From assembly GCA_030149295.1 (NCBI GenBank), contig JASBRV010000080.1:1-64000 (forward strand): a DNA stretch of 64,000 nt, in the 5' to 3' direction. Below the pieces are notes generated by a model that worked only from the letters and a program-made list of their open reading frames with translations, was not told the DNA's origin and did no database searches. Position 1 is the first letter of the stretch. Each line of letters starts with the position of its first letter. This stretch comes from Bacteriovoracales bacterium. GTDB lineage: Bacteria > Bdellovibrionota > Bacteriovoracia > Bacteriovoracales > Bacteriovoracaceae. Positions 1-64,000 of the stretch are shown here, piece by piece. The translations under genes were made by a program, and so were the position numbers.

Positions 1-111
1 AAAAATTTAAAACATTATGGTGAGTGGAAAGAATGTCTTCAATTCCTTTACCAAAAAGAAATACCCTCTCTTTTAAAGAGGGCATTGAAAGATTTAAAAC
101 CTAAAATGTAA
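1..111 (+). CDS. 3' end of an unidentified CDS truncated by the window start
   Basis: Frame 1 is open from base 1 to TAA at 109-111 (..HYGEWKECLQFLYQKEIPSLLKRALKDLKPKM*). Confidence 0.5.
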   Translation, partial: KNLKHYGEWKECLQFLYQKEIPSLLKRALKDLKPKM

Positions 112-128
112 TTCACGAACAACCCAAT

Positions 129-575
129 TTAAATGATCGAGTTACTTTCTAATGATGCGCGAAAATCACAGGTTGATTGAACATCTGTGAGTTCCTCTTT
201 ATCTGTATCAAAAGTCAAAACAACATCGCAGTGTGAGACTCTCATGACATGCTTAAGCGCAAGCTCAATATTAAGGCATAAGGCTTTATCTTCGAATTTT
301 TGCACGAACCCAAATAATCCAGAAGTTCCATTATACCGAAAGGCACATCCTTCTTTATTACCACTTGATTGGTAATTATTAGTGAAAAGAAATCTTTCTT
401 CACCATTTGTCGTCCAGTCTACAGCGAGCATAGATTTGGCATTATCGGACCAATAAGTGTTTTGAGAATTCGCGACAACGACGACTGGTTGAACTTCATT
501 TTGAATAGAAAAATTGGGAGCTGCAAAAGAGCTCATCGTAATAAGGCTTGCAATTAGGCCAGTGACTAATTTCAT
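129..575 (-). CDS. Small secreted hypothetical protein
   Basis: 148-aa ORF with N-terminal signal peptide (MKLVTGLIASLITMSSFAAP). Confidence 0.7.
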   Translation of the reverse strand: MKLVTGLIASLITMSSFAAPNFSIQNEVQPVVVVANSQNTYWSDNAKSMLAVDWTTNGEERFLFTNNYQSSGNKEGCAFRYNGTSGLFGFVQKFEDKALCLNIELALKHVMRVSHCDVVLTFDTDKEELTDVQSTCDFRASLESNSII

Positions 576-681
576 ATATAATCCCCCCGGATTTTGTTGG
601 TTTAATGCACCGTAGCATTTTGTGGAAGAAAAAATAGATTCAGTGAAAAAGTTACAGGAGAGCTTTCACATTTTTAATAAG

Positions 682-1581
682 TTAGAGGATATTTATTCCG
701 CGTCCAATGATTTTATCATCAGCTTGAAAAAGGCCATCAAGGCTTTTTTCTTGATAGGGGATATTATCAAGAACGTAGCGTATAGCATTGAGCCTCGCTC
801 TTTTTTTGTCGTCAGAGCGAATGATAGTCCATGGGCTTTTATCGATATCAGTGTGTTTAAACATTTCTTCCTTAGCTTTAGTGTAATGCTCCCAGCGGCT
901 TAGAGAGGCTAAGTCCATGGGACTGAGTTTCCATTGCTTGAGAGGGTCATTAGTTCGAGCAATAAAACGCCGTATTTGTTCCTCCCTACTCACTGAAAAC
1001 CAAAACTTAAAAACGATAATCCCCGAGTTAATCAACATCTCTTCAAAGTCGGGAGCCTGTTGGAGAAAGAGTCGATATTCTTCCTCACTACAAAAACCCA
1101 TCACCTTTTCTACGCCCGCTCTGTTGTACCAAGAACGATCAAAAAAAACGATTTCCCCTTCACTTGGTAGGTGATCAATGTAGCGCTGAAAATACCATTG
1201 ACCTTTTTCTACTTCCGAAGGTTTTTCTAAGGCCACAACTCTTGAGCGTCTTGGGTTTAAATGCTCAGTGAAGCGTTTAATGGCACCTCCTTTTCCAGCA
1301 GCATCGCGACCTTCAAAAATGATGATCACTTTTTTTTGATGATCACGCATCCAATTATGCATTTTAATGAGTTCGACCTGAAGTTCTCTTTTTCTCTTTT
1401 CATATTCACTTCGTCCCATTTTCTCGGGGTAGGGATAATTGGGGTTGATTATTTTCTGACGCGGATGAGTTCGGACTTTTTCCAGAACATTAGGAGGAAT
1501 ATGATACTTCTGTGAGACGATCTCTTTTGGACCGGTGGCAATTTCTTGTAAGTTTTTTAATAGGTCACTGTTACTGGTCAT
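682..1581 (-). CDS. ppk2: Polyphosphate kinase 2 (PPK2) family protein
   Basis: Walker A-like FEGRDAAGKGGAIKR, EKGQWYFQRYIDHLPSEGEIVFFDRSWYNRAGVE and WKLSPMD motifs typical of PPK2. Confidence 0.95.
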   Translation of the reverse strand: MTSNSDLLKNLQEIATGPKEIVSQKYHIPPNVLEKVRTHPRQKIINPNYPYPEKMGRSEYEKRKRELQVELIKMHNWMRDHQKKVIIIFEGRDAAGKGGAIKRFTEHLNPRRSRVVALEKPSEVEKGQWYFQRYIDHLPSEGEIVFFDRSWYNRAGVEKVMGFCSEEEYRLFLQQAPDFEEMLINSGIIVFKFWFSVSREEQIRRFIARTNDPLKQWKLSPMDLASLSRWEHYTKAKEEMFKHTDIDKSPWTIIRSDDKKRARLNAIRYVLDNIPYQEKSLDGLFQADDKIIGRGINIL

Positions 1582-2105
1582 TTAATCATCTCATCTATTT
1601 TTGTTAAAAGTTTAAGTTGGTCGCTTTGACTAACCTTACCTGATTGGTAAAAAATGACATTTCCTGAGGAGTCTAAAACGAGGATGACGTTGGCATCATC
1701 ATTAACACCCCAGCTCTTAACTCCAGCTTTGTTAAAGTCTTTTAAATAGAGAGTATCAGGGTATTTCTTTTGCTTTTTCTTTAAGGCTGCCTCAATGGCA
1801 AAATTGGGCAGCCAAGTTGCCGCCATATTGATAATCGCTAAATACTGAACTTTATTGAGTGGATAGTTTCTTTTTAAAAATGCCTCTGAGATTTCTTCAT
1901 TTACATCTTTTTCGTCTGGGTCTACGTAGTATATTATTGTTATTTTTTTTTCTTTTAAGCTTTGATCTAAGGACCAAGGTTTTCCATCTAGTTGACCACC
2001 ATTTTTTCCAGACAGCACAAGATTATTGAGTTTTTCCCCAAGGGGAACCATGGAAAATGAACAAAGGGTAAAAAGGAAAAGAGTTGTGTTGATTAATAGT
2101 TTCAT
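1578..2105 (-). CDS. YtfJ-like periplasmic thioredoxin-fold protein
   Basis: Signal peptide, YYVDPDEKDVNE and late VILVLDSSGNVIFYQSGK segment as in YtfJ family; ATGA overlap with ppk2. Confidence 0.7.
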   Translation of the reverse strand: MKLLINTTLFLFTLCSFSMVPLGEKLNNLVLSGKNGGQLDGKPWSLDQSLKEKKITIIYYVDPDEKDVNEEISEAFLKRNYPLNKVQYLAIINMAATWLPNFAIEAALKKKQKKYPDTLYLKDFNKAGVKSWGVNDDANVILVLDSSGNVIFYQSGKVSQSDQLKLLTKIDEMIK

Positions 2106-2169
2106 GAATATCCTTACTTTTCCTATTTTAACGATAAATGGTCCTAGGGGAAATGATATCGCTTAGGTT

Positions 2170-2198
2170 TAGACAAAGTTCAAAGCTCCCCCTAAAAT
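2170..2198 (+). promoter_or_regulatory. Putative sigma70 promoter for the 2206-5500 cassette
   Basis: TAGACA (2170-2175), 17-nt spacer, TAAAAT (2193-2198); each hexamer is one base from consensus. Confidence 0.4.
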
Positions 2199-2205
2199 TG
2201 AGCTT

Positions 2206-2487
2206 ATGAATAAAGAGGATCTGGTCAATCTATTGAAAGAGGAAGCAAATAAGGCCGTGGCCATCATTCGCCTTGAGGAAGCCTCTCGAAATGAGGTCGG
2301 TAAGGTCTCGGATTTTTTACGCTCTGCTTATGAGGTTCAGTTTAATTATATTCGCCATCATGACACGGCGGGAATTACATTCTATCTCACTCAGAAAATG
2401 CCTCATCTAAAAGAAATTTTTTCCAATGAGTATCCCGATGGAGAATGGAGCCACCATGATGGATGTGATCTTTTTATCCTCAAGTGA
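2206..2487 (+). CDS. 93-aa orphan hypothetical protein
   Basis: Open frame; stop overlaps the start of the downstream glycosyltransferase; no recognised domain. Confidence 0.55.
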   Translation: MNKEDLVNLLKEEANKAVAIIRLEEASRNEVGKVSDFLRSAYEVQFNYIRHHDTAGITFYLTQKMPHLKEIFSNEYPDGEWSHHDGCDLFILK

Positions 2488-4069
2488 GCCTAATAGACAG
2501 GCCAATTATGAAAGGGCCTGCTCTGTATTTAAAAAGACTCTTAAGCATGTCCAGGGTCAAGACTCTTTGTTATCGGGATTTAAGGAAGCAGCGAGATTAA
2601 GTTCAACACCTCTCTTTGTGCTTATTGATGGAGATAATATCGTCTACGATCACGCTCCTGAAGTTTTAAGCCAGGTTGATAAGCCGTCCGTATTCCAAGC
2701 AGAAAATTACCTTGGCATGAGCTATGGCCATGGTGGAATAAAAGTTCTCTCAAAAGAACAAAACTGGCAAGATTTCGAGGAACTTGCCCTTGATGTTAGC
2801 TACCATTTAAATTTAAGTCCTCAAACAGACTGTCTCAGCTATCATGAATTTGAACGTTATCCAATGACTCATTTTAAGACGGTCTTTAAAGAACTTCTTA
2901 AATTGCATTTAAAAAGAGGGCAACATCAAAGAATCGAAGACCTCCTCAATCATTGGTTAAGGGACCCACGAAACGTAAAAATTTTTGAAGAAGTAAAAGA
3001 TTATCTTAATCGTGCGAAATTTAATTCTCTTCACATCAATCAAGTGAACCAATATGTAAATGACTACTATCCCAAGACTTTTAAATTATGCTTAACGGCG
3101 ATCTTAGGAGACGATCTTAAGTGGCTAGAGGGCTTTGGGGGAGTTATAGATCATTTTGATGATGCTTTTATTTTGGATACGGGCTCAAAAGATGGTTCTT
3201 GGGCGAAATTGAAGAAGTTAAATGCAGGATATCCTCAATTGCATATCAGGAGAAAAAGATTTTGGAAGAAAGATTTTTCGCGTTTTAGAAATGCCTGTCA
3301 TGATTGGGCCTTATCACAGATCAAAGACGACCGTACTCTCTTTGCAGTGGTGGATATGGATGAGCGCTTAGTAAATTTTAGGAAAGAGAATTTGATCAAG
3401 GAAGTCTTGTTTTCCCGAAATCCTGGTGCCCGTTTTGATGTGACGAGAGAAGAGTGGCATGGAGCCTATTCTAATATTCCTAGGGTATTTTACCATAAAG
3501 ATGGAAACTGGGATGGGCCCATCCATGAAACTTTTTGGTACAAGTCAGAGATCTATAACTCTCTTAATCCCATAGAATCTTTAAGACTCAAACATTTAAA
3601 GTCAGAAGATGAACGTTTAAAGGAAAAAGGCAAGAGAGATTTAAAAATTCTTCGCCGTTGTGTTCATGATAATCCCAAACGGTATCTTTACTTTATTTTC
3701 GAGAGCCTAGATAAGATGGGAAAGTGGCAAGAAATTATTGATGAATTTTTACAACATGAAAACTTTATTTTAAATGAACTGGACCCTCATTACCAATTAT
3801 TGATTCATAAGTATGTGATTAATTCTTATTCTCTTCTTAAGGAGAAATGTCCGAAGCGTTTAATTGTATTTATGAGAGAGCAAAAATATCGTTCGGTTTA
3901 TTATCAGTTGATTAAAGCTTTGATGGAGTTTGAAGAAAATAAAAAGATTTGTCATGAGCTCTATGAGGAAATGATTACTTTCTCCCTCCACTCAGAGGAG
4001 CCGATATATTTAAAAGAAGCCTTTGACAAAAAAGAACTCGAGAGAGTTGAAAGAAACCTCTATAATTAG
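2456..4069 (+). CDS. Glycosyltransferase, two-part (N-terminal FLSxxEPNxxxN/DGDN domain plus family-2 DTGSKDGS domain)
   Basis: FLSSSEPNRQANYERA, LIDGDNIVYD, SYGHGGIKVL, then FILDTGSKDGSW and DMDER. Start moved from 2426 to 2456 (GGAG 5 nt upstream). Confidence 0.75.
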   Translation: MMDVIFLSSSEPNRQANYERACSVFKKTLKHVQGQDSLLSGFKEAARLSSTPLFVLIDGDNIVYDHAPEVLSQVDKPSVFQAENYLGMSYGHGGIKVLSKEQNWQDFEELALDVSYHLNLSPQTDCLSYHEFERYPMTHFKTVFKELLKLHLKRGQHQRIEDLLNHWLRDPRNVKIFEEVKDYLNRAKFNSLHINQVNQYVNDYYPKTFKLCLTAILGDDLKWLEGFGGVIDHFDDAFILDTGSKDGSWAKLKKLNAGYPQLHIRRKRFWKKDFSRFRNACHDWALSQIKDDRTLFAVVDMDERLVNFRKENLIKEVLFSRNPGARFDVTREEWHGAYSNIPRVFYHKDGNWDGPIHETFWYKSEIYNSLNPIESLRLKHLKSEDERLKEKGKRDLKILRRCVHDNPKRYLYFIFESLDKMGKWQEIIDEFLQHENFILNELDPHYQLLIHKYVINSYSLLKEKCPKRLIVFMREQKYRSVYYQLIKALMEFEENKKICHELYEEMITFSLHSEEPIYLKEAFDKKELERVERNLYN

Positions 4070-4072
4070 CAT

Positions 4073-5500
4073 ATGGACTTGATTCTAGGTTGCGTCATCA
4101 AAGACGGTCATTCACTAAAAGATCTTCCTTGGGATTCAATGATCCAGAGTTTTTCTTTGCAAAAGCAGAGGGAATTATCATTTTTAAAGATCTCACATGG
4201 ATGTTTGTGCTCTAACTTTCCTCTAACCAAATTACCTCATTCTTTAGGGATAAAAGGGAGAAACTTTTTAGAAATTGAATTAAAGGGAGAGCTAATCCAA
4301 ATACGAAATGACTTTTTTGGGATGCGCTCGCTATTTTACTGTGAATCACAAGTTGCTTATTATTTTTGCTCAGAGATAGAGCCTTTACTTGTGGCCTTAA
4401 TGGCAGAAGGCCATGAACTCTCTCTTCATCAAGGTTGTGTCGAGCACTATTTGAATTATGGCGTTTCTTCCTCTGGGGAAACCTTTATTCAAGGAGTGAA
4501 GTTACTTCGGCCAGGTCATCTTCTTTCCATAAGCTCTACTCATATAAAGAATGAGAAGCAACAAAAGGCCAAAAACTTAGAACTCGCATCCATTTCGCAG
4601 AATGAAATTTTAGAGAAAGTGAATCAGCGCTTATCTGATTCCATTCAAGATTGGATTGAAAAATACCAGATAAAGGCAGCAAACTTAAGTGGAGGTGCTG
4701 ACACTCGATTGATCTTGGCTCATTTGACACAGGAGCAAAGAGAGAGCTTTCAATTTATTACGGATAAGAGTCCCACCTTAGAGGAAGATAATGACAAAGA
4801 TGTTTTAATCGCCAAAAGGCTTGCGGAAAAATTTCACTTGCAACATGAGATAAGATCCCACGAAATTAAGGAAATTGATCAGGATGCTGTCTTCTATCGA
4901 ACTGAGCCTGTCACCATTCCTAAGTTGAGTGGCAATCATGGGGGAGAGATTCTTGGGGCAGATGTGTTTGGAGCGATGGCGTTTTTAAAACCTCAGTGGA
5001 AAGACTCTTTTAACGAGAACTATAATTTTCTCGTCTCTCAAATGTTTCATCCCTTCTTCTCAGATATCTATAATGGTGGGGTTTATAATCATTGGACTAT
5101 GCCTTTTCGCTTTCATGCCAGAAAGTGCGCTCCCTTTTGGGATCAAGGGATTCTTTTTCTGCTATCTCTACTTAAAGAGGATCAGCTTAGTCATTATAGT
5201 TTTTATGCCCAGGTTTATCGGAAGTACTTTTCATCATTTACGAAAGACTCTTTCTTTAGTCCTCTTGCGATCCATCACTCAGACTTTGAACTCATGGAGA
5301 AAGGAGAAAATCAAAAAACTTCAATACCAAAGAAAAGTCCTCTTGATCTTCTTAAGGATGAACGAGAGCTGTTGAAGAAAAATGGTCTTTACCAATATGA
5401 AGAGCTACTGAGCTTAGGAAAAGATCATCCTCGTCTTATGCGTTGTCTGAAGGTGAATCGTTTTTTTGATTTCTTTATCAAAGAAAGAAAGTGGTCCTAA
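4073..5500 (+). CDS. Asparagine synthase-like protein (degenerate N-terminal amidotransferase-like region plus ATP-pyrophosphatase domain)
   Basis: NLSGGADTRLILAHL matches the SGGxDS/TR PP-loop; N-terminal FFGMRSLFYCES..YYFCSEIEPLL resembles the Ntn glutaminase fold, but there is no N-terminal Cys2. Confidence 0.75.
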   Translation: MDLILGCVIKDGHSLKDLPWDSMIQSFSLQKQRELSFLKISHGCLCSNFPLTKLPHSLGIKGRNFLEIELKGELIQIRNDFFGMRSLFYCESQVAYYFCSEIEPLLVALMAEGHELSLHQGCVEHYLNYGVSSSGETFIQGVKLLRPGHLLSISSTHIKNEKQQKAKNLELASISQNEILEKVNQRLSDSIQDWIEKYQIKAANLSGGADTRLILAHLTQEQRESFQFITDKSPTLEEDNDKDVLIAKRLAEKFHLQHEIRSHEIKEIDQDAVFYRTEPVTIPKLSGNHGGEILGADVFGAMAFLKPQWKDSFNENYNFLVSQMFHPFFSDIYNGGVYNHWTMPFRFHARKCAPFWDQGILFLLSLLKEDQLSHYSFYAQVYRKYFSSFTKDSFFSPLAIHHSDFELMEKGENQKTSIPKKSPLDLLKDERELLKKNGLYQYEELLSLGKDHPRLMRCLKVNRFFDFFIKERKWS

Positions 5501-5505
5501 TTGCT

Positions 5506-6468
5506 TTAGCGAAAGTTTCTTTCAAAAAGCCATGCACTGTAGATCTCAAGATCCTCTATTGGACGTGCTTCGCATTCAGTTTGATCTCTAAGTTCACAGA
5601 GGGCATCGCCAAAGGCCGCAATATCCTCACAAAGACTGTTGAATGTTGTTGAAAGATCGTTGAGATTGCCAGTGTTGGTCCCAGTAAAGGTAAGGTTTAG
5701 GATAAGGTCAATGAAATTATTGAAGAGGACGATACCCTGACAGAGGCGTGCTTTATTTTCTGCTGCAGTCCCAGAGGAAATGTCATCAGCCCCAGTATAG
5801 GGTGTATTGGTCGAGTTGCATGAGCCTGAAGTCGCCGCTCCATCGTTTAAAGCATCATTGACTAAAATGAAGTTAGGTCCTCCTGTGTCGTAGGTGAAAA
5901 GGCAATTATTACCTTCAGGATTATCTCCTACACCTTTAACACCTGCAGAACTTGCGTTTCCGTAGAAGGAGAGCCATCTCCCAAAGTTAACAAGAACCAT
6001 GTAGAGAGCCTGAACGTTAATACCGCCGGCTTCTTTAGCTCCAAAGACAGAGATTCTCGCAAAGCTAGAGGAATTTGAAATATCTCCAGCATAGAGGAGA
6101 GTGTCGATGGCCTGTTGAAGTTTGACGAAGTCTTCATCGGTCGCAGAAGTCATAAGAGGAGAAGTACTAAAGGCCGCAAGAGAGCTAAAAAATCCACTTG
6201 CGGTGGCGTTAAGATTAGTGAGGTCATTGGCAAAGAAAGCAGTGGTTGTGTAGTTGGCTTCGCAGGCATAAGTAGAAGCATAGGCTTTAAGGTAGTTGGC
6301 ATTATTGGATTGAAAGCCAACACCATCAAGAACGGAGCGAGCGCCCGTGCAATCTCTTCCTGTTAAAAGAAAGTTAGCTTCGTCGACGGCATTTTTTACA
6401 TCACTACTTTCAGAGCCGCATGAGCCAAGACACAGAAGAATAAGAATAGTGAACAAGCTTCTTATCAT
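5506..6468 (-). CDS. Lipoprotein, hypothetical
   Basis: Lipobox ILILLCLGSCGS; 320 aa, Cys-containing. Confidence 0.75.
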   Translation of the reverse strand: MIRSLFTILILLCLGSCGSESSDVKNAVDEANFLLTGRDCTGARSVLDGVGFQSNNANYLKAYASTYACEANYTTTAFFANDLTNLNATASGFFSSLAAFSTSPLMTSATDEDFVKLQQAIDTLLYAGDISNSSSFARISVFGAKEAGGINVQALYMVLVNFGRWLSFYGNASSAGVKGVGDNPEGNNCLFTYDTGGPNFILVNDALNDGAATSGSCNSTNTPYTGADDISSGTAAENKARLCQGIVLFNNFIDLILNLTFTGTNTGNLNDLSTTFNSLCEDIAAFGDALCELRDQTECEARPIEDLEIYSAWLFERNFR

Positions 6469-6512
6469 AGAAAAATTTTATCAAGAATTTCTATTCGTCT
6501 CTATGAGGTCAC

Positions 6513-7259
6513 TTAATACCGGTAGTTGAGTCCCGCGGTCAGGCTTCTGTCGTCATTTTCAATACCTGGAGGAGGCGCGGTATCGCGATTAAATTGGTAT
6601 TGAATCGTTTGACTAAAGCGCTCGGAAAAGGTGGACTCTAGTCCTAGCGAGGCGCGGAAACGGTAGTCGTTAAAATTTTCCATATTGGGTTGGTAATAGA
6701 GGGTAGAAGAAACTTCGAAGTCTTTTCCCTGGTAAAGGTAACTTAGGTAAGTATTCATTCGAGGGTTTTTTTGATCAAAGGTGTCTTCTAATTCCTCTCT
6801 TTCATAGAAAGCACCAATTCCAAAATTGATTCGATGGGTAGTCTTCTCTAGGAGTTGGAGGCGGGCTCCAGTACCAAAAAGTAACCTGAGTTTTAAGTCT
6901 TGAAACTTATTAAACTCAGTTTGTTGAAAGCTTTCCCAGCCTAACCAGTCGTTAAGGAGTCGAGTGTAGCGAAAATGAAGATTACCTTCTTGGGTATCTT
7001 TGTTGCCGAAACTTTCGCCATAACGGTAGTTAGATAAGAAGATATATTGGTTTTTATCCTTTTGGTAGAGATTAAGTGTTTGTCCTCCTATTAAGGTTTT
7101 ATCTACGTTTCCTGACTGATCAAGGAGGGAGAAGCCCACAGAGCCAATAAGACCATTTTTGTGAGTCTGGGTTTGCCTCAAGGACTCAATATTGAGAAAG
7201 GCAAAGGCAGAAAAGGAAAGGAGAAAAAGACTAAAAATCCAAAAGAATCGATATCTCAT
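6513..7259 (-). CDS. Outer-membrane beta-barrel protein (DUF481-like)
   Basis: Signal peptide, alternating aromatic/polar strands, terminal SLTAGLNYRY. Confidence 0.75.
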   Translation of the reverse strand: MRYRFFWIFSLFLLSFSAFAFLNIESLRQTQTHKNGLIGSVGFSLLDQSGNVDKTLIGGQTLNLYQKDKNQYIFLSNYRYGESFGNKDTQEGNLHFRYTRLLNDWLGWESFQQTEFNKFQDLKLRLLFGTGARLQLLEKTTHRINFGIGAFYEREELEDTFDQKNPRMNTYLSYLYQGKDFEVSSTLYYQPNMENFNDYRFRASLGLESTFSERFSQTIQYQFNRDTAPPPGIENDDRSLTAGLNYRY

Positions 7260-7364
7260 ATCTTAACCATGACAAAAGAATAGGAAGACGTAAAGATCTG
7301 ATTTTATTGACAAAAAAAAGACAGAATTCCTCAATTTCCCATAAGGCTAACCGATAAGGTAAGC

Positions 7365-9473
7365 ATGAAAATGTTGGTCCAAAAATCCTTTCTTATTATC
7401 GCTACGCTAACTTTCATTGGCTGTGGCCACAATAGAGTAAGCAATAGAGTAGAAGTCACTCCATTGATTGACGGAACGCGAACTCCTGCTCAAACACAGG
7501 GCAAAGGTTGTTTTGAAATTCTTGGTGGTTTATTCAAAAGTACTAAGGTTAGTCGCCAGTTAAAAGAAGAAATGAAAGGTGTCGCCAATAAGTTTGGTAA
7601 TGATGATGGGTTAGAAAGTTTACGCGTGTTGGTTGATAGGCTTCAAGAAGAGGTAAGCCGCTTAAACGATGAAGCCTTGGAATCATCATGGTTACGCATT
7701 CGTGCCATTCATACCCGCTACAGTGAAAAAGTGGCAGATAATCATTCTAATTTTTCAGAATTAAAGGCTGAATTTCTATTAGAAACAAAAGACTTCATAG
7801 ATACCTTTTCTAAAGTGCGCCAACCAAAAGTGGCCAATCAACATCAAGAGCGACTCGAGATGTATCGCTCTATGATTGATAGACCAGAGAGGCTTCTTAA
7901 TTCTATTGATGAAGAAAGAAGGGGAGTTGAGTTTCGTCGTTATATTGCCTACAAAGATTTTGTGGACGATCTCAGCGTTTCAGATAAAGAGGAGCTTCAA
8001 CGATTTAGCTGGTGGGCGCAAAAAAATATAGAGTTTTCTGATTTTCAAGATCAAAAATTTGAAAGCCTTTTTAAAAGGAAAAGAGAAGAATTTCGAAAGG
8101 CTTACAAAAAGATGAGTAAGTCAGAAAAACAAAACCTGGAATTCTCTGGTAAAGAAAGTTCGCTAAGAAAATATAATGAATTAGCGGATAAAACTTTGAG
8201 TCTTGATTCTAATATAGATACCTTAAGAGAGGATGTTCTCCTTCTTGTAAAAACCTTTAATGATTTAGAGCCTCAGTTTCGCTCAAATGACTTTTTAGAA
8301 TGGCTCTTTAAGAAAGAGCGGATTGGACGTTCTAAATTGAGAGAAGCCTACAATCTCGCCAGTAAAGAGGGGTTTGATCTTAGGTTAGGTGATTTCATCA
8401 AACAGTCTTATAAAGAGTATGCTCCATTTCAAGATTTGGCCCCACCCGTGGTAAAAGAGGAAGCAGAAGGGGTTGTCGAAAAGGTCAAATCCTGGCTACC
8501 CACTTTTAGAGAGAAAGCACCGGAATGTGATAGCCTTGATTGCGTTATGCAAAGGACAACGAAAACGTGGAAAAGGTTCTTTAGTTTAAAATATTATAAG
8601 GACTCTTTATCATGTTTAGCCCATAATCCAGTAGTTATGAAGTCCATGGTTATGGATATGGGAATTGTTTGGGCCACACTTTATTGGCATTATCGAAATA
8701 ATAAGGAAGATTACCAACGATTTCCCTTTGAACTCATGGTCAATGGAGCTGTTTTTGCACCTATTCTGGCAGAAGCAAACTGCCGGGCCTCTTTTAAGGG
8801 TGCGCTTCCTTTTGGGGACCCTCTTCCTAAGAATGAAGTTTTTTCTTCAGCGGGGAAAAGATTTTCTCGTGCCTTTAAAAATTTCAATGGTATTGCTTTT
8901 AAAGGCTTCGTTGCAAGTGTTGGTTTGATGAGCATGACCTATGGTTTTGATCATCTCATGCTGGCACTCGGTCATGAAATTGCTAAACCTATTGCTCTTA
9001 ATAATATGCTTATTCTTCTTCCCATCACCTATCTTTATCATGGTGCCTGGATGGGAATAAAACATATGGCGGTAATTAATCCTATCCGGCATAAAATCAT
9101 CCCTAAAATGGCCAAAATGATAGAGAGGAAAACAGGCTTGAAGGGAAGCTATTGGCCAATCCAAACAGGTCTCGACTTCGGCATTTTTCAAGCTCTAATT
9201 CTTTATAATTCTTGGGATTATATTTTTCTCTATCAAGACAGGCTACTTCCAATGGTTTCGGGTGCCTTTAGCGCAGGCGTCACTTTAGACCATCAAAGAG
9301 AAATCTCTAAAGAAGGTAAGCCCCTTGATACCTTTGAAGGCGTTTCCGAGGCGGGGGTTGCTACCGAAACAGTTCTTTCTGAAGAAGATGGTAAGGTGAA
9401 GCTCGAATCAGTGGACGTTGAGGTTAAAGATGAGGAGCTAGAGTCCTGGGTAGATCAAATGCTTGGCGAGTAA
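7365..9473 (+). CDS. Large lipoprotein with coiled-coil N-terminal half and multi-helix membrane-like C-terminal half
   Basis: Lipobox TLTFIGCGH; charged helical region, then hydrophobic segments such as GIVWATLYWHY and MLILLPITYLYHGAWMG. Confidence 0.75.
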   Translation: MKMLVQKSFLIIATLTFIGCGHNRVSNRVEVTPLIDGTRTPAQTQGKGCFEILGGLFKSTKVSRQLKEEMKGVANKFGNDDGLESLRVLVDRLQEEVSRLNDEALESSWLRIRAIHTRYSEKVADNHSNFSELKAEFLLETKDFIDTFSKVRQPKVANQHQERLEMYRSMIDRPERLLNSIDEERRGVEFRRYIAYKDFVDDLSVSDKEELQRFSWWAQKNIEFSDFQDQKFESLFKRKREEFRKAYKKMSKSEKQNLEFSGKESSLRKYNELADKTLSLDSNIDTLREDVLLLVKTFNDLEPQFRSNDFLEWLFKKERIGRSKLREAYNLASKEGFDLRLGDFIKQSYKEYAPFQDLAPPVVKEEAEGVVEKVKSWLPTFREKAPECDSLDCVMQRTTKTWKRFFSLKYYKDSLSCLAHNPVVMKSMVMDMGIVWATLYWHYRNNKEDYQRFPFELMVNGAVFAPILAEANCRASFKGALPFGDPLPKNEVFSSAGKRFSRAFKNFNGIAFKGFVASVGLMSMTYGFDHLMLALGHEIAKPIALNNMLILLPITYLYHGAWMGIKHMAVINPIRHKIIPKMAKMIERKTGLKGSYWPIQTGLDFGIFQALILYNSWDYIFLYQDRLLPMVSGAFSAGVTLDHQREISKEGKPLDTFEGVSEAGVATETVLSEEDGKVKLESVDVEVKDEELESWVDQMLGE

Positions 9474-10489
9474 AGTCTCTGATCCTTATTAAATTTTAAA
9501 AATAAATCAAGGAGCTGCTTTTGCTCCTTTTCTTTTTTTTCAAGCTGAGACCATAAATGGTAAATAGCTTCCAGGGTACTAATATAGTTTTCCCGTGGTT
9601 GATGCCTAATGGTGTATTGAGAGGGGGCAGAATTATTAATCGAAATCCTCGGAAGTTGGGATAGCCAAGGGTTCTCATAAATAATTCTTTTACTCTTTTT
9701 CCAAGTGGCATCAATAAAGAGAAAAGGCCCTTGTGAGTGTTCCAAAGGGACAGTATCGCCAAGAGAAATTTCAGGATGGTCGGGATAAACAAGGGTTCCG
9801 CTTTGGGGCGAGAATTTAATTCCTTCTCTCGTATCGAGGTCCGCAAAAAATAGGTTTAAGAGATGCCATGTGGCGAAGGGATGATCCTTTTCTTTTGGAT
9901 GACGCAAAATTGTAATGGGAGGCGCAGATACCTTAGGATGAGGAAGAAATGAGCATAGGCAGCGCTCCTTTGGAAGAGCGCACAGAGAGCAAATCTTTCG
10001 TGAAAATGGAGAGAAGGCAAGGATTTGCGTCTTTTTCACCTTCTTTAAGTGAGAGGACCAACGTATCCCCCAGATATTTCCATCATCGTGACAATGAAGG
10101 TCCACCTCTCTTTCACAGAGGCCAGATTCTTTTGTGACATCGATGACTTTAAGGAGAAACAGGTTTTTCGAAATCTCCTTTGGTAGCTCTTTGACAATCA
10201 GGATATGACCGGAGTCTCCCTTGGCGGGAATGTTCTCTTTTTTCCACACGAGACAGTCATAAGCATTCAAGTTTTGAACTAAAGTGTTATTTTTCATAAC
10301 TTTAGCGTAGTCGAAATAATCCTCTGCCTTGGGTTGATCATTCAAGTCATTAGGGAAATAGCTTAGCTTTTTTAGAAGAAAAGTAATAAAGCCAGAACAA
10401 TCACATTTTAGAAGACCATCTTCAAAGCCTATCTCACGAGAGAATTCATGATCTTTGATTTGTTTTAAAATAAGCTCTATCTTTTTCAA
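9455..10489 (-). CDS. Fusion: N-terminal NlpC/P60-like domain plus C-terminal DTW domain (TapT-type tRNA acp3U aminocarboxypropyltransferase)
   Basis: N-terminal DCSGF, GDSGHILIV and VIDVTKESG; C-terminal CSLCALPKERCLC zinc-like cluster and DATWKKSKRI. TTG start overlaps the upstream TGA. Confidence 0.8.
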   Translation of the reverse strand: MKKIELILKQIKDHEFSREIGFEDGLLKCDCSGFITFLLKKLSYFPNDLNDQPKAEDYFDYAKVMKNNTLVQNLNAYDCLVWKKENIPAKGDSGHILIVKELPKEISKNLFLLKVIDVTKESGLCEREVDLHCHDDGNIWGIRWSSHLKKVKKTQILAFSPFSRKICSLCALPKERCLCSFLPHPKVSAPPITILRHPKEKDHPFATWHLLNLFFADLDTREGIKFSPQSGTLVYPDHPEISLGDTVPLEHSQGPFLFIDATWKKSKRIIYENPWLSQLPRISINNSAPSQYTIRHQPRENYISTLEAIYHLWSQLEKKEKEQKQLLDLFLKFNKDQRLYSPSI

Positions 10490-13473
10490 AAATTAAATTG
10501 AGCAATAACCGGGTCGTGATCAGCGAGTCTTCCCATGTAATCGGAATTGATATGAATGGATTCAAACCGGGGATTCATTCGCAGAAGTCGTCTATTAGCA
10601 AAAATAAAGTCAATAGCGCCGGAGTTTCCATTAAAGTTGTGAGTATAGCGATCTTCCGGTTCCGTCAGATTGCCATGAAACATGAGGTTGTTCAAAACAC
10701 CGTCACCACCGAGAGCGAGCATAGAGCGTTCGTTATGGTAGGCATTGAAATCTCCTAAAACAATAACATTAGCTTTAGGCTCTCTGCTTTCAATAAGTTG
10801 GACGAAGTTATTTACCCCTACGGCAATATTAGTTCTGTTAATATCAGAGAGGGGAAAAGGAGGTTGTGTAGAGCCCCAGAATGAGGCGTCACCAAGTTTA
10901 GAATTGAAGTGGTTTCCAATCACAAAAACCTTTTCTCCCATGAATTCAAATTGGGCGACAATACTTTTTCGCGTGTTTTTTACGGAAGGATTGTTCGGAA
11001 AAACTCTTCCCGGATTCACTGAAAGGTTTCCTTCAGGGGTGATATTGGTTTCTAAAAGAGCACCAGTACCCAAAGGACCGGATTGATCTTGCCCTTTTGG
11101 AGTAAAGTTAACGCGAGTAGAATTATAGATCATGGCCACACGGATATTTCCACCGGGCTGGCCACCTTCGTTATGATTAAGCGGATTGATATTGACGGGT
11201 TTGTAAACGACATTTTCAAGGTCACAGCGAGTCGCTTTTATGACCTTATCGAGAGTAATACTCGCGTCGTTACCACCTTCAAAGTCCCAGCCATTATTGT
11301 CTTGGATTTCTATTAGTGAAATGATGTCTGGGCATTTTAAGTTGTTGCGAATCGCCTTTCCAAGCATCTCGATTCTATCGTCTTGGTTTCCGGCTAGGTT
11401 TTCAAGATTGTAGGCGACAACAGTAAGGCTTTTATTCTTGCTTTCTAGTTTAGTTTGAGGACGACACTCAAAAGGCATCGGTCCACTAAAAAGGTCTTGA
11501 TCTAAACAGTTGATAATCTCTGAAGGACTACCATCCTCTTCTGTGGCAAATGAGGGACGAATGATGTCACCTAAGGCCAGAGAAGATTTCATATTATTAG
11601 CGTTTATCAAACCACTTTTAATCTCATTCTTTATTAGATCATTGACTTCATCTCTTTGAGCAAAGATCTCTTCACAGGTGACATCTTTAAAATTCTTTTG
11701 GAAAAGAGACATGTAGGTGGGATTGAGATACTCAAGCGAGCGAACGACACAAATCGCTTCAGGTCCATTGTTCACATTTTTATCATAGCGATAAACGGGT
11801 TGTGGAAGAACAAAAGTGTATTCTCCACCACCAAAAAGGTTACTTTCAAAACTGACAATCCCGACAACTTCACCTTTAAAAATATCGCCAATATTGTAAT
11901 GATACTCGGTAGTCAAAAGACCAGAGGGTACCTGGCACTTTTTGGCGCCATCTTGATTTGTGTAGAGGATTCCTCCTTGCTCTTCGCAGGAATCAAGATT
12001 CCTAGGGCGTGAGGGGCTAAGTCTATTAAAGTCCGCCGTAAGGTTCCCCGCGGCCATATGAATGACTTCAGGGTTAAAGTTGCCTGACATGAAGTCTTCG
12101 GTAATACCGCCTCTTTTGGTCATGTCTTTTTTACGTTCAAAACCATCGGGTACAATATAAAGACTAAGGTGGCGTTGAGGATTAAGCCTTACGAGCTCTT
12201 CATTACCACCACGAAAGCCTGAAACACGAGGATTACGAACAGCAACTCGCATTCCTTCTAATGATTCCCAAAAGTCGATACCATCTTGGAGGTTAAGATA
12301 GGGCTTGTAATTGAGGTCACCGACCCAAGTAGAAAGAACACGGTCTGGAATAGGGCGTCCCTGCTTTCCGATAAGAACTGGTGCGGGAAGGGGATGAGTT
12401 TTATTATCGAGCTTCTCTACTTTTGTAATATCTCTTAAAACTGTTTTGGACATATTTTGTTTGTTGTCCAAAGTCATAAGCTCGTAAACAGTACCAGTGA
12501 CAGAAATCCTGTCCCCAACCTTTAAACCAACAGTGTCCTCTTTAAACCACAGGTTAAGAGCATCTGAAGTTTCATCGACTCCATCACCATTAGGGTCTTG
12601 GATGATGACATCGACTCCTCGAGGATACCATTCCACATTATCAATAGCGGTAACGATACCTGTTGTGGTCACCTTATGAGCATAGAGAGGAGAGCGATGA
12701 GCATTCCCTTGAATCTCGTAAGTTTTTTTATCTCCAACATAGTTTAAAGAGTATTTACTGAAAGAGCCTCTCTTTTCAAAAAGGAGAGGTAGTGAAGTCA
12801 TCTTTTGAAGATATTGCCTAAGGATTTTATTAGCGGAGTACATTCTTCCGTCGGGAACAAAAGAGAAGTTGAGTCCATTTCGAAAGCGATAAGAAGGGAA
12901 GGTTTCTCCAGAAAAGAAAAAGTGATGATTGATGGCAACGCGATAATATTCGCTGTCTGCAAACTTTCGACCATTGGCCATTTCATAGCTTTCGGATTGG
13001 ACAACACCAGCGATGGTTTGAATATTATAATAAAGGCCTGACACTTCAATATCCAACTGATGGGTGTCTTGGATTCTAGTTCTGAGAAGCTTCTTTATAT
13101 CACGGCCTCTCATAAGACCAATACGGAATTGATCTTGGTTTCCAACGGTAGGATAAAGTTTGAGGACTTCTTCAATTTCAAAAGCAGAAGGATCTTCGTT
13201 GAGGACCGCAAATCGTTCCGTATTAATGAGGTCCCTAGGATAGAGGGCAATGTCGAGTTTAAGCTCATGAAAGAGTGCATCAGCCATTAGGTTACCAGCA
13301 GGAGTCGAGTGGTCTGTTTCCCTCACTCCTTTAGAGCTGACATTTTTTTGGATTGGTGGTTCCCCACCTAAAAGGTAGGTGCTGTTGTCAAAAACATAAG
13401 ATTTCTCACTACACGAGATAAGGCAAGAAGCTAAGAAGATGAGAATGATACTGAGTTCACTCAAATTTTTCAT
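10486..13473 (-). CDS. Secreted ExeM/NucH-type endonuclease lipoprotein with N-terminal 5'-nucleotidase C-terminal-like domain
   Basis: Lipobox SCLISCS; 5_nucleotid_C-like ETDHSTPAGNLMADAL..MRGRDIKKLL..EVSGLYYNI..YYRVAIN; OB-like TTTGIVTAID..VIIQDPNGDG; EEP motifs VVAYNLENLAG, SLIEIQDN, GNHFNSK, LGDFNAY, DHDPVIAQF. Confidence 0.85.
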   Translation of the reverse strand: MKNLSELSIILIFLASCLISCSEKSYVFDNSTYLLGGEPPIQKNVSSKGVRETDHSTPAGNLMADALFHELKLDIALYPRDLINTERFAVLNEDPSAFEIEEVLKLYPTVGNQDQFRIGLMRGRDIKKLLRTRIQDTHQLDIEVSGLYYNIQTIAGVVQSESYEMANGRKFADSEYYRVAINHHFFFSGETFPSYRFRNGLNFSFVPDGRMYSANKILRQYLQKMTSLPLLFEKRGSFSKYSLNYVGDKKTYEIQGNAHRSPLYAHKVTTTGIVTAIDNVEWYPRGVDVIIQDPNGDGVDETSDALNLWFKEDTVGLKVGDRISVTGTVYELMTLDNKQNMSKTVLRDITKVEKLDNKTHPLPAPVLIGKQGRPIPDRVLSTWVGDLNYKPYLNLQDGIDFWESLEGMRVAVRNPRVSGFRGGNEELVRLNPQRHLSLYIVPDGFERKKDMTKRGGITEDFMSGNFNPEVIHMAAGNLTADFNRLSPSRPRNLDSCEEQGGILYTNQDGAKKCQVPSGLLTTEYHYNIGDIFKGEVVGIVSFESNLFGGGEYTFVLPQPVYRYDKNVNNGPEAICVVRSLEYLNPTYMSLFQKNFKDVTCEEIFAQRDEVNDLIKNEIKSGLINANNMKSSLALGDIIRPSFATEEDGSPSEIINCLDQDLFSGPMPFECRPQTKLESKNKSLTVVAYNLENLAGNQDDRIEMLGKAIRNNLKCPDIISLIEIQDNNGWDFEGGNDASITLDKVIKATRCDLENVVYKPVNINPLNHNEGGQPGGNIRVAMIYNSTRVNFTPKGQDQSGPLGTGALLETNITPEGNLSVNPGRVFPNNPSVKNTRKSIVAQFEFMGEKVFVIGNHFNSKLGDASFWGSTQPPFPLSDINRTNIAVGVNNFVQLIESREPKANVIVLGDFNAYHNERSMLALGGDGVLNNLMFHGNLTEPEDRYTHNFNGNSGAIDFIFANRRLLRMNPRFESIHINSDYMGRLADHDPVIAQFNF

Positions 13474-14981
13474 TATTTAAGCTCCGGAATATCTCTTAAA
13501 TCAAGTTGATGAATTTGCCAGGCTGGAGAACTATTTCCTTCAGAAGTATGACTTAAACCAATTCTTATACTTTTTCCCATTAAGGACTTAGGTAAGAGTA
13601 CAAACTCTGTCTTATAGATAGACCAATCGGACCCTGGAGGATTGTTGAGTTCAAAGTTCACAGCGATCCAATTGAGTTGTTCAACTGGAAGAGATGAATT
13701 TTCCTCGGCGACCATAAGTTTTACATGATTCTTTTTTTGAAAAGGCGGATCATAAAAGTTGATGGTGTGTTCAATTCTTATATGGGGAGCACTTTTTCCA
13801 GCTAAGTTAATAGGGGCAGAATACAGAAGTTTTGTCCCTTCTGTGCCTTGACTGCCAGCTGAAACATATTTGGTTCCATTTCTTTCAGTATTTCTAAAGT
13901 CAGCAGGATTTCCTTCGATTGTCACTTGCTCAAGGTCTCCCAATTGGACTCGATTAAAATCGTGCTCCCAAATGGTAGTTCCTAGAATATCTTGGGCATC
14001 GGGATCAAAAGGTTGAGGTCTCTTCTTATAACTAAAGTCAGCAGAGACACCATAGAGTTCGAATCTTTCGATGGCCCAGGAAAGGATATGGTTTCCAATG
14101 TCGGATGCATTTCGATAAACCATCGCCATCGTGATTTTTTTGCCAGCAAATTCCTTTAAAGACACCCTTCCAGAGTCAACAGTATTAAAATTAAGCCCGA
14201 GAGGTAAATCACCCAAGCTCACTCTTTTCCATTGTTTTGGATCTCTAAAATTTACTTTGTCACCATCTTTATAAGTCGTGGAGACGTAAACCCTAAAGGC
14301 TTCATTAAGAATTTGTTCTCTATTAAAGAATGGGCGTGGTCTGAAGTGCTCTTCTAATTGAAACGAATGTCTTAGTTGATAAGCTGGGTTTTTAGTTTTT
14401 GTGAGATCAAAGGTCGGTGTTAATAAGACGGCCTGCTTATCTTCTCCTCTTACATTGATTGCGTATCTTTCTTGTTGCACGGGTCTGATCGACCAAAGGT
14501 TGGGGACATCTGTAGAACCAAAGGGGCTAACATCCTGAGAAAATCTATAAGAAAATAAGGTCCACTGAACGTCTTCAATATTTACACCTTGAATATTGGC
14601 GTAGCGAACCAGTAGAGAGTAAGCATTGTTAAAAAGCACGTCAAAGCGCGGTTTATCTCGTTCTGAGATAAAGACATCGTCATAAAATTTAATACTATCT
14701 TTTAGGCTTATGAGGGCCGAGCGGTCAAAAGGATTTTCATAGAGGCGAATGTTAGCCGCATAAATTCTTTGAATCATGCTTCGTGTGCGTTCAAAATCCC
14801 ATTCGTTAGAATTTCTTAGAAGCCGTCCCGAGTCTAAAAGGAAGTTTACTTTGTTCACTTCGTCTTCAAGTGTTTGGCCTTCGATACTCATGGGCTCTTT
14901 GACATTAACAACTTCATCATCACTACATGAAGTGAAAATGAGAAATGGCAATATAAGCATTAAGATTTTAGTTTTCATCAT
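13473..14981 (-). CDS. Lipoprotein with two jelly-roll/choice-of-anchor-J-like repeats
   Basis: Start set at MMKTKILMLILPFLIFTSCSD (lipobox); TAATG coupling to the downstream nuclease; two similar beta-rich halves. Confidence 0.7.
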   Translation of the reverse strand: MMKTKILMLILPFLIFTSCSDDEVVNVKEPMSIEGQTLEDEVNKVNFLLDSGRLLRNSNEWDFERTRSMIQRIYAANIRLYENPFDRSALISLKDSIKFYDDVFISERDKPRFDVLFNNAYSLLVRYANIQGVNIEDVQWTLFSYRFSQDVSPFGSTDVPNLWSIRPVQQERYAINVRGEDKQAVLLTPTFDLTKTKNPAYQLRHSFQLEEHFRPRPFFNREQILNEAFRVYVSTTYKDGDKVNFRDPKQWKRVSLGDLPLGLNFNTVDSGRVSLKEFAGKKITMAMVYRNASDIGNHILSWAIERFELYGVSADFSYKKRPQPFDPDAQDILGTTIWEHDFNRVQLGDLEQVTIEGNPADFRNTERNGTKYVSAGSQGTEGTKLLYSAPINLAGKSAPHIRIEHTINFYDPPFQKKNHVKLMVAEENSSLPVEQLNWIAVNFELNNPPGSDWSIYKTEFVLLPKSLMGKSIRIGLSHTSEGNSSPAWQIHQLDLRDIPELK

Positions 14982-14985
14982 TAGC

Positions 14986-16440
14986 CTATGGGGTAAAGGG
15001 TTTCGCTCCATCGAAACTGTAAGTTACAAATATTTTCAAAATCACATCTGACTTTGTAAAGGATGCAAGTTGCCTCTGTGTGATTTGTCCAGAATTACTC
15101 GATTCATAAACAACATCACTTAAGTTCGAGAAAACCGGATTTTTTGCACGCCTATATTCAAGCTCTGGGTTCACTACAAAATTTCCGTAATGCATGAAAC
15201 TCCCTGTGGCTATTTGAGTGAGTCCACCATGAGAAAGTGATTCATCGAAGTTTCTTAGACTTTGGGCACTTTCAGCGTCTCTGTGTAAGAAGTGAGCACC
15301 TTGGTAGCGAAAGGCGGCATAAGGAATAAAGGTGTCTGTGTATTCATAACCGAGGCGAAGGGAGGTTGCGTAATCGGTTTTTCCGACCCAGTCTTGGATA
15401 TTGCTATTAAAATCTGAATAAACTCTATTGAAGGCAGGGAAGGTTGTGACTTCAAACCAAGTCCCACTTCTTGTCACACGCCATGGAGCTTTACCAGCTT
15501 TGGTTGTGACAAATTCACCTTCAAAGATAAAGCCTGTTTTAAACTTAAAAATACCGTAAGCCGAAGCTGCTTGTTCAATGAGGGAGCCTGTTTCTTCAGA
15601 CTCTGTATGGCCAACAGCGCCGATCCAAACTCTGGCCTTTTCGCTACGGTAGTTCATACCAAACTTGTAACCAAAGGTCGTTCTTCTCTCCCAACGGTTA
15701 AGACCATCAACACTATTTTGGATATCAAAGTTTTCGTTGGAGGGATATAGGTATGAGGCAATACCGGCACCTGCGTAAAAGTTAAAACGATCGTCACCAT
15801 AGATCATCTCTAAACCAGGGATTGTTTTTTCAACAATGGTTATACCGTCACCTGGCGTCGGTTGAATGGATGTTGGATTTCCTTCAATGGAATAAATTCT
15901 CGTTACATCCCATGTGTTGAATTCAACACCTACTTCACCGTCGAAGTTAAAGGGATAGAAGGCCAATCTAAGATTGTCAGAAACTTTCCAATTGATACGA
16001 GAAAATTCTGAATCGAGATCAATACCAAGGGTTGTTCCTCCGTTACTTGATTCATTCGTGTTAATCTCAAGGTCAACGGTAAAATCAACTGAGCCGTATT
16101 TATGGCCGGCTAAGAGTTCAAACTGACCCGTTCGGTTATCGAGTCGATTATCTTCTGGAAATGTTTCAAAGCGACCCCTAAAAAAGGTATCATCATTTAA
16201 TTGATAGCGAAGAGAGGCACTCAATTCGACTTGGTCTCCTAGTTCTGTTTTCTTTGCCTTAGAGTAAATAAAGTCTTCATAGTAAAAGGTCTCCATGTAG
16301 AGGCCTTTCTTTTTGACGTTTTTTTTCTCGTCGACTTCAACTCTTTTTAAACCTTGAATCGAGACAGTGTCCGCTGCCCACAAATTTGTGGAAAGAGCTG
16401 AAATACATAGCAACAGAAAAAGGCGGGGAAATAATCGCAT
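14986..16440 (-). CDS. Outer-membrane beta-barrel/porin-like protein
   Basis: Signal peptide (..LSTNLWAA) and repeated amphipathic strands throughout 484 aa. Confidence 0.75.
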   Translation of the reverse strand: MRLFPRLFLLLCISALSTNLWAADTVSIQGLKRVEVDEKKNVKKKGLYMETFYYEDFIYSKAKKTELGDQVELSASLRYQLNDDTFFRGRFETFPEDNRLDNRTGQFELLAGHKYGSVDFTVDLEINTNESSNGGTTLGIDLDSEFSRINWKVSDNLRLAFYPFNFDGEVGVEFNTWDVTRIYSIEGNPTSIQPTPGDGITIVEKTIPGLEMIYGDDRFNFYAGAGIASYLYPSNENFDIQNSVDGLNRWERRTTFGYKFGMNYRSEKARVWIGAVGHTESEETGSLIEQAASAYGIFKFKTGFIFEGEFVTTKAGKAPWRVTRSGTWFEVTTFPAFNRVYSDFNSNIQDWVGKTDYATSLRLGYEYTDTFIPYAAFRYQGAHFLHRDAESAQSLRNFDESLSHGGLTQIATGSFMHYGNFVVNPELEYRRAKNPVFSNLSDVVYESSNSGQITQRQLASFTKSDVILKIFVTYSFDGAKPFTP

Positions 16441-16653
16441 TTAAATACTCACACTTTAAAAAGGTTGGGCCCACATTACCTACTGACGGAATGCACCGCA
16501 ACGAGTTGATGGGCGATTGTAAAAATTGCCTGATTCTAAAGCTCGGGAGATGGAAAAAATAGCCAGAATTATTAGGTTTTTATTAGGAATGGTATTTATC
16601 CCAATCCTCTTAAATAAGCGTTTTTGTGTTTGTATAAGTCTTTTTATTGTATG

Positions 16654-16668
16654 TTAAGAAAAACTTAA
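16654..16668. promoter_or_regulatory. Putative LysR-type operator half-site pair
   Basis: TTAAG-aaaaa-CTTAA perfect dyad 39 nt upstream of the LysR-family ATG. Confidence 0.3.
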
Positions 16669-16706
16669 TATATATTGGCTCCGTGTTTTAAAAAGCTGAG
16701 GTATCT

Positions 16707-17588
16707 ATGTCACAATGGCTCAATTATCATCATTTACTTTATTTTCGTGAAATTGCAACGGAGGGCTCAATTGCGGCAGCAGCGGCGCGCTTAAAACTTA
16801 GTCCCTCTGCTCTTTCCATGCAGTTGAAAAACTTAGAGGAAACTTTAGGTCATCCTGTGTTTGAGCGCCGATCGAAGAAGCTCTTTCTCACCGACTTCGG
16901 CCGCCATACTTTAGAATACGCTGAGAATATTCACCGCTTAGGTGAAGAATTGGTCCAGACAGTGAACAATTCTTCTTTTAGTGATAAAGCTCTTTTTCGT
17001 ATTGGAGTGATGTCTGGTCTTCCCAAGTCGATGACAGTTGATGTGGTGGATCTGCTTAGGAAAGAGTTCCCTCGTTCTCCTTTGTCCATCCATGAAGGCA
17101 ACTTTATCAATTTAAAGCAAAACTTACTTGATCATGAAATTGATATTCTAATCTCTAATTATGCTCCTGTAGATCAGACGGACTTGTTCTTTGTTAAAAA
17201 GTTTAAGAAAGAACCTATTTCATTTTACGGCACATCTGAATTCAAAGAGCTGGCAAATGATTTTCCAAAATCTATTGAGGCAGCACCAGTAGTTCTTCCT
17301 AATAAGTTTTCCCATATGCGCTCTAGTGTGGACTATTGGTTCAAAAAAAATAACATCCACTATAATTTAAGCGCAGAAGTGCAAGATTCATCCCTTAAGA
17401 AATACCTTGCTCAAGAGGGTCACGGCATTGTTCCTCTTGCTGAATTCTCTGCTAAACAATTTGTTGATGAAGGGAAACTTTTTTCTATAGGCCGTTTAGA
17501 AGATGTTTATGAAGAATATTATCTCATTATGACCAAGAGGCTGCTTAAGGTTCCTGCGGCTGAATTCTTAGTCAAAGTACTAAGCTAG
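16707..17588 (+). CDS. LysR-family transcriptional regulator (NhaR-like)
   Basis: NYHHLLYFREIATEGSIAAAAARLKLSPSALSMQLKNLEE..FERRSKKLFLTDFG wHTH. Confidence 0.92.
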   Translation: MSQWLNYHHLLYFREIATEGSIAAAAARLKLSPSALSMQLKNLEETLGHPVFERRSKKLFLTDFGRHTLEYAENIHRLGEELVQTVNNSSFSDKALFRIGVMSGLPKSMTVDVVDLLRKEFPRSPLSIHEGNFINLKQNLLDHEIDILISNYAPVDQTDLFFVKKFKKEPISFYGTSEFKELANDFPKSIEAAPVVLPNKFSHMRSSVDYWFKKNNIHYNLSAEVQDSSLKKYLAQEGHGIVPLAEFSAKQFVDEGKLFSIGRLEDVYEEYYLIMTKRLLKVPAAEFLVKVLS

Positions 17589-17719
17589 CTTAAAATGATG
17601 CTTTGACTCAATAGTGTCTAGGTAAAGGATTTAGTCGTATAAGTTATTAGGCTACCATTTATTGGTCTATCCAATTAAAATTTTTGACATCGTAAATTCC
17701 CTAATTCGGAGGAAATAAA

Positions 17720-19033
17720 GTGTCACAAAATTTGGCAAAAAAAATCGCCATTATCGGATCAGGTATTGGGGCCATCGCTGCTGCTTATGACCTTAAGAAG
17801 AAGGGTTATAAAGTTAGTCTCTTTGAGAAGAACGACTATTTTGGTGGACACACTCACACTCACAATTTCAATTTAAATAACCATCATTATACAGTGGATA
17901 CGGGTTTTCTCGTTCATAATGACCGCACTTATCCTCACTTAATCAACTTTTTCCAGGAGTTGGATTTAAAGTCTCATCCCTCTGAAATGAGCTTTTCCGT
18001 AAGGGTGGAAAATGAGGATTTGGAGTGGAGTGGAACTAATCTTGCGACCCTTTTTTGCCAACCCAAAAATCTTATCAAGCCTAGGTTTTATCGCTTTTTA
18101 AAAGAAATTATGCGCTTTAATAAAGAGTCGAACCTTTATATCGAAGAAGCACGTCAGGATCTCGAACTCTCTTTGGGCGCATTATTAGATAAGTATTCTT
18201 ATAGCGAAAATTTTCGTCATTGGTACCTCCTCCCCATGGGAGGTTGTATTTGGTCAAGTCCTACCGATGAAATGTTAAAATTCCCCGCATACACTTTTCT
18301 TCACTTTTGCCAAAATCATGGATTGCTTCAAATTTTTGATCGACCCCAGTGGAAAACTTTAATTGGTGGCTGTCATCAATACACCAAGGCCGTCATTGGG
18401 ATGCTTGATAATACCTATAAGAGTGAGGGCGTCCTTCAGGTGAAGTCATTAGGTAAAAAAGTAGAGGTCATTACCGAAAAAAGAAGTGAACATTTTGACG
18501 CTGTTGTCTTCGGGACTCATGCTCCAGACACAATTGGTCTAATTCAAAAAATTGACCCCTCCATTGAATCAGTCCTTAAGTCTTTTCGTTATCAAAGAAA
18601 CAAAGCTGTACTCCATACAGATGAGAGCTTACTACCGAAAAAGAAAATGGCATGGAGTTCTTGGAACTATCGAAGTTACTCGAGTGCGGATAGAACGAGA
18701 GCGGTATCAGTAAGTTATTTAATTAATAAGTTACAACCACTTCCAAAAGAAACCCCCATTATTGTAACCTTGAACCCATTTCAAGCTCCAAAAGAAGACA
18801 AAGTCATCAAAGAGATGACTTATTATCACCCTTTGTTTGATGCGAAAGCAGTAACGAGTCAGGCACTTGTCCCTGGTATTCAAGGAAAAGGGGGCTTATT
18901 CTTTAGTGGCGCCTGGATGCGCTATGGTTTTCATGAAGATGGAATTTGGGCGGCAAAACAAGCAGTCGCAGCCATTGATCTTTACTTTGAAAATCAAAAG
19001 GAATTAGAAGTAGAGAGGCATGCAGTTTTATAA
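17720..19033 (+). CDS. FAD-dependent oxidoreductase/amine oxidase-like (UfaD-type family)
   Basis: IAIIGSGIGAIAAAYDLKKKGYKVSLFEKND Rossmann motif, GGHTHTH; GTG start after GGAGG. Confidence 0.9.
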   Translation: MSQNLAKKIAIIGSGIGAIAAAYDLKKKGYKVSLFEKNDYFGGHTHTHNFNLNNHHYTVDTGFLVHNDRTYPHLINFFQELDLKSHPSEMSFSVRVENEDLEWSGTNLATLFCQPKNLIKPRFYRFLKEIMRFNKESNLYIEEARQDLELSLGALLDKYSYSENFRHWYLLPMGGCIWSSPTDEMLKFPAYTFLHFCQNHGLLQIFDRPQWKTLIGGCHQYTKAVIGMLDNTYKSEGVLQVKSLGKKVEVITEKRSEHFDAVVFGTHAPDTIGLIQKIDPSIESVLKSFRYQRNKAVLHTDESLLPKKKMAWSSWNYRSYSSADRTRAVSVSYLINKLQPLPKETPIIVTLNPFQAPKEDKVIKEMTYYHPLFDAKAVTSQALVPGIQGKGGLFFSGAWMRYGFHEDGIWAAKQAVAAIDLYFENQKELEVERHAVL

Positions 19034-19736
19034 ATCGGAAATTTATCATAAAAGGTGGTCTCCCCAAGAACATACCTTTTCTTATCGTGGGCTTTATTTT
19101 TCATTTTGGCTAGATGAGGAGGGAAAAGGAGCGTTGCCTTTTTTTTCTTGGGAAGGTTTTAACCTCTTCTCCTTTTATCGAAAAGACCATGGAAATCGTG
19201 ATGGTTCCTCCCTCTATGAGTGGGCCAGTTCCCTTTTAGGAGAGGCGGGAATAGAGAGTTTTTCAGGAAGAATTAAACTGGTCACCATGCCAAGATTACT
19301 GGGATATGTCTTTAATCCTGTTTCATTTTGGTATTGTTATGAGGGAGATGAGTGTCTTGCTGTTATTTGTGAGGTTAATAATACTTTTGGTGAGTCCCAT
19401 AATTATATTGTTAAAAATCCTCAAGAAAATAAAGATACTACGATGGAAAAAGTGTTTCATGTATCTCCCTTCTATCCTAATAAGGGAACATACCAATTTA
19501 ACTTGGCTGAGAGTGACTTTATTGGAATTCGTTATGAGAGTGACCAGGGTAAGTTTTTCGCTTCTCTAAAAGGTTATGAATACAATGATTCACTTTTGGC
19601 TCTCTTTTTTAAAAATCCCTTTTTCACAATGTTTGTTGTTTGGGCAATACACTATCAAGCCTTAAGACTTTATATGAAAAAAGCAAAGTTTTTTAAAAAA
19701 CCGAGGCCGCCGGCCAATCATTGGAGCACTTATTAG
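19020..19736 (+). CDS. DUF1365 family protein
   Basis: YHKRWSPQEHTFSYRGLYFSFWLDE, LGYVFNPVSFWYCYE, EVNNTFGESHNY motifs. Confidence 0.88.
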   Translation: MQFYKSEIYHKRWSPQEHTFSYRGLYFSFWLDEEGKGALPFFSWEGFNLFSFYRKDHGNRDGSSLYEWASSLLGEAGIESFSGRIKLVTMPRLLGYVFNPVSFWYCYEGDECLAVICEVNNTFGESHNYIVKNPQENKDTTMEKVFHVSPFYPNKGTYQFNLAESDFIGIRYESDQGKFFASLKGYEYNDSLLALFFKNPFFTMFVVWAIHYQALRLYMKKAKFFKKPRPPANHWSTY

Positions 19737-19751
19737 ACGAGCTCTCTTCCC

Positions 19752-21008
19752 TTGGGGTATGGTGTCGATGTGAAATTAGTCAAAACTGTAGCCTTAAATT
19801 CTGAAAATGAGTTCAAATACATCTTGCTTTTAGCCTTAATTCAGTTCGCTCATATGGTGGACTTCGTCGTCCTTATGCCCTTGGGACCTACCCTTATAAA
19901 GGATCTTGAGATAACTCCAGTAGAGTTTGGCAGTCTTGTTTCTTCTTATAATTATACAGCTGCTTTCTTTGGACTATTATTTGGAAGTTTTGCTGATAAA
20001 TTTGATCGCAAACCACTCCTTCTTCTTTCTCTTTGTGGTTTTATCCTTGGGACTTTTAGTTGCGCTCTCGGAAATAGCTTTGAACTCCTTTTGATTTCAA
20101 GAATGTTCACCGGTGCTTTTGGTGGCATGATGAACGGACTTATTTTCGCAGTTATTAGTGATGTCGTTCCTTTTGAGCGGCGAGGTAAGGCGATGGGGGT
20201 CGTGATGAGTGCCTTCTCTGTTGCTAGTGTTATTGGCGTTCCCATCGGTCTTGCCATATCTGATCTCTCTCGCTGGCAAAACACCTTTCATTTTATAGGA
20301 CTTTTTAGTTTATTTATTCTTTTGGCCACTCAATTGATTTTTCCCAATATTACTCAGCATATAGGAGTTCAAAGAGACTCTTTTCAAAAGCGTGTCATCA
20401 AGCTTTTAAAAAATAGAGATTATTTAACGAGCTTTATTTTTATCTCAATAGTTAGTGGAAGCATTTTTCTTCTCATACCTTATCTTTCACCTTTCGCTGT
20501 CAATAATATGGGAATAGAGACTGAGCAGCTTAAGTATATGTATTTGACCGGTGGTATTTTCACTGTGATCACCGCGAGAATCGCAGGTGTTTTGACAGAT
20601 AAAATAGGAGCGCTGAAATTATTTACCATTATGGTTTTCATCTCTTTCTTGGCCGTGCTTCTTTATACTCATAGTTCGAAAATCTCCTTTATTCATTACT
20701 TGGTCTTGGGCACCTTTTTCATGACAATGGTCTCTGGAAGGATGATTCCTTGTATGACCTTAATTTCTGAGGTCCCTAGTCTAGACGATAGAGGCTTTTT
20801 TATGAGTGTTATGCATTCTTTCAGGGCAGTGGGAAGTGCAACTATGACATTAGTTGGAGGACTGTTTATTACAGAGATGCCGAATGGAAAGCTCATTGGA
20901 TTTGATCATGCAGGCTATTTTTCTATTGTCATGGGGGTTATCACCGTGGCGATGGCATCTCTCATAGGCTCAATTATCAAAAAGAAGCCTTCTGTGACCA
21001 GCATTTAG
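19752..21008 (+). CDS. MFS transporter
   Basis: 12-TM-like hydrophobicity; GSFADKFDRKPLLL motif A and second-half TDKIGALK. Confidence 0.88.
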   Translation: MGYGVDVKLVKTVALNSENEFKYILLLALIQFAHMVDFVVLMPLGPTLIKDLEITPVEFGSLVSSYNYTAAFFGLLFGSFADKFDRKPLLLLSLCGFILGTFSCALGNSFELLLISRMFTGAFGGMMNGLIFAVISDVVPFERRGKAMGVVMSAFSVASVIGVPIGLAISDLSRWQNTFHFIGLFSLFILLATQLIFPNITQHIGVQRDSFQKRVIKLLKNRDYLTSFIFISIVSGSIFLLIPYLSPFAVNNMGIETEQLKYMYLTGGIFTVITARIAGVLTDKIGALKLFTIMVFISFLAVLLYTHSSKISFIHYLVLGTFFMTMVSGRMIPCMTLISEVPSLDDRGFFMSVMHSFRAVGSATMTLVGGLFITEMPNGKLIGFDHAGYFSIVMGVITVAMASLIGSIIKKKPSVTSI

Positions 21009-21188
21009 GACACTTTTCCGATCGTTTCAGTTGGTTGTGTTTTGTCACCATTTCCTCTAAAAGCCAGCGTTCATGGGGCTTTAGTCTCTCAATTTCTTAC
21101 ATTTCTCTTTATCTTGATCGCACCTCAAAATTCTTCGTAGATTCGCTTCAAAATTATCTATAATATACAGAGGCTAAGGAGAGCGGGT

Positions 21189-22559
21189 ATGCGGAAATTT
21201 ACACTATTATCATCTTTAATTCTTCTCTTTGCTTGTAATCAAGAGGATCGCTGTAGCGATGAATTTGTTCTCGATTATCAGCGCATGGGAGATGCCTTTG
21301 AAAGGTTATACAAGCCAAATGCGGGGTCATTTGAAGTAAAGACATTTGATGACTCCTTGTCGCGTTTTCTCAGTAATCACAAAGATGTGGAATGTAAATA
21401 TGAAGGAACTCAGCTTAGTCCTACGAAAGAAGTAGAAGCCGTTCGCAGGAAACTCGCAACCATCCTCACCCCCAAAGGAATACAGTCAAAGTCTCTTGCA
21501 AGTCTCGATTTTAGACTTTCACCGAAGGTTATTTACGGTGAAGATAATAGAGAACAAGTGGCAGATGTTGCGGGAGTCTATCAAAGTTGGGCCGGATCAA
21601 CTCTGGCACAGATTTCCCCCAAGAAATGGGATCAAAACTACAGCTTTATAGGTGGGACTTATCAAGAGGAATTGTCATTATGCCCTGGAGAGCGATTTTC
21701 CCAAGAGTTTAGCGTCGCAAGATGTAGCGGTTTTCTTGTCGCACCAGATGTCGTGGTCACAGCGGGCCATTGTATGCAGTCTCAATTAGATTGTGACAAC
21801 TTTCGATGGGTACTTGATTTCCATAATGATGCCAAAGGGACAAGTGCTTCTAAAGTCTTTGAGTGTGCCGAAGTTCTTGATCAGAAGTTAGATGACACTA
21901 ATGACTACGCGGTTATTAGACTCAATAGAGAAGTTTCGGGAAGAAAGTTTTTTAGAACTAGAACCAGCGGAATAGTTGCTCAAAATACGCCTTTAGTTAT
22001 GATAGGTTATCCTTCTGGTATTTCGGCCAAGGTCGCCGATGGTGCTGTTGTGAGAGATAGTTCAGCGCGAGATTTTTTTGTGACCAATACGGACTCTTTT
22101 GGTGGCAACTCAGGCTCTGCTGTCATTAATCGTGATACAGGAGTTGTCGAGGGAATCCTAGTTCGGGGTGATCAAGATTTTGATATTATTGACGGTCCTG
22201 ATGGAGGTCGCTGTCGTATTGAGAGAGTGTGTCCTGATAATGGTTGCGAAGGTGAGGAAGTGACCAAAATGACAGCGGTAAAAGGAATACCTCTCCTTGC
22301 TGATCCCGAGGCTATTAGAGCAGGTCTTTATAGTGATAAGAATTTCCCGTCTATCTCTGATGGTTTCCCAATTTCATTTCTTGGATATAGCTACGGTGGA
22401 CATACAGTCGGAGGGTTAAAATTTCTTGACCGCTGTGGGATCCATTACTATGAAAATGATAAGCCAGAAGCTTGGAAAGAGTTTCATGTTGGGGAGTGTG
22501 CTCAAACGACTGATTTGGATCAAGTGATTAATACTTTTGGAAATCTTTTTTATTTCTAA
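21189..22559 (+). CDS. Trypsin-like (S1) serine protease lipoprotein
   Basis: Lipobox ILLFACNQ; triad motifs VVTAGHC, NDYAVIRL, FGGNSGSAV. Confidence 0.88.
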   Translation: MRKFTLLSSLILLFACNQEDRCSDEFVLDYQRMGDAFERLYKPNAGSFEVKTFDDSLSRFLSNHKDVECKYEGTQLSPTKEVEAVRRKLATILTPKGIQSKSLASLDFRLSPKVIYGEDNREQVADVAGVYQSWAGSTLAQISPKKWDQNYSFIGGTYQEELSLCPGERFSQEFSVARCSGFLVAPDVVVTAGHCMQSQLDCDNFRWVLDFHNDAKGTSASKVFECAEVLDQKLDDTNDYAVIRLNREVSGRKFFRTRTSGIVAQNTPLVMIGYPSGISAKVADGAVVRDSSARDFFVTNTDSFGGNSGSAVINRDTGVVEGILVRGDQDFDIIDGPDGGRCRIERVCPDNGCEGEEVTKMTAVKGIPLLADPEAIRAGLYSDKNFPSISDGFPISFLGYSYGGHTVGGLKFLDRCGIHYYENDKPEAWKEFHVGECAQTTDLDQVINTFGNLFYF

Positions 22560-23097
22560 TGAAAACAAAATGATCACAATATTGGCCCCTTACTTTAAGG
22601 GGCTTTTTTAATTCTGTTTGAGTAAAGTGAAGTTCTTTGATGAGATTTAGACTTCTCGTATTTTCGGGATGGATTTGGGCCTCATACTGATCAATCTTTA
22701 AACTCTCATGGCCATAGCTAAGCGTTTTATCGAGAGCATTTCTCATGATTCCTTTTCCTTGCTTTTCCTTACTCAAAGAGTAAGTAATAAGACTCTTGGT
22801 TTTAAAAAGTTTTCTTTGGATATTAAATAATGAAATTCGACCAATACATTCTGTCTCTTGCCATAGGACAAATCGAAATGCCGTTTGTCTTTCCCAGTCG
22901 AGTCGACTTTGCCATATTTTTCGCTGCCAAAATTCCTCACTAAAATAGTCTTGAGGAGGCTCAGGAAGCCAGGGAAGAAGGTGTGCTTTTTGGTCTAGTT
23001 GCCATCGAGCGATTGGTGTTACTGGAGCTTCATGGAGGGGTTTAATTTGGACATTTGGTAAATATAGGATCATTTTTTTGTTAATTCTATTCGACAT
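22528..23097 (-). CDS. GNAT-family N-acetyltransferase (RimJ/RimL-like)
   Basis: RFVLWQETECIGRISLFNI, YSLSKEKQGKGIMRNAL, HPENTRSLNLIKELHF. Confidence 0.85.
   Translation of the reverse strand: MSNRINKKMILYLPNVQIKPLHEAPVTPIARWQLDQKAHLLPWLPEPPQDYFSEEFWQRKIWQSRLDWERQTAFRFVLWQETECIGRISLFNIQRKLFKTKSLITYSLSKEKQGKGIMRNALDKTLSYGHESLKIDQYEAQIHPENTRSLNLIKELHFTQTELKKPLKVRGQYCDHFVFIRNKKDFQKY
22585..22609 (+). terminator. Intrinsic terminator of the S1 protease gene
   Basis: GCCCCTTA-CTT-TAAGGGGC followed by TTTTTT; lies inside the 3' coding end of the convergent GNAT gene. Confidence 0.75.
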
Positions 23098-23144
23098 TTT
23101 CTGTAATGCCTTATCTAGCTTGAATTTTGATATTATAGTGCTTT

Positions 23145-24443
23145 ATGGCTAAGAAAAAATTTATCTCCAATAGACTAGGTCGTTTTGCAGAACTTGGGAA
23201 GTCTCTCACCATTGCCTCCACTCATCTTGCTATAGAGAAAATCGAAGGCGCCTTGAGTAAAAAAGAAGAGTATCAAAGAAAGGTCTTGGCGACCAAGGAG
23301 ATTGTCCAAAGTATGGGGGAGCTCAAGGGAGCCCTCATGAAATTAGGTCAAATGCTTTCCATCACAGAGGATCTTGTCCTGCCTCCAGAAGTCTCTGCCA
23401 TATTTACTGAATTGCAAAAGAATGCCCCTCCAATGAAGGATGAGGATATTAATCGGGTCTTTGAAAATTGTTTTAAAAAGCTGCCAGAAGATCTTTTTTT
23501 AGAATTTGATCGCAAGCCGATTGCAGCAGCTTCTATCGGTCAAGTTCACGTTGGCAAATTACCTACGGGTGAGAAAGTCGCCATTAAAGTTCAATATCCA
23601 AAAATTGCTAAGGCCATAAAAAATGATTTTAATAATTTAGATAGTCTAAAGAGACTTGCCGGCCTTTTATTCCCCAAGATTCCGGATATCGATAGTTACC
23701 TCAAGGAATTGAAACGCTCATTAGCCGAGGAATGTGACTATCGAATTGAAAGTCAATGGCTACAAGAGTTTCGAGACAAGTCCAAAGAGCGATTTCCTCA
23801 AGTTAAAATCCCAAAAGTTTATCCTGAATTTTCTGGTGAGACCGTCCTTACTATGGAGTTTATGCAGGGGCAAGACTTTGTTGATAGTAAGAACTTTTCT
23901 CAAGACGAAAAAAATAAATTGGCTCAATTGCTCTATGACTATCATAATTTTTGTTTTTATGAATTGAGGATGATCCATTCTGACCCACAATATGGAAATT
24001 TTCTCTTTAACCAAGAAGAGATTGTCTTCCTGGATTTTGGTTCAGTCCGAACCTTTGATCGTGAATTCGTTTTAGATTATATTTCCCTTTTAAAGTCGAT
24101 TGAGAATAAGGATGTAAAACTCTATAGAGCAACACTTCTTAAATTTGGCTTCTTTGATGAGAATGATGAGTGGAAACTTTTTGAAAGGCATTTGGATATG
24201 GTTTCAAAGCTCTATGAACCTTATAATAGGGAAGGCACTTACCGAATTCCTAAAAGTAATCCAGTGGATATGATTAAGGGTTTTGTGGAAACCATCGATC
24301 TAAAGGGAAGAAAAAGTCCTAAAGAAGAGTTTTTACTTCTCGATCGCTCTCACCTAGGGCTTTATACTAAGATAAAAGGTTGGGACGCTGAGATTGATTG
24401 GGTTTCAAGTAAACTGGCAGGTTGGAGTCTTTATGAAACTTAA
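23145..24443 (+). CDS. ABC1/UbiB-family atypical kinase
   Basis: KLGQMLS, AAASIGQVHVGKLPTGEKVAIKVQYP, MIHSDPQYGNFLF, LDFGSVR motifs. Confidence 0.93.
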   Translation: MAKKKFISNRLGRFAELGKSLTIASTHLAIEKIEGALSKKEEYQRKVLATKEIVQSMGELKGALMKLGQMLSITEDLVLPPEVSAIFTELQKNAPPMKDEDINRVFENCFKKLPEDLFLEFDRKPIAAASIGQVHVGKLPTGEKVAIKVQYPKIAKAIKNDFNNLDSLKRLAGLLFPKIPDIDSYLKELKRSLAEECDYRIESQWLQEFRDKSKERFPQVKIPKVYPEFSGETVLTMEFMQGQDFVDSKNFSQDEKNKLAQLLYDYHNFCFYELRMIHSDPQYGNFLFNQEEIVFLDFGSVRTFDREFVLDYISLLKSIENKDVKLYRATLLKFGFFDENDEWKLFERHLDMVSKLYEPYNREGTYRIPKSNPVDMIKGFVETIDLKGRKSPKEEFLLLDRSHLGLYTKIKGWDAEIDWVSSKLAGWSLYET

Positions 24444-25011
24444 TTTATTTTTAGTGGTATTCTTGTTTTCTTTTTCTGGTTCTGCAGAGGTCGCCACTTT
24501 TGGGGGAGGTTGCTTTTGGTGCATGGAACCTCCCTATGAAGGACTTGAGGGAGTGAGTTCAGTAATCAGCGGGTATATGGGAGGAAGTAAAGAGAATGCC
24601 GACTACAAAAAAGTATCTAGTGGCATGACAAAGCATTTGGAAGTAGTCCAAATAACCTATGATCCGAAAAAAATTTCATACAAAGAACTTGTTAAGATTT
24701 TTTGGAGAAATGTTGATCCCACTCAGGCCGATGGCCAATTTAATGATAAGGGGGATCAATATAAAACAGTAATTTTCTTTCACGACCAAGCCCAAAAAAC
24801 AACTGCCCTAGAAAGTAAAAAACGTCTGGAGGAGAGTGGTAAGTTCAAAAAACCAATAGTGACAAAGATTATTCCAGCAAAGAAATTCTTCCCTGCAGAA
24901 GACTATCATCAAGATTATTACAAAAAGAATACGCTTAGATATAAATACTATCGTTATTTATCAGGCCGAGATGATTTCATTGAAAAGCACTGGGGAAAAA
25001 CTAGGAAATAG
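24433..25011 (+). CDS. msrA: Peptide methionine sulfoxide reductase MsrA, exported
   Basis: FGGGCFWCMEPPYE, GYMGG, KFFPAEDYHQDYY; start reassigned to MKLNLFLVVFLFSFSGSAE. Confidence 0.93.
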   Translation: MKLNLFLVVFLFSFSGSAEVATFGGGCFWCMEPPYEGLEGVSSVISGYMGGSKENADYKKVSSGMTKHLEVVQITYDPKKISYKELVKIFWRNVDPTQADGQFNDKGDQYKTVIFFHDQAQKTTALESKKRLEESGKFKKPIVTKIIPAKKFFPAEDYHQDYYKKNTLRYKYYRYLSGRDDFIEKHWGKTRK

Positions 25012-25141
25012 CTCCTAGAGTAAATATTTTGATGAGGTAAGAGCTGAGGACCTTTCTTGCCATGTTAATTTCTTCATGACTTGCTTGATTTTGGCTAATA
25101 GACCATAAAATATCAAATACCTGTCTTAATGTCTTATTCAT
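25001..25141 (-). CDS. 46-aa small ORF downstream of the Hpt-REC gene
   Basis: MNKTLRQVFDILWSISQNQASHEEINMARKVLSSYLIKIFTLGAIS*; GAAGGT-like SD upstream; below the ORF-track length cutoff. Confidence 0.4.
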   Translation of the reverse strand: MNKTLRQVFDILWSISQNQASHEEINMARKVLSSYLIKIFTLGAIS

Positions 25142-25150
25142 AATGACCTT

Positions 25151-26128
25151 CTATCGAAACTCTTTTTTTAACTTGAGAAGATTTTCTAACTCTTCCTTTA
25201 GGCTTTGTCTGAGAGCTTCTTTTCCCTCTTTTTTAAGATAATTGTCAAGATCGTTGAATTGATAAAGAATGTAATTCAGAGATCTATTGAGAAGTTTTAT
25301 TGTTTGGGCCCTTTTTACAGTCTGCGAAGCCAGAGATATAACCTGGTGCTCCTCAAAAGGCTTTTCTAAGAATCCACTCGCTCCAAGATCAATACCTTCA
25401 ATTAAAAGTTTGTTGTCAACGAATCCGGTAATGAAAATGACAGGAGTATCTAATTTATGGTTTCTAATCTCTTTGAGGAGTTGCATTCCGCTCATTTGAG
25501 GCATTTTAAGATCAGTGCATATGAGGTCCGGCTCAGTATGAAGGGTCTCTTTAATAAGATCTTCGGGATTGGTAAAGGTGAGAACTTTAAAACCAAAACC
25601 TATAAGTATATCTTCTATTTGCTCACAAATAAAAACTTCATCGTCGACCACATAGATAAGACCTTTCCCTTTTTCCTTTTCTAGCGTAGCTCTCTTTTTT
25701 ACTTTTTCATGAACCTTTTCGACAATCTCTTCCTTCATATTCTCTTTCTGAACAGAAGGCCGTTCTTTTTCAGTTTCCAGTCCAAAAGTATTTGTGTCTA
25801 AGGAGGGTTCATCGTTATCAAGAATTTTTCTAGCGCTATCGATGGCTTGAAGGAAATAATCGATTTGTTCTTGAGTAAAACTTCCTACTTCTCGCAATGA
25901 TTCAAATTGCGATTCAATTGTGTGCATAAATGATTGAAGGGTGTCTATTTCAAACATCCCAGCAGCCCCTTTAAGGCTGTGAAAAGAGCGAAAAATTCCA
26001 TTGAAATTTTCTGTGAAGTTATCTCCTTTTTCAAGATTCAGGAGAAAGTCTTCTGATTCGTTGAGCATTTCATCGGCTTCAACTCTAAACTCTTCTAAAA
26101 CGTCTGGGTCAATCATTTGGGTATCCAA
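25151..26128 (-). CDS. CheA P1-like Hpt domain plus response-regulator receiver domain protein
   Basis: Hpt: SFHSLKGAAGMF; REC: VVDDE, DLICTDLKMP, FITGF, LEKPF. Confidence 0.9.
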   Translation of the reverse strand: MDTQMIDPDVLEEFRVEADEMLNESEDFLLNLEKGDNFTENFNGIFRSFHSLKGAAGMFEIDTLQSFMHTIESQFESLREVGSFTQEQIDYFLQAIDSARKILDNDEPSLDTNTFGLETEKERPSVQKENMKEEIVEKVHEKVKKRATLEKEKGKGLIYVVDDEVFICEQIEDILIGFGFKVLTFTNPEDLIKETLHTEPDLICTDLKMPQMSGMQLLKEIRNHKLDTPVIFITGFVDNKLLIEGIDLGASGFLEKPFEEHQVISLASQTVKRAQTIKLLNRSLNYILYQFNDLDNYLKKEGKEALRQSLKEELENLLKLKKEFR

Positions 26129-26186
26129 TAAATAATAAATGCTTAAATAGTCTAACAGAACTTAGGAATTCTATAAACGAAGAATA

Positions 26187-26234
26187 ATTCACTACCTTTT
26201 CTTCTTAGTGAATAACTCGGTAATTACTGAGTAA
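26187..26234. promoter_or_regulatory. Cluster of dyads in the divergent Hpt-REC/XRE promoter region
   Basis: ATTCACTA-N11-TAGTGAAT (26187-26213) next to ACTCGGTAATTACTGAGT (26215-26232). Confidence 0.45.
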
Positions 26235-26321
26235 GAGAATTTTGTCACCTTAAATCAATGCTTCAATACTTTTTTTTGGGATAATCAAATTAATATTTGA
26301 AGGATTAGATAAAGGTAATTC

Positions 26322-26603
26322 ATGCGAAATTTTATGAACGTTGCAAACTTGGTAAAAGAAGCGCGACTTGATCATCCAAAAGGATATTCACAAGGGAAAC
26401 TGTCTAAAGAACTCGGTTATAAAAATGGTCAATTCATATCCAATCTCGAAAGAGGCCTTTGCTCTATCCCCCTTAAAGGTATGTCAAAATTTATAAAGGT
26501 TTTGAGCATTCCTAAAGAAGAACTTAAGGATGCTATTTTACAAGATTATGCGGAGACGATCGATTATTATCTTAATGAATATGATGAAAGCGATAAAGTT
26601 TAA
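26322..26603 (+). CDS. XRE-family HTH regulator
   Basis: LVKEARLDHPKGYSQGKLSKELGYKNGQFISNLERGLCSIP HTH. Confidence 0.8.
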   Translation: MRNFMNVANLVKEARLDHPKGYSQGKLSKELGYKNGQFISNLERGLCSIPLKGMSKFIKVLSIPKEELKDAILQDYAETIDYYLNEYDESDKV

Positions 26604-26608
26604 GAAAG

Positions 26609-27640
26609 TTAAATTTCTTTTTTTCTATAATTCATGGGTGAATAGCCCGTCCAATCCTTAAAGAACTTGTTAAAGGCAGCAGGCTCAGAAAAGCCAAGTT
26701 CATAAGATATTTCTGTCATGGAGCGCTCACTCATTGTCAGGAGTTGATGCGCTCGTAATCTTCTTACTGTTCTCTTAAGGTCATTAAATTGAATACCTTC
26801 TCTTTCTAGCTTTCGTTGTAGCGTTCTCTTAGAAAGAGACATCTGTTTTGAAACCTCTTCTATTGAAAGAGAGAGGGTGAGGTTAGAATGTTCAATGATT
26901 TTTATCACCTGACTGGCGATTTCCTCTTTTCGATTGAGGTAAACGCTTGTGAGTAGTTCATGCTTTCCTTTTGTTAGCCATTTTTTTGAATCTTCCAGTG
27001 AATAACTCTCTTCGCTACTTTTAAAGGGCTCATATTCTGAACTTTTAAAAACTAATTGATTTAAGTCAGACTTTTCAAAGGAGAGTTGTCTTTTTTCAAG
27101 ATCGTAATCATGTGGTCTTTTTGGTAAAACTTCCGCCCTTTTTAAAGAGCAAAGAAAATAAAGCCATTCGACTTGATGAATGATTGGGGGACTTTGATCC
27201 CAGTGACTCAAGCGAAATGAAATCGTGATCTCTTCATTTTCTTCGATTAAATAAAAGTGAAGAGGATTGAGGAGAGTGTGAAATTCATTCCAAAGAGAGA
27301 GGTATTCACTAAGGAACATTTTTTTTTGAGTTTTCTTTGTCCAAATATTGGAAAGGTTGTGCGCATTATCTATGACTTGGTCTCTTTCCTCCTCTAATAG
27401 TGAAGGCTTGTGCGAAAGAGACTCAAAGTTTTCCCAGACTTGGTTTTGATCAAAAATGAATTCCTGAGGATGATTCGCTAGAAAAGATTGTAAGCTTTTA
27501 TGGAGGGTCTTTAGCGAGTTTACCTCAAGGCTGAGATCACGAAGTGTTTCCAGATAAAGACGGTGAAAGTACCAGGGAGCAAGACCTAGCTTATCAAGGT
27601 GAGGAAGGTGCATATTGGGCGGTAGTATATCAGAGTACAT
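26609..27640 (-). CDS. AraC-family transcriptional regulator
   Basis: C-terminal double HTH: SKRTLQRKLEREGIQFNDLKRTVRRLRAHQLL..SMTEISYELGFSEPAAFNKFFKDWTGYSPMNYR. Confidence 0.9.
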   Translation of the reverse strand: MYSDILPPNMHLPHLDKLGLAPWYFHRLYLETLRDLSLEVNSLKTLHKSLQSFLANHPQEFIFDQNQVWENFESLSHKPSLLEEERDQVIDNAHNLSNIWTKKTQKKMFLSEYLSLWNEFHTLLNPLHFYLIEENEEITISFRLSHWDQSPPIIHQVEWLYFLCSLKRAEVLPKRPHDYDLEKRQLSFEKSDLNQLVFKSSEYEPFKSSEESYSLEDSKKWLTKGKHELLTSVYLNRKEEIASQVIKIIEHSNLTLSLSIEEVSKQMSLSKRTLQRKLEREGIQFNDLKRTVRRLRAHQLLTMSERSMTEISYELGFSEPAAFNKFFKDWTGYSPMNYRKKEI

Positions 27641-27793
27641 TGCTTGGTTAAAGCAACTAAAAAAAGTTGGGCCTAAAACTATTAAAGTAAATAAGACTTG
27701 ATGGATATTGACGGCTAAAGTTCCAAGTTTTTCTAGAAGGCTGAGGTAATAAAGGATAAATTAATATAAGTACTTATTTTATTTAAGGCGGTC

Positions 27794-30178
27794 ATGAAGA
27801 AATTAATCTCATTTATAATTATTATTTTATTGATAGTTGGAGCAGCTTTTGTTGTTATTTACCCACAAACTCGTTTGCCTCAATACGTTGGTCGTATTCC
27901 CTTGTCCAACCTTAAAGGTGAAGTTCAGGTTACTCGTGATCGTTGGGGGATTCCTCATATTGAAGCCCAAAATAATGAGGACCTTTATCGTGGGTTAGGT
28001 TTTGTCATGGCCGGCGATCGGCTTTTCCAAATGGATCTCATTAGAAGGATTGCCAATGGCCAACTCAGCGAGGTTTTAGGAGAGAAGACCATTGAGTTTG
28101 ATGTGCTTCTTCGTAAATTGCGAATAAGGGCCCACATGAATGATGTGTGGGAGCGAAAATTTCATAAGCTTGACCCAAAGATGGTAAAACTTATGGAAGC
28201 TTTTTTTGATGGTGTCCATCAGTATATTGAGACTCAGCCACTTCCTATCGAATTTAAAATTTTAGGCTATAAGCCAAGACCCTTTAGTCCCCAAGAGGCC
28301 ATGGCCGCAAGTGGCTATCTTGCCTTAAGCTTTGCGGAAGCTCTTTTGAGTGATCCACTTCATTCTGATCTTATGGATGAGTTACCCAAGGAAGTTCTTG
28401 ATCAAATGTGGATAAGAGAAGGGGCAGATAAGAATAAGGTTACTGAACAAAAACGAGTTTCTTATCGTTTAGAAAACCAAGTTTGGTACAAAGACCTCAT
28501 TTCTGCGATTGATTACTTTCAAGATGTTCTTGGCCTTTTTCATGGAAGTAATAGTTGGATTCTTGCGGGAAGTCGCTCTAAAAGTGGAAAGCCTCTTCTT
28601 GCCAATGATCCCCATGTCGCCTTTTCAAATCCTGCAGTTTGGTATGAAGCTCATTTGAAAAGTCCAGACTTTGAAAGTTATGGCCACTATATTCCTCTCG
28701 TCCCTTTTCCGGCTATGGCCCATAACTCTCAACGAGGTTGGGCGGTGACAATGTCTGAGATTGATGATTTAGATTTGTACGAGGAAAAGATTAACGAAAA
28801 AGATGAGGTTCTCTACCGAGGTAAGTGGGTACCTCTTAATAAAGAAAGACAGACCATAAAAGTAAAAGGTGGAAAAGATCTTGTTATAGATGTTGTCACA
28901 ACACCACATGGACCTTTACTTGATAACACTAAATATGGACTTAAGGAAAAACATCTAGCGATAAAGTGGTCTTATCATCATCCAGAAAATGATGTGGCCA
29001 CTGCATTTTATCTTATGAGTCAGTCTACTAAGTTAGAAGATTTAGATCATGCCCTCTCTTATGGAGCTTCTCCTGGTTTAAATATTAGTTGGGTGGATGC
29101 AAAAGGGAATATTGCTTGGAGGGTGATGGGAAAGATTCCCATAAGAAGAGGCTTTAAGGGCAATCAAATATTGGAAGGGTGGTCAGGAAAACATGAGTAT
29201 GAAAGGTATTTCACAATAAAAGAGAACCCAGGTCTTATTAACCCTGAAAATGGTGTTATCGTTACGGCCAATTATCACCCTCTTTACAAGGGGAACCTCC
29301 CGATTGAGGGTTATTGGCAACCAAGTGAAAGATACGAAAGGATTCACCAACTTATCAGTCATCAAGAAAAATGGTCCTCTGATGGTATGAAGCGCATTCA
29401 AAATGATCAATTTGTCGTCACTGGGCAGGCCATGGTGAAGGAACTTCTTGATGAGTTAAAAGTGGAAACAGAAGAAGACAAGGCCGTCGTGAATATCCTT
29501 CGCAAGTGGCAAGGAAAGAGTGATAGAGAAAGTGTTGCCGCGAGTATTTACCACATGTGGACCCATCACCTAGGAAAAATGGCCATAAAAGATGAGCTCG
29601 GTGAACAAAGGTATATTGCTTATAATAAGGTCGCAGACTTTTGGAATTTCTTTAAGAGTTTTCTTTATGATCGAAATTCACCTTTATGGGATGATAAAAG
29701 AACAAAGAAAAAAGAATCAAGAAGTGACTTAATTAACCTTTCCTTTAAAAAGGCCATCTCAAGACTTAAAGAAAAGTTTGGTCCTAAAATTGAAAATTGG
29801 AAATGGGGGGAACTTCATCAGCTTGAAGTAGAGCACCCTTTAGGTAAGGTGAAACCTCTCAACATGATCTTTAATACGGGACCCATGCCTGCTGGTGGAG
29901 GATATTTTCAAGTCGATAATATGAGTAGTCCGCGCTACAACGATTCCTTTCAAGTAAAGCTTGGGCCAAGTGTCCGTCGAGTAGTTGATATGGCGAAGCC
30001 CAGAAACTCATTTGGTATCTTACCCACAGGAAATGTCGGCCACTTTAATAGCCCTTTTTATGATGATCAATTCGAAATGTTTTTAAATGGTGAACATAGA
30101 GATCAGTGGATGAATTTAGAGGATGTTAAAAAACATCCTCATCAAATTCTCAATCTCTATCCTTTGGGGACCAAGTAG
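27794..30178 (+). CDS. Penicillin acylase family (Ntn-hydrolase) protein
   Basis: VTRDRWGIPHIEAQNNEDLYRGLGFVMAGDRLFQMDLIRR; HGSNSWILAGSRSKSGKPLLANDPH with catalytic Ser. Confidence 0.93.
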   Translation: MKKLISFIIIILLIVGAAFVVIYPQTRLPQYVGRIPLSNLKGEVQVTRDRWGIPHIEAQNNEDLYRGLGFVMAGDRLFQMDLIRRIANGQLSEVLGEKTIEFDVLLRKLRIRAHMNDVWERKFHKLDPKMVKLMEAFFDGVHQYIETQPLPIEFKILGYKPRPFSPQEAMAASGYLALSFAEALLSDPLHSDLMDELPKEVLDQMWIREGADKNKVTEQKRVSYRLENQVWYKDLISAIDYFQDVLGLFHGSNSWILAGSRSKSGKPLLANDPHVAFSNPAVWYEAHLKSPDFESYGHYIPLVPFPAMAHNSQRGWAVTMSEIDDLDLYEEKINEKDEVLYRGKWVPLNKERQTIKVKGGKDLVIDVVTTPHGPLLDNTKYGLKEKHLAIKWSYHHPENDVATAFYLMSQSTKLEDLDHALSYGASPGLNISWVDAKGNIAWRVMGKIPIRRGFKGNQILEGWSGKHEYERYFTIKENPGLINPENGVIVTANYHPLYKGNLPIEGYWQPSERYERIHQLISHQEKWSSDGMKRIQNDQFVVTGQAMVKELLDELKVETEEDKAVVNILRKWQGKSDRESVAASIYHMWTHHLGKMAIKDELGEQRYIAYNKVADFWNFFKSFLYDRNSPLWDDKRTKKKESRSDLINLSFKKAISRLKEKFGPKIENWKWGELHQLEVEHPLGKVKPLNMIFNTGPMPAGGGYFQVDNMSSPRYNDSFQVKLGPSVRRVVDMAKPRNSFGILPTGNVGHFNSPFYDDQFEMFLNGEHRDQWMNLEDVKKHPHQILNLYPLGTK

Positions 30179-30180
30179 GC

Positions 30181-30732
30181 TTATTGAGCAAGACCTTTAT
30201 AAGGAAACTCTTTCACCGTCTCAGCAGGTGCTTCAAGTTTTACAACGGTAAAGTCAGTGATTGAATTAACTTTTTTCTTTGCCGGTTTTGCTTCAATGAC
30301 TGATTGATTTCGCTCATTTTGAACAAGTCTTACCAAACGCTCCATTCTCTCTTCGCTTTCTTTTTGAGTTTTTGCGTTGCTTGCCTTAATTTTTGTATCA
30401 ATAATTGCCGCAACGATAAGAATAGAAAAAATGATAGCAAGAATTCCTACTTGAGGATAACTTACACTTAGTACAGCAAGTCCAATTGTGGCGAGAATGG
30501 CCCACTCTAAATACTTGCTAAAATCCTCATCAATTTTATTCTTACTGGCCTTTTTGGCATTCACCATTTTTCTATATTCACGCATTAAATAGCGCTTTTT
30601 TTGAAAAACCTCAGGGCTATTCTTTGCCTCTTTGTTAGCCTTTCTCATGGCCATGCTAGCGGCTTTTTTAGCTTTTACAATTTGGTAGTCCATAGATTCA
30701 TCCTTTTTTAATTCTCTCTGCCTTATATACAT
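30181..30732 (-). CDS. Hypothetical membrane protein
   Basis: Two adjacent TM segments (LEWAILATIGLAVLSVSYPQVGILAIIFSILIVAAII) flanked by charged helices. Confidence 0.65.
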   Translation of the reverse strand: MYIRQRELKKDESMDYQIVKAKKAASMAMRKANKEAKNSPEVFQKKRYLMREYRKMVNAKKASKNKIDEDFSKYLEWAILATIGLAVLSVSYPQVGILAIIFSILIVAAIIDTKIKASNAKTQKESEERMERLVRLVQNERNQSVIEAKPAKKKVNSITDFTVVKLEAPAETVKEFPYKGLAQ

Positions 30733-30809
30733 TCAAATACAGTGCCAAAGTTTAAGAGGGGCTAGTCTATGTTATTTTCGCTACTTAAGCTGGTCTTGCG
30801 TTATGGAAT

Positions 30810-30853
30810 TGTCTAAAATTTGGACATAGTGTGAAATCCCTTCACACAAGGGG
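30810..30853 (+). promoter_or_regulatory. Structured leader of the MBL-fold gene
   Basis: Palindrome TGTCTAAAATTTGGACA, hairpin GTGTGAA-ATCCC-TTCACAC, and competing hairpin UCCCUU-CACAC-AAGGGG covering the SD. Confidence 0.4.
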
Positions 30854-30862
30854 AGAGACTTT

Positions 30863-31849
30863 GTGCGTGTTTTTCTATGTTCTTTTTTCCTTCTCTTTTG
30901 CAGCTGTTCCTCTCAGGGGGAGAGATTTCAAAATATAGAGCCTGTGCCAGATAAGTCATTTTTTGATGTCCTCAAATGGCGCCTTTTTACAGAGAGAGAG
31001 CCTTGGCCAAAATGGATTGAAGCCCCTCAATTTAAAGTCGATAAAAAAAGAATTGAGGGAGATGCCCTCAGCTATGCCGTTATCAATCACGCTTCTGTTT
31101 TGATTCAGTGGAAAGGCTTAAACATACTCACAGATCCTATTTATTCTGACAGGAGCTCTCCTGTTAGTTGGGCGGGTCCCAAGCGGGTAAGACCTCCAGG
31201 GATAAGGTTTGAAGATTTACCACCAATAGATATGGTTTTAATTAGTCATAATCACTACGATCATTTGGACACAGAGACTCTCAAGAGACTTGAGGAGAGT
31301 CATAGACCACTTTTTGTCGCCGGCCTAAAAAATGGAGAATTGCTACGTGACTTAGGCTTAAGTCAAATTAAAGAGATGGATTGGTGGGATTCTTTTAAAA
31401 TGGGCGACGTTTCCATTTACTTTGTCCCTGCTCAGCACTGGAGTGCCAGAGGTCTTTTTGATCGAAGAGAGACTTTGTGGGGAGGATATGGCCTTAAGGG
31501 TCCAAGGGGGGAGCATATTTATTTTGCTGGGGACACTGGCTATGGAAAATTTTTTAAAATAATTAAAGAGCGCCTAGGTCCAGTTCATTTAGCTTTTCTT
31601 CCCATTGGGGCTTATGAGCCCCGTTGGTTTATGAAGCCCCAGCATGTAAACCCGTCTGAGGCCATTCAAGCTCATTATGATCTAGAAAGTAAACGTTCTG
31701 TTGGAATTCATTTTGAGACCTTTCAATTAACGGATGAGGGCTATGGTGAGCCAAGGGAAGCTTTGGATAAAGAGTGGGCTGAAAAGGAGAGGAAGACAGA
31801 ATTTCGGGTACCAACTTTCGGAGAGTCTGTTCTTATTGAGAAGCTTTAA
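30863..31849 (+). CDS. MBL-fold metallohydrolase lipoprotein (NAPE-PLD/UlaG-like)
   Basis: GTG start; lipobox LLFCSCSS; ISHNHYDHLD, PAQHWSARG, FAGDTGYG. Confidence 0.88.
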   Translation: MRVFLCSFFLLFCSCSSQGERFQNIEPVPDKSFFDVLKWRLFTEREPWPKWIEAPQFKVDKKRIEGDALSYAVINHASVLIQWKGLNILTDPIYSDRSSPVSWAGPKRVRPPGIRFEDLPPIDMVLISHNHYDHLDTETLKRLEESHRPLFVAGLKNGELLRDLGLSQIKEMDWWDSFKMGDVSIYFVPAQHWSARGLFDRRETLWGGYGLKGPRGEHIYFAGDTGYGKFFKIIKERLGPVHLAFLPIGAYEPRWFMKPQHVNPSEAIQAHYDLESKRSVGIHFETFQLTDEGYGEPREALDKEWAEKERKTEFRVPTFGESVLIEKL

Positions 31850-32357
31850 TATTTTTTTTATTCTTCCAATCAAGATAGATATTGAGCACCATAAAGCCAA
31901 AGCCTGTCATGATGACTACGTCAGCAATGTTAAAAATATTAGTCTCAAATGGTCTTTTAATTCCCAGATAAAGAAAATCGACCACATAATTAAAACGTAT
32001 GCGATCAATAAGGTTTCCACAACCACCAGCAGCGATGAGAGCATAGGACCAAAATTCAATGCGATTGATTTTTTTACTTAAGAGAGCAAAAAGGGCAAAG
32101 GCAATCAAGACAATGATGGGAAGGGCGATAAGAAAGAGGCTTCTGAAAGGCTCTTGCCAAGTGCCTCCTAGGTTACCCCACGCCCCTGAGTTTTCCGCGT
32201 AGGTCAGTTGCGCTAGGCCAAAAAGATAGTGCCTCGGCATTTCTCCTTTAAGGGTTTCTACTGCCCAAATCTTTGTCACTTGGTCAAAAGCAATAAAGAA
32301 AATGAAGGTAGGAATAAAGTAAAGAAATCTCTTTTTTAGGGGGTACATCTCTTTCAT
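31833..32357 (-). CDS. lspA: Lipoprotein signal peptidase (signal peptidase II)
   Basis: FDQVTKIW, GGCGNLIDRI, VVDFLYLG, FNIADVVI motifs. Confidence 0.95.
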   Translation of the reverse strand: MKEMYPLKKRFLYFIPTFIFFIAFDQVTKIWAVETLKGEMPRHYLFGLAQLTYAENSGAWGNLGGTWQEPFRSLFLIALPIIVLIAFALFALLSKKINRIEFWSYALIAAGGCGNLIDRIRFNYVVDFLYLGIKRPFETNIFNIADVVIMTGFGFMVLNIYLDWKNKKNIKASQ

Positions 32358-32371
32358 GGCATAAGTATACG

Positions 32372-33004
32372 CTATAGCTGTTCATTCATCCATTGGCGAA
32401 GCTCACCAATTTCAAAAATATCGATCTCATGACCCATTGGGTAGGAGCGAAAAACTGAGTTTTTTGATCCCTCTAAAAAAGGGCCGGCTAGGCTTTTGGT
32501 TTCACTGAAGGGGATGACAGGGTCTTCTTCGCCATGACCGACGAAAAAAGGCGTTTCTCTGGCATTCTTACTTAGTTGGGAGAAGGTCTCATCATGGTGT
32601 TTTGTGACACGAGGGCTAAGAGCAACAACACCGGCGAAGGCTTTATTTTCTTTAAGAAAGAGGTCCATAACCATGCGACCTCCTTGGCTAAAGCCAAAGA
32701 GGAAAATATCACAGGAAGAGTATTGTTCGTAGAGTTCTAGAAGGGTTTGTTGTAAAAGCTCCATGCTCTTTTTATAACGAAGGTCTTGAGTGCTAAATGA
32801 ATCATCGTACCAGGTGTAGCCAAATCCTTCGACGAAGGGGGCGTTGAGAAGTTGATAATTCAGTCCTGTCACATTGAGTTCTGCAACAAACATCTTATAG
32901 GAGTGAAGAGTGTCCCCACGGCCATGGAGGACGAGCATTAGCTTTTCTCCATTGGTCATGCCTTTATTGACAGCAGGAATGAAATATTTAGTAAGTGGAC
33001 TCAT
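32372..33004 (-). CDS. Phospholipase/carboxylesterase-type serine hydrolase
   Basis: LVLHGRGD, LFGFSQGGRM nucleophile elbow, GHGEEDPVIPF, MGHEI. Confidence 0.88.
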   Translation of the reverse strand: MSPLTKYFIPAVNKGMTNGEKLMLVLHGRGDTLHSYKMFVAELNVTGLNYQLLNAPFVEGFGYTWYDDSFSTQDLRYKKSMELLQQTLLELYEQYSSCDIFLFGFSQGGRMVMDLFLKENKAFAGVVALSPRVTKHHDETFSQLSKNARETPFFVGHGEEDPVIPFSETKSLAGPFLEGSKNSVFRSYPMGHEIDIFEIGELRQWMNEQL

Positions 33005-33561
33005 TAGTCAAAGTTTAGTCCCAATGAAGTCAAAAGGTCATCTCTTTTTTGTAAGAAGAGCTCTTTAAGGTACTCATCTCTTAGATCTTTGTAATCGTTT
33101 GGTCCAACAATAACAGAAGACATTAGACTTGCTTTATAGGTGCGCTCTTTTGAGGTCACAAGGACTTCGTCCGTGTGTTCACGATCCAGGCTACAGTGGC
33201 CTAATTCATGAAAGAGAAGAGATTCTCTATAGTCTTGGTTGGCCCCATCCCACCAGCTTTTTCTAATGATGACCTCTTTTGTTCCATCGGGGTATTGAAA
33301 GCATACCCCTTGAAAAGCATCGTTTTCCGTGTCACCAAAGTTGACGGGCACATCACCAGTAGAAAAGTCACTATTTCCTGTGATGACTTTTCCCTGTTGT
33401 TCAAATTCTTTTATATAACTATCAAATACTGGATTTGTGGTCGCAAACTGGCGAACGGCTTTAATGTCTTTGACAATAAGATCTTTTTGCAAGGGAAGAG
33501 GCACACCACAGCTTGTGATAAAAGATAGCACAAGAATGGCAATAATGATTGATCGTTTCAA
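33004..33561 (-). CDS. Putative zinc metallopeptidase-like lipoprotein
   Basis: Lipobox SFITSCG; HELGHCSLDREH zinc-binding-like motif. Confidence 0.65.
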   Translation of the reverse strand: MKRSIIIAILVLSFITSCGVPLPLQKDLIVKDIKAVRQFATTNPVFDSYIKEFEQQGKVITGNSDFSTGDVPVNFGDTENDAFQGVCFQYPDGTKEVIIRKSWWDGANQDYRESLLFHELGHCSLDREHTDEVLVTSKERTYKASLMSSVIVGPNDYKDLRDEYLKELFLQKRDDLLTSLGLNFD

Positions 33562-33678
33562 AACCTCTCCTCAATATGATTAGCTGCATATTTCTTGCCA
33601 TAATTAAAAGGAAGATTTCCAAGTACTTAAGTGTGATAAAGTGTTTAAACTCTAGTCAGTGTGCTAAAATAGTTTCTT

Positions 33679-34326
33679 ATGAGAACAATTTTTATTGGTG
33701 ATGTGCACGGATGCTTTAAGGAGTTAGAGTTTCTACTCGATGAAGTCACTTTTAATAAAAAGAAAGATCGGCTTATCTTTGTTGGTGATCTTATAAACAA
33801 AGGTCCTTATTCAAAAAAAGTTTTAGACTTCGTCATTGATGGGGACTTCGAATGTGTTCTAGGAAATCATGAGTTGGGCTTTCTTAAAGGACTTGATCAT
33901 GAGAAATACCGCCGTAAAAGGTTTGAAACTCTTTATGAAGATATGGGAAAGAAAAGAGGGAAGTACATTTCTTGGATGAGAAGCCTTCCTCTTTACATAG
34001 AAGAAAAAGAATTCGTGTGTATTCACGCAGGCATTGAGCCCAATGTCGAACTAAAGAAGCAAATACCGGAGATCGCCACTAGGGTGAGGACATGGGGAGG
34101 TGACCCTATGGATCTAGATAACCCAGATAATCCACCTTGGTTTGAATATTACAAAGAAGAAAAGCCAATTATCTTTGGTCATTGGGCCATGAAAGGTTTG
34201 GTACTACGGGATAATGCCATCGGTATCGATACAGGTTGCGTTTGGGGTGGGAAACTCACAGCTTTTATCTTAGAGAGTAATGAGATCATTCAGGTTCCCG
34301 CCCTTAAGCAATATCTTATTCCTTAA
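33679..34326 (+). CDS. Calcineurin-like metallophosphoesterase (PrpE/ApaH-like)
   Basis: FIGDVHGCFKEL, FVGDLINKGPYS, VLGNHELG, FGHWA. Confidence 0.92.
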   Translation: MRTIFIGDVHGCFKELEFLLDEVTFNKKKDRLIFVGDLINKGPYSKKVLDFVIDGDFECVLGNHELGFLKGLDHEKYRRKRFETLYEDMGKKRGKYISWMRSLPLYIEEKEFVCIHAGIEPNVELKKQIPEIATRVRTWGGDPMDLDNPDNPPWFEYYKEEKPIIFGHWAMKGLVLRDNAIGIDTGCVWGGKLTAFILESNEIIQVPALKQYLIP

Positions 34327-35123
34327 ATTTTTAATTGAATGGTGTCTCCCACAACCTGAACATTTTTAATATTTGCTTCAGCTAGCTTTTTAAGAAGGGT
34401 TCTCTTAATGCTGAGAATCCCCACCTTGGCAGAATTGATTTTTAGATTCAAAGTCATATTTTCTTGATTAAAGCTAGCGTTTCCAAGAACTTTAACTTTC
34501 CATTGAAAAAGAAAACGTGCCTTAAATGTCAGATAAACCTGTCCATTAAAAATACTTATGCTAATTTCTTCTAGGTCCTTTATTCCTTTTGTCTCACCCA
34601 GAGGAAAAGCCTCTTGAAGCTTTTGGGTTGTGAGTTGATCAAGGTTAATTATAGGAGCATAAAACTTGGCAACTTCTAAGCAAAGCCCAAAGTCTCTAAG
34701 AACCTTGGTATAGTTTTTCTCACATCGCAAGGAAAACTGAGGAATATTCACTTGGCTTTTGGCAAGATTGATTTGGAGAGATTGAGAGGAAAGAGAAATG
34801 AGGTGCTCTTTTTGATAGTTAACATTCAAACCGGTTCCCGAGACCGAGTTGAGGCTTGAAAGGACTCCAGCTCCATTGTGCTGATAAGAAATGACATTTT
34901 CTCCTAGGGAGAAGGAGAGGCTATCTAAACCTAAGAAAAGGTCAGCTTGAAAGCTGGGGTTTTGAAAAGATAAGAATCCACTTTGAAGAAAGAGGTCCTG
35001 AGCTTCAATAAAGACCTGGTTAGCCCCAGTGTCCGAAAGGCTTGCATGTTTAAAGGTAAAAGAATCGACGGCGTAATTATGAGCACAAGCAAAAAAGAAA
35101 AACACCATTATGAGTTCTTTCAT
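34323..35123 (-). CDS. Secreted hypothetical protein
   Basis: Signal peptide-like N-terminus; beta-rich 266 aa. Confidence 0.65.
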   Translation of the reverse strand: MKELIMVFFFFACAHNYAVDSFTFKHASLSDTGANQVFIEAQDLFLQSGFLSFQNPSFQADLFLGLDSLSFSLGENVISYQHNGAGVLSSLNSVSGTGLNVNYQKEHLISLSSQSLQINLAKSQVNIPQFSLRCEKNYTKVLRDFGLCLEVAKFYAPIINLDQLTTQKLQEAFPLGETKGIKDLEEISISIFNGQVYLTFKARFLFQWKVKVLGNASFNQENMTLNLKINSAKVGILSIKRTLLKKLAEANIKNVQVVGDTIQLKI

Positions 35124-35352
35124 GACTTAATCCTTATTAATAGTTGTGATTACTTAACGTGTTAAATAGAAAAGGAGGTGAGCGAAGGAATAATTGTTAT
35201 TGAGTAATGGCAGTGATTGCCGGGAAAACGACAAAAGTATCTTGATGATTTTTGTCATGTAAAATGTGTCTTGGAGCTATCATCAAAAATACTTTATAAT
35301 TTTTATGAGTTCACCCATAATAAACCAGTGATAATTTTTATTTCCACAGGAC

Positions 35353-35733
35353 ATGCGTTTCATGAGTTCAGAAAAAGTTATTTTATGCGTTGATGATGAG
35401 GTCGATATTCTAGAGCTCTTTCGCGATGAGTTTATAGATTGCGGCTTTAAAGTTTTGGAAGCCTCCAATGGTGTGGATGCCTTCGAGATTTTTAAAAATA
35501 ATGACATCGATTGTGTTGTTTCAGATATTCGTATGCCGGGTGGTGATGGAGTATCTTTGGTAAAAAATATAAAGGAAACGGGAGCTGATATACCCATTTT
35601 TCTTGTGACGGGTTTCTCCGATTACACAGCAGAGGACCTCTCTGGGCTTGGAGTAAGTGCAGTGATTTTTAAACCCTTTGATCTTGAAGAAGTAGTAGAG
35701 ATGATTGGTAACACCGTTAAAAAGTCGAGCTAG
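35353..35733 (+). CDS. Single-domain response regulator
   Basis: CVDDEVDI, CVVSDIRMPGGDG, LVTGFS, FKPFD receiver motifs. Confidence 0.92.
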   Translation: MRFMSSEKVILCVDDEVDILELFRDEFIDCGFKVLEASNGVDAFEIFKNNDIDCVVSDIRMPGGDGVSLVKNIKETGADIPIFLVTGFSDYTAEDLSGLGVSAVIFKPFDLEEVVEMIGNTVKKSS

Positions 35734-36379
35734 TCTTTTTTAAAATCAATTCATAACAAGTCTCTTCTCTTTTTAAATACTTTCTTTCAAAGTGCGTGAT
35801 ACCTTTTTCAGATTCTTCTCTTAGGGGGCCACAGTATTGGCATTCGAGATTCCAAACCTCTGTAGCAAGAATCTTTGCCTCTTCTAAATAGAACAACTGA
35901 TTTGTTCGCATCTCAATTTCTCCTCCTAGTTTTAAGGTATGCAAGTAATTTTTAAAAAGAGGCATGGCAAAGAAGCGTTTATTTCGTTGATTGTTTTTAG
36001 GATAGGGGTTGGGGTAGAGAAAAAAGATTTTCTCAAAAGTGAGTTTAGATTCTTTTGCCCAATGAGTAAGCCAGCGCATTCCATCCTCATGAATGGCAGT
36101 AATATTTTCGAGTTGATGATTTTCTAAACGTTTTTTGAATTTATGGAATTTATCGCTGGTTCTTTCACAGGCTATCAAGTGAGCTTGAGGTCGTTTCTTG
36201 GCAAATAAAATGGGATGAAGTCCAACTCCACACCCTACTTCTAGGTAGAGAGGAGCTTGTTTGGAGGGAAAGGGGGTTTGGTCCCGTAAGCGCTGTTGGG
36301 GTAGAGGGGCGTCCTTAATCTCATGTTGCGCCTTGTCTATTTTGTTTTTAAGTGCTTCAATGTACTTCAAAAGTTTCAC
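35717..36379 (-). CDS. trmB: tRNA (guanine-N7-)-methyltransferase-like
   Basis: LEVGCGVGLHPILFAKKRPQAHLIACER SAM motif; FLYPNPYPKNNQRNKRF resembles the TrmB PDPWPKxRHxKRR segment; MRTNQLFY. Confidence 0.8.
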   Translation of the reverse strand: MKLLKYIEALKNKIDKAQHEIKDAPLPQQRLRDQTPFPSKQAPLYLEVGCGVGLHPILFAKKRPQAHLIACERTSDKFHKFKKRLENHQLENITAIHEDGMRWLTHWAKESKLTFEKIFFLYPNPYPKNNQRNKRFFAMPLFKNYLHTLKLGGEIEMRTNQLFYLEEAKILATEVWNLECQYCGPLREESEKGITHFERKYLKREETCYELILKKTSSTF

Positions 36380-36457
36380 AATTTCTCAAAGCCCTTGGCG
36401 TTGTATGTCAAAAAAAGTAGTCTTATCCTAATTATTTCGATTAACAAAGAGTTCTCC

Positions 36458-37321
36458 ATGAAGAAAATAAGAATCTTAACCTCTTTTGCCCTGTTGCTCT
36501 TTGCTAGCTGTGCTAGTGGACTTGAATTGTATAACTCAGCAACTGGTGAGATGAAGCCCCTTAAAGAGGCTGTGGCAGATCTTCCAGAGCGAGGGATTTT
36601 TCTTCTAGGGGAAACCCATTATCAAAAAGATATTCAAAAAGCCCAAGGGGACTTCATTCGTGAAGTAGTGGTGCAAAAGTCTTTGCAAAAGGATTTTATT
36701 CTCGCATGGGAGTTTCTGGACTTTCCGAAACAAAGTGAAGTTGAAGATATTTATGGAAAATGGGTGCTTAATAAAGTTTCAACGCAAGACCTTTTTCGAG
36801 GCATGCTAGGAAGAGATCCTGGTCAGCATCTTCTCTATGCTCCTATGTTCGAAGCTGCAAAAACACTGGGAGGAAGCATATTGGCCACGAATGCTCCTAG
36901 AGAATGGAAATCAAAAATTGTTAAAGGGGGCTTTGGGGCATTGAGCTCTTTTCAAATTCCTCGTAACCTAGTGAGAGGAACAGAGTCATATTTTGAAAGG
37001 TTTGTTGAGGCAATGGGAGGCCACGGAAGTCCAACTCAAATTGAAAATTATTTTCTGGCCCAAAGTTACACTGATGCTGTTATGGCGGACCAAATAGAGA
37101 AGGCTCACCAAAAGAGCGCAACGTTTATGATTGTAGGCCACTTTCACACTGACTATGGCCATGGCCTTCCTAAATACCTTGAAGCCTTGGGTGCTCAGGA
37201 TTTAATTAATATTCGCATGATCGATGCCAGTTCATTAAGCTCACAAGAACTTAATGAACAGTTAGTAGGTCATCCTCAGTATGGAATGAGAGGGGATTAC
37301 TTTCTTATTCTTAATCGATAA
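36458..37321 (+). CDS. ChaN-family lipoprotein
   Basis: Start moved to the MKKIRI..LLFASCAS lipobox; GIFLLGETHYQKDIQ..LAWEFLDF typical of ChaN/DUF399. Confidence 0.82.
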   Translation: MKKIRILTSFALLLFASCASGLELYNSATGEMKPLKEAVADLPERGIFLLGETHYQKDIQKAQGDFIREVVVQKSLQKDFILAWEFLDFPKQSEVEDIYGKWVLNKVSTQDLFRGMLGRDPGQHLLYAPMFEAAKTLGGSILATNAPREWKSKIVKGGFGALSSFQIPRNLVRGTESYFERFVEAMGGHGSPTQIENYFLAQSYTDAVMADQIEKAHQKSATFMIVGHFHTDYGHGLPKYLEALGAQDLINIRMIDASSLSSQELNEQLVGHPQYGMRGDYFLILNR

Positions 37322-37330
37322 GTTCAGATC

Positions 37331-38200
37331 ATGATTCTTTACGCTCTCTTAGCAAATTTCTTCTTTGCTCTTGGGAGTCAGTTCTTTACTCATTATTCTA
37401 AAAAAGTCGGTGCCACGTGGATGAACTGGTACAAGGCTTTAGTTGCTCAAGTATTCTTTATATTGTGGTTAAGTTTTACTGATGGTATCTCTCTTTTGAG
37501 CTGGAATGTGAGTTTACCTCTCTTTTTTAGTGGGGCTTTGGGATTGGGGCTAGGGGATATTTTCTTACTTAGCGCTTTTAAAGAAATTGGCCCTGGAAGA
37601 ACTTTAATGCTCTTTGCTTTTCAGCCCCTTCTTATGGGAGGAGCGGGCTTTCTCTTTTTTCAGCAAGGTCTGGAGACACATCGCTTGTGGGCCATTCTCT
37701 TTTTTATTGTTTGTGTTCTTATTATTTCTTTAGAAAACTTCAAGTTGAATCGCCATTGGGGCATGATCGGAATTAGTCTTGCTTTAGGAGGAATGATTTT
37801 AGATGCCGTAGGTGTCGTGATCACTCGTCATATGTATGATGAGCATTCTTTTTTAAGTGCTTACTCAGTGAATGTTTATCGAACCTTTGGAGCTCTTGCT
37901 TTCTTTTGGATTCTTAGCTTTTTCAAGCGTGGTCTCTCACTTTTTTCCCCGTTAAGAGCTTTTTCGAGAAAAGATATTATATGGGTTAGTGTAGGGAGCT
38001 TATTTGGTACCTTTTTGTCTCTCACCTTTTATTTGCTGGCCGTACAAAAAGCTCATCTTGGCTCTCTCAGTGGAATAGCAATTACCTCGACTCTCTTTTC
38101 AGCTCTTTTTGAATGCATTTGGCATCGAAAGTTACCTTCTCGTTATCTCATAGCTGCTTTTGTCAGTTTCTTAGTTGGAATGAAGATTCTCGTTCTTTAG
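37331..38200 (+). CDS. EamA/DMT-family transporter
   Basis: About 10 TM helices with EamA-type repeats. Confidence 0.85.
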   Translation: MILYALLANFFFALGSQFFTHYSKKVGATWMNWYKALVAQVFFILWLSFTDGISLLSWNVSLPLFFSGALGLGLGDIFLLSAFKEIGPGRTLMLFAFQPLLMGGAGFLFFQQGLETHRLWAILFFIVCVLIISLENFKLNRHWGMIGISLALGGMILDAVGVVITRHMYDEHSFLSAYSVNVYRTFGALAFFWILSFFKRGLSLFSPLRAFSRKDIIWVSVGSLFGTFLSLTFYLLAVQKAHLGSLSGIAITSTLFSALFECIWHRKLPSRYLIAAFVSFLVGMKILVL

Positions 38201-38859
38201 TTACCAAGGCTGCCGTTCCAAAAATCTTCATGATAATCAAACTGGCACACCTTTTTTACCATTTGGAGGTAACGATGGAGAAAGGGAGAAAACTGAAACT
38301 CTGGCACTACGTAAAGGCCCCACAGGTGAGATGCGATCATAATGTCAAAAATGCCAAAGTCTTTTTGCTTGAGAAAAAAGGGACCGATGGACTTCTCCAC
38401 TTCTTCTAAGAGAGGAGAAAGTTCTATGAGAAAATTTTCTTTCTTCTTTGCGACATCGTTAAAAGGACCTCGTTTTTTTTCTTTTTTCGTTTGAAAATAA
38501 GAGCGAGAAGTTTCGTTAAATTCTTTTGTGTAAATCCAATAGGGCATGGCCAGGTTGTGAATAGGTTTTCCCAAACGATTAAGGAGATCTTCAAGGAAAT
38601 CCATTTGATCTTGATCATTAAGAAGATCGCAATGAAGAGAGTTGTCCTTATCTAGTTTTTTGATGATTTCGAGGGACTCGTTGAGAACATGTCCATCAAT
38701 ATCCATAATGGGAAGCATCTTAACCCCCGTAAGATCTAGGGGAGTCTTCTCGTCATCATAGGAAAGCACTTTACTTTCATAGGGAAGTTGGAAAAAGCCG
38801 AGTGCCATTCGCACGCGAACACAAAAAGGACAGTGGATATAATGATAAAGTTTGTTCAT
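38197..38859 (-). CDS. grxB: Glutaredoxin 2-like (GST-fold) protein
   Basis: LYHYIHCPFCVRVRMALGF, KMLPIMDIDGHVLNESLEIIKKLD. Confidence 0.88.
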   Translation of the reverse strand: MNKLYHYIHCPFCVRVRMALGFFQLPYESKVLSYDDEKTPLDLTGVKMLPIMDIDGHVLNESLEIIKKLDKDNSLHCDLLNDQDQMDFLEDLLNRLGKPIHNLAMPYWIYTKEFNETSRSYFQTKKEKKRGPFNDVAKKKENFLIELSPLLEEVEKSIGPFFLKQKDFGIFDIMIASHLWGLYVVPEFQFSPFLHRYLQMVKKVCQFDYHEDFWNGSLGN

Positions 38860-39008
38860 GTGCCCATCTTAATCAAAGGTGTACCACTAGGCAATGGAAG
38901 GTGAGGGATTAGACTTTATTGAAGTGTGTATTTATTACAAAAGAGAAAAACAGTATCCGGAAAGTAGGTATAGTCCTAAAACCAAAACCCAATAACCAAG
39001 TATTTGTC

Positions 39009-39497
39009 ATGAAAAAATTTGTCCTGTGTCTTTTTCTCGCTGGTCTTACAACGATTCACGCAGAAGAATTAGTAAAAATTCTTCCCATGAAAAATGCCAG
39101 TCGTAATGTTTATTTTGATCTCTACATTGAAGTCTCTGATAATAAAGAAGCTGTAGGGCTAAAAATGTACGATCATGAAGATCATATTTGGGAGACCTTT
39201 AATATCACCTCTCTTGCTAGTGGTGTTCCTGTCAAAAAAGAAGGTCGATATAATGTCATTATTCTAAAAAGTGGTGACTTTGAGCAAGATCGTGGTGGCC
39301 ATTTTGTTATTGATTTTATGAGAAGTGGAATCACCGGCTCTCGTGGTAAGATTGATATCGAATTTGATTTCGATGGTAGTGAGTGGCATGTATACCACCG
39401 TGGGTCAAAGGTCGAGCGTCTTGATTTCCATCTCAATTCTATTTTTGGCAAAGTGGTGGGCATCAAAAAGGTGACGCCTGTATTAAAAAGACGTTAA
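39009..39497 (+). CDS. Secreted hypothetical protein
   Basis: Start moved to MKKFVLCLFLAGLTTIHAEE signal peptide. Confidence 0.6.
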   Translation: MKKFVLCLFLAGLTTIHAEELVKILPMKNASRNVYFDLYIEVSDNKEAVGLKMYDHEDHIWETFNITSLASGVPVKKEGRYNVIILKSGDFEQDRGGHFVIDFMRSGITGSRGKIDIEFDFDGSEWHVYHRGSKVERLDFHLNSIFGKVVGIKKVTPVLKRR

Positions 39498-39529
39498 AAT
39501 AAAGCTCACCTTCATGGAGGAGAGCATAC

Positions 39530-41416
39530 GTGGAACTCATTTTTCGGGACAAGAAGTTCTGGCCACTCTTTTGGACCCAGTTTTTGGGGGCGCTAAACGA
39601 CAATTTTTTTAAAAATGCCCTAGTGATGCTTATCACCTATAGGGCGGTTATGATTGGCCCTCTCGATGCGGCCCTTTTGGTTCCTCTGGCTGGAGGAATC
39701 TTTATTTTTCCATTTTTTATTTTCTCAGCGACCTCAGGGCAGATGGCCGATAAGTTTCAAAAAGCCAACCTCATTAAGACCATCAAGTTTGCTGAAATCA
39801 TCATTATGTCTTTGGCCACACTTGGTCTCTATCTCGATAATTATGTGGTCCTTCTTCTTATTCTTTTTTTTATGGGTACCCAGTCTGCCTTTTTTGGACC
39901 TCTAAAATATGGAATCATTCCAAGTCTCGTCACTGCGGAGAAACTTGTTTTAGGTAATGCTTTTGTTAGTGCAGGGACATTCATTGCTATTCTCATTGGG
40001 ACAATTATGGGTGGGGTCTTTGTCGAATTTGATCACTATGTTTTAGCTCTAGGAATTGGCCTTACCCTGATGGCCTTAGTGGGCTTTCTTTTTAGCTTAA
40101 AAATTCAAGATGTTCCTATTATTGGTGAGAACACAAAAGTGGACTACACCTTTGTAAAGCCTACTTGGGATATTTTAAAACTCACGAGAAAAAAGAAGGA
40201 AATATTCACTACGGTTTTGGGAATAAGTTGGTATTGGTTTTTAGGAGCTGGTGTTTTGAGTCTTCTTCCCGTTTTTGTCAAAGAAAGTCTTGGTGGTGGC
40301 TCTCAAGTAGCGACTTTCTTCCTTGCCACTTTTACTGTGGGAATGGGCCTTGGCTCTTTTATTACCGACAAAATATCTAAGAGGGGAGTCGAAATCGGAC
40401 TTGTCCCCATATGCGCATTAGGAATGTCTGTCTTTCTCGCCCTTATTTGCTATGTCGGTTTGCAAAAGACTGCGCCAAGTGGAGAACTCTACACTTTAAA
40501 AGAATTTTTTCATACCTCCTATGCTTTAGGATCTTTTCTCTCTTTATTAGGGATGGCCATTTTTGGTGGTGGTTATATAGTGACCAAAATAGCCTATCTC
40601 CAAATAGTGGCTGATCCTAAAGAGTTATCTCAGACCATTGCGGGCAATAATATATGGAATGCGCTTTTTATGGTGATAGCATCTGTTCTCATTATGATCC
40701 TCACTAAGAGTGTTGGCATTCCTTATTCATTTTTAGCCTTAGGGATATTAAATCTTATCGTCTCTTTTCTCTTTTATGCTTATCACTCAGAGCAAACGCT
40801 AATGATGTGGATGAGATTTCTAACCAAAGTTTTTTACAACGTGGAAGTTAGGGGAGGAGATAAGTTTCCTAAAGAGGGGCCAGTCATAATCGTATCCAAT
40901 CACGTGAGTTTTGTGGATTGGTTGATTCTTATGGCGATTATTCCGAGACCAATCCATTTTGTCATTGATTGGACCTACTACTATCTCCCTACAGGTCCTT
41001 TTTGGTTTCGCCAAGCAGGCCTTGTGCCTATTGCAACGAGAAAAGAAAGTGAGGAGGTGCTCAAAAAGGCCTTTCAGATGATTTATGAAGATCTCGATCA
41101 AGGCTCTGTTCTTGGTCTCTTTCCTGAGGGGTGGATTACCAGAAATGGTAAGATGAGGCGCTTTCAACCTGGGGTTCAAAAGATTTTAAAAGAAAAGAAA
41201 GTCCCCGTGGTGAAAGTTGCTATCGATGGTCTCTGGGGCAGTATCTTTAGTTTTTACGGTGGAAAAGTTCTCTTTAAATGGCCTAGTTTTAAAAGAAGAA
41301 AAGTCACCGTCACAATATCTGATCCCATTACTCCAGAAAATTACGATTCTAAGTTTGCGGAAAAATGGATTGCGCAAAACGTCAGTCACTATGAGCCACC
41401 TGTGATAGAATCTTAA
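39530..41416 (+). CDS. MFS transporter-acyltransferase fusion (LplT-PlsC/Aas-like lysophospholipid acyltransferase)
   Basis: MFS N-terminal region (LGALNDNFFKNAL); PlsC motifs VSNHVSFVDWL and LFPEGWITRNGKMRRFQPGV; GTG start after GGAGG. Confidence 0.9.
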   Translation: MELIFRDKKFWPLFWTQFLGALNDNFFKNALVMLITYRAVMIGPLDAALLVPLAGGIFIFPFFIFSATSGQMADKFQKANLIKTIKFAEIIIMSLATLGLYLDNYVVLLLILFFMGTQSAFFGPLKYGIIPSLVTAEKLVLGNAFVSAGTFIAILIGTIMGGVFVEFDHYVLALGIGLTLMALVGFLFSLKIQDVPIIGENTKVDYTFVKPTWDILKLTRKKKEIFTTVLGISWYWFLGAGVLSLLPVFVKESLGGGSQVATFFLATFTVGMGLGSFITDKISKRGVEIGLVPICALGMSVFLALICYVGLQKTAPSGELYTLKEFFHTSYALGSFLSLLGMAIFGGGYIVTKIAYLQIVADPKELSQTIAGNNIWNALFMVIASVLIMILTKSVGIPYSFLALGILNLIVSFLFYAYHSEQTLMMWMRFLTKVFYNVEVRGGDKFPKEGPVIIVSNHVSFVDWLILMAIIPRPIHFVIDWTYYYLPTGPFWFRQAGLVPIATRKESEEVLKKAFQMIYEDLDQGSVLGLFPEGWITRNGKMRRFQPGVQKILKEKKVPVVKVAIDGLWGSIFSFYGGKVLFKWPSFKRRKVTVTISDPITPENYDSKFAEKWIAQNVSHYEPPVIES

Positions 41417-41433
41417 TTGTACAGTAATCAAGG

Positions 41434-42132
41434 ATGATATATATGTTTAAGACCTTTTCTTATATTTCTCTTTTAGCATGTTCTCTTCTTTTTTCCTGTA
41501 ATCAACAAGAAGAAGCACCAGATCCGGTTCAGGGGGATAATAATCCTTATCAATGGAATCAAGAGATTCGACCCGCAAAAACAATCACTGGTGAAGAGCT
41601 CACTATTGGAAAAAGAATTTGTAATAACTTTGAAAAGAAGCGCGCTTATATGGCCAGACAGACTCAAGGTTTAGTTATGGACTACCGCGTTTCCGTCTTG
41701 GGTTGTGGTCAAAATCAGCCTCAAGTGGACAGGTCAAGAGGAAGCTTGAGAATTAGTCGTGGTGGGAGCCTTTCAATGGTGAGCCTAGATCGTAACACTC
41801 CTGTTTTTGATGATGTTCTTTCCGATCAACATTCCAATCTTGAAGCCTTTTGTGAACCGATAATGGCCAATAGAGTTGTGTCAGACACTGTTACTAAAGG
41901 ATCTATTCGTTATCAAATCAGTTTCTTTAGAGAAAGTGGAAGGGACTGGTTGCAACTGGCAGAGTTTCAAGCTCCTCAGGGACGTTTTTACCCTTATATT
42001 ATTGAAAGGGCGTCTGTTGTTACAGAAGCAGATAGCCCTAGAGAAGAGCAGAGGGGTTTTGTTTCCTTGCGGGCCATTAATAGACCTTGCACTAACGGTG
42101 CTACTCAGTACACCATGCAAGAGTGGCTTTAA
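41434..42132 (+). CDS. Lipoprotein, hypothetical
   Basis: Lipobox SLLFSCNQQ. Confidence 0.7.
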   Translation: MIYMFKTFSYISLLACSLLFSCNQQEEAPDPVQGDNNPYQWNQEIRPAKTITGEELTIGKRICNNFEKKRAYMARQTQGLVMDYRVSVLGCGQNQPQVDRSRGSLRISRGGSLSMVSLDRNTPVFDDVLSDQHSNLEAFCEPIMANRVVSDTVTKGSIRYQISFFRESGRDWLQLAEFQAPQGRFYPYIIERASVVTEADSPREEQRGFVSLRAINRPCTNGATQYTMQEWL

Positions 42133-42151
42133 TTAGCAGATAAATGGATAG

Positions 42152-43006
42152 ATGGTAAGACTTCGTTTAGCCCCAACCCCATCCGGATTTCTTCATAGAG
42201 GAAATGCCCTCAACTTTGTCCTGACTTGGTGGCACGCACGTTCTCTAAAGGGTGAGTTATTTCTTCGCATTGATGATCACGATACGACAAGAACCAGAGA
42301 TGAGTACCTTGAGGATATCTTTTGGACTATAGAATGGTTGGGTTTAGATATTGATCAGGGACCTCAAGATGTCGATGATTTTAAAAGTCATTTTTCTCAA
42401 ACTCATAAATTTTCTTATTACAAAGAAGAGCTTTTAAAAGTAAAGGAAACCGCTCTCTTTGGATGTCTTTGTTCCAGAAAGGATGTAAAAGAAAATGGGG
42501 GAGAACATCCTAGAGAGTGTCGAGATAAAATGAGGACTTTTGATTTGGATGACTTTGAAGACGAAGAAAAGGAAATGTCTCTTCGAATGAGCACGGAAAA
42601 TATAAAAGTACCAGATGCATCTTATGTTGATTGTGTTTTATGGAGAAAAGAAAATATTCCTTCCTACCAACTCGTTAATTTAGTTGAAGACCGAGATATG
42701 GAAATTACCCATCTGGTAAGAGGTATGGACTTAAGTCCTAGTAGCCAGTTTCAGCAAGAGGTGAGCCATTTGTGGCAATGGGATTTTCCTTCAAAGATTT
42801 ATCATCATTCTCTTCTCACAGACCATGGTGAGAAACTCTCTAAAACACAAAAGAGTCCCGCCTTAAGGGAAGAGTTTAACAAGAAAGAAGATTTCTATTT
42901 AGAAGTAGTCTCTCCTTATATTGGTCATAAAGTAAAAGGGACTCACGATCTTTTACAAATCGAAGCCCCTTTTTTTACAATTAAAGAAAAGACTGAACGG
43001 CTTTGA
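42152..43006 (+). CDS. Glutamyl-Q tRNA(Asp) synthetase-like (GluX family, no anticodon-binding domain)
   Basis: RLAPTPSGFLHRGNAL (HIGH region), RIDDHDTTRTR, CLCSRKD..C zinc cluster, GEKLSKTQ (KMSKS-like). Confidence 0.85.
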   Translation: MVRLRLAPTPSGFLHRGNALNFVLTWWHARSLKGELFLRIDDHDTTRTRDEYLEDIFWTIEWLGLDIDQGPQDVDDFKSHFSQTHKFSYYKEELLKVKETALFGCLCSRKDVKENGGEHPRECRDKMRTFDLDDFEDEEKEMSLRMSTENIKVPDASYVDCVLWRKENIPSYQLVNLVEDRDMEITHLVRGMDLSPSSQFQQEVSHLWQWDFPSKIYHHSLLTDHGEKLSKTQKSPALREEFNKKEDFYLEVVSPYIGHKVKGTHDLLQIEAPFFTIKEKTERL

Positions 43007-44975
43007 TGATGGCGTGGTCATCCATTTGATGACGGGCATAGAGATGATCAGCTTTGTAAGCACTTTGGCCGAATTCACCTTTATTACCCAAGCTGACGAG
43101 TTTAAATTCATGGCCCTCTTGAAGAAGGGCATGGCAAAGCATGGCACCCATACCTGCTTTTACTTGATGGTCTTCGATGGTAATGAGGCGGCCATGAGAT
43201 TTTTTTAGGGCAGCACCAATTGTCTGCGTGTCTGGTTCATTGACAAAAGCATTGTTTATGACGGTGACATCAATCCCCTTATTTTTTAATTCTTCAGATG
43301 CTTTTAAGGCCTTCGCTACCGTTGGACCAGTGGCCACAATGGTTGCGGCTTCACCTGTTTTTAAGACCTGAGCTTTTCTCCATTGATATTTCTCGTCTTT
43401 ATTATAGTAGTGAGGGAAGTTCTCTCTTCCATAGAAGAAGACAAAACTATTGGGGGTTTTTCCGGCTTCAGCTTGGCCCTTATATTCATGAAGAGCGGCA
43501 TAGAGATACTCTTCAGCTTCTTTGGAGCATGAACAACTGATAACAGTCGTATGGGGAATTGAGCTAACTGCACTGAAGTAAGTCGTTGCTTGATGGGAAG
43601 CACCATCGGCAGCATCTTGAAAGCCTGTATGGCTAAAGAGGCAGATCACTGGACCCTGAGAAAGATTCGCCATAATAAGAGGAAGATTTCCTTTTGTGAT
43701 ACCAAACTGTGCGAAGGTATCGACGAGGGGAATGAATCCAGCTTTGGCAAGCCCCACGGCCGTTGAAACCATATTGGCCTCAGCGATTCCCACATCGAGG
43801 GAGTTTTCAGGATAACTTTTATGGAAGGGGGCAATTCCCGTGGAACCTTGAAGATCGGATGCGACACTAAAAAGAGGAAGACCTTCTTTCATCGCCCTGT
43901 CACAAGCACGAGCAAGTCCTGGTTGAACTTTTTCTACTGTGACTGCAGGAGCCGACTTTGAAGTTTCTTCAGGCTTTTGAGAAAGTATTTCTTTGGCCCA
44001 TTCAATAAACTCACTAGGAGCACTTCCATCGTAAATTTCATTAAGAAAATCAATAAGCTTGGGATCATAACCCTTAAGTGGGTATCCGTGCCCGCCTGAT
44101 GCACTTTCCTCGGTCGACTTAACACCGTAGCCTTTTATGGTGTGAAAACGAAGAGCAATGGGTTTAGTAGAATTCTCTTTAGCATCTTTGATAGCATCTT
44201 CAAGGGCTATATAAACTGATTGCAGGTCATGGCCATCTTTAATACTTCTTAAATCCCAACCCAAGTCTTTTAGGGCATTAAATGTTGGGCCCATGTCATA
44301 ACTATCGTCAGTAATTCTTCCGGAGAGTTTTGTGTTGTTATCGGAAATTAAAAGAATAAAAGGATTCATTTTCCCCTTGGCAGAAAGTCCTGCAATCGCG
44401 GCCATGGCTTCTCTGGCTTCACCTTCCATCGCACCACCGTCAGAAAGGGCACACAAAGTGACTCGATCATTTCCAAGTTTTTTATCCGCAAAGGCAAGGC
44501 CTTGGGCCTGAGGAAGTCCTGAACCGAGGGGGCCATTGGAAATAAGGACCCCTTCGGGATTAAGGTGAGCTTCACCATGACCGGTGAGTTTACTTTCTAT
44601 GGAGCGAAATCCTTTAAGGCTTTCAAAGTTGAGATCATCAAAGTGATAAAGAGAGCGAAGAGCATAAATTCCATTTTCGGTATGACCGGCATCGTTGACA
44701 AAATTATAGCTATCAAACCAAGGAGATGCATGAAACATAAGAGCGTGGGTGGCGGACATGATCTCCGCGAAAGCGGCAGGGCCTCCCCAGTGAGCGGCAG
44801 CGCCACCAATGACCGCATGCTGGTTCATGAGAGCAACCAAAGCCCTCGTTGCCTTGGGATCTGCCACCACTACCTCTTTTCCCTGGCCATTTTTGATCCT
44901 TAGAGAATGGCTGGGCTCATTTGTGGGGTTTTTAGCGAGCTTTTGGGGGATACTGAGGGCTTTTAGAGAAGACAT
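42981..44975 (-). CDS. Transketolase-like, thiamine diphosphate-dependent
   Basis: NGPLGSGLPQAQGLAFADK, ALSDGGAMEGEAREAM, ISDNNTKLSG, GIAEANMVSTAVGLA. Start trimmed to MSSLKAL. Confidence 0.85.
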   Translation of the reverse strand: MSSLKALSIPQKLAKNPTNEPSHSLRIKNGQGKEVVVADPKATRALVALMNQHAVIGGAAAHWGGPAAFAEIMSATHALMFHASPWFDSYNFVNDAGHTENGIYALRSLYHFDDLNFESLKGFRSIESKLTGHGEAHLNPEGVLISNGPLGSGLPQAQGLAFADKKLGNDRVTLCALSDGGAMEGEAREAMAAIAGLSAKGKMNPFILLISDNNTKLSGRITDDSYDMGPTFNALKDLGWDLRSIKDGHDLQSVYIALEDAIKDAKENSTKPIALRFHTIKGYGVKSTEESASGGHGYPLKGYDPKLIDFLNEIYDGSAPSEFIEWAKEILSQKPEETSKSAPAVTVEKVQPGLARACDRAMKEGLPLFSVASDLQGSTGIAPFHKSYPENSLDVGIAEANMVSTAVGLAKAGFIPLVDTFAQFGITKGNLPLIMANLSQGPVICLFSHTGFQDAADGASHQATTYFSAVSSIPHTTVISCSCSKEAEEYLYAALHEYKGQAEAGKTPNSFVFFYGRENFPHYYNKDEKYQWRKAQVLKTGEAATIVATGPTVAKALKASEELKNKGIDVTVINNAFVNEPDTQTIGAALKKSHGRLITIEDHQVKAGMGAMLCHALLQEGHEFKLVSLGNKGEFGQSAYKADHLYARHQMDDHAIIKAVQSFL

Positions 44976-45250
44976 AGGGGGCTCCAATGCTTTTTTGGGT
45001 TGGGATTTGCCACCGATTCTAGTCTACTTATCAGATACCGCCTAGACACCGCGGTCAATACTTGTTGGCACTTTGGCAATAATTGAAGGTAGATTTTAGT
45101 GATTAATTTTTATTTATATTATGGTGATTTTATCGTCTAACTATTTAGAACTATTCGGATTTGGCAAATGTGAAGAAAACATGACAGGTTTAGTTTTTGC
45201 TCTGCATTATTATGTTTATATAAGAACAATATTAACCATAGGAAGTTAAA

Positions 45251-45493
45251 ATGTGCGATTGCTGTAGTGCTGAGGGAAGAGATTTTAATTTTAGATGCGG
45301 ACCCGGCAATAGAACTGTCAATAGTCGTTTCTACAAAGTCTTTGTGGGAAGGGTCGCTTCGGTTAAGCTTTGTCGTCTTTGCGACATTCAACTTTTTAGA
45401 GCGGGTGAGAGCCAATTTCTTGCCAAGAATATTCGTTTTGCGCAAACCCTGGTCTCAAGTAATGCTGGATCTGAAGCAAGCTTCTTTGATTAA
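45251..45493 (+). CDS. 80-aa cysteine-rich protein, possible zinc-binding
   Basis: MCDCCSAEG..FRCGPG..KLCRLCDI; AGGAAG SD 8 nt upstream; dedicated terminator downstream. Confidence 0.6.
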   Translation: MCDCCSAEGRDFNFRCGPGNRTVNSRFYKVFVGRVASVKLCRLCDIQLFRAGESQFLAKNIRFAQTLVSSNAGSEASFFD

Positions 45494-45533
45494 GTCTTTA
45501 TTACTTTTTAATCGCTTGTTAACCTCATGTGAT

Positions 45534-45559
45534 AACCTCTCCTTTTTGAGAGGTTTTTT
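45534..45559 (+). terminator. Intrinsic terminator
   Basis: AACCTCTC-CTTTTT-GAGAGGTT followed by TTTT. Confidence 0.8.
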
Positions 45560-45576
45560 ATTTGAGGAGAGACTCC

Positions 45577-46953
45577 ATGAGCGATACTTGGAAGGTCATC
45601 GATAAATATCACCAGAATACATTGGATACCATTTCTCTGATGACAAACGTAGAGGCTATGGACATGGTTCAAGCGGGTATAGAGGCCTTTGAAAAAAACC
45701 GACATCATTCACAAGGAAAAAGGGCGAAATGGCTTTTAGATGTAGCAGAGCTTCTTCAAAAGAAGAAAGAAAAGTTTGTTGATCTTATTGTGAAAGAAGC
45801 TGGAAAGCCTAAAAACTATGCACAGGTCGAGGTTGAGCGTTCCTTGTTTACTTTAAAGACAGGGGCAGAGGAAGCCACGAGGCTTGGTGGAGAAAAGGTT
45901 CCCATGAATTTTGGTAATGGTGTGGGAAAGCAAGTTTTTACGGATCGCTTTCCTCTCGGACTGGTCCTAGGGATCTCGCCTTTTAATTTTCCTCTCAATC
46001 TTGCTCTTCATAAAATCGTTCCTGCTATTGCTACAGGCAATGCGATCATGATTAAGCCATCACCTTATACACCACTTGTTCTCAAGGCCCTCGAAAAGAT
46101 TTTTAGGGAGGCAAATGTTCCAAAGGACCTCTTTCAAGTTGTCATCTGTGATAACGAGGTAAGTGAAGCTTTGGTTCGTGATGAGAGAATTAAAATGCTC
46201 TCATTTACAGGCTCACCTGCTATCGGCTGGATGCTTAAGGAAAAAGCAGGAAAGAAAAAAGTGACTCTAGAGTTAGGGGGAAATGCCGCCGTTTTGATTG
46301 ACGAAGGCACGGATATAAAGAGGACTTCAAAACTTTTGGCCGGAGGCTGTTTTCTCTATGCTGGTCAAATTTGTATCAGCACTCAAAGGATTTATGTTCA
46401 TTCTTCTCTTAAGGAAGAGCTTCAAGAAGAGCTTTTAAAGGACATCGAAAAGATTCAGGTCGGAGATCCTCAGGATATGAAAACAACGGTAGGTCCTCTT
46501 ATCGCCAAGGAGCATCTCAAGAGAGTGGATCAATGGGTTCAGGAATCTATTTCACAGGGGGCAATGCTTCTTTGTGGAGGGAAAATTTTAGATGAGAAAA
46601 AGAACCTCTATGCGCCCACCCTTCTCACGGGAACGAAAAAGGGCCAAAAGGTTGTTGAAGAGGAAGTCTTTGGGCCTGTTGCCATTATTGAGGAAGTAGA
46701 AAGTTTTCGTGAAGGTTTAAATAAGATTAATGATTCTCGTTTTGGTCTCCAAGCGGGTATTTTTACCAAGAATATAGACTTCATGAAGGAAGCCTTTCAA
46801 ACCTTAGAAGTTGGTGGCGTGATCATGAACCATATTCCTGGTTTTAGAGTTGATTCCATGCCCTATGGTGGGGTTAAAGACTCAGGGCTTGGAAGAGAGG
46901 GATTAAAGTACGCCATGGAAGATATGACTGAACCAAGATTGCTCATTTTTTAA
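45577..46953 (+). CDS. Aldehyde dehydrogenase family protein
   Basis: FNFPLNLALHKIVPAIATGNAIMIKPSPYTP, LSFTGSPAIGW, LELGGNAAVL, GQICISTQR catalytic Cys. Confidence 0.95.
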   Translation: MSDTWKVIDKYHQNTLDTISLMTNVEAMDMVQAGIEAFEKNRHHSQGKRAKWLLDVAELLQKKKEKFVDLIVKEAGKPKNYAQVEVERSLFTLKTGAEEATRLGGEKVPMNFGNGVGKQVFTDRFPLGLVLGISPFNFPLNLALHKIVPAIATGNAIMIKPSPYTPLVLKALEKIFREANVPKDLFQVVICDNEVSEALVRDERIKMLSFTGSPAIGWMLKEKAGKKKVTLELGGNAAVLIDEGTDIKRTSKLLAGGCFLYAGQICISTQRIYVHSSLKEELQEELLKDIEKIQVGDPQDMKTTVGPLIAKEHLKRVDQWVQESISQGAMLLCGGKILDEKKNLYAPTLLTGTKKGQKVVEEEVFGPVAIIEEVESFREGLNKINDSRFGLQAGIFTKNIDFMKEAFQTLEVGGVIMNHIPGFRVDSMPYGGVKDSGLGREGLKYAMEDMTEPRLLIF

Positions 46954-46959
46954 TGAGAC

Positions 46960-48090
46960 TTACGGGTTTCTTCTCGTGGCTGAAATTTCATTAGTGATGA
47001 CCAGGACGCCATTTTCTTCTAGAACTTCTTTAGCTTGTGCATCTATGCCTTTAAGAAAGTAAATCGCAGGAATGTATTTACGCTCTAGTCCTAGAAAATG
47101 AATGATCTCCACCATTTCCTTTTGTTGGTCCAATACTGATTTTCCATTGCCATGACTGTCTTGTAAGCGTTGAGTAGTCATTTTCTTGCTATAGTTTTTA
47201 ACTTCCATGAAATAATGACCTCGGCCTTCCACATTGATGACCAGATCCACCTCTTTGCTTTCAATCCATTGCCTAATGTCTTCGATCTCCTGGGAGCGTT
47301 GATCATTAAAGACAACGGGGTAGCGACTTTTTGTTTCTCTTAACTGAGCTGAACTCATTCCTGCTAATTCTTGAAATTTCTGATCAAGAGCACTTTTTAA
47401 AGTGTTCTTGTGGCGAAGGGCATTGGGGGAGACGCTCTCATTTTCAAAGATTCTAAAAACGAGATTTTGAACTTCTACTCCTGGTGTTCTCAAAGCAACG
47501 ATGAGTTCTCCATAATCGCCATAGGGGTTTTTCCACAATCTCTCCATCATTTGGCGAAGCTGACTGTCACTGGGGTCAAATTCTCTTTCGAGGAGGGAAG
47601 CATTTTCACTTTTAAAGTCGAGGAGGTTTTGTTTTTCTTTGTCACTCCATTTTAGAGCGCGCAGAGTTTCCTCAATGTAGTATTTTATTTCGCCATCTGT
47701 TGCCACAGCATCGTTAAGTGCACTAATCCTATCGAGAAGTTTTTGGTGGCCCGGAAGAAAGTGATCAATGATTTCTTTTACTTTAGGGAAGCGACCTTTT
47801 TGCTCTTTGTACTGATTGGCAAAACTTTTAGGAGTAAATATGGCGTTTTCAATACTTCGAATTCGTTCTTCAAAATTGGGTATTCGCTCACTAAGAGAGG
47901 CTCCGCGAGGGGTGAAGTCGCCATGGCGCTCCAGGCTTTCACGCATAAGACTGACACAAGAGCGTCCGGAGACTCTTTCAAGTGCTGCAGGGGCGCGAAT
48001 GACCTTTTCGGGTACGAGAAAGGGCAAAGCAAAAAAGAGCCCAAGCACTAGGGCGGCGTTAACTCTCAGATAATATAAGACTTTGATCAT
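46960..48090 (-). CDS. Exported protein with C-terminal PD-(D/E)XK nuclease-like signature
   Basis: N-terminal hydrophobic signal; C-terminal VDLVINVEGRGHYFMEVKNYSK..DQQKEMVEII. Confidence 0.65.
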   Translation of the reverse strand: MIKVLYYLRVNAALVLGLFFALPFLVPEKVIRAPAALERVSGRSCVSLMRESLERHGDFTPRGASLSERIPNFEERIRSIENAIFTPKSFANQYKEQKGRFPKVKEIIDHFLPGHQKLLDRISALNDAVATDGEIKYYIEETLRALKWSDKEKQNLLDFKSENASLLEREFDPSDSQLRQMMERLWKNPYGDYGELIVALRTPGVEVQNLVFRIFENESVSPNALRHKNTLKSALDQKFQELAGMSSAQLRETKSRYPVVFNDQRSQEIEDIRQWIESKEVDLVINVEGRGHYFMEVKNYSKKMTTQRLQDSHGNGKSVLDQQKEMVEIIHFLGLERKYIPAIYFLKGIDAQAKEVLEENGVLVITNEISATRRNP

Positions 48091-48171
48091 GATCTCTCTT
48101 CGACAGATTCCGACAAAATGTGTATGAAAGAGGAGATAAATTGCGCTATTTTTTACTTAATTGAGGTTTTT

Positions 48172-49611
48172 ATGTCCGTACGTGTCCGTTTTGCTCCAAG
48201 TCCGACTGGTTTACTCCATATTGGTGGTGCAAGAACAGCTCTTTATTGCCATCTTTTTGCTAAAGCAAACAAAGGTTCTTTTGTTTTAAGAATTGAAGAT
48301 ACGGACCTTGAACGCTCTAAAAGAGAGTATGAAGATGCCATGATTGAAGATCTCAAATGGTGTGGACTAGAATGGCATGAAGGCCCTCAGGTCGGGGGAG
48401 ACTTTGGACCTTACAGACAAAGTGAGAGGACTCAACTTTATAAAGACCTTGCTCAACAACTTGTGGATGAAGGCAAAGCCTATCCCTGTTTTCTCACAAA
48501 TGAAGAATTAGAAGAACTCACAGAAAAGGCCAAGGCAGAAAATAAAGCGCCCCATATTTATCATGATAAATACCGTGACCTTGATCCAGTAGAGGCAAAA
48601 AAGAGAGTGGAGTCAGGTGAGACTCATGTGATTCGCTTTAAAAATCCCGGTAAGGTGGTAAGTTTCACGGATTTAGTCCGTGGAGATGTGAGTTTCCCTG
48701 AAGATATGGTTGGGGACTTTGTTATCATGCGATCAAACGGTATGCCTGTTTATAACTTTTGTTGTGTGATCGATGATTGGAAAATGAAAATGACTCATGT
48801 CATGCGGGCAGAAGAACATCTCAATAATACTGTTCGCCAACTTCTCCTTTATGAAGCCTTTGGTGTTAGTGCTCCTGAGTTTGCCCACTGTTCACTTTTA
48901 GTAGGTGAGGATCGCCAAAAGCTCTCCAAAAGGCATGGAGCGACATCGGTTGTTCAATACAAAGATCAACAATTTCTTCCTCAGGCCCTTATGAATTATC
49001 TGTGCCTTCTTGGTTGGTCTCATCCTGAAGAAAAGGATATTTGGGACTTAGATGAAATCGTTCCTCTCTTTGATCTTTCTCGTTTTTCAAAGAGTCCTGC
49101 TCTTTATGATATTGAAAAGTTAAAACATTTTAATGGAGAACATATGAGAAGACTTGATACTCAAGCTCTTGTCTCCTATTTAAAACCCACTCTTTCTAAA
49201 GATCATGCTTTTCATCAGCAAAGTGAGCAGTGGCAAAAGGATTGTTTAGAATTTTTTAAAGAAAAAATAAATACTCCAAATGAGCTTCCAGAGCATCTCG
49301 AAGTGCTTTTTAGTACAACTCCTAGTGATTCACCAGAAAGTGCAGAAGTGGCTTCTTGGGAGAGTACACCTGCCATTCGTGCTTATGTGAAAGAAGAAAT
49401 TAAGCGCTTAGATAATGAAGGCGTTTCTTTTATTTCTGTCGATCAATTTAATGAGATGACCAATCATTGCAAAAAAGAGCTTAAAATAAAAGGTAAGTTT
49501 CTTTTTAAAGGCCTTCGTTTAGCGCTGACGGGAATGGCCGAAGGCCCCGATCTAAAGGTCGTTATTCCTCTCACTCCAATGAGCGTGATGAAGGCAAGGC
49601 AAGGTCTTTAA
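48172..49611 (+). CDS. gltX: Glutamyl-tRNA synthetase
   Basis: VRFAPSPTGLLHIGGARTALY, DTDLERS, QKLSKRHGATSV. Confidence 0.96.
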   Translation: MSVRVRFAPSPTGLLHIGGARTALYCHLFAKANKGSFVLRIEDTDLERSKREYEDAMIEDLKWCGLEWHEGPQVGGDFGPYRQSERTQLYKDLAQQLVDEGKAYPCFLTNEELEELTEKAKAENKAPHIYHDKYRDLDPVEAKKRVESGETHVIRFKNPGKVVSFTDLVRGDVSFPEDMVGDFVIMRSNGMPVYNFCCVIDDWKMKMTHVMRAEEHLNNTVRQLLLYEAFGVSAPEFAHCSLLVGEDRQKLSKRHGATSVVQYKDQQFLPQALMNYLCLLGWSHPEEKDIWDLDEIVPLFDLSRFSKSPALYDIEKLKHFNGEHMRRLDTQALVSYLKPTLSKDHAFHQQSEQWQKDCLEFFKEKINTPNELPEHLEVLFSTTPSDSPESAEVASWESTPAIRAYVKEEIKRLDNEGVSFISVDQFNEMTNHCKKELKIKGKFLFKGLRLALTGMAEGPDLKVVIPLTPMSVMKARQGL

Positions 49612-49721
49612 TCTCATTTCAGGGGCTTTGAGGTGCGTTAAGTTCTAACATAGTCTCGCCTTATCCTGACAAATGGCCACGGCCGTGAAATCCTTTAGAG
49701 ATACATCTTTTGGGAGTTTTC

Positions 49722-51422
49722 ATGAAGTTACTAGGTCTTTTAATCCATACTTTTTTCTTTCTTGTCCTCTCTAAACCAGTGATAGCTAAGCCAGACTGGA
49801 GTGAAAATGCAACGCTCTCTCTCGGTGAAACTCGCGAGGATATCTATGGTTTTGGAAGTGAGCTTCCTGAGGTGAAAAGAGAAGGATATATCCATGCTCT
49901 TAAATGGCCTGTTGATGTGACGGGACTCCTCATTCCTTATGAGCCTTTGAAGTTTTTTCTCGAAGAGGAAAAAAATAATCCTCTTCGACGATTTATTGAG
50001 CGTGCAGCTGAAGCGACTTTAGGCTTTAAAGACATGGATAGTATGTATGCTTGGTTAGGACTTAATCAGTATCCTGATAACAACTTGGTTAATAGTGTTT
50101 TTCAGATTCCTTATCCAACCCAAGGGAGAAAGCCTGATTTTCGCATGGGTGCCTCTCTTCTTCGCGCCCCCCATTCTCCAAAGAGTACAGGGATGACTTT
50201 TAGCTGTGCTACCTGCCACTCTGGAACTTTTATGGGGCGCTCGATCATGGGTCTAACGAATAAAAGACCTCGAGCGAATGAGTTTTTTGTTATGGCAAAA
50301 AAATACATTCCTCTTGTACCGTCAGGTTTCTTTCGTTTGGCGACAAAGGCAAGTCACGAAGAAAAAGAAATGTTTAAAAGAACCAAAGAAAATTTAAAGT
50401 GGGTGGGCTCTGTCTCTCCTCAAGTTTTGGGTCTTGATACTTCTTTACCTCATGTGGCCCTAAGCCTACATAAGAGACAAGACGATCCCTACGCTACCAA
50501 AAGATGGTCCCGTGCCGTTGGGAGAAGAAGTCCTCATAAGCTTGAGAGCTTTGTCGCCGATTCTAAGCCCATGCCTTGGTGGAATCTTAAGTACAAAACA
50601 CGTTGGCTAAGCGATGGCTCGATTGTTGCTGGTAATCCTATTCTTACCAATTTTCTCTGGAATGAAATTGGCCGAGGCACTGATTTAAGAGAACTTGAAA
50701 AATGGATGCAAGAAAATGAAGATGCCATTGAAAAGTTAACAGCAGCAGCCTTTGCTACTAAAGCCCCTCATTGGCTAGATTTTTTTCCTGAAAGTTCAGT
50801 AAATATTGATTTAGCTAAACAAGGGGAGGTTGTTTACAATCAGTCTTGTAAAAAATGTCATGGCCGCTATGAAAAGCGTTGGAGTTATCCAATGGCGGAT
50901 CTTGAACCCTTAAGAGTTCAAACGCAAACAGCTCGTGTTTTCTATCATGAAAAAACGCCTGTTAAAAATGTTGGAACTGACCCTCAAAGATGGATGGCCA
51001 CTGAAAGTTTTGCTTCGAATTTGAATAAACTTCAAATTTCAAAATGGATGAAAACAACAGTTGTTCCCCAAAAGGGTTATGTACCACCACCACTTGAGGG
51101 AATCTTTCTTCGCTATCCTTATATGCATAATAATTCTATTCCTAATCTTTGTGCCCTCATGATGAAGCCAAGCGAGCGGCCTGATTTCTTTGTTCAAGGG
51201 CCTTCAAGAAATAGTGAAGATTACGATCGAGAGTGTCTTGGTTATCCTGTAGGAGAAAAAATTCCAAAAGAGTGGCTTAAGGATCGTGATGCCTTTTTTG
51301 ATGCTACCAAGCCGGGCTTAAGGAATAGTGGCCATTCGAAGATGTTTTATGATGAAAACGGACGCTCAAAAATGAGTGAGGGTGAGAAAAAGGCCCTCAG
51401 AGAATATTTAAAACTCTTATGA
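49722..51422 (+). CDS. Di-heme cytochrome c (RoxA/cytochrome c peroxidase-like)
   Basis: CATCHSG and CKKCHGRY heme motifs; FLRYPYMHNNSIPNLCALMMKPSERP. Confidence 0.85.
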   Translation: MKLLGLLIHTFFFLVLSKPVIAKPDWSENATLSLGETREDIYGFGSELPEVKREGYIHALKWPVDVTGLLIPYEPLKFFLEEEKNNPLRRFIERAAEATLGFKDMDSMYAWLGLNQYPDNNLVNSVFQIPYPTQGRKPDFRMGASLLRAPHSPKSTGMTFSCATCHSGTFMGRSIMGLTNKRPRANEFFVMAKKYIPLVPSGFFRLATKASHEEKEMFKRTKENLKWVGSVSPQVLGLDTSLPHVALSLHKRQDDPYATKRWSRAVGRRSPHKLESFVADSKPMPWWNLKYKTRWLSDGSIVAGNPILTNFLWNEIGRGTDLRELEKWMQENEDAIEKLTAAAFATKAPHWLDFFPESSVNIDLAKQGEVVYNQSCKKCHGRYEKRWSYPMADLEPLRVQTQTARVFYHEKTPVKNVGTDPQRWMATESFASNLNKLQISKWMKTTVVPQKGYVPPPLEGIFLRYPYMHNNSIPNLCALMMKPSERPDFFVQGPSRNSEDYDRECLGYPVGEKIPKEWLKDRDAFFDATKPGLRNSGHSKMFYDENGRSKMSEGEKKALREYLKLL

Positions 51423-52087
51423 AAAAGTTAGCCATCTTTTTGGTTTTGCTCGTTACCTTATTAGGTGGTTATTTCCTGATGACCAGAGATGACCCTTCTT
51501 ATGGGGATGGGAGCTCTTCTGAGCAAAGCTCTTCGGGAAATTGGGATCATTATAAAGCGACGCCAGCACCTTCCCAGCCAAAGCAAAACTTGGATCGTGG
51601 AACGAAAGATTTTTATTCCTCTCGAAGTCACAGGGAGGAGGATGTCCAAAGAAAAAATGAAGGGGAAAAGAGCACGAAGAAGACCCTTTCTCCTGAAGAG
51701 ATTGATGAAATGGATAAACGTCTCACTAAGTATGAAGAGGAGTGGGATGAGAGAATGAAAGATCTCTTCATTAAAGATTTAGGTCTTTCCGTGACAGATT
51801 ACAATGATTACACTGTGATGAGAGATGGCTTTGAGGAAGACCGTCTTGAAGCTTTTGAAGAGTTTCATAATGAAATGGCTAGAAAGCACGGTAATCATTA
51901 TCGCTATCCTCCCTCATTAGAGATGGATGATAATGACCGCAAGCTAAAGGAAGATTATCTCAATCTCTTTCGCAAACGCTTTGGAGAAGAAGCTTACCGC
52001 CAATACATCAATACTCTAGAGTCTTACAACGATACCATTAGAAGAGAATCCGACCCTGATGATGGAGTTCTTCATATAGACTTCTAA
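51419..52087 (+). CDS. Signal-anchored charged hypothetical protein
   Basis: N-terminal TM; ATGA overlap with the cytochrome gene; highly charged helical C-terminal region. Confidence 0.65.
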   Translation: MKKLAIFLVLLVTLLGGYFLMTRDDPSYGDGSSSEQSSSGNWDHYKATPAPSQPKQNLDRGTKDFYSSRSHREEDVQRKNEGEKSTKKTLSPEEIDEMDKRLTKYEEEWDERMKDLFIKDLGLSVTDYNDYTVMRDGFEEDRLEAFEEFHNEMARKHGNHYRYPPSLEMDDNDRKLKEDYLNLFRKRFGEEAYRQYINTLESYNDTIRRESDPDDGVLHIDF

Positions 52088-52665
52088 TCTTTTTTTGTCG
52101 TCTTTCGAGATGTTTTCTTTCGCGTGCCTTTCTTTTGTGGTTTAGGATTGAGTGTAAACCAATCCTCACTTGTAATGGCATGAAAATAATCTGCCTCGTC
52201 AATCAACATTTGAGATGTTGTATTTTCCACGGCAGCGATTTCAACTCTAACACCTTCACTGATAAGGTGACGAACTAGTTCAATGTAATCGCTGTCCCCA
52301 CTCATGATAATGATGGTGTCAACTTTTGTCGCTAATTGTGTCGCTTTAATGGAAAGGGGAATATCAGCACTCTTATGACAAGGCCTAACCGAACCGTGAA
52401 AATTATAATGAAGTCTTTCACGTAATTTAGAGGAGATATTTTTTCCCTCACGAAAGTAGACCAAACGATTTAAGCCTCTATTATCGAGGAGCTTGGGAAT
52501 GAGGGTATCAAAATTAAGCATGGAGTTATTGTTTTTAGTAATGGAATGGATTGAGCGTTCTATATTATTCCCGTCGATAAGTATGGCGACGTTCTGATTA
52601 ATAATGACATCTTCGAGTCCGTATTCAGTTTCACTCATGGTAAAGAATCCTTTGTTAATCGCCAT
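52084..52665 (-). CDS. NYN/PIN-like domain protein (LabA/DUF88 family)
   Basis: AILIDGNNIERS, TIIIMSGDSDYIELVRHLISEGVRVEIAAVE. Confidence 0.88.
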   Translation of the reverse strand: MAINKGFFTMSETEYGLEDVIINQNVAILIDGNNIERSIHSITKNNNSMLNFDTLIPKLLDNRGLNRLVYFREGKNISSKLRERLHYNFHGSVRPCHKSADIPLSIKATQLATKVDTIIIMSGDSDYIELVRHLISEGVRVEIAAVENTTSQMLIDEADYFHAITSEDWFTLNPKPQKKGTRKKTSRKTTKKD

Positions 52666-52708
52666 TTTAATTACTTAGAGAGCGCCTGCCAAGGAGAGTT
52701 GGCATATT

Positions 52709-52723
52709 TTCGACTATGTCGAA
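52709..52723. promoter_or_regulatory. Inverted repeat in divergent promoter region
   Basis: TTCGAC-TAT-GTCGAA perfect dyad between NYN and L,D-transpeptidase genes. Confidence 0.3.
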
Positions 52724-52797
52724 TTTGTAAGTAGTTGGAAGTGTGCTCTATTTTGAATTTTCTTAGTCCTAGGTTAGGAATGGCTCATAATAGTTAC

Positions 52798-54003
52798 ATG
52801 GAAAATCTAAAACTAAGAAAGTTATTCGTTGTTGTGGCAATGCTTGTGACTCAACTTTGTCTCGTTCCCTCTGTCGCTAGTGATCGTCATGAGATAGCTC
52901 TATCGATTCAAGTCTATGATCGAGATAGTGGTGATACCCTGGTTGTTGAGCCAGGTGACAACTATAGTTTTGAGATTCTTGCTATTAAAGGGTCAAGTTA
53001 TCAATTAAAAGTCTTTGATGGAAAGGGTGATGTTGTTTCAGGTGACTTTGTTACTCACAAGGCGAATGTCGAAGGTAACTTTACTCAAATTGCCATCGAA
53101 GGGCTTGAAGAAATGACATCAACATTAGCAAGTGCTGGAAATCCTCCCCACTGTGAATGCGAAGAAGATGCCTTTTCCGACATCCTGAGTGAGGCAAGGT
53201 CTCTCAATGTAGACGCTTCAGTAAGAAAAGAGTGCCAGGTTGAAGGAACGAGTGCTCAATGGAGGCAAAACTGTCATGATCTCTTTGAAAAAGATTTCCC
53301 CAAAGGATCACTGAAGTACGCTCTTAAAGTTATGAAACTTAATGCGACGAAATTTCGTTCAAATAAATGTTGGGATCAGGGAAAAATTAAGCACTCAGGC
53401 CATATTTCTATGAATGGATTGACTCCCTCTGGCTTTGAAAACGATTTGATGGCCGATGGGCTAAAGAATAAATGCCAATTTATTATTAATGACACTGATG
53501 ATAGATCGCCTTCTCCTGGAAAAGATGATTGTCGCGGTCAAATGTACTATGTAGACCTTTGTGCAGGAGATAAACCTGTTGTGAAGAAAGATTATTTCAA
53601 TCTAGGCACGGGAACCTGTCGTAAAGGTGGAAACGGCTTTATGAATAAGTCAAACAAGAGAACCACTCTTTTAGGCGCTTTTTTTACTCATACTGATGCC
53701 TTTGATTTTACCCATACAACTAAACAAACGGCTCAATATAGTCGTGTTAGGAAGCAGATTAGAAATCTTGGAGGACCGAATCGTGCCTCTGCCCTAAACC
53801 TCTTTGGCCTTTCTAACACTAATAACCTGTCTTCTTTTGATGGAAAATATATTCATGTATCACCACACAGATCTTCTTGGGGATGCCCTTCCATTAAGCC
53901 TAGTAACTATTATATGATAGAGACTCTGGCATCCAATGGTCCTTCTCTGGTTCTTCATTGGGCCAAGAAAGGGATGGAGCCGATTGAAGCTTGTACAGAA
54001 TAA
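52798..54003 (+). CDS. Murein L,D-transpeptidase catalytic domain family protein (YkuD_2-like)
   Basis: Signal peptide; C-terminal IHVSPHRSSWGCPSIKPSNY matches HxSxxSxGCP. Confidence 0.8.
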   Translation: MENLKLRKLFVVVAMLVTQLCLVPSVASDRHEIALSIQVYDRDSGDTLVVEPGDNYSFEILAIKGSSYQLKVFDGKGDVVSGDFVTHKANVEGNFTQIAIEGLEEMTSTLASAGNPPHCECEEDAFSDILSEARSLNVDASVRKECQVEGTSAQWRQNCHDLFEKDFPKGSLKYALKVMKLNATKFRSNKCWDQGKIKHSGHISMNGLTPSGFENDLMADGLKNKCQFIINDTDDRSPSPGKDDCRGQMYYVDLCAGDKPVVKKDYFNLGTGTCRKGGNGFMNKSNKRTTLLGAFFTHTDAFDFTHTTKQTAQYSRVRKQIRNLGGPNRASALNLFGLSNTNNLSSFDGKYIHVSPHRSSWGCPSIKPSNYYMIETLASNGPSLVLHWAKKGMEPIEACTE

Positions 54004-54892
54004 TTATCTCAAATACTTTATAATCCTTTGTGTTTTAGCCACCATAAGTGAATTCTTGGTGGCTTTTTTTATCCATCCTGATTACTACAAGATGGGAAAT
54101 CTCTTTGTTTCTGATCCCATTCTTATCTATCGCCATCAAAAAAACTTCCCAGGTATTAATGATCTGGGTTTAAGAGGCAAAGTTCCTTTAACAGCTAATA
54201 AAAAAAGTAAGGTTCTTATCATGGGAGATTCTATGGTCTATGGGCATGGGGTCAATTCTGATGAAACCTTCTCTTCACTTTTAAACTCAAAGAATACCCT
54301 GGTTTTTAATGGGGGTGTGAAAGGTTACGGAACGGATCAGATTTATCTTTTTATGAGAGAATTAATGAAGGAAGTTGATTTCGATGTGATTGTCTTTTCT
54401 TTTAATCACAACGATCTCTACGATAATGTCATCAAAAGGCGACTTCTTATTGAGGAAGACCGTGTGATACCTCTTAAAGAAGAGACTTTCTACGCAAAAA
54501 TTTTTTTAGGCTTTTATGACTCCGTTTATCCTTGGTTTCCTTCAAGATTTCTTCAGTATCTTGTAACGAAAGGGCTGAGTTTTCATGGGAGTAATCTTCT
54601 TAAAAGTGAATACGATGAAACTCGGGAGAAGAAAAGAGTGCTGGGCCTTTTTAAACTTTTGAGTAAGGAAATGAAGGACAGGGGAGTAGTTTTTAAAGTT
54701 CTAGTTATGCCCAATATTATGAAAACAAAAGAAGACTTTTTGTTTCTTGAAGACAGTGAGCTAAAGGAGAGTCTTCTCTCTTGGGATGATTTCAACCAAG
54801 AGGAATTTATCGATAGTGATGTTCACTTCAATAAATTAGGGCATCAAAAAATGGCAGAAAAGCTTAGCGTTTTTTTACAGGAACTACCTTAA
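53936..54892 (+). CDS. Membrane-anchored SGNH/GDSL-type hydrolase
   Basis: N-terminal TM; VLIMGDSMVYGHGV block I, GVKGYGTDQ, SFNHNDLYDN, DVHFNKLGHQKMA block V. Start uncertain. Confidence 0.8.
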   Translation: MVLLWFFIGPRKGWSRLKLVQNNYLKYFIILCVLATISEFLVAFFIHPDYYKMGNLFVSDPILIYRHQKNFPGINDLGLRGKVPLTANKKSKVLIMGDSMVYGHGVNSDETFSSLLNSKNTLVFNGGVKGYGTDQIYLFMRELMKEVDFDVIVFSFNHNDLYDNVIKRRLLIEEDRVIPLKEETFYAKIFLGFYDSVYPWFPSRFLQYLVTKGLSFHGSNLLKSEYDETREKKRVLGLFKLLSKEMKDRGVVFKVLVMPNIMKTKEDFLFLEDSELKESLLSWDDFNQEEFIDSDVHFNKLGHQKMAEKLSVFLQELP

Positions 54893-54996
54893 GTTCTCCA
54901 TTTTGAGTGAGGGGGATCGCTGCGTTAACAGCTTTTTGTTAGACTGATCCTTTGAAGTCTAGGAAAATTCAGTTAGTGGGCTTAAAATAGCACCAT

Positions 54997-55734
54997 ATGA
55001 AACCACTTGTTCTTGCGTTAATTTTTGGCTGTTTTAATTTCTTGACGTGCCTGGCCAGCGAGGTAGAAGTGATGGTTGAAGGTGGTGGTGTATGGCAATA
55101 TCGCAATGATCTTCAAATACCACCGACTACACAGGGCTCTCGTGTTGCTCTTGATCAAGTTGATTCGGGCCCCTTTTCGTTTTATCGTCTCGAAGGATAC
55201 TGGCGTTTCGCAAAAAATCATGGGGCGCGGGTTGTTTATGCGCCTTTTAAAATAACCCTTAACAATAGACCTACCAACGATATCGAATTTAACGGCCAAA
55301 GCTTTAGTGCAGGAGAAGAGACTGAATACACCTATCAGTTTAATAGCTACCGACTCACATACTTTTATGCCTTTTGGGGCCATGGTGATGATCAGTTGAA
55401 TGTTGGATTTACGGCCAAAATTCGCGACGCCGATACTATCATCTCTCAAGCTGGTCAAAAGCAAAATTATGATAATGTGGGCTTTGTCCCTCTTCTTTAT
55501 ATCGAGTATCAAAAGAAGCTCGGTGGAGATTGGCTCTTTCATACCAGCTTTGATGGACTTGCCGGTGGTCCAGGACGCGCTTTTGATTGGTCCTTTAAGT
55601 TGAGAAGAAAGATTTCCAAGCTTGCAACAGTTGGTTTAGGAACTCGTTTCTTAGAGGGGGGTGCTGACAACGACAAGGTGTTTAGCTTTTCGCTTTTTCA
55701 CTACGCTCTCGCAGATATTATCTTTCATTTTTAA
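54997..55734 (+). CDS. Outer-membrane beta-barrel protein
   Basis: Signal peptide; amphipathic strands; ends FSFSLFHYALADIIFHF. Confidence 0.75.
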   Translation: MKPLVLALIFGCFNFLTCLASEVEVMVEGGGVWQYRNDLQIPPTTQGSRVALDQVDSGPFSFYRLEGYWRFAKNHGARVVYAPFKITLNNRPTNDIEFNGQSFSAGEETEYTYQFNSYRLTYFYAFWGHGDDQLNVGFTAKIRDADTIISQAGQKQNYDNVGFVPLLYIEYQKKLGGDWLFHTSFDGLAGGPGRAFDWSFKLRRKISKLATVGLGTRFLEGGADNDKVFSFSLFHYALADIIFHF

Positions 55735-55755
55735 AAATATAGAATTGGAGAATTT

Positions 55756-56805
55756 ATGAAAACAATTGGATACGCCGCTCATTCCGCCGAAAAAGACCTT
55801 GTTCCCTTTTCCTTTGAAAGACGATCACTCAAAGATAACGATGTGGCCATTGAAATTCTCTATAGTGGCATTTGCCATTCCGACCTTCATACGGTCAAGG
55901 GGGATTGGGGAGAGCAAACCTATCCACTTATTCCAGGCCACGAAATTATTGGAAAAGTCATCGAAGTGGGCTCCTCTGTGAAAAAATTTAAGATTGGGGA
56001 AAGTGTAGGTGTGGGCTGTATGGTGGATAGCTGTCAAACGTGTGACCAATGCGAAAAGAGTGAAGAAATGTTTTGTCGTAGTGGGCTTATAGCGACCTAC
56101 GGCTCAGAGGATAAGCATATGGGGGGAATCACCCAAGGGGGATATTCCAAACATATTGTTGTTAGAGAAGAATTTGTCTTAAAAGTCTCTGAGAAACTTG
56201 ATCTTTCTAAAGCAGCTCCTATTCTTTGTGCAGGAATCACAATGTATACCCCTTTGAAAAAATGGCATGTGAGTAGAGGGACGAGAGTCGGGATTGTTGG
56301 CTTTGGTGGATTAGGCCATATGGGAGTAAAACTCGCTGTCGCCATGGGAGCAGAGGTGACTGTTATCACTCGCTCTAAAGGTAAAGAAGATGTTGCGAAG
56401 TCTTTGGGCGCTAAAGGAATTCTTGTTTCAAGTGATGAAGACGCCATGGAAAAGGCAGGTAGCAGCTTTGATGTTATTTTAGATACTGTGCCTGTTAAAC
56501 ATGACTTTAATACATACACACCCTTGTTGGATGTTGATGGGACTTTAGTTCTTGTAGGTCAAATTGGTGAAATGGAGGAGCCCTTAACTCTTCCTCTTAT
56601 TTTTGGCAGAAGAAGAATCGCGGGCTCTTTAATTGGGGGCATTAAGGACACTCAAGAGGTTCTTGACTTTTGTGCCGAACATGGAATTCATCCTGACTGT
56701 GAACATATTGAGCCTTCCCAGGTAAATGAGGCATGGGCAAAGCTTCTTAATGAGAATCCTGCTCATCGTTACGTGATGAATATGGAATCCCTTAGTCTTA
56801 AGTGA
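55756..56805 (+). CDS. Zinc-dependent NAD(P) alcohol dehydrogenase (YahK/CAD-like)
   Basis: GICHSDLHTVKGDWG, PGHEIIGKV, C-rich structural Zn CQTCDQCEKSEEMFC, GFGGLGHMGVKLA. Confidence 0.95.
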   Translation: MKTIGYAAHSAEKDLVPFSFERRSLKDNDVAIEILYSGICHSDLHTVKGDWGEQTYPLIPGHEIIGKVIEVGSSVKKFKIGESVGVGCMVDSCQTCDQCEKSEEMFCRSGLIATYGSEDKHMGGITQGGYSKHIVVREEFVLKVSEKLDLSKAAPILCAGITMYTPLKKWHVSRGTRVGIVGFGGLGHMGVKLAVAMGAEVTVITRSKGKEDVAKSLGAKGILVSSDEDAMEKAGSSFDVILDTVPVKHDFNTYTPLLDVDGTLVLVGQIGEMEEPLTLPLIFGRRRIAGSLIGGIKDTQEVLDFCAEHGIHPDCEHIEPSQVNEAWAKLLNENPAHRYVMNMESLSLK

Positions 56806-56840
56806 GGGTAGAAGTAAGCTTAAGGAAACGCTAACTAGGG

Positions 56841-58280
56841 CTATAATGTCTTCAAATATTCGATAAGGTCGAGGCGGTCTTCGTGTGTCAGTTTACCAAA
56901 GGTTTTGACAAAGTAATGACCCTGATTCGATTGACCCTCACGCTTTATATAATAAATATCTCGATCACCTTTTATGGCACTTCTTAGCTTACGTTTGTAT
57001 TCCCTTTGGTCAAAAAGAGTAAGACCGACGCGCTCTTTATCAAAGCGATACTCCTCACCGGCCTCTAACATAGAAAAGATGATTGGTCTTTTCTCTGGAG
57101 GAAGGAGGATATCGTAAAGGCTTGGGATTGAGCCATTGTGCATATACGGAAAGCGTGACCAAACTCCCCATAATTTGGGAGCAAAATAGCCTTTTCTTAT
57201 ATTCTCTTCTTCAAAGGTCAGGAGGTCTCTTAGGCTTCCTGTTTCAACCAAACGTATGAATTCATCATCAATGATATTGAGTTTTTCCTCATCTGTTTTG
57301 ACAATATGCTTGGGGATAACTTTTGGAGTCGTGTAAATAGGATGACCTTGGGGATCTCTCTCGTGACCCCCATGACATTTTATGCAGGTGTTCTTGTAGA
57401 CTTCTTGACCTCTTAAAACTCGATCTTTATCTATCTTGAAAGGATATTGAGGGGGAAGAAGATTGGCGAGAACTTTATCCGTGAGCCATTTAATTTGGGT
57501 AAGGACGGCACGAAGGTGCTCTCCTGAGTCTGAGGCGAAAAGTTCTGCACCGAATATCCATGCGTAGCTGTCGCCACTTAATGAACCATCGTTAAAGACG
57601 CCAGCAGGTCGCTTTTCTTTAATTCCCCATAGGTGAGGGGCTTTGACTTGACCTCGGCCCATATCTTTTGGGTAGGGTAATCCGTGATCTTTGTAAAAAA
57701 AAGTCTTAATGGTTGAATCGGGAACGAGCCCTCTAGTGAGTGAGGCAATATTTCTATCACTGGTCACTTTTGCAAAGTAGAGAGCTTTTTCATGGATATA
57801 CTTGAAATCAGGGTTACGATTTCCAAAACCCCAAAAACGCTGAATGCGAAGAGTGTCTCTGCCTACTGTGTAAGGATCGATCGTTTTGTTGCCAAGGCCA
57901 GGAACGAAAATCCCTGCCGCTTTACCTGAGTGGCAGGCGGTACAACCTAAGACGCCTATATCCATATTTTTATATTTAACGTTAAAAACCCCCATAAGTT
58001 TTTCATCTTGAACAACGAAGCCATACTTTTTAGCGATAAAGTTGGTGATGATATCTGCTTTTTCTTTTGGATCTTTGATGTGTTTAATATCTGCCCTTCT
58101 ATCTTCACCAAGCATCCACATGAGGCGGGACATATTGGGAGAAATGGTCATGCCACGACCATTTTCAAAAAAATGCCAATTGGTAAATATATCGGCTGCC
58201 TTTTGGTGCTTGAGAACACGAACATCAGCAAGAGAAGAGAAAAGGGTAAGGAAACTCACAATAAAGATAAGATTTTTCAT
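56841..58280 (-). CDS. Di-heme cytochrome c (RoxA/cytochrome c peroxidase-like)
   Basis: CTACHSGK and CIKCHGGH; WSRFPYMHNGSIPSLYDILLPPEKRP. Confidence 0.87.
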   Translation of the reverse strand: MKNLIFIVSFLTLFSSLADVRVLKHQKAADIFTNWHFFENGRGMTISPNMSRLMWMLGEDRRADIKHIKDPKEKADIITNFIAKKYGFVVQDEKLMGVFNVKYKNMDIGVLGCTACHSGKAAGIFVPGLGNKTIDPYTVGRDTLRIQRFWGFGNRNPDFKYIHEKALYFAKVTSDRNIASLTRGLVPDSTIKTFFYKDHGLPYPKDMGRGQVKAPHLWGIKEKRPAGVFNDGSLSGDSYAWIFGAELFASDSGEHLRAVLTQIKWLTDKVLANLLPPQYPFKIDKDRVLRGQEVYKNTCIKCHGGHERDPQGHPIYTTPKVIPKHIVKTDEEKLNIIDDEFIRLVETGSLRDLLTFEEENIRKGYFAPKLWGVWSRFPYMHNGSIPSLYDILLPPEKRPIIFSMLEAGEEYRFDKERVGLTLFDQREYKRKLRSAIKGDRDIYYIKREGQSNQGHYFVKTFGKLTHEDRLDLIEYLKTL

Positions 58281-58396
58281 AGCAATATTTTCTTTTTAGA
58301 GGAGACACTTCGTCAAAAATTGTGCGCTCAGTTATGAGTTGTAGGTGTGAAGTGGCTTTTGATAGGATGGACTCAATTCATAAAAAAGGAAAAATA

Positions 58397-59182
58397 GTGG
58401 CTAAGTACTTGAAAATATCATCATGGAACGTTGCGGGAATTAGGGCCTGTGAAAAAAAGGGGTTTCACGATTGGGTTAAAAAAGCAAAGCCCGATGTGAT
58501 TTGTTTGCAAGAAACCAAGGCCCTGCCTGAACAGTTAAGCGAAGAGCTTGTAAATCCTAAAAATTATGATGTCCTTATCGCCCCTGCAAAGAGAAAGGGA
58601 TACTCGGGCGTCGCCACTTGGGTGAAGAAGGGTCTTGAGCATCAGCATACTGTCGGTCTAGGTATAGAAGAATTTGATTGTGAGGGAAGAACTTTAATTA
58701 CAGAGTTTTCTGATTTCATTCTCTTTAATTGCTATTTTCCCAATGGCAAGCGGGACCACTCACGCGTACCTTATAAATTGGAGTTTTCTCGTGAGGTCGC
58801 CAAGCTTGCTTTAAAATTAAAAAAGAAGAAGAAAAAAGAAGTCGTGATTACTGGAGATTACAATACCGCTCATACAGAAGATGATCTCGCTAATCCTAAA
58901 ACTAACAAAAAAACTACAGGTTTCCTTCCTATCGAAAGAGAGTGGATGGATGAGTTTAAATCTCAGGGCTTCACTGATCTCTTTCGCCATTTTACTCCAA
59001 AAGGTAATGGTCATTACACGTGGTGGACCTATCGTGGAGATTGTCGCGAGAGAAATATTGGATGGCGGATTGATTACTTTTGGTCAACAAATGAATTTCT
59101 TCCAAGAGTGAAGAAGTGTGATCACTCACCAGAGGTGATGGGAAGTGATCATTGTCCTATTAATTTGAAAATCTCATACTGA
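58397..59182 (+). CDS. xth: Exodeoxyribonuclease III (AP endonuclease)
   Basis: GTG start; ISSWNVAGIRACEKKGF, CLQETKA, TGDYNTAHTE, WRIDYFW, SDHCPI. Confidence 0.93.
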   Translation: MAKYLKISSWNVAGIRACEKKGFHDWVKKAKPDVICLQETKALPEQLSEELVNPKNYDVLIAPAKRKGYSGVATWVKKGLEHQHTVGLGIEEFDCEGRTLITEFSDFILFNCYFPNGKRDHSRVPYKLEFSREVAKLALKLKKKKKKEVVITGDYNTAHTEDDLANPKTNKKTTGFLPIEREWMDEFKSQGFTDLFRHFTPKGNGHYTWWTYRGDCRERNIGWRIDYFWSTNEFLPRVKKCDHSPEVMGSDHCPINLKISY

Positions 59183-59192
59183 GCTAAGAGAA

Positions 59193-60086
59193 ATGTTGAG
59201 TTTTCCCATTAACTATGAGCAGCCCGTTTATCGACCTCCGTCGGAGGCCAGATCTCTTTTGGTTCAAGTGACAATTGGGTGCTCAAATAATAAGTGCACT
59301 TATTGCGATATGTATCGATCTAAAAGCTATCGAGTTCGCCCTATAAAAGACATCAAAAAAGATCTTTTTCGCTTGTCACAATCAGGCATGAGTCCTGAAA
59401 AGATTTTTCTTTGCGATGGTGATGCCCTTGGCGCTTCTATGGAAATTCTAGAAGAGACACTCCTTGCGATCAAAGAATATTTTCCAGAAAGGCGAAGAGT
59501 TGGGATTTATGCTACGGCAGAAAATATTTTAGAGAAGTCTGAAAGTGATTTAAAAAGATTAAATGAACTGGGTCTGGGTATTGCTTATCTAGGTCTTGAA
59601 AGTGGTGATGATAAGGTTCTCCACATGATAGTGAAGGGAAACACTGCCCTAGAGATGAAAGAGGCTTCCCTGAAAATAAAACGTTGTGGATTTAAGCTCT
59701 CGACAATTGTGATGCTAGGAGTAGGCGGGCAAAAATACACGGATCAACACATCACTAAAACTTCTAAGATGATAAGTGATACTTGTCCACAGTATCTCTC
59801 CTTCTTAACGACTTTTAGTGTACCCGGAACTCCCTATCACACGATGGTAGAGCGGGGGTTGATTTCACCGCTGACTTCAAAAATGCTTTTTAGAGAGATG
59901 CACGATATTTTAGAAGGGGCTCATTTTGACCTAAATCCTGTGATTTTTAGGGCCAATCATGTCTCTAATCAATACCCCTTGGGAGGAACACTACCTAGAG
60001 ATAAGGAAAAGATTCTCGAAACGTTAAGGTTTTGGATAAAGGAGACTCCTGAAGGAACTTATCCTCCAAGGCCTCCTCAAATGTAA
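59193..60086 (+). CDS. Radical SAM protein
   Basis: TIGCSNNKCTYCDMYRSKSYRVRPI cluster-binding CxxxxCxxC motif; LGLESGDDKVL. Confidence 0.9.
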   Translation: MLSFPINYEQPVYRPPSEARSLLVQVTIGCSNNKCTYCDMYRSKSYRVRPIKDIKKDLFRLSQSGMSPEKIFLCDGDALGASMEILEETLLAIKEYFPERRRVGIYATAENILEKSESDLKRLNELGLGIAYLGLESGDDKVLHMIVKGNTALEMKEASLKIKRCGFKLSTIVMLGVGGQKYTDQHITKTSKMISDTCPQYLSFLTTFSVPGTPYHTMVERGLISPLTSKMLFREMHDILEGAHFDLNPVIFRANHVSNQYPLGGTLPRDKEKILETLRFWIKETPEGTYPPRPPQM

Positions 60087-61325
60087 TCAGGCTCTAGTAT
60101 GACCATCACCAGTGACAACATAGCGTGATGTGGTCATTTGCTCAGCACCCATTGGCCCATAAGCATGTATTTTGGTGGTCGAAATACCTAATTCAGCTCC
60201 CAAACCAAGCTGGCCGCCATCATTAAAGCGAGTTGAAGCATTAATAGTGACACAACTGGCATCGACTGCGGATAAAAAACGTTCACAGGCTTCTTCATTT
60301 TGACTGACAATACATTCAGTATGATGACTTCCGTATTGATCAATGTGATTAAGCGCCTCATCTAATGACTCTACCGTCTTAATTGAGAGAATATTATCGA
60401 GATACTCAGTGGCCCAGTCTTCATCAGTGGACTCTTTGATGGATTGCTTGGTTCCTTGAATAAATGTTTTGTCCGCTCTTAATTCGGTACCCTTCTTTTT
60501 AAATTCTTTGAGAAGGTCTTCCTGAATTTGGGGAAGAAGTTCTTTGTGAATGAGAAGTGTTTCAATGGCGTTACATACACCCGTGCGTTGAGTTTTTGCA
60601 TTGATGGCGAGATCAATGGCCTTTTTAGTGTCTGCATCCTTATCGAGATACATGTGACAAAGACCTTGATAGTGCGCAATGACAGGCATCTTGGCGTTAG
60701 CAGTAACGTATTCTATTAAACGATGACCTCCACGGGGAATGACTACATCAATGTATTCTTCCAATTCGAGGAGCTCATTGACCATTTCTCTTTTGTCAGA
60801 AGCGAGCACTTGAACTGCTTCAACTGGGATGAGACCTTCAAATGAGCGGGAAATAATATTGCCTAAAATCTCATTGGTGTACTTTGCTTCTTTGCCGCCT
60901 TTAAGAATAATTGCATTTGAAGATTTAAGGGCGAGAGCGGCACAGTCAACGACAACATTAGGTCGACTTTCAAAAATCATAAGAATGACACCAAGGGGAA
61001 CTCTTTGCTTTTGGACTATGAGTCCCTCTTCGTTAGTTTGGGTATCAAATAATTTTCCAACAACTTGATCTTGATTCATTACTGAGCGCACGCCTTCTAC
61101 CATTTGCGCAATTCTTGGACCATCTAATTTTAATCGATCAAGCATGGCCTGATTGAGATCGTTTTCTTTAGCGAGTTGCAGGTCTTTCTTATTTTCCTTC
61201 TCAATCAGAGTAGCATTCTTTTCAATTTCTGAAGCCATATGAGAGAGAATCTCCTTTCTTTGAGCTTCACTTAAACGAGAGAGCGTTTTTGCCGCTTCTT
61301 TTGATTTTTTAGCTAATACTTTCAT
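60087..61325 (-). CDS. proA: Glutamate-5-semialdehyde dehydrogenase
   Basis: QKQRVPLGVILMIFESRPNVVVDCAALALKSSNAIILKGGKEA; VCNAIETLLIH; LGLGAELGISTTKIHAYGPMG. Confidence 0.96.
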   Translation of the reverse strand: MKVLAKKSKEAAKTLSRLSEAQRKEILSHMASEIEKNATLIEKENKKDLQLAKENDLNQAMLDRLKLDGPRIAQMVEGVRSVMNQDQVVGKLFDTQTNEEGLIVQKQRVPLGVILMIFESRPNVVVDCAALALKSSNAIILKGGKEAKYTNEILGNIISRSFEGLIPVEAVQVLASDKREMVNELLELEEYIDVVIPRGGHRLIEYVTANAKMPVIAHYQGLCHMYLDKDADTKKAIDLAINAKTQRTGVCNAIETLLIHKELLPQIQEDLLKEFKKKGTELRADKTFIQGTKQSIKESTDEDWATEYLDNILSIKTVESLDEALNHIDQYGSHHTECIVSQNEEACERFLSAVDASCVTINASTRFNDGGQLGLGAELGISTTKIHAYGPMGAEQMTTSRYVVTGDGHTRA

Positions 61326-62505
61326 CTTTAATGTCCTCATTGATAACGAGATTATTGGTTAGTATGACCTCAGGAGATGTACGAAAACCAAGGATGTCTT
61401 CGATATCGTCACTGTGGTGCCTTTTGATCTTTTTTATTTCTTTGGAGTCATATTCACAGATACCACTGGCAAAAATTTCACCATCATGACAAATGTCGAC
61501 ACTGTCACCCTTATAAAAGGAGCCAGAAACAGAAAGTATGCCCTTTGCAAAAAGTGATTTTCCCTTTTTTAAGGCGAAAAAAGCTCCTTCATCAACTTCA
61601 ACAATGCAGTTAGGCTTCTTCGTTGAAAGCAGCCAGGCTTTCTTTAATTCGGGGTCGTAGTGATTTTTTGGCGAAAAGAAGGTTCCTATGTCTTTAGTAA
61701 GAGGATTGAGAACAAAGCGCTCTTCATCTTTTGAGCTTAAAATTGCCTTAATCCCTAGAGGGGTCACTTTATTTATTGCGTGAATCTTTGAACCCATTCC
61801 TCCGCGTCCAAAGGACGTTTTCTTTGAGGTATCTATACCCTCAAGATCATAGCCGAAGGGAACTTGCTTCATAAATTTGGCATCGGGCTCGCTTGGATCT
61901 TTGTCATAGAGTCCTCTGGCGCTAGTAATAACTAAGAGGGCATCGGCATTAACCATCTGTGCCGTTTGCGCCGCGAGGTGGTCATTGTCCCCCACTGTAT
62001 TTTTACTGTAGGCAATAGAATCATTTTCGTTGAGGATTGGAACAATATTATTTTTTAGTAAGACATCGATAGTTTGTTTGACATGGAGAAATCGTTTTCT
62101 GTTTCTAAAGTCATCATGGGTAAGAAGAATTTGAGAGCAGATGCCTTGATTTTCTTCAAAAAGGCGGGAGTAAATATTAATGAGAATAGGCTGGCCAATT
62201 GAACTTGCCGATTGCTGGAGATCTACTCGACCATTTCGCGGGGTGTGTTCTTTGAGATAGGTTTTACCGAGACTGACAGAGCCAGAGCTAACGAGAATTA
62301 CCTCGATTCCAGACTCTTGGAGAGTGATAATGTCTTCTACCAAAATACGAAGACTTCTTGTATCACAGCGGCCGTCAGGTTTGATTACGACATTACTGCC
62401 GACTTTAATAACAAGTCTTTGGCAGCTTTTCAGCTCTTCTCTTAATGTCATCATTTCTTTTTTCCAAGGTGATGGGGATTTGTTTTCCAAATTTTTGAGG
62501 TTCAA
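61309..62505 (-). CDS. proB: Glutamate 5-kinase (PUA domain-containing)
   Basis: RLVIKVGSNVV, NENDSI, FGRGGMGSKI motifs; upstream of proA. Start may be the MM at 62454/62451. Confidence 0.94.
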   Translation of the reverse strand: MNLKNLENKSPSPWKKEMMTLREELKSCQRLVIKVGSNVVIKPDGRCDTRSLRILVEDIITLQESGIEVILVSSGSVSLGKTYLKEHTPRNGRVDLQQSASSIGQPILINIYSRLFEENQGICSQILLTHDDFRNRKRFLHVKQTIDVLLKNNIVPILNENDSIAYSKNTVGDNDHLAAQTAQMVNADALLVITSARGLYDKDPSEPDAKFMKQVPFGYDLEGIDTSKKTSFGRGGMGSKIHAINKVTPLGIKAILSSKDEERFVLNPLTKDIGTFFSPKNHYDPELKKAWLLSTKKPNCIVEVDEGAFFALKKGKSLFAKGILSVSGSFYKGDSVDICHDGEIFASGICEYDSKEIKKIKRHHSDDIEDILGFRTSPEVILTNNLVINEDIKDESIS

Positions 62506-62589
62506 AAAGAAGATAACCTATTTTGAAAGGATCGCGAGGTATTGTTGAGCGAGTTAGGGATTTTCGAAGCCTCTAAATAAAATCATGTG

Positions 62590-64000
62590 TTATTTATTAA
62601 GAGTGTTTTGGCGCTTTCTTAATAACTTTTTATAAGATTCTATAAGTCTTTGATGTTTATCTAATCCCTTGAGATAGATATTTGTTTCGGGAAGACCGTA
62701 GAACTTACTTTCTCCTCGAAGACATTGGTGAGCAGCATGGTACAAATCATTGCCATACATTCGCTTTAAGGCCGACTCATAGTCTTTGATTTCAAGTCCT
62801 TTTTCTTCTTCATCAAGTTCTATATCTATAAGAATATTAAGAAGTTGATAAAAGCGCCTGCGCTCTAGGGTATTGTCGTTAAAAGCTAAAAATCCTTGCA
62901 CGAATTGAGACGCACCTTCAATATCACCTGTCGCTAGTGAAATGAGCGCTTTTAATTCGCCCACCGTAAGTCTTCCCCAAGCGTTAGACTCATCAAAGGC
63001 GACGCCAATGAGCTCTGATATGGGCATAAAGTCATCCAATTGGTCTTCCTCTAGTCTCTCTAATAAGGAGTGAAGAGAGGATTGATCAAGTTGATGAAGG
63101 TTTAAAATATCTTCTCTATAAAGGAGCGCTCTGTTGTGATTATCCCAAATGAGATCTTCTGGTAGGTAGATCTCTGAGTAACCTGGCACTAAGATGCGAC
63201 AGGCATGGGCGCCGAGATCCTGATAGTCTGCGATGTAAACTTCTTTTTCAAGCTCTTTGAAAACTCCCATTAAATGATCAAATTCCTCTTTGGTATTCCC
63301 TAAGAAATTCCAATCCACAAAGTCATAATCACTTGTTTTGCTAAAAAATTTCCAAGATACGACGCCTGTGGAGTCAATGAAATGATCGACAATATTATTA
63401 TGTTCCGTTACGGCGAAGCTATTGAAGGTAGGAGGTGCGGTATCATTGAGGCCCTCAAAGCTTCTGCCTTGAAGAAGCTCGGTCAAGGAGCGTTCTAAGG
63501 CCACTTCAAAATTGGGGTGAGCACCGAAGCTGGCAAAGACACCTCCATTATTGGGATTCATAAGCACTACACAGAGAACGGGAAAGCGGCCACCAAGAGA
63601 AGCGTCTTTGGCGTAAACAGGATAACCCTTTTCTTCAAGGGAGCGAATGCCTTCTATAATTTTAGGGTAGCGCTCGAGCACATTTTGAGGGATATCCGGC
63701 AGAGTCATTTCTTCACTAATAATTTGGTTTTTCACGGCCCTTTCAAATATTTCTGAAAGGCATTGAACTCTAGCCTCTTCTTTGGTGTTGCCAGCACTCA
63801 TTCCATTACTGACAAAGAGGTTGCCAATCAAATTAACAGGAATAAAGACTTCTTTGCCATCGGATTGCCTTTGGTAGGGAAGGGCACAGATTCCTCTTTG
63901 CCGATTTCCAGAATTGGTATCGATGAGGTGATGAGGCTCAAGTTCTCCATCCTGACAATAAAGAGAGTACAGATAAGAGTCCATTAGCCCCTCAGGAAAT
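62590..64000 (-). CDS. ycaO: YcaO homologue (E. coli YcaO-like), 5' end beyond the window
   Basis: RGICALPYQRQSDGKEVFIPVNLIGNLFVSNGMSAGNTKEEARVQCLSEIFERAVKN; frame stays open through the window edge (FPEGLMDSYLY). Confidence 0.93.
   Translation of the reverse strand, partial: FPEGLMDSYLYSLYCQDGELEPHHLIDTNSGNRQRGICALPYQRQSDGKEVFIPVNLIGNLFVSNGMSAGNTKEEARVQCLSEIFERAVKNQIISEEMTLPDIPQNVLERYPKIIEGIRSLEEKGYPVYAKDASLGGRFPVLCVVLMNPNNGGVFASFGAHPNFEVALERSLTELLQGRSFEGLNDTAPPTFNSFAVTEHNNIVDHFIDSTGVVSWKFFSKTSDYDFVDWNFLGNTKEEFDHLMGVFKELEKEVYIADYQDLGAHACRILVPGYSEIYLPEDLIWDNHNRALLYREDILNLHQLDQSSLHSLLERLEEDQLDDFMPISELIGVAFDESNAWGRLTVGELKALISLATGDIEGASQFVQGFLAFNDNTLERRRFYQLLNILIDIELDEEEKGLEIKDYESALKRMYGNDLYHAAHQCLRGESKFYGLPETNIYLKGLDKHQRLIESYKKLLRKRQNTLNK

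Follow-up and report, generated by a model that had tools for sequence, protein, structure and literature searches.

Genus-wide fusion of a papain-like domain to a short DTW-type domain in Bacteriovoracales bacteria, possibly forming a two-step RNA-modification enzyme

The window analyzed here is a 64,000-nucleotide stretch of contig JASBRV010000080.1 from a Bacteriovoracales bacterium. Its minus strand carries a four-gene run that ends in a gene joining a papain-like domain (hereafter the N-domain) to a DTW domain, and this gene meets a convergent neighbor on the plus strand. The features of the locus are as follows; counts out of seven refer to the genomes of the genus.

7365..9473, plus strand: convergent neighbor, a 702-aa ORF with a homolog at the same place in 7/7.
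9455..10489, minus strand: fused papain-like and DTW gene, 344 aa, with a TTG start and no internal stop.
9479..10000, minus strand: DTW domain, residues 164-337 (PF03942, E=2e-36; score 126 bits, cut-off 33.7).
9701..9712, minus strand: D260-A-T-W263 signature; D260 is a candidate catalytic base and W263 a candidate SAM-binding residue, by analogy with YfiP.
9953..9991, minus strand: zinc-type CxxC...CxC cluster (C167, C170, C177, C179), placed by sequence position.
10010..10489, minus strand: N-domain, residues 1-160, a probable NlpC/P60-CHAP superfamily member by family profile comparison.
10028..10045, minus strand: KKVKKT, the C-terminal K-x-K signature (19/19 cytosolic members, 0/3 secreted).
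10139..10141, minus strand: D117, possible third catalytic residue; the fused sequences of the alignment have D or E at this position.
10205..10219, minus strand: GDSGH with candidate catalytic H95; G94 and H95 are invariant in 22 relatives.
10238..10246, minus strand: W82-K83-K84, the basic signature W[KR]K...P (19/19 cytosolic members, 0/3 secreted).
10388..10402, minus strand: DCSGF with candidate nucleophile C31, invariant in 22 relatives, including the secreted ones.
10486..10489, minus strand: overlap of the upstream TGA stop with the TTG start of the fused gene, also present in the G005 ortholog.
10486..13473, minus strand: ExeM/NucH-like secreted nuclease directly upstream (PF03372 and PF02872), whose homolog precedes the fusion in 7/7.
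13473..15011, minus strand: predicted lipoprotein in the same run in 7/7, with no confident Pfam match.
14986..16440, minus strand: first gene of the four-gene run, probably secreted, present in 7/7, with no Pfam match.

The initial annotation had read positions 9455-10489 as a single minus-strand ORF bearing a Cys-His-Asp constellation, a cysteine cluster and a DATW signature, and each of these elements can be located in the 344-aa protein: DCSGF at residues 30-34, GDSGHILIV at 91-99, VIDVTKES at 115-122, CSLC...CLC at 167-179 and DATW at 260-263. The frame has exactly these coordinates, and the next in-frame ATG after the TTG start falls downstream of the C31 codon. Approximately six residues separate the last conserved stretch of the N-domain from the zinc cysteines of the DTW domain. 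In a search of 98 relatives, full-length fused homologs were recovered from all six other genomes of the genus as open frames of 354-402 aa, with identities of 31-44% in the search alignment and 28-43% over length; throughout these orthologs C31 and H95 are invariant and position 117 is D or E. A chance ORF was rejected on account of the presence of the same fused ORF in all six of these genomes, a sequencing or frame error because the fusion occurs in seven independent genomes, and a recent duplication of the parts because the genus has no other copy of either. The N-terminus of the protein lacks a hydrophobic stretch, and the fused protein is therefore most likely cytosolic, so that the earlier remark on the missing signal peptide holds, with the placement kept at "probably."

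The gene order is preserved in all seven genomes: two secreted genes, the nuclease, the fused gene in last place and then the convergent gene. The nuclease combines a 5'-nucleotidase C-terminal domain with an endonuclease/exonuclease/phosphatase domain and is predicted to be secreted; both PF03372 and PF02872 were found in all three of the nuclease proteins tested, and the copy in the window scores below the NCBIfam ExeM/NucH cut-off. The overlap between its stop codon and the start of the fused gene is a probable case of translational coupling. At the opposite end, the fused gene and the convergent ORF share 19 bases at their 3' termini (9455-9473).

The C-terminal half is a clear DTW domain, as had been proposed: it exceeds the PF03942 cut-off by a wide margin (127.9 bits in the genome scan), and the D/E-x-S/T-W and CxxCx6CxC motifs are kept in all seven fused rows. 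The sole PDB sequence match of the fused protein is the tRNA-uridine aminocarboxypropyltransferase 9kyt (E=3.6e-6). DTW proteins transfer the acp group from SAM to uridine, with the aspartate of D-x-T-W as the probable base and the tryptophan binding SAM (PMC7026641, PMC6895100), and the CXXCXXXXXXCXC motif and the roles of D137 and W140 have been described for YfiP/TapT (PMC7026641). The motifs and the Pfam match fit the more specific label "TapT-type"; an equivalence to E. coli TapT is at most putative. A tree of 65 DTW domains resolves three classes within this family of bacteria; in one of them, made up of short DTW domains (class B), the seven fused domains cluster together (100/95). E. 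coli TapT branches off outside the clade of fused and class B domains (97/89), on a long branch (1.93). The second DTW gene of the same genome falls in another class. The fused DTW domain thus appears, on this tree, to belong to a separate short subfamily distinct from the two other DTW classes of these bacteria. A profile built for class B separates its members from the other DTW classes by bit score and places them in about 41 genomes of the family.

Residues 1-160, the N-domain, alone have no match in Pfam, NCBIfam or the PDB, and PDB sequence searches with the domain, whether as a single sequence or as a profile, returned nothing real, a match to interleukin 31 at E=0.21 being rejected as chance. 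Predictions by AlphaFold2 run without an alignment reached a pLDDT of 34 for the full protein and 41 for the N-domain, and a PDB fold search with them gave no meaningful match. Family-level comparison was more informative: with hhalign, the whole N-domain family aligned to seven NlpC/P60 proteins at 90% (E=1.7e-6) and to three CHAP proteins at 94% (E=1e-7), as against about 1% or less for control families from the same loci, with the reference alignments being small enough that NlpC and CHAP themselves score only 0.9% against each other. In these alignments the DCSGF stretch falls on the DCSGF of E. coli NlpC, with the C and H aligned. The seven fused rows alone reach 49% for NlpC/P60 and 8% for CHAP, with one control also at 8%, and 98.6% against the secreted relatives; the low scores of the fused rows mean that the superfamily assignment depends on the relatives that are separate or secreted. 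In single-sequence scans, 10 of the 22 members matched CHAP weakly (best E=4e-6) and 10 of the 22 matched NLPC_P60 weakly (best E=3e-4). At the PF00877 gathering cut-off of 23 the N-domain of the window had no match, and the best relative scored 21.1 bits. The domain is best placed as a relative of the NlpC/P60-CHAP superfamily outside the family PF00877, because its profile similarity stands well above the controls but the family cut-off is not reached; the original description as NlpC/P60-like is thus retained at the level of the superfamily, whereas the expected NLPC_P60 match in the N-terminal half is absent.

All 22 N-domain relatives have C31, G94, H95 and W144, together with an acidic residue at position 117. 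The order Cys, His, polar (C31, H95, D117) matches that of the NlpC/P60-CHAP superfamily, order being all that was compared. A GD motif on the first strand has been described for this superfamily (PMC10318531); it is found in most separate relatives, and most fused rows keep D78 with the G replaced. The fused copies also lack an H-x2-D-x-R ... GxG loop present in almost all other relatives, and their activity or specificity may consequently differ. The W[KR]K...P signature stands just before the GD[ST]GH active-site stretch, with K-x-K following later, and the occurrence of both in the cytosolic but not the secreted branch is what a phosphate-rich substrate would lead one to expect.

When 369 genomes of the phylum were scanned with an N-domain profile, 22 matches were obtained, comprising the 7 fused proteins, 12 separate cytosolic proteins in the sister genera g3, g11 and g13, and 3 divergent genes (g25, f12), of which the two that were read have a hydrophobic N-terminus. 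Secreted-looking relatives also occur on a Nostoc and an Acidovorax plasmid, and in the class of Aliiglaciecola relatives are rare (4/369 genomes), the two read fully looking secreted and lacking a DTW domain. For N-domain relatives, NCBIfam gave no useful match and PHROGs only weak tail-protein and endolysin matches; neither phages nor viral contigs yielded any relative. The fusion is present in all seven genomes of the genus, answering the question of its conservation posed by the initial annotation, and in no other of the 369 genomes scanned. That annotation had also held that separate orthologs in sister genomes would count against the fusion. In g3, g11 and g13 the N-domain and the class B DTW are indeed separate genes at unlinked loci, yet all seven genomes of the fused genus carry the fusion and none keeps a separate copy of either part. 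Together, these two observations argue for a true gene fusion that replaced two co-occurring genes. All genomes with a cytosolic N-domain have a class B DTW (19/19), and the cytosolic N-domain was found in none of the approximately 328 genomes without class B; the corresponding Fisher p of about 1e-20, calculated per genome, is overstated since shared ancestry is ignored, and the co-occurrence may reflect one shared ancestry instead of repeated co-selection. Class B DTW genes are distributed over about nine genera and the N-domain over only four of these, indicating that the DTW domain works without the N-domain.

The separate N-domain genes adjoin unrelated genes, namely those for a nitroreductase, an M74 murein endopeptidase (directly preceding the N-domain gene in g11) and MutY, and not tRNA genes. 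The copy after MutY in G018 (L069:6618-7046) is truncated before the Cys, with Cys and His remaining, and appears to be decaying. The separate N-domain gene of g3 (L066, L067, L076) has a second Endonuclease I-like gene roughly 2 kb away. In g3, g11, g13 and g15 (L158-L172), Endonuclease I and a gene for a small lipoprotein lie upstream of the class B DTW gene, and the run is contiguous in two g15 genomes (L170, L171). In two g44 genomes and one g19 genome the class B gene adjoins or is near a uridine-kinase-family gene, at a distance of 9-18 bases in L175:5094-6295 and L177:4846-6089. Taken with the nuclease that precedes the fused gene, these arrangements would point to a recurring link of class B DTW with nucleic-acid scavenging, formed through two or three independent arrangements at most. 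tRNA inhibits Endonuclease I, and class B DTW may conceivably be linked to this inhibition; a literature search gave no support for such a link. A gene for an arginyl/leucyl-tRNA-protein transferase (ATE) is close to class B DTW in g3, g11 and g13.

We tentatively favor, with a confidence that stops somewhat short of even, the reading that the fused protein is a bifunctional cytosolic RNA-modification enzyme whose halves act on the same RNA site. By analogy with known DTW enzymes, the C-terminal half would use SAM as the donor of a 3-amino-3-carboxypropyl group and so form acp3U at a tRNA uridine, and the N-domain would serve as an active thiol hydrolase or acyltransferase, forming or cleaving, through C31-H95-D117, an amide or acyl linkage either on the side chain of acp or on a nearby aminoacylated group. 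Against the observed background of a conserved fused architecture with its catalytic residues kept, the replacement of two genes by one and co-occurrence across the family, we infer both the common substrate and the nature of the second step. Two features favor a shared RNA substrate: the cytosolic branch carries its basic signature, and it occurs strictly within class B genomes. NlpC/P60-superfamily enzymes work via an acyl-thioester on the Cys, and one of them, LnsA, belongs to a system that N-acylates lipoproteins (PMC7387801); acp3U is itself N-acetylated in V. cholerae, where AcpA forms acacp3U (PMC12588516, PMC10962704). Given acp transfer by DTW enzymes, thioester chemistry and known acylation of the acp group, a two-step model is thus economical. 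Against it stand the unrelated neighbors of the separate N-domain genes, with no tRNA genes among them, the loop lost from the fused copies, the class B DTW genes of genera that lack the N-domain, a co-occurrence that may stem from one shared ancestry, and AcpA, the known acp3U acylator, which is described with an acetyltransferase domain and not as papain-like. The most specific version of the two-step model, in which acp transfer is followed by a thiol-catalyzed reaction on the side chain of acp (acylation, amidation or trimming) to give a hypermodified tRNA base, we regard as rather unlikely to be correct in that detail.

The foremost alternative, doubtful though a serious contender, is that the N-domain is an independent passenger, a cytosolic peptidase or amidase for murein or small peptides that became joined to the DTW domain and was tolerated, with the two halves doing separate jobs. 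Cytosolic peptide-recycling NlpC/P60 enzymes such as YkfC do exist (PMC9928106), the wider family includes secreted members related to NlpC/P60 and endolysins, and the M74 neighbor in g11 fits a role of this kind. However, that neighbor is confined to one genus, with nitroreductase and MutY genes in the others, and the fused locus is free of any cell-wall gene; moreover, the cytosolic members carry a basic signature absent from their secreted relatives and occur only with class B DTW. Unlikely, in our view, is a non-enzymatic N-domain, i.e., an RNA-recognition or regulatory (e.g., thiol-switch) module replacing part of the basic N-terminal extension used by other DTW enzymes. The predicted pI of at least 8.9 in six of the seven fused N-domains, the loop lost from the fused copies, and the DTWD2 proteins of deltaproteobacteria and planctomycetes, in which the fusion partner is an inactive exonuclease domain with a presumed RNA-binding role (PMC4275035), are all consistent with such a module, but the Cys, His and acidic residue are kept in 7/7 at an overall identity of only 26-45%, which would be needless in a domain that merely binds. 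Finally, a nucleic-acid-scavenging enzyme, coproduced with the secreted nuclease to process modified nucleosides or protect the cell's own RNA and acting on free nucleosides or RNA fragments in place of tRNA maturation, is very improbable despite the nuclease gene preceding the fusion in 7/7 and the Endonuclease I and uridine-kinase-family neighbors of class B genes, as the arrangement with Endonuclease I may descend from a single ancestral block, leaving only two or three independent associations, and the known DTW enzymes act on RNA.

Returning to the bifunctional enzyme that we favor, several known systems resemble parts of the fused protein. It shares with E. coli TapT/YfiP, the tRNA acp3U47 transferase (PDB 9kyt), the CxxC...CxC and D-x-T/S-W motifs and a DTW domain above the Pfam cut-off, but TapT has no papain-like domain and lies outside the fused-DTW subfamily on its long branch. 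With the NlpC/P60 peptidases (C40; E. coli NlpC, MepS and MepH, and YkfC) it has in common the DCSG stretch, a downstream His and an acidic third residue, and it departs from them in an N-domain below Pfam recognition, the reduction of GD to D, the missing signal peptide and the RNA-enzyme partner. The CHAP amidases, which give the top family profile score (94%), include glutathionylspermidine synthetase (PMC10318531), in which a papain-like amidase is joined to an amide-forming enzyme and which thereby offers a precedent; there, however, the partner is a synthetase rather than a SPOUT/DTW transferase, and the motifs of the fused subfamily differ. Long CHAP proteins of 635-638 aa among the relatives (L093, L094) resemble glutathionylspermidine synthetase/amidase. 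The DTWD2-3'-5' exonuclease fusions likewise link a bacterial DTW domain to an additional nucleic-acid-related domain, but one of a different fold that is inactive, whereas catalytic residues are kept here. AcpA decorates the acp side chain of acp3U, as is proposed for the N-domain, but as an acetyltransferase-domain enzyme encoded by a separate gene. Described DTW fusions involve zinc domains, Noc2 and the inactive exonuclease (PMC4275035; Burroughs and Aravind 2014). In the literature searched, we found neither a description of a papain-like/DTW architecture, with DTW domain and NlpC mentioned together only in unrelated contexts, nor one of a papain-like RNA-modifying enzyme, in agreement with the earlier statement that no link between NlpC/P60 and acp3U had been described. 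The architecture appears to be new and its parts known.

The genus-wide fusion suggests that a second chemical step is linked to tRNA modification. If the two halves share a substrate, a superfamily known for cutting cell walls, NlpC/P60-CHAP, would acquire an RNA-related role, and acp3U would have, alongside its acetylation by AcpA, another step of decoration or editing. Even if they are independent, the whole genus has exchanged two genes for a single fused one that shares an operon with a secreted nuclease. More generally, little is understood of what acp3U does in bacteria, and a natural fusion of this kind points to a partner activity that can be tested directly.
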